From: Pseudodesulfovibrio sp.
GTDB lineage: Bacteria > Desulfobacterota > Desulfovibrionia > Desulfovibrionales > Desulfovibrionaceae
Reading direction: 5' to 3'
Length of the DNA stretch: 34,415 bases
Assembly: GCA_022712855.1 (NCBI GenBank)
Contig: JAFLJT010000193.1
Coordinates: 1-34,415 of the forward strand
Shown here: piece after piece, positions 1 to 34,415 of the stretch
How positions within the stretch are numbered: position 1 is the first letter of the stretch
How the letters are laid out: each line of letters starts with the position of its first letter
The notes under the pieces: generated by a model
Seen by the model: only the letters and a program-made list of their open reading frames with translations
The model's database searches: none
What the model was told of the DNA's origin: nothing
Position numbers and translations under genes: made by a program

Positions 1-374
1 CCGTCATGATTGACGGCGGCATGTTCTGTCATGCCAGTGGCATGCAAAACAGTCCTATCCTTATTCCATACCTCATAGATGAATTTCATGGAAGCCCGTT
101 TCCATTCGCTGATGCCGACTCTGACGGAAATCTCATCGTCAAAGCGGACGGGGACGCGGTAACGACATTGTGCTTCACGCACTGGTAGGATGATGCCGCG
201 CTTTTCCACCTCGGCGTAGCTCATGCCGCGTTCTCGGATGAACAGGCTGCGAGCACGCTCGTAAACATGCAGATATTCCGCATAGTAGAGAACACCCATA
301 GTGTCGGTTTCGCCGTATGAAACAAAATGGTGATACCAGCTCTCGGAGGCAGGGAATTCAGGAAGTTTTGCCAT
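1..374 (-). CDS. YbgC/4-hydroxybenzoyl-CoA-type acyl-CoA thioesterase, partial at window edge
   Basis: Reading the minus strand from an ATG at 374 gives 124 codons without a stop, running off the left edge, so the C-terminus is missing. The N-terminus has the hot-dog thioesterase pattern of the YbgC / 4-hydroxybenzoyl-CoA thioesterase family: a GETDTMGVLYYAEYLHVYER segment at residues 21-40, in which Asp24 is at the family's usual catalytic position. The family hydrolyses acyl-CoA thioesters in the cytoplasm; the substrate cannot be read from sequence. The start overlaps the stop of the upstream ApgM-type gene by one base (TAATG), which implies translational coupling in the alaC-hom-apgM operon. 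Family call is firm; role in this operon is unknown. Confidence 0.85.
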   Translation of the reverse strand, partial: MAKLPEFPASESWYHHFVSYGETDTMGVLYYAEYLHVYERARSLFIRERGMSYAEVEKRGIILPVREAQCRYRVPVRFDDEISVRVGISEWKRASMKFIYEVWNKDRTVLHATGMTEHAAVNHD

Positions 375-1570
375 TATTTCATTCCCACTTTTTCAAGGGC
401 ATAGGACAGCAGTTCATATCCTTTCTCAAGTTTCAGACCAGTGGATTCAGCGGTCTGTTCGGAGAATGTTTCCACATTGGATGCGTCGCAACCGGGACCG
501 TTAATGATGAAAGGAACGGCATCCATTGTATGCGTGCGCTCGCAGATGGGCGTGAAATGGTCACAGGTGATGATCCAGGCTATCTCTTCATCTTTTAATG
601 CTTCGCGCAGTGGTGCAACGACTAGGGCATCGAAGCGGCTGATGGCCTCCACTTTGTCGTCGGTGTCGCCGCCATGACCACATTCATCAGGGCCTTCGAG
701 ATGGACGAATGCGAAGTTGTTTTCCTTGAGGAATTCGAGGGTCGCTTCAACCTTGCCTTCATAATTTGTATCAAGCAGACCGGTCGCGCCTTCCACATCA
801 ATGACTGACATGTTGGATGCGTGACCAAGCCCTTTAATCAAATCGACGGCGGAGATGACTGCGCCATCCAAGCCAAATTTTTCTTTGAAATCAGGAAGGT
901 TGAGCGGGCGTCCCTGGCCCCATGGCCAGATGGAGTTTGCTCTGCTCGTGTTAACTTCCCGGCTATCGAGGATTTCCTTTGACTCAAAAATGAGATCCCA
1001 GAGGTCGGGACTTCTGGAGATTGCTCGCAGGTCGTACTTGATCGATTTGTCAGTAATGTCATGGGGCGGATTGATTCTCATCTGGGCATCAGGATCGTTT
1101 GCGCCGTCTTTTTGGACGAGCAAATGGCGATACTGAATGCCGGGATAGAATTTGTATCGGTCATTTCCAAGACGTTCCTGCAATGTCTCGACGAGCGGTT
1201 TAGAAACCTCTGTGGATATATGGCCGGACGAATAATCGCGCATGATGCCGTCGATATTCAACTTGGAAACGGTGACCAAATTGAGCCGCCAAACAAGATC
1301 GTCCGGATCAAGCTCAAGGCCTTGCGCCGCCGCTTCGATAGGGCCGCGACCAGTATGATATTCAGCCGGATCAAAACCAAGCAGGGACATATTGGCAACG
1401 TCCGAACCGGGAGGCATGCCCTCGGGCACAGTCTGGGCGCAACCAACGATGCCTGTCTTGGCAAGTTCGTCCATGTTGGGCGTAACAGCGGCTTCCATAG
1501 TGGTTTTTCCGCCGAGTTCATCAAGCGGATAGCCACCCATGCCATCGGCAATGAGATATAATATTTTCAT
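374..1570 (-). CDS. ApgM-family metalloenzyme: cofactor-independent phosphoglycerate mutase-like, candidate homoserine kinase
   Basis: A 398-residue alkaline phosphatase superfamily protein of the archaeal-type phosphoglycerate mutase (ApgM) group. Visible motifs are the N-terminal metal ligand Asp9 (LIADGMGG), Ser56 in PPGSDVAN at the usual nucleophile position, a GPDECGHGGD metal site near residues 290-300, and a late CDHFTP...THT metal site. Members of one bacterial subgroup are annotated as proposed homoserine kinases because they sit with threonine-pathway genes. Here the gene directly follows homoserine dehydrogenase and an aminotransferase, and no GHMP-type thrB is visible. That context favours a threonine-pathway role over glycolysis, but this is inference. 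The ribosome binding site is weak (GGGAATCC) and lies in the 11 nt left between repeat R1 and the ATG. Confidence 0.8.
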   Translation of the reverse strand: MKILYLIADGMGGYPLDELGGKTTMEAAVTPNMDELAKTGIVGCAQTVPEGMPPGSDVANMSLLGFDPAEYHTGRGPIEAAAQGLELDPDDLVWRLNLVTVSKLNIDGIMRDYSSGHISTEVSKPLVETLQERLGNDRYKFYPGIQYRHLLVQKDGANDPDAQMRINPPHDITDKSIKYDLRAISRSPDLWDLIFESKEILDSREVNTSRANSIWPWGQGRPLNLPDFKEKFGLDGAVISAVDLIKGLGHASNMSVIDVEGATGLLDTNYEGKVEATLEFLKENNFAFVHLEGPDECGHGGDTDDKVEAISRFDALVVAPLREALKDEEIAWIITCDHFTPICERTHTMDAVPFIINGPGCDASNVETFSEQTAESTGLKLEKGYELLSYALEKVGMK

Positions 1571-1581
1571 CCGGATTCCCG

Positions 1582-1705
1582 CAGACTGTTGAAAAACGCA
1601 CGATTGCTGTGTTGCTGCGAAAAGTTCAAACCCTAGCGTATTGTTAATACGCGTCGGTCTTGATCTTTTCTTGCGCCTTGCACTCGTACATTTTTGAACA
1701 GCCTG
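1582..1705 (-). repeat. Long imperfect palindromic repeat, copy R1
   Basis: About 124 nt, intergenic. On the minus strand it starts CAGGCTGTTCAAAAATG and ends CGTTTTTCAACAGTCTG, which pair. An inner stem (GAAAAGATCAAG with TTTGAACTTTTC) and an apical hairpin (CGTATT-AAC-AATACG) follow. The asymmetric segments CGAGTGCAAGGCGC and GCAGCAACACAGCAATCG match the other copies. It begins 4 nt after the hom stop and ends 11 nt before the next start codon. Confidence 0.9.
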
Positions 1706-1709
1706 ATTA

Positions 1710-3008
1710 TTAGAGTATTCTGAACTTCACACAAGGCTCGACACAGAAATCCATGGCGTCCATTTCGCGGAGCATGGCGTCGGCATCTTTGGCCTTGGTT
1801 TCGTGGCTGATGATAACCAGCGGCACGCCTTCGGCCCCGGCTTCACCTTTCTGCACAGCCTGGGCGATGGATACGCCATGGTCGGCCATGGATTTGGTGA
1901 TGGCAGCCATGACTCCGGCGCGGTCGGCAACGGTGAAGCGGAAGTAGTATTTCGATTCCGATTGTTCGGGCGGCAGAATGTTTGCCTTTGGAATTGGCTG
2001 ATTGCCGAATCCGGTGTTGTCGACGTTGGAGCAAGTGCAATCCAATTGACGAGCAATACCCATGATGTCGGCCAGCACTGCGCTGCCTGTGGGCAGGTCG
2101 CCAGCACCCTGACCATGGAGCATGATCGGGCCGACAGCGTTACCTTCAAGGCGCACGGCGTTGTAGTTACCGCCCACACGAGCGAGCAAGTAGGTATACG
2201 GCACCAATGCTGGGTGGACGCCAGCTTCCAGTTGTCCGTCAACGTCCATGACGTGGGCAAGCAACTTGACGCGGTAGCCAAATTCGCGGGCGAATTCGAT
2301 ATCCATGGGCGTCACGCTGGTGATGCCCTGAACAGGAATGTCCGACAGGGGATAGTCCACGCCGTAAGCCATGCGAATGAGTACGCAGAGCTTGTGCGCG
2401 GTATCAAAACCTTCGATATCGAAGGTCGGGTCCGCCTCGGCATAGCCAAGGTCCTGAGCATCGGCCAGGGCAGTTTCGAAATCCATACCCTTGGTGGTCA
2501 TTTCGGACAAAATATAGTTGGCCGTGCCGTTCATGATGCCGAGCATTTTCTGCACTTCATCACCAGCGAGGCTTTCTTTTAAGGTCTGAACAATGGGGAT
2601 GCCGCCTGCGCAACTTGCTTCGAACATAAGAGCAACATTGTTGTCTTTGGCCGCATCGAATAATTCAAGGCCGTGTTCGGCTAGCAGGTGTTTGTTTGCA
2701 GTAACCACATGTTTGCCCGCAGCAAAAGACTTGAACATCAGGTCTTTGGCCGTATCAAGCCCGCCCATGAGTTCGACGATGATATCGATGTCCGGGTCAT
2801 TGACCAGTGTGTCGAGATCGTCGGTAAATGTAGCACCCGGGCCAAGATCAAAGGCGCGTTTTTTGTTCAGATCACGTACGAGTACGGATTTTATTTCAAT
2901 CTTTTTGCCAAGTTTTTTAGCAATACGATCGGCGTTCATGTCCAGGATTTTAGCAAGACCTGAACCGACCGTGCCGAAACCGCCAAGGCCGAGTTTGATA
3001 ACGTCCAT
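1710..3008 (-). CDS. hom: Homoserine dehydrogenase with C-terminal ACT domain
   Basis: 432 residues, the usual length for the monofunctional ACT-containing homoserine dehydrogenase that reduces aspartate semialdehyde to homoserine with NAD(P)H. The N-terminal Rossmann loop is GLGGFGTVGSG (residues 7-17). The central catalytic domain follows, with the conserved NGTANYIL segment and EADPTFDIEGFD. A C-terminal ACT domain starts near residue 350 (YYFRFTVADRAGVMAAI) and probably senses threonine or another end product. The start is 2 nt past the stop of the aminotransferase gene, with an AAGGGG ribosome site inside that gene's end, so the two are co-translated. Repeat R1 separates it from the downstream ApgM-type gene. 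Confidence 0.96.
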   Translation of the reverse strand: MDVIKLGLGGFGTVGSGLAKILDMNADRIAKKLGKKIEIKSVLVRDLNKKRAFDLGPGATFTDDLDTLVNDPDIDIIVELMGGLDTAKDLMFKSFAAGKHVVTANKHLLAEHGLELFDAAKDNNVALMFEASCAGGIPIVQTLKESLAGDEVQKMLGIMNGTANYILSEMTTKGMDFETALADAQDLGYAEADPTFDIEGFDTAHKLCVLIRMAYGVDYPLSDIPVQGITSVTPMDIEFAREFGYRVKLLAHVMDVDGQLEAGVHPALVPYTYLLARVGGNYNAVRLEGNAVGPIMLHGQGAGDLPTGSAVLADIMGIARQLDCTCSNVDNTGFGNQPIPKANILPPEQSESKYYFRFTVADRAGVMAAITKSMADHGVSIAQAVQKGEAGAEGVPLVIISHETKAKDADAMLREMDAMDFCVEPCVKFRIL

Positions 3009-3010
3009 GC

Positions 3011-4222
3011 TTACCCCTTTGCGAAGAATTTACGTAGGTTACGGACAGCCTGATTAATGCGATGGCGGTTTTCCACAAAGCTAAAACGGACGTGGTCATC
3101 GCCGTATTGGCCGAAACCGAGGCCCGGTGAGACCGCTACTTCTGCTTCCTTGAGCAACATCTTGGAAAATTCAATGGAACCCATGCTCTTGAATTCTTCC
3201 GGAATGGGAGCCCACAAGAACATCGTCGCCTTGGGCGGGGTCACTTCCCAGCCAATACGGTTGAGGCCCGAGCACAGCGCATCGCGGCGGTCAGTATACA
3301 CTGCCATAATGTCTTTGACGGCTTGGTCCATGTCCTCGGCCGAAAATTGCGGGTCGTCGCCGAGATCGCCGTTAAGCGCGCAGGCGGCCGCAATCTGGAT
3401 GGGCTGATAAATGCCGTAGTCGAGGTAACTCTTAATTCGGGTCAGAGCGTTGACCATGTCGGGATTACCAACACAATAGCCTACGCGCATGCCTGCCATA
3501 GAGTAACTTTTGGTCATGGAGAAGAATTCCACGCCAACATCTTTGGCACCCTCGGCTTGCATAAAGCTTGGTGCCTGATACCCATCGAAAACGAAATCAG
3601 CGTAAGCGAGATCGTGAATGACAAAGAGCTCATGCTCCTTGGCAAAATCAACGATGCGCTGGAAAAACGGCAATTCCACACACTGGGTGGTCGGGTTGTG
3701 TGGGAAGTTGATGATCAGCAATTTGGGTTTAGGCCACGTATGTTTGACCGCGGTTTCAAGATTTTCAAAGAAATCCTGACCCGGTCCGATGGGAACACGG
3801 CGCACATCAGCACCCGCGATGATCGAAGCATATGGATGAATTGGGTAGGCCGGGTCCGGGGCAAGCACGACATCACCGGGGCTGAGCATAGCAAGGGCGA
3901 GGTGAGCAAGGCCTTCCTTGGCACCCATGGTGACACAGATTTCCTTATCGGCGTCCAGTGTGACGTCGTAGCGACGGGCATACCAATCACGCACGGCGCC
4001 GCGAAGTCCTTTGATGCCTTTGGACGCGGAATACTTGGAGTTTCCTGGGCGGTACGCCGCCTCGGTGAGCTTGTCGAGAATATGTTTCGGGGTGGGAACG
4101 TCGGGGTTACCCATTCCCAGGTCAATGATATCCGCGCCCGCGTGGCGCATCTCCATTTTAAGTTCGTTAACCTGGGCGAACACATAAGGGGGAAGTCGAT
4201 CGACTCTCGCAAACTTGGACAT
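3011..4222 (-). CDS. alaC: AlaC-type class I/II PLP aminotransferase
   Basis: 403 residues, fold-type I PLP aminotransferase very similar throughout to E. coli AlaC (YfdZ), the glutamate-pyruvate aminotransferase. Recognisable segments are RLPPYVF (residues 9-15), FPHNPT with Asn176, HDLAYADF with Asp204 and Tyr207, the PLP lysine Lys238 in [15 protein letters not shown] and Arg246. It is first in the alaC-hom-apgM-thioesterase run, divergent from ilvE. Close relatives are often annotated as LL-diaminopimelate or aspartate aminotransferases, so a role in the aspartate family of amino acids is an alternative consistent with the neighbouring hom. Family certain, substrate less so. Confidence 0.88.
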
Positions 4223-4300
4223 GAAAGAAACTCCTCAAATATTATTAGTACAAGGTAAATTTCTTACTCCGCGCGGGTGGTTCCTGTCAAAATGAAAATA

Positions 4301-4429
4301 GGCAAATCGCCGAGAATTGCTCGATTACTGCGTTGCTGCGATAAAATCAGCCCCTTACGTATTTTCAATACGCTTCGGTCCTGCTTTTATCTTGCGCCTT
4401 GTACTCGAACCATTCTCGACAATTTGCTG
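4301..4429 (-). repeat. Long imperfect palindromic repeat, copy R2
   Basis: About 129 nt, in the same orientation as alaC. On the minus strand the outer arms CAGCAAATTGTCGAGAATG and CAATTCTCGGCGATTTGCC pair and differ in sequence from the other copies. The inner stem GATAAAAGCAG / CTGATTTTATC and apical CGTATT-GAA-AATACG are preserved as pairs. Conserved asymmetric segments CGAGTACAAGGCGC and GCAGCAACGCAGTAATCG are present. If the alaC promoter lies upstream of it, R2 would be in the alaC leader. Confidence 0.88.
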
Positions 4430-4467
4430 ATAAATGCTCAAGAAAATGATAAAATGATCGACGTATC

Positions 4468-4496
4468 TTGACCTCCCGGTCAGTTTTTCTTAGTTT
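4468..4496 (+). promoter_or_regulatory. Possible ilvE promoter with overlapping dyad operator
   Basis: TTGACC at 4468-4473 could be a -35 element; 17 nt downstream TAGTTT is a poor -10. A perfect dyad TGACC-TCCC-GGTCA (4469-4482) overlaps the -35, the layout expected for a repressor site. Motif only; no regulator identified. Confidence 0.3.
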
Positions 4497-4554
4497 CCTT
4501 GTTCAATAAACAAACCCTGACGGCGAAGTGCCGAAATTTTATAAGGAGCTACAC

Positions 4555-5478
4555 ATGGTCCAGAAATCCGAAACCATCTGGTTTGATGGCAAACAGGTTC
4601 CCTGGGACGAGGCCAATGTCCACGTCCTGACGCATACATTACATTATGGAGCTGGTGTTTTTGAAGGCATCCGTGCTTACGAATGCGCCGACGGTACTTC
4701 CGAGGTCTTTCGTCTGGAAGAACACATGGTCCGCCTTGTGAATTCCGCTAAAATTCTGGGCATTAAAGTCCCGCACACTCCCGAAGAGTTGACCGCCGCT
4801 GCCGTGGAAACCCTCAAGCTGAACAAGCTTGCAGGTGCCTACGTTCGTCCGCTGGTCTTCATCGGAGAAGGTGCCATGGGCGTTCATCCCGGTGACAACC
4901 CGATTCGCACTATCATCGCCACCTGGCCTTGGGGCGCGTACCTCGGTGATGATGCTCTGGAAAACGGCATTGCCGTTAAGACGAGCACATACAATCGTCA
5001 CCACGTCAACGTCATGATGACCAAGTCCAAGGCGTGCGGTAACTACGTTAACTCCGTTCTCGCCAAGACCGAAGCCGTTGCTGATGGCTATCATGAAGCG
5101 ATCCTGCTCGACACGACTGGTCATGTTTCTGAAGGTTCCGGCGAAAACATTTTCATGGTTAATGACGATGTTCTCTACACGCCGCCTGTTAGCAGTGTGC
5201 TTAACGGCCTGACTCGTAACGCCATCATTACTCTTGCTAATGACCTTGGTTACGAAGTTCGTGAAGAAGCAATCACTCGTGACATGCTGTACATTGCTGA
5301 CGAAGTTTTCTTCACCGGCACCGCCGCTGAATTGACGCCCATCAGTTCCATTGATCGTCGTGAAATCGGTAATGGCAAGGCTGGCCCTGTCGCCAAGATG
5401 CTCCAGACCGAATACTTCAAGATCGTCAAGGGTGAAAACCCCGATTACGAGCACTGGCTCCATCGTTATTCGATTTAA
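4555..5478 (+). CDS. ilvE: Branched-chain amino acid aminotransferase
   Basis: 308 residues from the ATG at 4555, chosen over an in-frame upstream ATG at 4528 because AAGGAG sits at 4543-4548. Fold-type IV PLP aminotransferase that interconverts leucine, isoleucine and valine with their 2-oxo acids using glutamate/2-oxoglutarate. Motifs include HYGAGVFEGIRAY (residues 30-42), the PLP lysine Lys159 in TKSKACGNYVNS, VSEGSGENIF, and the LNGLTRNAII / FFTGTAAELTPI blocks typical of IlvE. It is a single-gene unit, flanked downstream by repeat R3 and a hairpin terminator. Confidence 0.95.
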   Translation: MVQKSETIWFDGKQVPWDEANVHVLTHTLHYGAGVFEGIRAYECADGTSEVFRLEEHMVRLVNSAKILGIKVPHTPEELTAAAVETLKLNKLAGAYVRPLVFIGEGAMGVHPGDNPIRTIIATWPWGAYLGDDALENGIAVKTSTYNRHHVNVMMTKSKACGNYVNSVLAKTEAVADGYHEAILLDTTGHVSEGSGENIFMVNDDVLYTPPVSSVLNGLTRNAIITLANDLGYEVREEAITRDMLYIADEVFFTGTAAELTPISSIDRREIGNGKAGPVAKMLQTEYFKIVKGENPDYEHWLHRYSI

Positions 5479-5489
5479 TTAACTTTTAA

Positions 5490-5614
5490 TTAAGCTGTTT
5501 AAAAATGTGCGAGCGCTAGGCGCGAAAATATCCAAGGCCGATGCGTAGTTCCTCTACGTGAGGGTTTGGATATTTTGAAGCAACGACGCGATCGTGCTTT
5601 TTTTATCAGCTTAA
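5490..5614 (+). repeat. Long imperfect palindromic repeat, copy R3
   Basis: About 125 nt, starting 12 nt after the ilvE stop and in the same direction. Outer arms TTAAGCTG / CAGCTTAA pair; the inner stem GAAAATATCCAA / TTGGATATTTTG has a sequence unlike other copies but still pairs; the apical hairpin is CGTAG-TTCCT-CTACG. The conserved segments read CGAGCGCTAGGCGC and GAAGCAACGACGCGATCG. Just upstream are two TTAATTAA octamers (5475-5482, 5486-5493) that can pair across a 3-nt loop; the first includes the ilvE stop. Confidence 0.88.
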
Positions 5615-5652
5615 TAGAAAGTCTAGAAAATCGTACCATCATCTGGTAAGTA

Positions 5653-5694
5653 TAGGGGAATCCGGCGCGCAATGTCGGGTTCCCCTAATTTTAT
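5653..5694 (+). terminator. Rho-independent terminator after ilvE/R3
   Basis: AGGGGAATCCGGC and GTCGGGTTCCCCT form a 13-bp stem with mismatches around a short loop, followed by AATTTTATT. It lies between R3 and dnaX and would end ilvE transcription. Confidence 0.75.
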
Positions 5695-5743
5695 TCTATA
5701 ATTCCAGTAGGGTCCATTCTGCGCGCCATAGAAAGGTAAGCCC

Positions 5744-7651
5744 ATGAGCACTTCGAATCTCACAGCCAAATACCGTCCCCAGACATTTAGCGATGTTGCG
5801 GGGCAGGAAGCCATCAAGGCGATTCTTTCCCGGGCCGCAGCCACGGACAAGATCGCTCCGGCGTATCTTTTCTCCGGCACACGCGGGGTTGGTAAGACCA
5901 CTGTTGCGCGTATCTTTGCCAAGGCGCTCAATTGCAAGAATGCGCCGACTGCCGAGCCGTGTAACGAGTGCTCCAATTGCAGACAGATCACGGCAGGCGT
6001 GGCCGTGGACGTCATCGAGATCGATGGTGCGTCCAATCGCGGTATCGATGATGCCCGCCGACTTAAAGAAGATATCGGGTACGCTCCGGTTGAGTGTCGC
6101 TACAAAGTTTTCATCATTGATGAGGCGCACATGCTCACCAAAGAGGCGTTCAACGCGCTTCTGAAAACTCTGGAAGAACCGCCGCCGCGTGCCACGTTTA
6201 TCATGGCGACGACTGAACATCACAAATTTCCGGCTACTATCATCAGTCGTTGTCAGCATTATACATTTAAGATGTTGCCTCAGCCACAATTGGTGGAGCA
6301 TATTGAAAAGATAATGAATCTTGAAGAGTTGCAGTACGAACCCGGCGCCATGCAGATCATTGCAAAACGCGGTGCGGGTAGTGTGCGCGACTCTATGTCT
6401 CTGCTAGGACAAGCTCTTGCCATGGGCTCGGATGTTCTCCGCGAAGAGGACGTGCGCAGCTTTCTTGGTCTGGCCGGACAAGATGTATTCTTCCAGCTCA
6501 TGGAGGCCATGCATGCGCAGGACCTCGTGGCTGTAGGATATGTACTTCGTCAGGTTCTGGATCAGGGTTTGGATCTCGGATTTTTCCTGCGTGAACTGAC
6601 CAACTGTTGGCGCAACATGTTTTTGCTACGTCAGGCAGGTGAGGAAGCGTTGCCTTTGCTCGGATTTTCCGGCGAAGAAGCAACCACGTGGATGGATTGG
6701 TCCCAACGCTTTGAAGCAGCGCATATCCATGCCTGCTGGCAGATGACGTTGGACGGTCAGAGGAAAGTCATGACAAGCCTTGAGCCAGCTTTGGCTCTGG
6801 AATTGTTGTTGCTCAACCTTACCAGTTTGCCGCAATTAATCGATTTGGAAACTATAGGTACTCAGGCAGCGCCTGCTGGCGGCCCTGCGCCACAGCGTCC
6901 GATGCCGGGTGGCTCCGGTGGTGGTCAAGGTGGTTATGGCGGTGGCCAAGCGGGTGGTCCTCAAGGTGGACCTTCTGGCGGTGCGCCGGGTGGTGGCTAT
7001 TCTCCTCCCGGAGGAGGGCAGCGTTTTGCTCCTCCGCAAGCGCAGACTCCGCCCGTAGCAAGTGCTCCGGCACCTACACCTCCGCAACCAGCGGCAGCGC
7101 CGACGCCTCCGCAGCCTGTTGCAGCACCCACTCCGCAGGCCGCGCCGCCTGTGCAACCGACTCCGCCGCCAGTTCCAGAGCCGCAAGCTACGGCCCCAGA
7201 ACCCATTACTCCGTCAGAAGCAACCCCGGTATCCGAGGCTGTCATGCCCGAACCGGTTGTCTCCGCCGCACAGCAGTCGCATACATCTCCTGGGCCGAGG
7301 AATTGGCGTGGGTTTCTTGATTTTGTCAGCGAGCGAAACGGTCAGTCGGGTATTAAAGTCGCCTTGCTTCGTTTGAATGACGGCGCGTTGAAGAACAATG
7401 AGCTGGTCATTACCTGCAAATCCAAAATGCAGTGTTCGCAACTGTCTGAAAATCCGACGCTTAAAGCGTTGGATGGTCTGACCAGAGAATATTTCGGTCC
7501 TATGGTTGAAGTTCGTGTGGAAACAGGTGATATTGCCGTTCCCAAAACGGACAAGCAGCTTCAGGAAGAGGCGGAAAGTCATCCGGGTGTGATGAAGGTC
7601 ATGGATACCTTTAGCGCCCAATTGGCTTCTGTCGGCTCCCGGAAGCAATAA
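5744..7651 (+). CDS. dnaX: DNA polymerase III subunit gamma/tau
   Basis: 635 residues, the AAA+ clamp-loader motor of DNA polymerase III. Walker A is GTRGVGKTT (residues 45-53). The zinc module cysteines are at 64, 73, 76 and 79, the same positions as in E. coli DnaX. Walker B IIDEAHML is near residue 125 and the SRC sensor (ISRCQHYTF) follows. A long low-complexity linker, first glycine-rich then proline/alanine-rich with repeated TPPQP units, spans about residues 375-505, followed by a C-terminal domain. I see no A-AAA-AAG-like slippery site, so production of a short gamma form by frameshifting is not supported. First gene of dnaX-ybaB-recR-recD2, with an AAGG ribosome site. Confidence 0.97.
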   Translation: MSTSNLTAKYRPQTFSDVAGQEAIKAILSRAAATDKIAPAYLFSGTRGVGKTTVARIFAKALNCKNAPTAEPCNECSNCRQITAGVAVDVIEIDGASNRGIDDARRLKEDIGYAPVECRYKVFIIDEAHMLTKEAFNALLKTLEEPPPRATFIMATTEHHKFPATIISRCQHYTFKMLPQPQLVEHIEKIMNLEELQYEPGAMQIIAKRGAGSVRDSMSLLGQALAMGSDVLREEDVRSFLGLAGQDVFFQLMEAMHAQDLVAVGYVLRQVLDQGLDLGFFLRELTNCWRNMFLLRQAGEEALPLLGFSGEEATTWMDWSQRFEAAHIHACWQMTLDGQRKVMTSLEPALALELLLLNLTSLPQLIDLETIGTQAAPAGGPAPQRPMPGGSGGGQGGYGGGQAGGPQGGPSGGAPGGGYSPPGGGQRFAPPQAQTPPVASAPAPTPPQPAAAPTPPQPVAAPTPQAAPPVQPTPPPVPEPQATAPEPITPSEATPVSEAVMPEPVVSAAQQSHTSPGPRNWRGFLDFVSERNGQSGIKVALLRLNDGALKNNELVITCKSKMQCSQLSENPTLKALDGLTREYFGPMVEVRVETGDIAVPKTDKQLQEEAESHPGVMKVMDTFSAQLASVGSRKQ

Positions 7652-7684
7652 GTTTACAACGTAATACATTCACAGGAGAAAATA

Positions 7685-7996
7685 ATGAAAGGTATGAACG
7701 ATATGATCCGTCAAGCGCAGGTCATGCAGCGCAAGATGAGCGAGAAGCAGGAAGAGTTGAAAAACATGATCGTCGAGGCATCCAGCGGTGGCGGCATGGT
7801 CACGGTCAAGGCTACTTGTGGTCAGGAAATCACCGAAGTGATCATTGAAGCTTCTGTCATGGAATCTGGCGACACGGAAATGCTGCAGGATCTCGTGATG
7901 ACAGCGACCAACGAGGCTCTCAAGAAATCCAAAGATACCATGGAAACAGAACTCAGCTCCATTACCGGCGGCATGAATATCCCCGGCCTTTTCTAG
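7685..7996 (+). CDS. ybaB: YbaB/EbfC family nucleoid-associated protein
   Basis: 103 residues starting MKGMNDMIRQAQVMQRKM, the typical YbaB/EbfC opening, with the amphipathic N-terminal helix and a central sheet (GGGMVTVKATCGQEITEVII). The family forms dimeric DNA-binding, nucleoid-associated proteins. The position between dnaX and recR is the standard bacterial arrangement and supports the call. CAGGAG lies just before the ATG. The stop overlaps the ribosome site of recR (TAGGAGC). Confidence 0.95.
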   Translation: MKGMNDMIRQAQVMQRKMSEKQEELKNMIVEASSGGGMVTVKATCGQEITEVIIEASVMESGDTEMLQDLVMTATNEALKKSKDTMETELSSITGGMNIPGLF

Positions 7997-8005
7997 GAGC
8001 CGGAA

Positions 8006-8611
8006 TTGCAAAACCTTCCCGGTCCCCTCAAGGCGGTTGTTGATCAACTCTCCAGCCTTCCCGGTATCGGACCAAAATCCGCGTTGCGCATTGCCCTTAC
8101 CCTGCTCAAAATGCCCCGAGAGAAGGCTGGCGGGGTAGGGCAGTCCATCATTGATCTCAGGGAGAATCTCTGCCTGTGTGAAGAATGCGCGTGCCTTGCT
8201 GAATCCAGTCCTTGCGCCATTTGTGCTGACCCAGGACGTGACGAGCATCAGCTGTGTCTCGTTCCCGAATGGGACGCGCTCCTCGCCATGGAAGAAATGG
8301 GGATTTACAAAGGGCGCTACCTTGTTCTCGGCGGTCTGCTGTCACCTTTGGATGGGGTAGAACCCGGCCATTTGGAGATCGAGCGGCTTCGTCGGCATTT
8401 GAGCAAGGGGGACATTAGTGAATTGGTCCTCGCCCTTGGCGCGACTTTGGACGCAGAATCCACGGCTTCTTACATCAAAAATCTGGTAGATACCAACTAT
8501 TCTGGTGTGGAAATCAGTCGTTTGGCTCAGGGTATTCCCATCGGTGCCGAGGTCAAATACATGGATAAGGAAACACTTAAACAATCTTTGTTGCACAGAC
8601 AAAAAGTGTAA
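8006..8611 (+). CDS. recR: Recombination mediator RecR
   Basis: 201 residues, the full RecR length. It acts with RecO/RecF to load RecA at gaps. Order visible: N-terminal helix-hairpin-helix (LSSLPGIGPKSALRIAL), a four-cysteine zinc finger (CLCEECACLAESSPCAIC), a Toprim domain (LCLVPEWDALLAMEE... VLGGLLSPLDGV) and the C-terminal RLAQGIPIGAEVKYMD segment. The start is a TTG at 8006; AGGAG at 7995-7999 overlaps the ybaB stop and there is no better in-frame ATG. The TTG start and tight coupling suggest translation is set relative to ybaB. Confidence 0.96.
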   Translation: MQNLPGPLKAVVDQLSSLPGIGPKSALRIALTLLKMPREKAGGVGQSIIDLRENLCLCEECACLAESSPCAICADPGRDEHQLCLVPEWDALLAMEEMGIYKGRYLVLGGLLSPLDGVEPGHLEIERLRRHLSKGDISELVLALGATLDAESTASYIKNLVDTNYSGVEISRLAQGIPIGAEVKYMDKETLKQSLLHRQKV

Positions 8612-8630
8612 CAAGTCTTAGTAATTATCC

Positions 8631-10838
8631 ATGAGTGACGAGTTATCTTACATCACCGGCGCGGAAGTTCAGTCCGTCGTCTATCATAATAGCGAAAACG
8701 GCTATACCATCGCCCGCGTACGTGTGAAGGATGAACCTGGTACGGTTTCCATTGTTGGTACAATGGGCGAACTCACTGCCGGGTCCACCCTCAATTTGCA
8801 CGGCGTTTGGACGACACATCCGAAATTCGGGCGTCAGCTTGAAGTTCGGACATTTGAAGAGGCTCGACCTGCCACGGAAAATGGCGTCATCAAGTTTCTG
8901 CAATCATCCATCAAGGGCGTTGGCGCGAAGACCGCGGCGTTAATTGTGGAAGAATTCGGCGTCGAAGTGCTGGATGTGCTTGATGATAATCCAGAAGAAC
9001 TCCTCGTTATCAAAGGGATTTCCAAGAATAAACTGGAAAGCATCATCGAATCATGGGGAAAGCAGCGGGAGATCAAAAACCTGCTCGTATTTTTGCAGAC
9101 CCACAGTGTTCCCACCACATTTGCCGGGAAAATTTTCCATCTTTATGGCGCTCAGGCCGAAGCCAAGTTGCGCGAGAATCCCTATGATCTCGCGTACGAA
9201 ATCCGCGGGGTCGGGTTCAAGACCGCCGATATCATGGCTATGAAGCTCGGCTTTTCGCCGGATTGCGCTCAGCGTCTTGAGGCGGCAGTTATCTACCATA
9301 TGTTCATGTACTGTGAGCGCGGTGGGCATATGTTCATCCCAAAAGACAAGCTGATGGCCGATGTGGCGAGGATGCTCGATACCAGTGACTTCGATAAACT
9401 TGAGCTGGCGTTGTTCGGTCTTGAAGAAAAGAAACGTATTCGTATCGAAGACTTACCGGAACAACAAATTTCTGATGCTGTGTATCTCATGCATTTTTTC
9501 CACTATGAAAATGAGATTACGCAACGCCTGTATCAGCTGATAAGCCACCCGACGCCTGTCAGCCGTAAGAAGATCGACAAAACTTTGCCGCGTGTGGAAG
9601 ACAAGCTTGGATTCAAGCTGTCCGACGAGCAGCGAGAGGCCGTGTTCGAAGCGTGCAGCAACAAGGCATTTATCATCACAGGTGGCCCCGGTACTGGTAA
9701 AACGACCATTACCAAGGCGATCATGCTCACGCTCAAAGAGCTTGGGTTGAAGATCAAACAAGCTGCGCCCACAGGGCGGGCTGCCAAGCGCATGTCCGAG
9801 GCTACAGGGGAACAAGCTCTGACCGTGCATCGGTTGTTGCAGTACCAACCGAACGGTGGTTTTCATTATTGCGAAGATCAGAAGCTCAAAGCCGATGTGT
9901 TGGTGATTGACGAAGCGAGTATGGTTGATGCGCATCTTTTTGTGGCCATTCTGCGTTCATTGCCGCATACATGCCGCTTGATTTTAGTTGGTGATGTCAA
10001 TCAGTTACCGAGTGTTGGCCCGGGTCATGTTCTCGGCGATCTCATCAATTCCCGCCGTATCCCGAGTGCTGTTCTGACCCATATTTTTCGGCAGGCTCAG
10101 GAAAGCTTTATCGTCGTCAACGCTCATCGCATCAATAACGGAAAATTCCCTCGGCAGCATCCGCAGCAGGCTCCGGAGGCAGATTTCTTCTGGATACCGC
10201 AGGAGGACTCAGTCAAGGTGCAAAAGCTTATTCTGGACAGCGTCTGCGATCGTATCCCTCAACGATATGGACTCGACCCTCTTCGGGATATTCAAGTGCT
10301 GACCCCGATGCATAAAGGGGATGTTGGTACTCAGGCCTTGAATATTGCTTTACAGGAACGACTCAATCCGCCAAGTCCGCACAAGCCTGAACTCAAACGC
10401 AAGTTCAATATTTTCCGCGAAGGCGATCGGGTCATTCAGCTCAAGAATAACTACGATAAAGAAGTATTCAACGGTGACCTTGGCTGGATCATGGAAGTTG
10501 ATCCTGATAATAATGAGTTGTTTATCGAGTTCGATGGCAACCGGGTTAGCATCGAGGCAAGCGAGTTGGACGAACTCGGACTGGCCTATGCCATAAGCGT
10601 GCACAAGTCGCAGGGGAGTGAATATCAGGCGGTGGTCATGCCTATTGTCACCCAACATTTTATGCTCTTGCAACGCAATCTGCTCTACACCGGATTAACC
10701 CGCGCCCGCGAGTTGGCCGTTCTTATCGGTAGCGATCGAGCTTTTCAAATTGGTCTGAACAATGCCACGGCAGGCACGCGCAGCACGCACCTTGCGCATC
10801 GTCTTCGCACTATGTTTGATCAGAATCGATTGTTATAA
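8631..10838 (+). CDS. recD2: RecD2-type superfamily 1B DNA helicase
   Basis: 735 residues, a RecD-like 5'-3' helicase of the RecD2 class that works without RecBC. An N-terminal OB-like domain and helix-hairpin-helix repeats (VIKFLQSSIKGVGAKTAALI; LVIKGISKNKLESII; IRGVGFKTADIMA) occupy about residues 1-220. The motor has Walker A GGPGTGKTT near residue 350, DEASMVD near 426, VGDVNQLPSVGPG, and the late motif HKSQGSE near 656. It starts 19 nt after recR, so it belongs to the dnaX operon and links clamp loading, RecR gap repair and unwinding. The start ATG has only a weak ribosome site. Confidence 0.94.
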   Translation: MSDELSYITGAEVQSVVYHNSENGYTIARVRVKDEPGTVSIVGTMGELTAGSTLNLHGVWTTHPKFGRQLEVRTFEEARPATENGVIKFLQSSIKGVGAKTAALIVEEFGVEVLDVLDDNPEELLVIKGISKNKLESIIESWGKQREIKNLLVFLQTHSVPTTFAGKIFHLYGAQAEAKLRENPYDLAYEIRGVGFKTADIMAMKLGFSPDCAQRLEAAVIYHMFMYCERGGHMFIPKDKLMADVARMLDTSDFDKLELALFGLEEKKRIRIEDLPEQQISDAVYLMHFFHYENEITQRLYQLISHPTPVSRKKIDKTLPRVEDKLGFKLSDEQREAVFEACSNKAFIITGGPGTGKTTITKAIMLTLKELGLKIKQAAPTGRAAKRMSEATGEQALTVHRLLQYQPNGGFHYCEDQKLKADVLVIDEASMVDAHLFVAILRSLPHTCRLILVGDVNQLPSVGPGHVLGDLINSRRIPSAVLTHIFRQAQESFIVVNAHRINNGKFPRQHPQQAPEADFFWIPQEDSVKVQKLILDSVCDRIPQRYGLDPLRDIQVLTPMHKGDVGTQALNIALQERLNPPSPHKPELKRKFNIFREGDRVIQLKNNYDKEVFNGDLGWIMEVDPDNNELFIEFDGNRVSIEASELDELGLAYAISVHKSQGSEYQAVVMPIVTQHFMLLQRNLLYTGLTRARELAVLIGSDRAFQIGLNNATAGTRSTHLAHRLRTMFDQNRLL

Positions 10839-10939
10839 ATTATCAAGAATCATTCCCAATAACTTGCAATTCTGATGGAAAAGTGGTGAATTACTCACTG
10901 GCTTTTATGTGGTTACGTGTGTCCTCATTCAGGGCACGA

Positions 10940-10961
10940 GATAATATACTTAAGATTATTC
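10940..10961. promoter_or_regulatory. A/T-rich dyad upstream of ferritin
   Basis: ATAATATACTTAAGATTATT is an imperfect dyad centred on CTTAAG, 17-38 nt before the ferritin start. It resembles Fur/PerR-type A/T-rich operators in general character only, and also contains TAATAT that could act as a -10. Low-confidence motif call. Confidence 0.3.
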
Positions 10962-10977
10962 ATTAAAAGGGGATATC

Positions 10978-11484
10978 ATGCTCAGCAGTAAAATGCAGGA
11001 TGCGCTCAATGCGCAGATGAACTGGGAAATCTATTCGGCTCACATCTATCTTTCCATGTCTTCTCATTTCTCGCAGGAAGGAATGGGCGGCTTTGCTCAA
11101 TGGATGTTTGCCCAGTATCAGGAAGAAATGTTCCACGCCATGAGGTTCTTTGACTATATAAACGAAGCTGGCGGCCATGCAAAGCTCGCGACTATCGAAT
11201 CTCCGCCGCTGGCTTGGGAAAGCCCGCTGGCTGCATTTGAGCAGGCTCTTGAGCATGAGCAGGGTGTCACCACGCGCGTGAATGCGCTGGCAGACCTCGC
11301 CATCGAAGAGAAAAGTCACGCTGTGGGCATTTTCCTGCAGTGGTTCATCTCCGAGCAGGTTGAGGAAGAAGACACTGTTGGCGATCTCGTCGGCAAGCTG
11401 AAGATGCTGGGCGACGGCGGCGGGTTGTTCATGCTCGACCGCGACCTCGGCACCAGGGTGTTCACACCGCCGACCAAAGCGTAG
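10978..11484 (+). CDS. ftnA: Non-heme ferritin
   Basis: 168 residues, a four-helix-bundle ferritin that oxidises Fe(II) and stores it in a 24-mer cage. Ferroxidase ligands are at Glu17, Glu50, His53, Glu94, Gln127 and Glu130, the same numbering as E. coli FtnA, so the centre looks complete. No haem-ligand methionine pattern of bacterioferritin is seen, favouring FtnA over Bfr. The ribosome site is AAAGGGG, 6 nt before the ATG. It stands alone, between recD2 and a strong terminator, preceded by an A/T-rich dyad that would suit iron or peroxide control. Confidence 0.95.
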   Translation: MLSSKMQDALNAQMNWEIYSAHIYLSMSSHFSQEGMGGFAQWMFAQYQEEMFHAMRFFDYINEAGGHAKLATIESPPLAWESPLAAFEQALEHEQGVTTRVNALADLAIEEKSHAVGIFLQWFISEQVEEEDTVGDLVGKLKMLGDGGGLFMLDRDLGTRVFTPPTKA

Positions 11485-11499
11485 TTGAAATACATATTG

Positions 11500-11530
11500 G
11501 CCGGGCACTCATACTGCCCGGCTTTTTTTT
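11500..11530 (+). terminator. Rho-independent terminator after ferritin
   Basis: GCCGGGCA and TGCCCGGC form a perfect 8-bp stem with a 7-nt loop, followed by eight T. Textbook intrinsic terminator. Confidence 0.93.
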
Positions 11531-11551
11531 GATGAGAGAAAGGATGCAAAT

Positions 11552-13237
11552 ATGTCCGACACAAGTATCAATATAGTAATTGGCGGCGCGGCAGGCCAGG
11601 GGCTCGCTACAGTGGGCACGCTTATGGCGAAAGCCATGACCCGGGCTGGCTATCATATTCTGGTCAACCAGAAATATATGTCACGCGTCCGTGGCGGGCA
11701 TAACACCTTTACCATTCGCATGGGACCAGATCCGGTGGTTTCCATTACTGATGATATCGATATTCTCGTGGCTCTCGATGCTGAAACGCTGGAATTGCAT
11801 AAAGACGATCTCAGAGAGGATGGTCTCGTCATTCATGGTGATGACATTGATTCTGCTGGATTCAATGCGTTGCGCATTCCTTTTAAAGATCTTGCTTCAA
11901 AACCCTTATTTTACAACATCGTCGCACTGGGTGTTCTTGGTGGCGCTGCTTGTCAGGATAGTGCAATTTTTGAAACACTTCTCAGCGAGACATTCAGCAA
12001 GAAGGGCGACGCAGTGGTTGAAGCCAATGTCGATGTCATTCGTAAATCATTCGAATGGGTCAAAGAGCAGAAAGTTTCCTTCTCCTGCATTGCGTCTGCA
12101 AAAGAGAGTAACACCGACAGGTTGATGCTCAACGGCAATGAAGCTATCGCCTTGGGCGCGCTGGCTGCCGGATGCAATTTTCTTTCTTTTTATCCCATGT
12201 CGCCATCGACTTCAGTGGCCGATACGCTCATCACCAAAGGGCGCGGACTTGGCCTGAAATATGAGCAGGTTGAGGATGAAATAGCTGCCATGAACATGGC
12301 AATCGGCGCATCCTATGCCGGGGCCAAATCTATTGTGACAACATCGGGTGGCGGCTTTGCGCTGATGGTTGAAGGTATCAGCTTAGCAGGTGTTTCAGAA
12401 ACGCCGATTGTGACTATCATCGTTCAGCGCCCCGGCCCTGCAACTGGCATGGCAACGCGTACAGAGCAGGGCGATCTTAATCTGGTTCTTTATGCCGGAC
12501 ACGGAGAATTCCCTCGCGCCATATTCGCGCCTGGGAATGTGGAGGAATGTTTTTATCTCACCCACCGGGCCTTTGATCTGGCTGAGGAATATCAGACGCC
12601 CATGTTCATATTGTCTGATCAATTTTTGGCAGATTCATATGCTGATGTTGAAATGTTCGATCTTGATACCTTGCCTGAGACAACCAAGCCACTACTTAAA
12701 ACGGAATCAGAACCGTATAAACGGTACGAGTTAACCGAGGATGGTGTGTCGCCACGCATGATCCCGGGGTATAGCGAAACGCTCGTCAGGGCGGATTCTC
12801 ATGAGCATGACGAGATGGCTGCGGTGACTGAAGACGGTGCCAATCGCGTACTTCAAAACTCCAAGCGCCTCTCCAAGGAATCAGGCTTAATACAGGACGT
12901 CATCGGCCCGGATCATTACGGTGAAGAAAAGCCGGATGTCCTTCTTATGTGTTGGGGAACTTCACTGGGCGCGTGTCTTGAAGCCGCAGATACATATGAA
13001 GGTAAATCCATAGCAGTGCTTCATTTCAAGCAGGTTTACCCCCTGCGCGAAGAGCAATTCATGGATTATCTGGAAGCCGCTGGTGAAGTTGTGGCCGTGG
13101 AAGGGAATGCCACCGGTCAGTTCGCCAAGTTCGTGGCTCAGGAAACCGGATTCAGGGTTGGTAGCTATATCTTGCGTTTCGACGGTCGGCCGCTTTCGCC
13201 GCAATATGTCCTTAAGGGACTCAACTCCATTATCTAG
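11552..13237 (+). CDS. korA: 2-oxoacid:ferredoxin oxidoreductase, fused gamma-alpha subunit (KorA type)
   Basis: 561 residues. The N-terminal ~180 residues are a gamma domain (IVIGGAAGQGLATVGTLMAK... YMSRVRGGHNTF). From about residue 190 comes the alpha, pyrimidine-binding domain (NEAIALGALAAGC, YPMSPSTSVAD, EQVEDEIAAMNMAIGASYAG, TTSGGGFALMVEG, RPGPATGMATRTEQGD). This gamma-alpha fusion is the KorA architecture of two-subunit 2-oxoglutarate (or branched-chain 2-oxoacid) ferredoxin oxidoreductases, which oxidatively decarboxylate 2-oxo acids to acyl-CoA. Substrate is not fixed by sequence; the kor name reflects architecture. Its beta partner is 118 nt downstream, after a hairpin. Ribosome site AAAGGA. 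Confidence 0.9.
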   Translation: MSDTSINIVIGGAAGQGLATVGTLMAKAMTRAGYHILVNQKYMSRVRGGHNTFTIRMGPDPVVSITDDIDILVALDAETLELHKDDLREDGLVIHGDDIDSAGFNALRIPFKDLASKPLFYNIVALGVLGGAACQDSAIFETLLSETFSKKGDAVVEANVDVIRKSFEWVKEQKVSFSCIASAKESNTDRLMLNGNEAIALGALAAGCNFLSFYPMSPSTSVADTLITKGRGLGLKYEQVEDEIAAMNMAIGASYAGAKSIVTTSGGGFALMVEGISLAGVSETPIVTIIVQRPGPATGMATRTEQGDLNLVLYAGHGEFPRAIFAPGNVEECFYLTHRAFDLAEEYQTPMFILSDQFLADSYADVEMFDLDTLPETTKPLLKTESEPYKRYELTEDGVSPRMIPGYSETLVRADSHEHDEMAAVTEDGANRVLQNSKRLSKESGLIQDVIGPDHYGEEKPDVLLMCWGTSLGACLEAADTYEGKSIAVLHFKQVYPLREEQFMDYLEAAGEVVAVEGNATGQFAKFVAQETGFRVGSYILRFDGRPLSPQYVLKGLNSII

Positions 13238-13269
13238 AGCCTCTTAGCCTTGAAAAGGCTTAGTGGCTC
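13237..13269 (+). promoter_or_regulatory. Intra-operon hairpin between oxidoreductase subunit genes
   Basis: GAGCC...AGCCTT-GAA-AAGGCT...GGCTC forms a two-part stem that starts at the korA stop. No T-run follows, so it is unlikely to be a full terminator. A second imperfect hairpin (TGATGCATT with AATGCGTCA) follows at about 13269-13298. RNA processing or differential stability of the two cistrons is a reasonable guess. Confidence 0.6.
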
Positions 13270-13355
13270 TGATGCATTTCATTAAAATAATGCGTCATTT
13301 ATTTCAATTAGTAATCTTGTTTCAAGATGAAAATGCGCTAGCGGAGGAGTAAAAT

Positions 13356-14186
13356 ATGGTCTCTATCGAACAATACGGTGAATTTGAAACCTCGTGGTGC
13401 CCCGGTTGCGGTAATTTTTCCATTGTGAAATCACTCAAAAAGGCGCTGACAGAACTCGATCTGGCACCCCATGAAGTGATGGTATCGGCTGGCATTGGTC
13501 AGGCCGCCAAGACGCCGCATTATATGAACTGTCATATGTTCAACGGGTTACATGGCCGTTCTCTGCCAGTTGCGCAGGGCATGAAAATGGCGAACCCGGA
13601 GATGACAGTCATCTGTGAGTCCGGCGATGGTTGTTCTTATGGTGAAGGTGGTAACCACTTTTTGGCTGCCATTCGTCGCAACCTCGATATCACGCTGCTG
13701 GTACACAACAACCAGATTTACGGTTTGACCAAAGGGCAGGCCAGCCCAACAACCGTTCGTGGAATGGTGACAAAGACTCAGCCCGATGGTGCGCCGTCGG
13801 AAGGGTTTAATCCTATTACTGTGGCCGTTGCCATGAAGGCCGGGTTTGTGGCCCGTGCGTTCAGTGGCGAGCCGGATCATTTGGTTGAAACCATCAAGGC
13901 TGCCGTTAATCACAAAGGGTTTTCGTTGGTAGATATTCTGCAACCTTGTGTTTCTTTTAATAAAGTGAACACATTCGCATGGTACAAAGAACGCAGCTAC
14001 ATCCTGGAAGGGCATGACACCCGAGATTGGTGTGGCGCCATGGAAAAGGCTGATGAATTTGATGAAAAGATTCCGTTGGGGATCATTTATCAGAATGGGC
14101 GGCAACCCTTTAGTAATGTCGGCCAACTTGCGACGCAGTCGTATAACAAAGATGACTTGAAGGCTGTTTTGCAGTCGTACAGATAG
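13356..14186 (+). CDS. korB: 2-oxoacid:ferredoxin oxidoreductase beta subunit (KorB type)
   Basis: 276 residues, thiamine-diphosphate-binding subunit. CPGCGNFSI at residues 15-23 is the family signature. The ThDP/Mg segment GDGCSYGEGGNHFLAAIRRN and HNNQIYGLTKGQASPTT follow. There is no added 8Fe-8S ferredoxin domain, so electrons would pass through a single cluster to an external ferredoxin. Strong GGAGGAG ribosome site. It pairs with the gamma-alpha gene upstream; whether the complex prefers 2-oxoglutarate, which would serve biosynthesis in an incomplete TCA cycle, is an inference. Confidence 0.92.
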   Translation: MVSIEQYGEFETSWCPGCGNFSIVKSLKKALTELDLAPHEVMVSAGIGQAAKTPHYMNCHMFNGLHGRSLPVAQGMKMANPEMTVICESGDGCSYGEGGNHFLAAIRRNLDITLLVHNNQIYGLTKGQASPTTVRGMVTKTQPDGAPSEGFNPITVAVAMKAGFVARAFSGEPDHLVETIKAAVNHKGFSLVDILQPCVSFNKVNTFAWYKERSYILEGHDTRDWCGAMEKADEFDEKIPLGIIYQNGRQPFSNVGQLATQSYNKDDLKAVLQSYR

Positions 14187-14189
14187 AAT

Positions 14190-14216
14190 AGGGGCCTGAT
14201 GGCCCCTTTTCTCTTT
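14190..14216 (+). terminator. Rho-independent terminator after korB
   Basis: AGGGGCC-TGAT-GGCCCCT followed by TTTCTCTTT, just past the korB stop. A short but strong GC stem. Confidence 0.88.
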
Positions 14217-14280
14217 ACAAAATCGTACAACTTTGCAAAACCTCTCTCTCACGAAGAAATCCCCATTTTACGAGGTTAAT

Positions 14281-15963
14281 ATGAGCAACGACGCAGAAAA
14301 AGTTATCTATTCGATGTACAAAGTGACCAAGCGTCACGGTCAGCGTGAAGTGCTGAAAAATATTTCACTTTCCTATTTTTATGGCGCCAAAATCGGCGTG
14401 CTTGGTCTCAACGGTTCGGGTAAGAGTTCCTTGCTCAGAATTTTGGCTGGTGAGGACACGCAGTTCGAAGGCGAGATTCAGGTCAAAGATGGATACACCA
14501 TCGGCTATCTGGAACAGGAGCCGCTGGTAGACGACACCCGCACTGTTCGCGAGGTCGTTGAAGAAGGCGTTGGTGATATCATGGAGATCATTCGTGAATA
14601 CAATGAAATCAATGACAAATTTGCTGAACCCATGGAAGCTGACGAGATGGACGCACTCATCGAGCGCCAGGGCAAAGTCGGGGAACTGATGGAAGCCAAG
14701 GGCGCATGGGATATCGATTCTAAGCTCGACATGGCAATGGATTCTCTGCGTTGCCCTCCCGGCGATACTCTTGTTTCCGTCATCTCTGGTGGTGAAAAAC
14801 GCCGCGTGGCCCTGTGCCGCCTGTTGTTGCAGTCCCCGGACATCCTGCTTCTTGACGAACCCACTAACCACCTTGATGCTGATTCCGTTGCATGGCTGGA
14901 GAAATTTCTTTCCACCTTCCCCGGTACTGTCATTGCCGTCACTCATGATCGATACTTCCTCGATAACGTCGCTGGTTGGATTCTTGAGCTTGATCGCGGT
15001 CGCGGTATCCCCTGGAAGGGCAATTACTCCTCCTGGTTGGACCAGAAGCAGAATCGTCTTGCTCAAGAGGGCAAGGTCGAAGCTGATCGTCAGAAGACGT
15101 TGCAGCGCGAGCTTGATTGGATCAAGTTGTCGCCCAAGGGCCGTCGCGCCAAAGGTAAGGCCCGTATCAATGCATACGAAGCCATGGTCAGCCATGAGAG
15201 CGAACGCTTAGCCGATGATCTTCAAATTTACATTCCACCGGGACCGCATCTCGGCAAGAAAGTCATCGTCGCCGAAGGCGTGACAAAATCCATGGGTGAC
15301 AAGCTCCTCGTGGAAGACATGAACTTTATTCTACCTCCCAACGCCATTGTTGGCATCGTTGGTCCCAACGGCGCAGGTAAAACCACGCTGTTCAAGATGA
15401 TTAATGGTGAAGAAAAACCTGATGGCGGCGAGATGAGCATCGGTAAAACCGTTGAGATGTCTTACGCTGATCAGGATCGCGGATCGTTGATTCCGGGCAA
15501 ATCTGTCTACGAAATCATCAGTGAAGGCGCTGAGTTTATCAAGCTGGGCGACCGCGACGTTAATGCACGCGCCTACTGCTCCCGCTTTAACTTTGCTGGG
15601 CAGGATCAACAGAAGATGGTTGAGATACTATCTGGTGGTGAGCGCAATCGCGTTCACTTGGCTCAGATGCTCAAGTCCGGCGCTAACGTGCTGCTGCTTG
15701 ATGAACCGACCAACGACCTGGACGTCAACACCATGCGTGCCCTTGAAGATGGTTTGGACAACTTCGCTGGCTGCGTATTGATCATCAGCCATGATCGCTG
15801 GTTCCTCGACCGTGTTGCAACTCACATTATCGCCTTTGAGGGTGATTCCAAAGTGATCTTCATGGAAGGAAACTACAGTGATTACGTCGCAGATCGTAAG
15901 AAGCGCCTCGGCGTGGATGCGGATCAGCCTCACCGGATCAAGTTCCGTAAGCTGACAAGATAA
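14281..15963 (+). CDS. ettA: ABC-F translational ATPase, EttA-like
   Basis: 560 residues from the ATG at 14281; an in-frame TTG at 14233 is ignored because residues from MSNDAEKVIYSMYKVTKRHG onward match the EttA start. Two ABC modules without membrane segments: the first with Walker A GLNGSGKSS near residue 42 and signature VSGGEKRRVALCRLL, the second with GPNGAGKTT near 360 and signature LSGGERNRVHLAQML. The linker between them has the basic, glutamine- and arginine-rich region typical of the P-site tRNA interaction motif. EttA binds the ribosomal E site and gates the first elongation steps according to ATP/ADP ratio. Stand-alone gene ending in a strong terminator. Confidence 0.93.
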   Translation: MSNDAEKVIYSMYKVTKRHGQREVLKNISLSYFYGAKIGVLGLNGSGKSSLLRILAGEDTQFEGEIQVKDGYTIGYLEQEPLVDDTRTVREVVEEGVGDIMEIIREYNEINDKFAEPMEADEMDALIERQGKVGELMEAKGAWDIDSKLDMAMDSLRCPPGDTLVSVISGGEKRRVALCRLLLQSPDILLLDEPTNHLDADSVAWLEKFLSTFPGTVIAVTHDRYFLDNVAGWILELDRGRGIPWKGNYSSWLDQKQNRLAQEGKVEADRQKTLQRELDWIKLSPKGRRAKGKARINAYEAMVSHESERLADDLQIYIPPGPHLGKKVIVAEGVTKSMGDKLLVEDMNFILPPNAIVGIVGPNGAGKTTLFKMINGEEKPDGGEMSIGKTVEMSYADQDRGSLIPGKSVYEIISEGAEFIKLGDRDVNARAYCSRFNFAGQDQQKMVEILSGGERNRVHLAQMLKSGANVLLLDEPTNDLDVNTMRALEDGLDNFAGCVLIISHDRWFLDRVATHIIAFEGDSKVIFMEGNYSDYVADRKKRLGVDADQPHRIKFRKLTR

Positions 15964-15984
15964 TAGTCAGAAAATGATAAATGA

Positions 15985-16019
15985 AGAAAGCCCTCTGCCA
16001 TTTGGCAGAGGGCTTTCTC
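15985..16019. terminator. Bidirectional terminator between convergent ettA and EAL/GGDEF gene
   Basis: A 15-bp stem (AGCCCTCTGCC with GGCAGAGGGCT at its core), flanked by A-rich and T-rich sequence, between two converging genes. It touches the stop codon of the minus-strand gene. Confidence 0.85.
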
Positions 16020-18316
16020 TATGGGGATGAAGTGGCTTCTTGTGAACCAAGGGGAGGTCTCCGGTCTACTGCCACAGAATTTCCGGGCTTTGATTTGGCG
16101 AATTTATTGATGTGTGCAGCACGTTCCCCAATTTCCATGAGAGAACACTGGCCGCAAATTTCGATGACACCTAAGGAGATGGACACAAGAGGGTAGTTCC
16201 GTTCTTTATCGTCACGCCCCTTGGCCTTGATCCAGCCTCGTTCCTGATCTTCCGCGCAGTAGCGATTTTTGACAACTCGTCCGAAGCAACGGATGACTGA
16301 TTTGCATATTCTTTCGACTGATTCCGGGTTGGTGATGAGGACAAAGTCATCGCCCCCGATGTGGCAGAGACGGGCGTTTTGGCCTGCGTGTTTTTTAGTG
16401 GCCCAGCTGAGAATATCTGCAGCTAGACGGATGATATTATCGCCGTTTTTGAACCCGTAAGTGTCATTATATACTTTGAAATGATCGAGGTCGGCGTAGA
16501 TGATACTGAACTGCCTTCCCTGTGCGATCCGGCTTTCCACTTCCTGTTCAATTGAGAGATTGCCGGGAAGGCCTGTCAGGGGATTTGTTCCCTTGGCCAT
16601 TTCCATTTGAATTTTCGCCATTGCATTCATCATATCCTGAACTGAAATCACGCCGTAAAGCTGAGCTTTTCGAGTGACGATGATGTCATCGTATGCCTTG
16701 AGCGGTTCTCGTTGCATGGCTTTTCTGGCTGCCTGTTCCACTGGCATGTCCATGTCAATCATGAGGGGGGTGTTGTCCATGACGGTTTCAATAGGGCGTT
16801 TGTGGTAGAGGGCGACGCCGTACTGAGATGAGAGTTGGCGGTTGAGATGATATTCCATGACCAGACCGCGAGGGATATTGTTTTCTGCGACAATAATACA
16901 GGGGAACCTGTTATTTTGTTTGAAGAACTTTTGTGCGTCAGAAACAAGATAGTTCGAGGTAACCGCGTGTGGTGGTTTCGCTAAATCTCCGACAGGGAGT
17001 GAACATGAAATGGATTTTGTGGTGATGTCTCCCACGGATTGAAGGTCGAGACATTCCTGCGACAATCCGGGCTTGGGGCGTCCCGGCTTTGCCAGAAAAA
17101 AGCCCTGTCCACAGTGTACCCCGATATCCTTGAGGCATATTGCCTGTGCCTTTGATTCAATCCCTTCGCCGATAATTTGTGAGCCTATTTTGTCAGCAAA
17201 CGTGACGGTTGTTTCTACAAGGGCTCGTTTTACCGGATCTTTGTGGATGCCATCAATGAGAGATTTGTCGAGCTTGATGTATTCTGGTTGCAGTTCAGCA
17301 ATGGTTGTTAACCCAGCGTATCCAGCACCAGCATCGTCCACGGCAACCTTGAACCCCTGACTTCGATAGTGATCAAGGGTGCGATAAAATAGATCAAACT
17401 CCTGCACGCTGTGTCTTTCAGTGATCTCGAAGACAATATTGTCCGGCGACAGCCCTGCGCTTTCCATCAATTCCAAGGTTTTGCCAGGGGTGAATTCAGG
17501 ATCGGCCATGGTCTTTGGATGAATGTTGAGAAAGAGTTTTTGTCCCTCTTCCAGCGGTCCCGCATTTAGGATAGCGGATTCTCGGCAGATTTTTTCCAGA
17601 GCGAACAGACGTCCAAGTTGCTCAGCCGTTTCAAAGAGAACGACGGGGGAGCGAAACGATGATTCTTGCGGTCCACGAGTCAGTGATTCCCACCCGAGAA
17701 TAGAGCCTGTTTTGAAGTTGAGAATCGGTTGGTAGTGTGTGCTGATGAGACCTTGCGTGAGGATGGTGTTAAATTTGTCGGCGATGGCGAGGGTTTTCAT
17801 GTTGAGTGGAATTCGGAGCATTCGCCTCGCTTCATCAAGTGCTGTGTTGAGCCTAAGGTCGGTCATGGTTTCGGGAACGAAGTTAAGGCTCGAATAGCCC
17901 ATGCCGAGATCAATCCCTAATCCTGTATGACGAATCATGGTGGTCTTGAGGCTGTTTTGCGCCTGAAGTTTGTATTCATAGGCCATATCTGCCGGACTGG
18001 TTCGGTTGGCTAAAAGAATAGCCACTTCTCCATGCCCAACAATCATGACTACCGGGGCGCAACATTCATTACCATCATTGACTGTCTTTTCGAGACTTTG
18101 CCGTAACTCCTGTTCGAGCTGGTCAATAAATCCCTGACCATACATTTCTTTTAAAATGTTATAATCGTTGATGGCTATGAGGATGAGAGCGAAGCTGGGC
18201 GTTCTTTCTGCCCCTTCTTTCATGTGTGTAGGATCTGGGTAATTCATTGGCAGGTTTGTCTCGTGCTCAGTGGCTACAAGATTCTGCATGAATCGAGAGA
18301 GGAGAGTTTTATTCAT
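16019..18316 (-). CDS. Multidomain c-di-GMP protein: degenerate GGDEF - EAL - CBS pair - GGDEF
   Basis: 765 residues, no clear membrane segment. Residues ~35-185 resemble a degenerate GGDEF domain lacking the signature. An EAL domain follows (~190-430): Glu210 in GWESLTRGP (ESL in place of EAL), NIHP, FEITERHS, VAVDDAGAGYAGL, YIKLDKSL, IGEGIES and CGQGFFLAKP, so the phosphodiesterase catalytic residues look retained. Residues ~450-580 look like a CBS pair, probably ligand sensing. The C-terminal GGDEF domain (~590-750) has YADLDHFKVYND and GGDDF at 654-658, consistent with active diguanylate cyclase; the residues ahead (RLCH) do not form an RxxD inhibitory site. Both making and breaking c-di-GMP are therefore possible. 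Single-gene unit. Confidence 0.88.
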   Translation of the reverse strand: MNKTLLSRFMQNLVATEHETNLPMNYPDPTHMKEGAERTPSFALILIAINDYNILKEMYGQGFIDQLEQELRQSLEKTVNDGNECCAPVVMIVGHGEVAILLANRTSPADMAYEYKLQAQNSLKTTMIRHTGLGIDLGMGYSSLNFVPETMTDLRLNTALDEARRMLRIPLNMKTLAIADKFNTILTQGLISTHYQPILNFKTGSILGWESLTRGPQESSFRSPVVLFETAEQLGRLFALEKICRESAILNAGPLEEGQKLFLNIHPKTMADPEFTPGKTLELMESAGLSPDNIVFEITERHSVQEFDLFYRTLDHYRSQGFKVAVDDAGAGYAGLTTIAELQPEYIKLDKSLIDGIHKDPVKRALVETTVTFADKIGSQIIGEGIESKAQAICLKDIGVHCGQGFFLAKPGRPKPGLSQECLDLQSVGDITTKSISCSLPVGDLAKPPHAVTSNYLVSDAQKFFKQNNRFPCIIVAENNIPRGLVMEYHLNRQLSSQYGVALYHKRPIETVMDNTPLMIDMDMPVEQAARKAMQREPLKAYDDIIVTRKAQLYGVISVQDMMNAMAKIQMEMAKGTNPLTGLPGNLSIEQEVESRIAQGRQFSIIYADLDHFKVYNDTYGFKNGDNIIRLAADILSWATKKHAGQNARLCHIGGDDFVLITNPESVERICKSVIRCFGRVVKNRYCAEDQERGWIKAKGRDDKERNYPLVSISLGVIEICGQCSLMEIGERAAHINKFAKSKPGNSVAVDRRPPLGSQEATSSP

Positions 18317-18360
18317 TGGTTTCGGACCTTGTTAAAAAGGAATTGGTTCTCCGTTTTGTT

Positions 18361-18413
18361 TGTACTCTTGTACATCGCTAAAGAGGGGAGTTGTTACCGT
18401 TTCGTGACGGTAA
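18361..18413. promoter_or_regulatory. Two perfect dyads upstream of the EAL/GGDEF gene
   Basis: TGTAC-TCTT-GTACA (18361-18374) and TTACCGT-TTCGTG-ACGGTAA (18394-18413) lie 45-97 nt ahead of the start codon at 18316. Both are perfect inverted repeats with operator-like geometry. No regulator is assigned. Confidence 0.4.
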
Positions 18414-18428
18414 GGTGCTCTTTTGAAC

Positions 18429-18464
18429 ACAAAAAAAGGCGGCCGCTTTAAGCGACCGCCTTTG
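18429..18464 (-). terminator. Terminator of the accC-accDA operon
   Basis: AAAGGCGGCCGCT-TTA-AGCGACCGCCTTT hairpin with one mismatch. The plus strand has seven or more A before it, which is the T-run on the minus strand, fitting termination of accDA, whose stop is about 24 nt away. Confidence 0.88.
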
Positions 18465-18487
18465 GTGAATCAATTTAGTCTTGAGAC

Positions 18488-20734
18488 TTATCTGTAGTAC
18501 AGGTTCCGTCCACCGATGGTCAGGAATGCCTGATGCATATTCTTGCGGATATCCTTACGGCTCCATACGCCTTGAATATGACCGCGTGAGAGCGCCTTGT
18601 AGCAATTGTGGTAGTCGGGCGGGATCTCAACGCCTGTGGTCTCCTTGATTACGCCGGGGCCAGCAAAGCCGAGGCGGGAAGAACGCACTGCATACTGGTA
18701 GGGCGAACATCCAAGGAAGGATGCTACCGGGCCAGCATAGGAGTTGGTATCGTACAAGACGATGTAGAGTCCGCCTTCCTCGATGTACTTGCGTACAGCC
18801 ATGGTGCAGCGGGGCATCTGGATGAGACCGTTAACGCCTTCCTGGATGCGAATGCCTGCGGTGCCATGCACGTATGCCAAGAACGGCTGGTGCTTGGTCT
18901 GGGCAAGTTCGAGGGCGCGGATAAACTTCTCGCCTTCTGCTGCGCCGACTGAGCCGCCGCGGAAGTTGGCAATGAGGGTCGCGCAGGTCAGGCGAGTGCC
19001 TTTCAAAGTAGCGTTGAAGGTCATGCAGCTACTTTCAAGGCCCGTCTTTTTCTTTGCTGCGTTAAGACGCTCTTCAAAGTTGGGGAAGCCTGTGGGGTTA
19101 CCAGAGGCGATATCGCGGTTGAACTCACGGATGGAACCGTGATCAAAAACGTTGTTGAGATACCACTGGTATTCCATGGGGAAGTTGTAGCCACAATTGG
19201 GACAAACTCCGGAGAAATCCGTGAAGAGATCACGGGCCCAGATGTCGAGACAGCCACGTTTCTTGGAGTGAGGACAGGATATTTCCCGGTCGATTTTTGC
19301 TTGTGGGCTGACGTAATTATAGCCTTTTTCATCAACCACTTCCGTTGATTTGGTCTTGGACAAACCCGTCAATTCCAACTCTTTCTGTCGCTCAACCGTG
19401 GACGTTACGCCCATCTTTTTGAGCACAGAAGTGTATGTCGAATTGATCTTGCCTGTGACGACGTGGAACTCGTCGGTGGCCTCTTCGATGAAGCGTGCAA
19501 TTCTTTGTTGAAACGGTCTGATCAAGCCGAACTGGACCGCAGAACTTGTGGTGGAGACAATACCACTGCTGGTGGCGTTGAGTTTCTCCATCATGGAACG
19601 GTTGTCTTGGTATGCGTGCTGAGCCAGTTTGCGGTACTTCTTGAAGCGCCGTGCAATCAGGCGTCTGCGGGCGTCATCATTGAGCCCCCAGCGGACGATG
19701 ATGTCGGCATGCTTCTGAAAATGGCGCATGGCGACCGCACGGAACAAACGCATGCCACGGACGGACAGGGTTACTTCATCCGTTGCACGGATAACCTGTT
19801 CGCGGACTTGCTTATAGAAGTCGAAATGATCTGCGCGAGCACCCAAGGCGGGTTCTTCGATGATCTCATCAATATAGCCGTTCGCCAAATTGTCTTGAGC
19901 AGTAATGCGTTGGGACAATGCGCAGGACTCAATGAGTTCTACCGGAGCACGCTCGGAGCCTTTGATGCGGCCTTCGATGGCGGCAGCGCCTTCGGGCGAA
20001 ATGACCGAGTAATAACCGTGTGAAAGCATGAGCCGTTTATCAGCCATGCCGATGGCTTCTGCGCCGCCGGAACCGCCTTCGGAGAAGATGGCGATAATCG
20101 GGACTGGCAGGCCTGCCATTTCATAAATGTTTTCAGCAATCTGCTGGGCAGCACCGGGGAAATCCTCAACAGGGTAGGAGCCGGGCGTGTTGACATAGGC
20201 GTGGATGGGAATCTGTTCCCGGGCCGCGACCTTCATGTATTTCAGCGCCTTGCTGTTGCCCCATGGCTTGATGGAGCCGCCGTTGCGGAACTCCTGCCCA
20301 TGCCCTTTTTCCTGCCCCACGACCATAACCGGCTGGTTGATGATCTTTTTGCCTTTGCGACGGGTGATGTAGGCACGAGCAATGAGCATTCCGGGATCGA
20401 TGGAATGTTCGTCCTTGCCGCCGATCTCAATGTAGTTGTCATAGACATTTTCAAGGATGTCTTTGAGGCAACTGCGCTGGGGGTGGCGGACAATACGTAC
20501 CTTGTCCATGGCGGTCAGCTGCGTGTCGATAGCAGATTCCATGGTTGCCAATCGGCGATCCAGGGAATCCACGGCCTTTATGGCCTGATCTTCTGTGGCA
20601 GCTTGATACTTGTCGGGGAACTCGAGGATTTCCTTGGAAAATGCATCAAGCTCAGGGCGAGATGTATTGCCAAGGATATCGCGGGTGTAGTTGATCCGCG
20701 CCGAGAGTTCGGTGAGTTTTTTATCTATATTCAT
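18488..20734 (-). CDS. accDA: Acetyl-CoA carboxylase carboxyltransferase, single-chain AccA-AccD fusion
   Basis: 748 residues. The N-terminal half is AccA-like: RHPQRSCLKDIL, VVGQEKGHGQEF, NTPGSYPVEDFPGAAQQIAE, SEGGSGGAEAIGMADK and YYSVISPEGAAAI. After a helical linker (~320-480) comes an AccD-like half. It opens with a four-residue zinc ribbon near 486-515 (CPHSKKRGCLDIW... CPNCGYNFP) and continues with FRGGSVGAAEGEKFIRA, YVHGTAGIRIQEGVN and GFAGPGVIKETTG. The usual bacterial enzyme has two separate chains; here alpha precedes beta. It transfers carboxylate from carboxybiotin to acetyl-CoA in fatty acid synthesis. It starts 11 nt after accC, so the two form an operon. No biotin carboxyl carrier protein gene is in the window. 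An acyl-CoA other than acetyl-CoA is possible but less likely. Confidence 0.9.
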   Translation of the reverse strand: MNIDKKLTELSARINYTRDILGNTSRPELDAFSKEILEFPDKYQAATEDQAIKAVDSLDRRLATMESAIDTQLTAMDKVRIVRHPQRSCLKDILENVYDNYIEIGGKDEHSIDPGMLIARAYITRRKGKKIINQPVMVVGQEKGHGQEFRNGGSIKPWGNSKALKYMKVAAREQIPIHAYVNTPGSYPVEDFPGAAQQIAENIYEMAGLPVPIIAIFSEGGSGGAEAIGMADKRLMLSHGYYSVISPEGAAAIEGRIKGSERAPVELIESCALSQRITAQDNLANGYIDEIIEEPALGARADHFDFYKQVREQVIRATDEVTLSVRGMRLFRAVAMRHFQKHADIIVRWGLNDDARRRLIARRFKKYRKLAQHAYQDNRSMMEKLNATSSGIVSTTSSAVQFGLIRPFQQRIARFIEEATDEFHVVTGKINSTYTSVLKKMGVTSTVERQKELELTGLSKTKSTEVVDEKGYNYVSPQAKIDREISCPHSKKRGCLDIWARDLFTDFSGVCPNCGYNFPMEYQWYLNNVFDHGSIREFNRDIASGNPTGFPNFEERLNAAKKKTGLESSCMTFNATLKGTRLTCATLIANFRGGSVGAAEGEKFIRALELAQTKHQPFLAYVHGTAGIRIQEGVNGLIQMPRCTMAVRKYIEEGGLYIVLYDTNSYAGPVASFLGCSPYQYAVRSSRLGFAGPGVIKETTGVEIPPDYHNCYKALSRGHIQGVWSRKDIRKNMHQAFLTIGGRNLYYR

Positions 20735-20745
20735 AATGTACCTGT

Positions 20746-22164
20746 TTAGAATTCAAGCAGGTTTTCAGTTTTTTCGATGAGGAACGGGATGTTGGATTTC
20801 ATGGCAGAACCACGGGAATCAGCACCGTTCAATTTGAGGTCTTCCAAGAACTGGAGGCCACGTTCCTTGGCTTCTTTCAAATCTTTTCCCCAGATAATCG
20901 CAAGGGCGAGGTTGGGGTCGTATTCAGTCGGAATCTGATACGCTCTGTCCAGAGGGACGTGCGTGTGGAATTTGACCCAATCATGTTTGGTCCAAGCCAA
21001 TTCCTCGATCTTTCCAACCCATGGTGCAAAGCCGTCGTCTGTGTCTTCGGCGATGAGGCGGTATTCGATGCTGACGCCCTTAAAGCTGACGTCATCCTGC
21101 GTGTACCCAAGGTCTTCGCCAAGACCGATACGGATTTGTTCACGAATAAGATTAACGTCTGTGTTGCTCTTAACGGATGAAATGTCAGCGGAAACGCCGT
21201 TTTCAACCTGAATTCGGGCGTTGACTTCCATAAGGAATGGCTCACCGTCCGGGGTGACGATCCATTCCCAAGTGCCAACGTTGTCGTATTTGATCTCTTT
21301 AGCGATAGTGAGCGAGTATTCAGTGATATCGCGAATAAGCTTCTGGGCATCAAAGGCGTAAGTCAGGTCCTGCGGCCAAAAGCCGGGAGCGACTTCGATG
21401 CGCTTTTGAAGACCGGGGCTCTGCACGGAGCAGTTACGCGTACCGAAGTGGACCGGGTTGATACCGGTACGGTCGGACGCGATCTGCACTTCAAGATGAT
21501 TGAAGTTGAACATGCGCTGCTCGATGAGCACGCCTTCATCATTGAATGTGCGCAGGGAGAAGCTGCGGATACGACGATAGGTCTGCCTGAAACGGGCCAT
21601 GTCTTCGCATTCGTCAATACCCATGCCGCCACCGCCAGCCGATGCCTTGACCAGAACCACAGGCCGCTTAATGCCCATTTTAGTCTGGAACTCGAAGAGG
21701 CTTTCAGCAATAGCTTCGGCCTCAAGTTCATCGTAAATGGCTCTGTCGGAGCCAGGAACTGTGGGGATATTCAGCTTGCGTGCAAGTCGTTTGGTGTTGA
21801 TCTTGTCGCCAAGATCCCGGATGACTTCCCACGATGGTCCAATGAACATCATTGGTCTGTCACGCTCGGTCACACGGCGTGCAAATCGGTAATTTTCCGA
21901 GAAAAAGCCGTAACCGGGGTGAATGGCAGTTGCGCCGGATTCGTCGGCGACAGAGAGAATGTCTCCGGCGTCGAGATAATTTTGGATGCGGTAGAGTGAC
22001 GACTCGCCACCAAGCTTGCGGGCGACATCTACATGTCCCGACAGTGCATCTTCCTTAGTATATACTGCGACAAAGGAAATCCCAAGTTCAGAGCATGCTT
22101 CCATGATCCTGACTGCGATCTCGCCTCTGTTCGCGATGAGTACTTTATTGCCTTCTATGCTCAC
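20746..22164 (-). CDS. accC: Biotin carboxylase
   Basis: 472 residues, ATP-grasp biotin carboxylase. Segments are KVLIANRGEIAVRIMEAC (residues 7-24), AIHPGYGFFSENYRFAR, the glycine-rich ATP loop KASAGGGGMG, HLEVQIASD, the catalytic region MEVNARIQVENGVS, and the C-terminal domain with EYRLIAED. It carboxylates biotin on a carrier protein using ATP and bicarbonate. The start is a GTG at 22164, with AGGAG about 13 nt upstream, a rather long spacing. It is followed by the fused carboxyltransferase, so the pair supplies two of the three acetyl-CoA carboxylase activities. The lack of a fused biotinyl domain means BCCP is encoded elsewhere. Confidence 0.93.
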   Translation of the reverse strand: MSIEGNKVLIANRGEIAVRIMEACSELGISFVAVYTKEDALSGHVDVARKLGGESSLYRIQNYLDAGDILSVADESGATAIHPGYGFFSENYRFARRVTERDRPMMFIGPSWEVIRDLGDKINTKRLARKLNIPTVPGSDRAIYDELEAEAIAESLFEFQTKMGIKRPVVLVKASAGGGGMGIDECEDMARFRQTYRRIRSFSLRTFNDEGVLIEQRMFNFNHLEVQIASDRTGINPVHFGTRNCSVQSPGLQKRIEVAPGFWPQDLTYAFDAQKLIRDITEYSLTIAKEIKYDNVGTWEWIVTPDGEPFLMEVNARIQVENGVSADISSVKSNTDVNLIREQIRIGLGEDLGYTQDDVSFKGVSIEYRLIAEDTDDGFAPWVGKIEELAWTKHDWVKFHTHVPLDRAYQIPTEYDPNLALAIIWGKDLKEAKERGLQFLEDLKLNGADSRGSAMKSNIPFLIEKTENLLEF

Positions 22165-22279
22165 GGTGAATCTATATCTCCTGAGATGACGTTTCGAAGT
22201 TGCATTAAATAGCTCTTATAGCGTGTTCTGGCAAATTCTTTAGACTTTCTTTTTAATCAAATATTACAAGTGATTAATC

Positions 22280-22295
22280 TGAAACGTTCGTTTGA
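22280..22295. promoter_or_regulatory. Dyad upstream of accC
   Basis: AAACG-TT-CGTTT with near-symmetric flanks (TGAAACG / CGTTTGA) in the divergent accC / oxidoreductase intergenic region (22165-22413, 249 nt), about 115 nt ahead of accC. Operator-like; no regulator assigned. Confidence 0.4.
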
Positions 22296-22337
22296 ATTTT
22301 TAGGTATGGATTTTTCACTAAAAAATAGGTAAATAAT

Positions 22338-22353
22338 CGGTCCGCTCGGACCG
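22338..22353. promoter_or_regulatory. Perfect GC-rich dyad upstream of the oxidoreductase gene
   Basis: CGGTCCG-CT-CGGACCG, a perfect 7-bp inverted repeat in otherwise A/T-rich sequence, 60 nt before the start codon at 22414. An overlapping GCTCG / CGAGC repeat allows an alternative fold. Could be an operator or a leader hairpin. Confidence 0.5.
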
Positions 22354-22413
22354 CGAGCGCTTGAATTGGCATAATTGGCAATCTGCTTGATATTGATCGG
22401 AAGGAGTAAATAT

Positions 22414-23676
22414 ATGGATTACGTAATTGTCGGAAACGGCGTCTCTGCAATCGGTGCTATCGAAGGAATTCGCCTCCATGATACAATAGGGAAAATCCTA
22501 GTTGTAAGCGATGAAGCTGTCCCTACCTATGGTCGTCCACTTATCTCCTATTACCTATCAGATAAAATTAAATTTGAAACCCTGCCGTTCAGGCCCGAAG
22601 AATTTTATACGAAAAACGGCGTTGAGATGAAGCTCAGTTCCCGAGTATTGTCCATCGATACCACAGGGAAAGAGTTAGTCCTCGATAGCGGAGAGAAGAT
22701 CGGCTACGGAAAGCTTCTGATCGCCACAGGCGGTACTCCGGTCAAGCCTCCCTTGCCGGGAATAGAAGGGCCTGGCGTGCATAACTTCACCACTGTTGCC
22801 CACGCCGAAGCGCTCAAGGAACTGGTGGACAAAGTCCAGAAGGTCGTCGTCATCGGCGCTGGTCTTATCGCACTCAAGGCAGCCGAAGGGTTTGCCGAGA
22901 AGGGCGTTGATGTCACCATCGTTGTTCGCTCCCGCATCATGCGTACATATTTTGATGAGACCGCTGGCGAAATGATTGTAGAGCATCTCGAAAAGAACGG
23001 CATCCATTTCATGCAGGGCACTGGGACCAAAGAAATCGTTCGTTTGAAGGACGGGACCATCAAAGGCGTGGAAACTGATCAGGGATTGGTTGAAGCCGAT
23101 GTTGTCATCGTAGCCGCTGGTGTGCGCCCGAACATGGGACTTGCAACTCAGGCTGGCATTACCACGGAGCAGGGCATTCGCGTTGACGATTACCTTACAA
23201 CCAGTGATCCCAATGTATTCGCAGCAGGCGACGTGGCTGAGGCCAAGGATCTGCTGACTGGCGAATACACCGTGCGTCCCATCTGGCCCAATGCCTACTC
23301 ACAGGGCCGCTATGCTGGTTTGAACATGGCCGGTGCCGACAAGCCTTACACGGGCGGCATGTCCATGAACTCCATCACATATTACGGATTGGCGACCATC
23401 TCTGTTGGCGAGACAAATCTTGATGACGATGAAGAATATGAAATCGATATTCACCTGGATCGCGAGAACGGCGTTTACCGTAAACTCATATTCAAGGGCG
23501 ATATCCTGGCTGGTTGCATCCTGATCGGTGATATTGATGCAGCGGGTTTTTACACCAGCTTCATCAAGAACGGATTCATTTTGGATGCAGAGGCCAAACA
23601 ACGGCTCATGGAAGGTGACCCGTCTCCCGCATTATGGCCTGACGAATTCATCGAAGCCATGCACAACAATCCTTAA
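22414..23676 (+). CDS. FAD-dependent NAD(P)H oxidoreductase, rubredoxin/nitrite-reductase-like
   Basis: 420 residues from the ATG at 22414 (GGAAGGAG at 22399-22406; an upstream in-frame start at 22375 adds residues with no homology-like character). Two dinucleotide-binding motifs: FAD, VGNGVSAIGAIEG at the N-terminus, and NAD(P), VIGAGLIALKAAEGFAEKG near 155-175. DPNVFAAGDVAEA is the second FAD-binding motif. The region GRPLISYYLSDK lacks the cysteine of CoA-disulfide reductases and NADH peroxidases. This fits the NADH:rubredoxin reductase / NirB N-terminal subgroup, but the acceptor cannot be named. In sulfate reducers such enzymes often serve oxygen defence; that is inference. Monocistronic, followed by R4 and a terminator. 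Confidence 0.85.
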   Translation: MDYVIVGNGVSAIGAIEGIRLHDTIGKILVVSDEAVPTYGRPLISYYLSDKIKFETLPFRPEEFYTKNGVEMKLSSRVLSIDTTGKELVLDSGEKIGYGKLLIATGGTPVKPPLPGIEGPGVHNFTTVAHAEALKELVDKVQKVVVIGAGLIALKAAEGFAEKGVDVTIVVRSRIMRTYFDETAGEMIVEHLEKNGIHFMQGTGTKEIVRLKDGTIKGVETDQGLVEADVVIVAAGVRPNMGLATQAGITTEQGIRVDDYLTTSDPNVFAAGDVAEAKDLLTGEYTVRPIWPNAYSQGRYAGLNMAGADKPYTGGMSMNSITYYGLATISVGETNLDDDEEYEIDIHLDRENGVYRKLIFKGDILAGCILIGDIDAAGFYTSFIKNGFILDAEAKQRLMEGDPSPALWPDEFIEAMHNNP

Positions 23677-23686
23677 GCCGAACTAC

Positions 23687-23807
23687 GGCTGCAGATAAAG
23701 GCCCGATTGCGTCGTTGCTGCAACAAGTTCAAACCCTAACGTATAGGAAATACGCGTCGGTCTTGAACTTGTTTAGCGCCTAGCACCCGAACCTTTCTCC
23801 GCAGCCT
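23687..23807 (-). repeat. Long imperfect palindromic repeat, copy R4
   Basis: About 121 nt between convergent genes, 10 nt after the oxidoreductase stop. On the minus strand the outer arms GGCTGCGGAGAAAGG / CCTTTATCTGCAGCC pair; the inner stem AACAAGTTCAAG / TTTGAACTTGTT pairs with different bases from the other copies; the apical hairpin is CGTAT-TTCCT-ATACG. Conserved segments read CGGGTGCTAGGCGC and GCAGCAACGACGCAATCG. Confidence 0.9.
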
Positions 23808-23830
23808 TCCAGATTTAAGTTGTATTCAAC

Positions 23831-23862
23831 AAAAAGGGCCGCACTCAGTGCGGCCCTTTTTT
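23831..23862. terminator. Bidirectional terminator between convergent oxidoreductase and cyclase genes
   Basis: AAAAAGGGCCGCACTCAGTG and its partner form a GGGCCGCAC / GTGCGGCCC stem with A-run on one side and T-run on the other, so it can stop transcription both ways. Confidence 0.93.
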
Positions 23863-23868
23863 ATTTGA

Positions 23869-26106
23869 TTACTTGGACTTGTGGGTGAAGACACCGTCCC
23901 AGGCGTCTCCCGGATGTTCTTCTTTCAGATGTTCACATCGTTCTATGTATATGTCGTACAATAGTGGTTCTGTTTCCAGTTCTTTGAGTTCCAGGAATAC
24001 CGCGCGCGCTTCGTCGAATTTCATGCTGAGGTAGAGATCATGCGCAGTTTCATACTTCTTCAATTCCTCTTCACGCTTTGCGGCATTCCCAAGGGTGTAT
24101 GCTGTATAGATAGTGATAGGCTTTTGCTTACCCTTGACGCGGACGCTGTCGAGGATGCGGAAGTAATACTTGCCCTCGCACGCATCCACGATTGTTTGGC
24201 TGACTATAAGTTTTTGGCCGTAGTATTTGGTGAGACTTTCCAGGCGTGAGGCGAGGTTCACGTTGTCGCCAATGAGGGTGTAGTCAAAGAGATCGGCTGA
24301 TCCCATGTTGCCCACTCGGACAGAACCAGAATGAATACCGATACCAACTGCGATGGGAAACCCATATTTTTCAATGAAGAGTTCATTGAGTTCATCGAGT
24401 TTGTCTTGCTGGATTAACGCAGTTTTAAGGGACTTTTCCTGATGATTTTCGACATCCAGCGGTGCGTTCCAAAATGCCATGACGGCATCACCGATGAATT
24501 TGTCGAGGGTGCCTTCGTGCTGAGTAATGATCCGGGTCATAGGCGTCAGGTAATCGTGCAATAAATCTGTCACCTGTGTCGGTGTCAGCTTTTCTGACAG
24601 CGAGGTAAAACCACGCACGTCAGAGAACTGGATGGTGATATCTTTTTCCTGACCTTCCAATGAAAGAGAGTCCGGGTCATCCATGATTTGAGAGATAACA
24701 GAAGGAGCAAGGTAATGAGCGAATGCGCCGTGGATGAATTTCTTTGCGTGTTCTTCGCGCCAGAATTTGATCATCGTGAGCAGCAGGAACGTCAGTGCGA
24801 GGTTGATAAATGCATACAGCGGTGAAATATAGAGCATTTCCTGAGTATACAAATAGACTGAACCAAACCACATACCAAGGCTCATGCATACGAGAGGGAC
24901 AAGCATCCATGCAGCTCGTGCCCACATAAGAAGGAATGTTGTAATGATTCCAGCCGCGAGCATTCCCAGGAATTCTACTCCTGTTGCCCACACTGGCTTC
25001 TTGAGGAATTCTTTGGACCAGATATTGTCAACGATAGTGGCATGCGCCTCGACTCCGGGGAAACTCGTGTCCAGAGGAGTGGATCGAATATCCTTGAGAC
25101 CTGCAGCCGAAGTGCCGATGAAAACAATTTTACCGCGCAACGCACCGGGTTTCAGTCTCTTATTCAACACATCGGTTGCGCTGATATATTCAAAAGTTTT
25201 TGATGGTCCTCTGTAATTAATGAGCATTCGTCCCTGTTTATCCGTGGGGATAACAGTCTTGCCAAAACGGATAGATTCAATGCCTTCAGTTGACATTTTG
25301 ATGACCATGGACTTGATGCCCGTAGCTTGCATGAGAGCAGCCAGAGCGAGGCTTGGGTAGAATTTTTCATTCCAGGAAAAGAGCAAGGGGACTTTGCGGT
25401 AGATGCTGTCTTCATCTGCGGCAATGGTAATAAATCCAGTTTGTTGAGCAGCCATTGCTAGAATGGGTTGCGGGCAAATCGCTTCTTCGGCTTTGAGTAA
25501 AACATCATGAGGCGATGGAGCGCCTGGAACAGAAAGAACCGCGACCTTGGCGGGTTTGATAAAACAATCAGTCGTGTTTTTTACGACCCCGTCTTCTTTA
25601 TTAAGAGCAGTGGTCAAAAAATCGAATCCAAGGACAAAGGGGCCTGTTTTTAAGTACTGGGCCAGGAGTTTGTCGTTATCCATAAGAGAGTCTGGAAGGC
25701 CTTCAATTTTAACATCGAATTTCAACTCTTTTTTGAGTTGTTTGATCATAACAACAGGTGATGTTTTATCTGGCTCTACAAAAATAATATCAGTTGCAAC
25801 TGAGACTGCACCATACGCTTGGAGAAGTTTGAGCAGCATGGCAACACGGTATCTGGGCCAGGGCCATTGGCCCATCTCAGCCAAACTTTTTTCATCAATA
25901 TCAATAAGTACAGGTATGTTAGTGGCATTGTCTGTGTGATATTTTATGAGAAATTGATCATAGAGTTTGTGGTCGAGAAAGCGCAAAAATTGGGGCTGAT
26001 TGGCAAAGAGCACGAACATGAGAGCTGATGCAGCGATACCCACGGCCAGCAGGATCAATTGATCTTTTTTAAACGCTTTTTTGAAAAATCCAAACATGGT
26101 GTCCAT
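23869..26106 (-). CDS. CHASE2-domain class III adenylate/guanylate cyclase
   Basis: 745 residues. After a short basic N-terminus a membrane segment (LILLAVGIAASALMFVLFA) leads into an extracytoplasmic CHASE2 domain (~35-340: IDIDEKSLAEMGQWPWPR, DIIFVEPD). Two or three further membrane helices lie at ~355-440. A cytoplasmic class III cyclase domain follows (~470-650): metal aspartates in FSDVRGFTSLSE and FIGDAVMAFWN, the adenine-selecting lysine in GTLDKFIGD, and GDNVNLASRLE for transition-state binding. The catalytic set looks complete, so it should make cAMP in response to an unknown external signal. A C-terminal ~95 residues look TPR-like. Start could be ATG 26106 or 26097. It is divergent from the type I secretion operon. 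Confidence 0.92.
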   Translation of the reverse strand: MDTMFGFFKKAFKKDQLILLAVGIAASALMFVLFANQPQFLRFLDHKLYDQFLIKYHTDNATNIPVLIDIDEKSLAEMGQWPWPRYRVAMLLKLLQAYGAVSVATDIIFVEPDKTSPVVMIKQLKKELKFDVKIEGLPDSLMDNDKLLAQYLKTGPFVLGFDFLTTALNKEDGVVKNTTDCFIKPAKVAVLSVPGAPSPHDVLLKAEEAICPQPILAMAAQQTGFITIAADEDSIYRKVPLLFSWNEKFYPSLALAALMQATGIKSMVIKMSTEGIESIRFGKTVIPTDKQGRMLINYRGPSKTFEYISATDVLNKRLKPGALRGKIVFIGTSAAGLKDIRSTPLDTSFPGVEAHATIVDNIWSKEFLKKPVWATGVEFLGMLAAGIITTFLLMWARAAWMLVPLVCMSLGMWFGSVYLYTQEMLYISPLYAFINLALTFLLLTMIKFWREEHAKKFIHGAFAHYLAPSVISQIMDDPDSLSLEGQEKDITIQFSDVRGFTSLSEKLTPTQVTDLLHDYLTPMTRIITQHEGTLDKFIGDAVMAFWNAPLDVENHQEKSLKTALIQQDKLDELNELFIEKYGFPIAVGIGIHSGSVRVGNMGSADLFDYTLIGDNVNLASRLESLTKYYGQKLIVSQTIVDACEGKYYFRILDSVRVKGKQKPITIYTAYTLGNAAKREEELKKYETAHDLYLSMKFDEARAVFLELKELETEPLLYDIYIERCEHLKEEHPGDAWDGVFTHKSK

Positions 26107-26211
26107 CCCGACTTTTATTGATTTTTTCTAGACTTTACAGTTAATGATGCCATATTTCTAAAGAAATTACATTTTTTATTGCCAAATTGCGTACAATTTA
26201 ATAATGTCTCT

Positions 26212-26243
26212 GTGAATTATATGTAATTTAGTGTCTAATTCAC
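26212..26243. promoter_or_regulatory. Inverted repeat in the cyclase / tolC divergent region
   Basis: Perfect GTGAATTA-N16-TAATTCAC, about 60 nt upstream of the tolC start and 106 nt upstream of the cyclase start, in an A/T-rich region (26107-26302). The spacing suits a dimeric regulator binding on one DNA face. Motif only. Confidence 0.4.
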
Positions 26244-26302
26244 TGAAATTGTTGTCGATGAATTATTTCGACATGATGATTTTATACACACTGGAGATGG
26301 CT

Positions 26303-27622
26303 TTGAAAAGGCTGCTCGTTATTTTCATTCTCACCCTTTCTGTGGTGACAGTTCTGTCGACAGGCAACGAAGCTGCTGCGCAAGAGGAACTCGATCTTAA
26401 GCTCGACGTTCTGCTTGAAGAGCTTGTGGGCAACCATGATCGGATCAAATCGTCTGAAGCTATGCTTCAGGGGATGAGGCATCGCTACGAAAGTTCTCGT
26501 GGTGGGTGGTTCCCTCAGATTGAAGCCACTCTTGAGGGTGGTAAGGAAAATATCAGTAAGCCCCGTGCGTCTGAGACTCATATGAATCGTAACGAACAGA
26601 CCCTGAGTGCAACCCAGCTTATCTACGACTTTGGTGGTGTTTCGGGCACCATGGATTCCGCAGCTGGTCAGGTGCTTGAATATGAAGCACTCCTCACGCA
26701 GGCTAAACAGGAAGTTCTTGCTCTTGGTATTACAGCCTACCTTCGTGTTGTCAGGTCTCGTGAATTGCTGAAGTATGCCTTTCGTTCTGAGGACAGCATG
26801 AAAGAGTTGTCCGGCATGCAGGAAGTGCTGGTTGAACGTGGAGCGGGCTACTCTTACGAAGAGCTTCAAGTAAAAGGACAGCTTGCTGGAGCACAATCTT
26901 ACCGAGTTACCCAGCAGCGCGAACTGCAAAGTTCCATCAATAATTTCAAGTCCGTATTTGGCTTTGTTCCTACAACTGGTCAAATTAATGTGATGAATAC
27001 CGTTCCCGTACCAAGGCAGTACCTGCCAGGTAATGTGGACGATGCGATTACTACTGCCTTTGAAAGTAACCCCTCGTTGCTTGAAACCAAATATTCAATT
27101 GAGCGTCTTAAGGGTGACCTGAGATCTCAGGAATCAAATTATTATCCGAAGTTTGATGCAGTGCTCGAAGCAGAGCGTAAGGAAAACGACCAAGCCAGCG
27201 CCGGTGTGCGGACAGAACAACGCGGTACCGTCCAAATTTCCTATAATCTTTTCTCTGGTATGCAGGACACGGAAAACATTCGCGCAGTCAAGTCTGATAT
27301 GACGGCTGCCCGCCGTACGTTGCTTGACCGTCGTCGTACGGTTGAAGAAAGCGTTCGCAATGCATGGCTTGAGCTGACAACACTTCGTCAGAACTCCGAA
27401 TTGTATGAGACGCAGGCCAACATTACCTGGGAATTTCTTGGACTCGTCAAAAAGAAAAAAGCGACCGGCGAAGAAGTTCGCTTGCTGGATATCCTGGTTG
27501 GTGAACGTGACTACATCACTGCCATCAGTGCCAAGATCGCCACTGATATCGATATCATTATTGCCGGGTACACGCTCTTATATGAAATGGGTCTTATTTC
27601 CAAAGACATCACCGAATTATAG
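26303..27622 (+). CDS. TolC-family outer membrane channel of a type I secretion system
   Basis: About 440 residues from a TTG at 26303. That start is chosen because GGAG at 26293-26296 is 6 nt before it, whereas the ATG at 26297 directly abuts GGAG and other in-frame ATGs lack a ribosome site. The TTG start also gives a clean signal peptide (Lys-Arg, then a hydrophobic LLVIFILTLSVVTVL core, then AAA before QEELD). The mature part has the helical outer-membrane-efflux repeats (YESSRGGWFPQIEATLEGG; TLSATQLIYDFGG; LETKYSIERLKGDLRSQESN; QISYNLFSGM). First gene of a TolC-ABC-HlyD operon, so a trimeric exit duct for type I secretion is likely. It ends 60 nt before the ABC gene. Confidence 0.9.
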   Translation: MKRLLVIFILTLSVVTVLSTGNEAAAQEELDLKLDVLLEELVGNHDRIKSSEAMLQGMRHRYESSRGGWFPQIEATLEGGKENISKPRASETHMNRNEQTLSATQLIYDFGGVSGTMDSAAGQVLEYEALLTQAKQEVLALGITAYLRVVRSRELLKYAFRSEDSMKELSGMQEVLVERGAGYSYEELQVKGQLAGAQSYRVTQQRELQSSINNFKSVFGFVPTTGQINVMNTVPVPRQYLPGNVDDAITTAFESNPSLLETKYSIERLKGDLRSQESNYYPKFDAVLEAERKENDQASAGVRTEQRGTVQISYNLFSGMQDTENIRAVKSDMTAARRTLLDRRRTVEESVRNAWLELTTLRQNSELYETQANITWEFLGLVKKKKATGEEVRLLDILVGERDYITAISAKIATDIDIIIAGYTLLYEMGLISKDITEL

Positions 27623-27682
27623 AAAGTTTTCAGTTTTTTTGCGCTGGTTTTACATGACATCCACCATGTGTGAGGAGTTGGC

Positions 27683-29374
27683 ATGAACGAGCTTTTCAGA
27701 CGGCTGTTCCGTTCAAAGCCACTTGCGGTGGAGATCATCGTTGCGTCTTTTTTCGTCAATCTACTTTTCCTTGCTTCTCCCATCTTCGTCATCCAGATCC
27801 TTAGCCGATATATCGGGTATGGATTTGATGGTACGCTGTATACATTGACCGCAGGTATGCTCATAGCCCTTGTTCTGGGCCTGGCATTTACCATAGTTCG
27901 AACCCGTATGTGTTCTGCTATTAGTACCGAGCCTGATCGGATGCTGCAGTCTGTGGTCCTGGATTCTCTCTCTCAGATCAAATCTTCCGCACTGGAGCGT
28001 ATACCGCAGGCAAAAGTTCAGGAAGTTATGGCCGCGCCACAGGTTGTTCAATCGGCCTATGAAGCTTCACGTATTGCCTCAATGCTGGATATGCCATTTT
28101 TCCTGTTGTTCATTCTTGCCGTATTCATGCTCAGTCCACTGTTGGCGATAATCACATTGTTCGCTGTCGTATTCACGGTGTTAGCAGGTAAGATGAATAT
28201 GGACGCTGCTCGTAAGTCAGATCATGTTTTTCGTGAAACCATGGTCCGGCATCGTGGTGGTGTGAACTCGGCTATCAGTGGAGCAGAGACAGTTCGCGCC
28301 TATCATGGTGGTGGATTTCTTAGAAAGATTTGGGATGAACAAGTCGCTAGAATGATGGACTTAAAGGGGCAGATTGTCCTTCAAAAAAGTTGGTCGCTGG
28401 CTGTTGTGCAGAGTCTCAGTTCTCTCCTTAAAGTTGCTGTTTATGCATTTGGTGCCAAGCAGGTTGTGGACGGTGATTTGACTGTTGGAGCCCTTATTGG
28501 CGCAAGTATTCTTTCTGCCAAGGCGTTGCAAATTTCTTCAAGCTTCATGCAAACAGTGCTCATGCTGGGTAAGGCCGATGATGCCATGCGCATGATCAAT
28601 GAATTTGTCGGGTTGCCCCGTGAGTCCAACGGTGGAACGGCCATGAAACATTTTTCTGGCCGTCTGGAATTCAAGGATGTTGCCGTTGCTTTCCCCGGTG
28701 CCACTGGGCCGCTTTTCGAATCTTTGAATCATATTGTCGAACCAGGCACAGTGGTCGGTATTATTGGTGCTAATGGAGCAGGAAAAACGACTCTTTCCAA
28801 ATTGGTCGTCGGTTTGCTGGATCCCGGTCGTGGGCAAATACTGGCCGATGGAGTTGATACTCGCCAGTTGGCACCTGAGTGGTGGCGCAGGCAAGTCATG
28901 TACCTTCCTCAAGAGCCATCTTTCCTTAATGGTACATATAAAGAAAATATTACCATGCTCAATCCTGAGATCGAGGAAGCTCGACTCAATGAGATTGTAC
29001 GATTGTCTGATCTGCGGCGTTTTCTCGATAGCAGTGCCACGGGCATGGAGACGATGATTACTGACGGTGGACGGAGTTTGCCGTTGGGTATTCGTAAGCG
29101 TCTTGCCATAGCAAGAGCTATGGTTGGCCAAGGCCGACTTGCTGTCTTTGATGAACCGACAGAAGGGTTGGATGTCGAGGGAAGCGAAGCTGTTTTTCAG
29201 ATTATGAACATCCTGGCAAAAGAGGGTGTGACGCTTCTTCTCGTTTCCAGAGACCCCAATATTATGAAAGGTTTCAGCACGGTTGTTGATCTCAATAGTA
29301 AACCGGTGCCAAAGATCGGAATTGTCCAGAAGAAAACTCCGGCCCCTGAACCGGGTTCGGCATTGAAGTCATAG
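27683..29374 (+). CDS. Type I secretion ABC transporter (permease-ATPase) with degenerate signature motif
   Basis: 563 residues of the PrtD/HasD-like class, with no N-terminal C39 peptidase domain. About six membrane segments span residues 15-300 (FFVNLLFLASPIFVIQIL; GMLIALVLGLAFTIV; FFLLFILAVFML; LLAIITLFAVVFTVLAG). The ATPase half has Walker A GANGAGKTT (~361-369), Q-loop YLPQEPSFLNGTY and Walker B RLAVFDEPTEGLD (~485-497). Two usual residues are changed: the LSGGQ signature reads LPLGI in GGRSLPLGIRKRLAIARA, and the H-loop reads LLLVSRDPN with Arg where His is expected. Walker B Glu is kept. It may hydrolyse ATP poorly or work as half of a heterodimer; that is inference. Good GAGGAG ribosome site; the stop is 9 nt before hlyD. 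Confidence 0.9.
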   Translation: MNELFRRLFRSKPLAVEIIVASFFVNLLFLASPIFVIQILSRYIGYGFDGTLYTLTAGMLIALVLGLAFTIVRTRMCSAISTEPDRMLQSVVLDSLSQIKSSALERIPQAKVQEVMAAPQVVQSAYEASRIASMLDMPFFLLFILAVFMLSPLLAIITLFAVVFTVLAGKMNMDAARKSDHVFRETMVRHRGGVNSAISGAETVRAYHGGGFLRKIWDEQVARMMDLKGQIVLQKSWSLAVVQSLSSLLKVAVYAFGAKQVVDGDLTVGALIGASILSAKALQISSSFMQTVLMLGKADDAMRMINEFVGLPRESNGGTAMKHFSGRLEFKDVAVAFPGATGPLFESLNHIVEPGTVVGIIGANGAGKTTLSKLVVGLLDPGRGQILADGVDTRQLAPEWWRRQVMYLPQEPSFLNGTYKENITMLNPEIEEARLNEIVRLSDLRRFLDSSATGMETMITDGGRSLPLGIRKRLAIARAMVGQGRLAVFDEPTEGLDVEGSEAVFQIMNILAKEGVTLLLVSRDPNIMKGFSTVVDLNSKPVPKIGIVQKKTPAPEPGSALKS

Positions 29375-29383
29375 GCTGACGTC

Positions 29384-30763
29384 ATGGTTGAGAATAACGA
29401 AAAATCGGGTATCGACAAGACCACACGGGTATTCTTTTATCTGTGCGCGGCTTTCTGTGTGAGCTTCTTTGTCTGGGCTTCCATAGCTCCTCTCGACATT
29501 GTCAGTGACGCTGTTGGAGAGGTTATTCCCAGCTCGCGGGTTAAACGGATCCAGCATCTTGAGGGTGGTATCGTCCGTAAGATCAATGTCCGTGAGGGCG
29601 ATGTTGTTAAGGTCGGACAGCCTCTTATCGAGCTTGAGGCCACAGCCAGTGATTCTACTGTTGAGGAACTCAATGTCAGGGTGACCTCTCTTCAGACAGA
29701 ACTCATGCGCCTCGAAGCTGAATCCCGGTGGTTTGATGATCCTCAAGCTTCAACAAAAGAGGGCACGGAGAAAGTAGAAAGGCCCAAGGGAGAGCAGGTT
29801 CGAAAACTGCTTGTTAATCCGTTTAGTGTTGAACTCACTTTTCCCACAGAGCTTCAAGCTAAATCTCCTGAACTCGTTGCACAGGCACTTGAATTATATG
29901 ACGCCCGGCGCGAGCGGTTTGTTAACGATATTGGTGCACAACGGGAAAAAATCAATCAGCGCGAACAAGATATTAAAGAAATTAATGCGCGTGTCCGTAA
30001 TCAGCGGCAGAACCTTAAGTATGTCAGAGAGCAAATCTCCATCAGTGAGGAATTGCTCAAGGATAAGCTGACATCTCGATATAAGCACCTTGGATTCTTG
30101 AAAGAAGAATCCACGCTCGTCAGTAAGATTCAGGAAGATAAGGCAGCATTGGCACGTTCCAAATCAATGCTGGTGGCTGCTAAAGATAAATTTGATCAAA
30201 TTTCCAACACGTTCCACGAGGAAGTGCAGGATGAATTGCGCGAGTCAAGCCGTGAATTGCGCGAGTTCACCCAGCGTATGCGCAAGATGTCAGACAGCTT
30301 GCAACGCACTGTCATTCGTTCTCCAGCCAATGGTATTATCAAATCCTTTTATATCATGGGTGAAGGTGAAGTTGTTCAGCCAGGTATGACAGTGCTCGAT
30401 ATCGTTCCCGCTGGTGACAAGCTCATTATCGAGGCGCATCTGGCTTTGGGTGACATCGGGTATGTCCAGATCGGCCAACCGGCCACAGTGAAGCTTGCAA
30501 CGGGTGATGCCCGCATGTTCGGCAATCTTGATGGAATTGTGAAGAGTATTAGCCCAGATGCTATTACTAAGCCTGAAGAGGGGACCTATTACAAGGTCCT
30601 TGTCGAAACCGAACAGGATAGATTCGAGAAAGATGATTTACGTTACCAGCTCTACCCGGGAATGCGTGTCCTCGTCGGTATCAAAACTGGCGAACGAACT
30701 GTGATGGAGTATTTGATTTATCCCTACTTTGATACCCTGTATCATGGGATGCAAGAACGATAA
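29384..30763 (+). CDS. HlyD-family periplasmic adaptor of a type I secretion system
   Basis: 459 residues. A short cytoplasmic N-terminus, one membrane helix at ~15-38 (VFFYLCAAFCVSFFVWASIA), then the HlyD start region (SRVKRIQHLEGGIVRKINVREGDVVKVGQPL), the first half of the lipoyl domain. A long coiled coil (~70-300, rich in E, K, Q and R) is followed by the second lipoyl half (VIRSPANGIIKSFYIMGEGE) and beta-barrel domains (GDIGYVQIGQPATVKL). This is the canonical bridge between the inner-membrane ABC transporter and TolC. The ribosome site is weak; the 9-nt gap suggests translational coupling to the ABC gene. No RTX or large adhesin substrate is encoded nearby. Confidence 0.95.
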   Translation: MVENNEKSGIDKTTRVFFYLCAAFCVSFFVWASIAPLDIVSDAVGEVIPSSRVKRIQHLEGGIVRKINVREGDVVKVGQPLIELEATASDSTVEELNVRVTSLQTELMRLEAESRWFDDPQASTKEGTEKVERPKGEQVRKLLVNPFSVELTFPTELQAKSPELVAQALELYDARRERFVNDIGAQREKINQREQDIKEINARVRNQRQNLKYVREQISISEELLKDKLTSRYKHLGFLKEESTLVSKIQEDKAALARSKSMLVAAKDKFDQISNTFHEEVQDELRESSRELREFTQRMRKMSDSLQRTVIRSPANGIIKSFYIMGEGEVVQPGMTVLDIVPAGDKLIIEAHLALGDIGYVQIGQPATVKLATGDARMFGNLDGIVKSISPDAITKPEEGTYYKVLVETEQDRFEKDDLRYQLYPGMRVLVGIKTGERTVMEYLIYPYFDTLYHGMQER

Positions 30764-30784
30764 TTCTTTGAAATCGCAAAGAAT
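30763..30784 (+). repeat. Small perfect hairpin just after hlyD stop
   Basis: ATTCTTTG-AAATCG-CAAAGAAT, an 8-bp stem starting at the hlyD stop and directly abutting the left arm of the split terminator. It may protect the transcript end. Confidence 0.5.
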
Positions 30785-30979
30785 AAAGCCGGGCATGCCC
30801 GACTCAGATTGATGACAAATCTCAATCTGGCAGGCTGCTGAGAAAGGTTCGAGTGCAAGGCGCAAAAAAAGATCAGGGCCGAAGCGTACTTCCTGTACGT
30901 TAGGATCTGATCTTTTTGCAGCAACGCAGCAATCGGGCCTTTGTCAGCAGCCTGAGTCGGGCATGCCCGGCTTTTTTTG
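30785..30979 (+). terminator. Terminator of the secretion operon, split by repeat R5
   Basis: The left arm 30785-30812 (28 nt) pairs with 30822-30829 (8 nt) plus 30955-30974 (20 nt), the two parts separated by 30830-30954, which is R5. Joined, the parts are the exact reverse complement of the left arm. A T-run (30972-30978) follows. The distal part can also fold locally (AGTCGGG-CATG-CCCGGCT then T), so termination may survive the interruption. Confidence 0.85.
30831..30954 (+). repeat. Long imperfect palindromic repeat, copy R5, inserted in a terminator
   Basis: About 124 nt. Outer arms CAGGCTGCTGAGAAAGG / CCTTTGTCAGCAGCCTG, inner stem AAAAAGATCAG / CTGATCTTTTT, apical hairpin CGTAC-TTCCT-GTACG. 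Conserved asymmetric segments CGAGTGCAAGGCGC and GCAGCAACGCAGCAATCG. CTG occurs immediately on both sides of the insert (30827-30829 and 30952-30954), so the exact ends are uncertain by about 3 nt and a CTG target duplication is possible. Confidence 0.92.
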
Positions 30980-30998
30980 TGTCTTATGAATGGATTGA

Positions 30999-31721
30999 TT
31001 AAACGTTCTTGAGGACCATCATACAGCCGAGCAGGAAGACCAGAACAAGGGCCAGCTTTCGGTAACCATGATCTGAAATATGCTTGTATGCGAACGTACC
31101 AAGAAAGATACCTACAGCAAGTGCTGGGAGTGAGACAGTGAAGTAATTGATGACTTCACTGGTAATAAGGCCTGAATAAGCATGTGTGGCTACAATACTC
31201 AGTCCTGTAATCAAAAAATAGAAAGCAAGGGTGGCCTTGGTTTCATCTTTCGACCAAGGTTGCAGAGTGGAATATATGATGACAGGGGGGCCGCCTGCAC
31301 CTGTGGCGCCACCTAAAAGACCTGAAAGGAATCCGGCTGTAATAGTCGAAGGAAGACCGAGTTCTCGCAAGGCTGGCTTGGCTATGAACTGATACGCAGT
31401 GAAGCTAATCATGATAACGCCAAGTAGAATTGAGATTGAATGCGGGGATATATGCTTAAGAGCGAACACTCCAAGCGGGATGCCGGGGAGTGTCGCTATG
31501 GTGAGTATGACGATGTTTCGAACGCGAATCGAAGCTCTCAATTGGATGCTGAGAGTTATACAGACACCCATGGCGAGCATGACAACGAGAGGGATAACGG
31601 TTTTGATGGGCAGGATCAGTCCAAGCAGGGGGAGGGCGATAAGGCCGAACCCAAATCCGGTAAGACCTTGTAAAAAACCGGCGAGGACAACGATGGATGC
31701 AATAGCAATTGTTTCAAACAT
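30999..31721 (-). CDS. TauE/SafE family membrane permease
   Basis: 240 residues, almost wholly hydrophobic with seven or eight membrane helices in two halves. FLQGLTGFGFGLIALPLL in the first half and AGFLSGLLGGATGAGGPPVIIY in the second are the paired family motifs. The TauE/SafE (formerly DUF81) family moves small anions, including sulfite, sulfoacetate or other organosulfur compounds, across the inner membrane; the substrate here is unknown. In a sulfate reducer a sulfur oxyanion is plausible but not shown. No convincing ribosome site precedes the ATG. It converges with the secretion operon and is divergent from the ferredoxin gene. Confidence 0.88.
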   Translation of the reverse strand: MFETIAIASIVVLAGFLQGLTGFGFGLIALPLLGLILPIKTVIPLVVMLAMGVCITLSIQLRASIRVRNIVILTIATLPGIPLGVFALKHISPHSISILLGVIMISFTAYQFIAKPALRELGLPSTITAGFLSGLLGGATGAGGPPVIIYSTLQPWSKDETKATLAFYFLITGLSIVATHAYSGLITSEVINYFTVSLPALAVGIFLGTFAYKHISDHGYRKLALVLVFLLGCMMVLKNV

Positions 31722-31831
31722 GGGGGAGCAACTACGCTAAAATAGTTGCATTGCCAACAACTCTTCGGTGCTGAGAATCAAAGAGATAAAAAGGGTTGCA
31801 TCCAAAATAGCTCAGAGTGTATAGGTATGAA

Positions 31832-31849
31832 TAACCAAACGTTGGTAAT
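31832..31849. promoter_or_regulatory. Dyad upstream of ferredoxin
   Basis: ACCAA-ACG-TTGGT is perfect and extends to 8-bp arms with one mismatch, 34 nt before the ferredoxin ATG. A weak promoter (TTGCAT at 31796, TATAGG at 31820, 18-nt spacer) would place the dyad over the transcription start. Candidate operator. Confidence 0.4.
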
Positions 31850-31883
31850 GTTATTTTTTTCATTTATATCAGGAGGTTCTATT

Positions 31884-32063
31884 ATGGCTATTGTCATCGA
31901 TCCGGATGAATGTATTGGCTGTGAGTCTTGTGTTGAGATGTGTCCGGAAGTTTTTGAAATGGATGCAGACGGGGAAAAGGCTATCGTTATCGACGAAAAT
32001 GCCACTTCCGATTGTGTCGATGAGTCCATTGAGACGTGTCCCAATGAGGCTATTACTAAATAA
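31884..32063 (+). CDS. Desulfovibrio gigas-type ferredoxin
   Basis: 59 residues from the ATG at 31884, set by the strong AGGAGGT at 31871-31877 (an upstream in-frame start at 31746 would add 46 unrelated residues). Cysteines fall at 10, 13, 16, 20, 44 and 52, the spacing of D. gigas ferredoxin (8, 11, 14, 18, 42, 50) shifted by two. In that protein four ligate a [4Fe-4S] cluster (three in the [3Fe-4S] form) and Cys18-Cys42 form a disulfide. By analogy Cys10, 13, 16 and 52 would be ligands and Cys20-Cys44 the disulfide. A soluble low-potential electron carrier, a plausible partner for the oxidoreductase at 11552-14186. Single-gene unit with a strong terminator. Confidence 0.96.
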   Translation: MAIVIDPDECIGCESCVEMCPEVFEMDADGEKAIVIDENATSDCVDESIETCPNEAITK

Positions 32064-32084
32064 CCATAGATCTCTGTGGAAATA

Positions 32085-32120
32085 AAAAACGGCCGCACTT
32101 GTGCGGCCGTTTTTCTTTTT
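32085..32120 (+). terminator. Rho-independent terminator after ferredoxin
   Basis: ACGGCCGCAC-TT-GTGCGGCCGT, a perfect 10-bp stem with A-run before and TTTTTCTTTTT after. Probably bidirectional. Confidence 0.93.
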
Positions 32121-32187
32121 AGTGATATAAGTAGCCAAAAAGAAAAATGTGAGCGTATAGTTGGTGTTAACCTAGGTCGGTGCATTG

Positions 32188-34320
32188 ATGTTTTATCGGG
32201 AAAGAGTCCAATGGTATTCTCTAGCTATCCTCTTAATTCTTTTAAGTGGAATCTCTTTCTCCATCTTCGGTTTTATCTCCTTGCGTCAGGATGAAGATGA
32301 CCGAGTTCAAAATGCTTTCTTTCGTGAAATGGATAATCGCTACACTTCTTTGGATCGAGAACTCAATCTACACAAGGAATTTTTGTTTGGCCTGAAGGGA
32401 CTCTTTGACGCCTCGGATTTTGTTTCCAGGATAGAATTCAAAACGTATGTTGAGTCAGCTTCAAAACGTATTGGGGGACTCCAGGCTGTAGAATGGATCC
32501 CTTATGTTCCGAAAAAGCTGCGGAGTGCTTTCGAAAATAAAGTTCGAGATGACGGCTATCCTGATTTTGTTTTTACTCACCGCGGAAAGAAAAAGCACAT
32601 GGTCTCTGATATTGAGCGAGATGTGTATTACCCCGTTTATTATGTGTACCCATATAAAGGCAATAAAGCAGCCTTTGGCTTTAACCTTGGGTCAAGCTCA
32701 GCGCGGCTTAAAACACTCGTTCAGGCTCGTGATACAGGAAGTGCCGTGATTACTCCGCGAATCACGTTGGTGCAGGAAAAAGGGAGTCAGGGCGGTGTAT
32801 TACAGTTTGTTCCTGTGTACGAGAGAGCCTCGAAAACAGTGGCTGCTCGGCGTAAAAATCTGAAAGGTTTTGTACTCGGCGTCCATCGTCTCGGCGATAT
32901 TGTGCTTGGCTCTCTGGAGAAAATTGGTAGCCAGGGTGGTGGGATAGGTTTTTGCATTATTGACGCATCTGCGTCTGGTGGTGAGAAACTGTTCCAGAGT
33001 AGCGCCTGGACAGTAGATTCTAAGGCAAACAAATTTTATTATGAAAAGGAACTCTTCGTTGGTGGACGGACCTGGAAATATCTTGCTGTTCCAACAGATG
33101 AATTCATCGCCCAACACATTACATATAGGCCCTCTAGTTTTCTGGCAGCTGGTATTATAATCAGTATCTTACTTGCCGCATACTTACGCCAAAGGGCCAA
33201 TGAACTGAAAGAGACCCGGAATGTCACCCAGGCTATTATCGACTCCTCTTTGCATAGTATGGTCATGATTGATCCAGTTGGCACTGTGCTGCTGTTTAAT
33301 CCTGCGGCAGAACGTACTTTTGGATATTCTAGTAAAGAAGTCATTGGTAATAATGTTCTCATGCTCATGCCAGAACCGTACAAAAGCAACCATCCGCAAT
33401 TTCTTAAAAATTATCTGTCTACTGGAAATAAAAAAATCATCGGTATTGGGCGTGAGGTTGTTGGGCAAAAGAAAAATGGGACCATTTTTCCAATATACTT
33501 GTCAGTCAGTGAGATGAATAGTTCTGTGGGCGGTCGACGCTTTCTCGGGATGATCATGGATATCACCAGGCAAAAAGACGATGAAATTGCACTCATCAAA
33601 GCAAAAGAGATAGCCGAAAACGCAAACCAAACAAAATCTGAATTTCTCAATATCATGAGTCATGAATTGAGAACACCAATGACTATTATACTTGGTTATT
33701 TGCCACTTCTTATGGATGAGGCAAAAATACCGGCGGACAAAATTATCGTACAAATTGCTGGTGAGATGGACCGTTCCGGTAACCATCTCCTGACGCTTAT
33801 CAACGATCTATTGGATATTTCAAAGATTGAGGCAGGTGGTCTTGATTTAGACCTACAGTCAGTCTTCATACCTGACAGTCTTGCTGAGATGAATGAGATG
33901 TTCCGCGGCAAAGCCGAAAACATTGGAGTGGCTTTCACTACTCATTCCGGTAATATTATAGTTCTGGCCGATCCTGTCCGTCTACGTCAGATTCTTATTA
34001 ATCTTGTTGGGAATGCGATAAAATTTACGGCTAAGGGTAGTATTTCCATCATGGTGGAGGCAACTGAAAGCGAAGCAATCTTCAGCGTCAAAGACACTGG
34101 TGAGGGGGTTGCAAAAGCCGACATCGATTTGGTTTTCGACGTGTTTCGACAAGTGGATAGTTCGTCGGTTCGTGCAGCAGAAGGCACTGGCCTAGGTTTG
34201 GCTATTACGAAACGTCTGGTAGAAATGCACGGCGGAGTCATCAGTGTGGAAAGCGTACAAGGTGAGGGATCTACATTTTCATTTACGATACCATTAGCGA
34301 AAAATAAGGAAATGTTATGA
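32188..34320 (+). CDS. CHASE-PAS hybrid-lacking sensor histidine kinase
   Basis: About 710 residues from the ATG at 32188 (a TTG one codon earlier is also possible). A first membrane helix at ~12-34, an extracytoplasmic CHASE domain (~60-260: GGLQAVEWIPYVPKKLR, FVFTHRG, YYPVYYVYPY) and a second helix at ~310-335. A PAS domain follows (~345-465: IIDSSLHSMVMIDPVGTVLLFN). HisKA has its phospho-accepting His near 491 in MSHELRTPMTII. The HATPase domain has an N box (LINLVGNAIKFT), G1 (DTGEGV) and G2 (GTGLGLAI). All catalytic boxes look intact. No receiver domain is fused; it overlaps the next gene by 4 nt (ATGA), so the partner is the response regulator that follows. The signal is unknown. Confidence 0.94.
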   Translation: MFYRERVQWYSLAILLILLSGISFSIFGFISLRQDEDDRVQNAFFREMDNRYTSLDRELNLHKEFLFGLKGLFDASDFVSRIEFKTYVESASKRIGGLQAVEWIPYVPKKLRSAFENKVRDDGYPDFVFTHRGKKKHMVSDIERDVYYPVYYVYPYKGNKAAFGFNLGSSSARLKTLVQARDTGSAVITPRITLVQEKGSQGGVLQFVPVYERASKTVAARRKNLKGFVLGVHRLGDIVLGSLEKIGSQGGGIGFCIIDASASGGEKLFQSSAWTVDSKANKFYYEKELFVGGRTWKYLAVPTDEFIAQHITYRPSSFLAAGIIISILLAAYLRQRANELKETRNVTQAIIDSSLHSMVMIDPVGTVLLFNPAAERTFGYSSKEVIGNNVLMLMPEPYKSNHPQFLKNYLSTGNKKIIGIGREVVGQKKNGTIFPIYLSVSEMNSSVGGRRFLGMIMDITRQKDDEIALIKAKEIAENANQTKSEFLNIMSHELRTPMTIILGYLPLLMDEAKIPADKIIVQIAGEMDRSGNHLLTLINDLLDISKIEAGGLDLDLQSVFIPDSLAEMNEMFRGKAENIGVAFTTHSGNIIVLADPVRLRQILINLVGNAIKFTAKGSISIMVEATESEAIFSVKDTGEGVAKADIDLVFDVFRQVDSSSVRAAEGTGLGLAITKRLVEMHGGVISVESVQGEGSTFSFTIPLAKNKEML

Positions 34321-34415
34321 GTACAAAAGTCTTGATCGTCGATGATAACGATGGTGTTCGTCGCATGATCAGAATGCATTTGGACATAGCTGGAGAATAC
34401 GAAGCACATGAAGCC
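34317..34415 (+). CDS. Response regulator, receiver domain N-terminus, cut by window edge
   Basis: 33 codons run to the right edge. MSTKVLIVDDNDGVRRMIR is the receiver-domain start, with the acidic Asp-Asp pair that binds Mg. The phospho-acceptor Asp and any output domain lie outside the window. The ATG overlaps the kinase stop (ATGA), giving a coupled two-component pair. Confidence 0.9.
   Translation, partial: MSTKVLIVDDNDGVRRMIRMHLDIAGEYEAHEA

Follow-up and report, generated by a model that had tools for sequence, protein, structure and literature searches.

A 150-nt mobile element with the ends of IS1182-family IS lies between two copies of a short terminator-like hairpin in the 34,415-nt stretch of Pseudodesulfovibrio DNA analysed here (hereafter the window). 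We consider it very probable that this element is a MITE from a branch of the IS1182 family which, mobilised in trans, inserted at the stem-loop of a terminator and that the whole stem-loop was duplicated. The element abuts a hairpin at either end, the same arrangement recurs at other copies of the repeat and around autonomous IS of the same branch, and three related IS have empty sites that carry one hairpin.

The insertion lies in the 235-nt gap between two convergent genes, an hlyD-like gene for a membrane fusion protein on its upstream side (29384-30763, + strand; Pfam HlyD_3, 1.4e-19) and a tauE/safE-like gene on the - strand (30999-31721; Pfam TauE, 8.7e-32); no listed open reading frame of at least 100 amino acids overlaps this gap. 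From left to right, the site consists of the left hairpin copy AAAGCCGGGCATGCCCGACT (30785-30804), of which the 18-nt duplicated core at 30787-30804 reads AGCCGGGCATGCCCGACT, the complete mobile unit (30805-30954, + strand), and the right hairpin copy AGTCGGGCATGCCCGGCT (30955-30972), followed by a T-run (30972-30978, + strand) that completes a terminator-like site after hlyD. The mobile unit has the ends CAGATTGATGACAAA and (reverse complement) CAGGCTGCTGACAAA. It comprises an outer left end, the mini-hairpin CAGATTG..CAATCTG (30805-30829, + strand), and an inner palindromic unit CAGGCTGCTGA...TCAGCAGCCTG (30831-30954, + strand), which is the repeat named R5 in a preliminary description of this DNA. 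Three other copies are found in the window, all on the - strand and all more diverged than that at 30805-30954: one at 1582-1705, a still more diverged one at 4307-4425, and one at 23677-23815 with a terminator-like hairpin at one side only.

The preliminary description had taken 30830-30954 to be precisely the repeat. The start of the element is placed at 30805 because other copies carry the same mini-hairpin directly before GCAGGCTG with other flanks; for example, one like CAGATTGATGACAAACCCCAATCTG precedes the GCAGGCTG end in L003 and L012, where the neighbours differ. The canonical outer end (allowing up to 4 mismatches in 15) is recognisable in 32/86 full-length copies. A 3-bp target duplication of CTG, also suggested earlier, is rejected: CAG...CTG are the element's own termini, the IS copies end likewise, and what the empty sites have once is the hairpin beyond these termini. 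The 125-nt stretch is indeed a dispersed repeat, with 47 listed matches in its own genome that correspond to about 40 places after subtraction of 5 opposite-strand palindrome self-matches and 2 split copies. Matches to the element were obtained in 43 of the 60 genomes searched (own genome included), and a BLAST search of plasmids with the 150-nt unit gave no match.

Small, multicopy and devoid of a transposase gene, the element has the character of a MITE, and its terminal repeats match those of IS1182-family IS. Its left end CAGATTGATGACAAA agrees at 13/15 positions with each end of the IS in the genus relative G030 and at 15/15 with one end of a Vibrio penaeicida IS, and its right end agrees at 14/15 with the G030 right end. 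Judged by its sequence, we take it to be a MITE, a non-autonomous transposon whose ends are those of an IS1182-family branch. REP/BIME or ERIC repeats, by comparison, are told by family-specific sequence or by association with a RAYT transposase. Several copies of the element occur in tandem or closely spaced arrays (G005 contigs C10, C24 and C48; G022:C1:1905476-1906046; L036, L039 and L094), and two copies (L028, at G000:C32:1232-1408, and G000:C85:8814-8990) each have an insert of about 50 bases, in both cases between element positions 55 and 57. A repeat family in G005 (L034, L099, L102 and L111) shares the element core and has different ends (GGAAGTGCTG...CAGTGCTTC) adjoined by CTAG-like letters.

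To describe the flanks, 119 distinct repeat records were reduced to 86 full-length copies with both flanks. A strict hairpin duplication abutting both ends was found at 15/86 of these MITE copies, including 4 of the 27 in the own genome, whereas none of 3,391 mismatched pairs, in which the left flank of one copy was set against the right flank of another, reached the strict score. By outer end, the duplication is present in 12/32 canonical and 3/54 non-canonical copies. The best five duplications are identical at 23/23, 18/18, 25/26, 24/26 and 20/21 positions, and all fold as stem-loops. The MITE resembles the autonomous IS described below in the kind of target and in its duplication, but most of its copies (71/86) have no strict duplication. 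A looser local-alignment scan, which covered 84 copies by a slightly different cut, gave additional candidates against a noisier control: the scores of 498 mismatched flank pairs had a 95% level of 18, a 99% level of 26 and a maximum of 45, and the direct score of the window site is only 26.

The window flanks had originally been read as the arms of one long hairpin, into the middle of which the element dropped without duplication, so that its removal restores the hairpin. The pairing itself is confirmed by letter-for-letter comparison: joining 30822-30829 to 30955-30974 gives exactly the reverse complement of 30785-30812, and a chance origin of this pairing is unlikely, as had been stated, because other element copies also carry duplicated hairpins. 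The flanks match inverted over a perfect 20 bp (20/20, against 16/18 for the direct match of 30787-30804 with 30955-30972), forming a perfect 28-bp stem with 8 bp of the element, and in the local-alignment scan the inverted score exceeds the direct score (41 versus 26). This is the sole such case among the 15 strict duplications; the other 14 match better directly than inverted. Moreover, the eight additional pairs are the element's own end, that is, its mini-hairpin folding on itself. Each window flank is also an almost complete palindrome by itself, so inverted similarity between them is automatic, and the direction of a match is told by the loops and mismatches of the flanking hairpins. Since related-IS empty sites also have one hairpin, we reject the single split 28-bp hairpin as improbable. 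Most likely, the remaining 20 bp of the stem are two copies of one terminator hairpin. The part of the earlier claim that stands is that a mobile repeat inserted at the terminator stem-loop after hlyD.

The two window copies of the hairpin differ at positions 3 and 16, which are paired with each other in the stem, and both read AGTCGGGCATGCCCGGCT in outward-facing form, with a G-U pair in RNA. The better inverted match of this site would be explained by two independent substitutions in the stem, each accommodated by wobble pairing, or by a flip of one copy, and the original state of the site would have been a single 18-20 nt hairpin, duplicated whole. It should be noted that a single long hairpin would equally give the pattern of the window, and hence this site alone cannot decide.

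Autonomous relatives display the same habit. The genus relative G030 has three IS copies with an IS1182 transposase (NF033551, 457 bits) and the ends CAGATCGCTGACAAA / CAGACTGCTGACAAA; two of the three lie between exactly duplicated hairpins (31 and 25 nt), and the third (L135) has different hairpins on its two sides. Profile searches with PF13751 and NF033551 found no IS1182 transposase in the assembly to which the window belongs (87.7% complete), and partial NF033551 matches occur in seven other genus genomes, including G012. The 55 PF13751 matches in G012 mostly belong to another IS, and the copies fetched (L131 and others) have GAGACCTCTGC ends. A transposase-based search for related loci yielded one locus, used as L186. 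Outside the genus, hairpins are duplicated in an Erysipelotrichaceae MAG contig (23/23) and in G384 (31/31), and a simple scan was positive at 3/16 loci, G030 included. In the same simple scan, no hairpin duplication was found at IS1182 relatives with GGGCTGTTGC-type ends (L189, L190, L192 and L194; GGCCTGTTGC in L196), which group with L193 and L197 in the transposase tree (support 93/100).

On plasmids, hairpins are duplicated directly against the IS ends at 18 of the 21 loci fetched (L217-L227, L229, L237 and L239-L243), a non-random set hand-picked for taxonomic spread from 60 listed matches of 1,058 records. At L228 and L238 the left and right hairpins differ, and the ends of L230 were not resolved. 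The 22 tabulated duplicated IS hairpins range from 18 to 31 nt, and 21/22 begin with A and end with T. They are terminator-like in having at least four A in the 8 bases before the left copy (20/22) and at least four T in the 8 bases after the right copy (19/22), counts for which no control was drawn. A transposase tree was reconstructed from 36 of 38 loci (L223 and L243 were omitted for their short open frames), in which several of the non-duplicating rows are long branches. The label 'duplicates' requires 4 changes on this tree versus 12.2 in shuffles, and 0/500 shuffles were as low. The duplicators are clustered without forming one clade, and L228, L230 and L238 fall among them.

Three occupied/empty pairs have one hairpin before insertion and two after it, and therefore insertion duplicates the stem-loop. 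An E. coli IncC plasmid without the IS carries one AGGCCAGCAATAGCTGGCCT, and a Klebsiella IncC plasmid with the IS carries two within the same 60-nt outer flanks. Likewise, the hairpin that occurs on both sides of the IS in one strain of Salinivibrio kushneri is single, with one letter changed, in another strain, and ACAGCAATTAAATTGCTGT stands once in three Bacillus plasmids that lack the IS and twice in a B. subtilis plasmid that has it (B. subtilis/velezensis plasmids). Salinivibrio TGB4 (L232), with a rearrangement downstream of the gene, is uninformative as an empty site. These pairs bear on whether slippage or gene conversion produced the second hairpin after the insertion and independently of it. 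Hairpins are prone to slippage and one-sided copies exist, but hairpins abut both ends of elements in Alphaproteobacteria, Gammaproteobacteria, Bacillota and the phylum of the window, and the one-copy empty sites have matching flanks; we regard such a later origin as extremely improbable.

Within the genus, the gene before the G030 IS at L133 ends in a single terminator-like 3' hairpin in 3/5 relatives (L183-L185, with L184 and L185 identical at this gene end), and no hairpin so plain is present in L181 and L182. After the same gene, the G005 MITE copy L096 has duplicated hairpin flanks. The terminator of this gene has apparently been hit independently in two species, by the IS in L133 and by the MITE in L096, and perhaps also at G016:C5:58662-59410.

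For the window itself, no empty site was found by eye and folding at 11 other genus hlyD loci (L041-L051). The intact 28-bp hairpin that the preliminary description had expected of relatives was not seen downstream of hlyD at these 11 loci, nor was the split 28-bp arrangement that it had named as evidence against an insertion. A search for related loci with HlyD confirmed no relative. A tauE match adjoins hlyD in 5/11 loci (L042, L045, L047, L048 and L050), and L045 (G022) has a different simple terminator between the two genes. In L044 (G004), where tauE does not adjoin, a single hairpin directly after hlyD has nine letters, GCCGGGCAT, in common with the window hairpin; by sequence, it is possibly a homologous single terminator, or the likeness is due to chance.

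We propose the following sequence of events. The DDE transposase of the IS1182 branch, supplied in trans, would act on the MITE and attach both of its 3' ends to a short palindromic stem-loop, in most cases a terminator-like one, with one join in each strand and the two joins at opposite feet of the stem. Gap filling would then copy the whole stem-loop, and therefore the target site duplication would be the hairpin itself (18-31 nt for the tabulated autonomous IS). Mobilisation in trans is suggested by the ends and target habit that MITE and IS share. Between hlyD and tauE, the insertion would have left the element with a hairpin copy to its left and another to its right.

How the target is recognised is less certain. 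Because the length of the duplication follows the hairpin, recognition of an extruded cruciform, as opposed to the double-stranded palindrome, appears indicated, and we give slightly less than even credence to the reading that the IS1182 branch picks its target by DNA structure, such that joining at both feet of an extruded terminator cruciform copies the terminator. A rather unlikely alternative, which differs in the recognition step only, is that the transposase reads a double-stranded inverted repeat (an A...T palindrome) and cuts with an ordinary wide stagger. The A and T at the boundaries of 21/22 tabulated hairpins would fit such reading, as would the 5/86 MITE copies that have CTAG to the left and CTA to the right, a simple palindromic target. 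However, the duplications vary with the hairpin over 18-31 nt and are not constant, which suggests structure-dependent cut positions. CTA stands directly to the right of 13/86 copies, among them these five; copies with CTAG left and CTA(G) right (L033, L083, L088, L089 and L123) have ends of type CAGGCCGTTGAAAAA, and some CTAG-flanked copies lie directly 3' of the apparent stop codon of a neighbouring gene. From their flanking letters, the CTAG-flanked copies look like a second insertion habit with a 4-bp CTAG duplication.

A terminator scan of 30700-31050 detected two sites, one per strand and both facing outwards, where shuffled sequences averaged 0.4. The right hairpin and T-run form the + strand site on the hlyD side (30954-30973), in agreement with the earlier statement that a hairpin with a T-run can still form distally. 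The left hairpin is the - strand site (30805-30786), followed by TATTCTTTGC, a weaker T-rich tail, and could serve tauE. The 3' end of hlyD through the element has a predicted fold of -127.9 kcal/mol versus -66.2 in shuffles (z -13.7), in which the left and right hairpin arms pair together as the 28-bp stem noted previously. If both sites are used as terminators, hlyD transcripts would traverse the element and could end at the right copy and its T-run, and tauE transcripts could end at the left copy.

Known systems offer partial parallels. According to the sections consulted of PMC5678879 and PMC4923244, IS1272 and TnSha1, both of the IS1182 family, also target stem-loops, several of them terminators, as the window MITE does. 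In these accounts the stem-loop is wholly or partly deleted without target duplication (IS1272 removes it in PMC5678879, and PMC4923244 describes IS1272 / TnSha1 deletion at hairpins), whereas here it is duplicated. Replacement of the stem-loop in the manner of IS1272 does not apply to the present elements, which are flanked by two hairpins where the empty sites have one. A further likeness to IS1272 / TnSha1 may lie in two left-end-like units of the window MITE. With the IS1182 family as defined by NF033551 the element shares terminal repeats of type CAGRYTGNTGACAAA and target hairpin duplication (18/21 plasmid loci), and it differs in being 150 nt long and in lacking a transposase gene. MITEPye1 of Paracoccus yeei resembles the window MITE in its IS1182-type ends, intergenic location and predicted long stem-loop, but the portion of PMC11578231 available to us gives it direct repeats of 4 bp and a copy number of 1-3 per chromosome and does not describe hairpin duplication. 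Similarly, ISCaa15 of Amoebophilus asiaticus is an IS1182-family member for which the accessible part of PMC3196728 reports 4-bp direct repeats for 2 isoforms, and therefore not all IS1182 members appear to duplicate hairpins. The CTA/CTAG-flanked MITE copies resemble the 4-bp repeats of both, as far as these excerpts of PMC11578231 and PMC3196728 go.

Apart from a hypothetical cruciform-target pathway drawn in PMC5678879, no report of whole stem-loop duplication by IS1182 elements was found in the literature listings or in the portions consulted of PMC5678879, PMC4923244, PMC11578231, PMC3196728 and PMC7335449. An excerpt of PMC7335449 quotes direct repeats of 2-60 bp for the IS1182 family from ISFinder, and so specialists may know of single cases of hairpin duplication. 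A duplication that is as long as the hairpin would readily account for the spread of 2-60 bp in that excerpt (PMC7335449), and the deletion by IS1272 and the duplication described here can be seen as alternative results at one type of target.

Target duplications are commonly regarded as short and constant in length. The unit duplicated here is a complete terminator-like hairpin, and its length follows the stem. The occupied/empty plasmid pairs open the proposed mechanism to direct tests in laboratory strains. As a consequence for the neighbouring genes, an element inserted between them can leave an outward-facing terminator for each. If the branch does choose its targets by structure, converging genes would each receive their own terminator and insertions would be nearly harmless, which would explain the spread of the MITE between genes across the genus.
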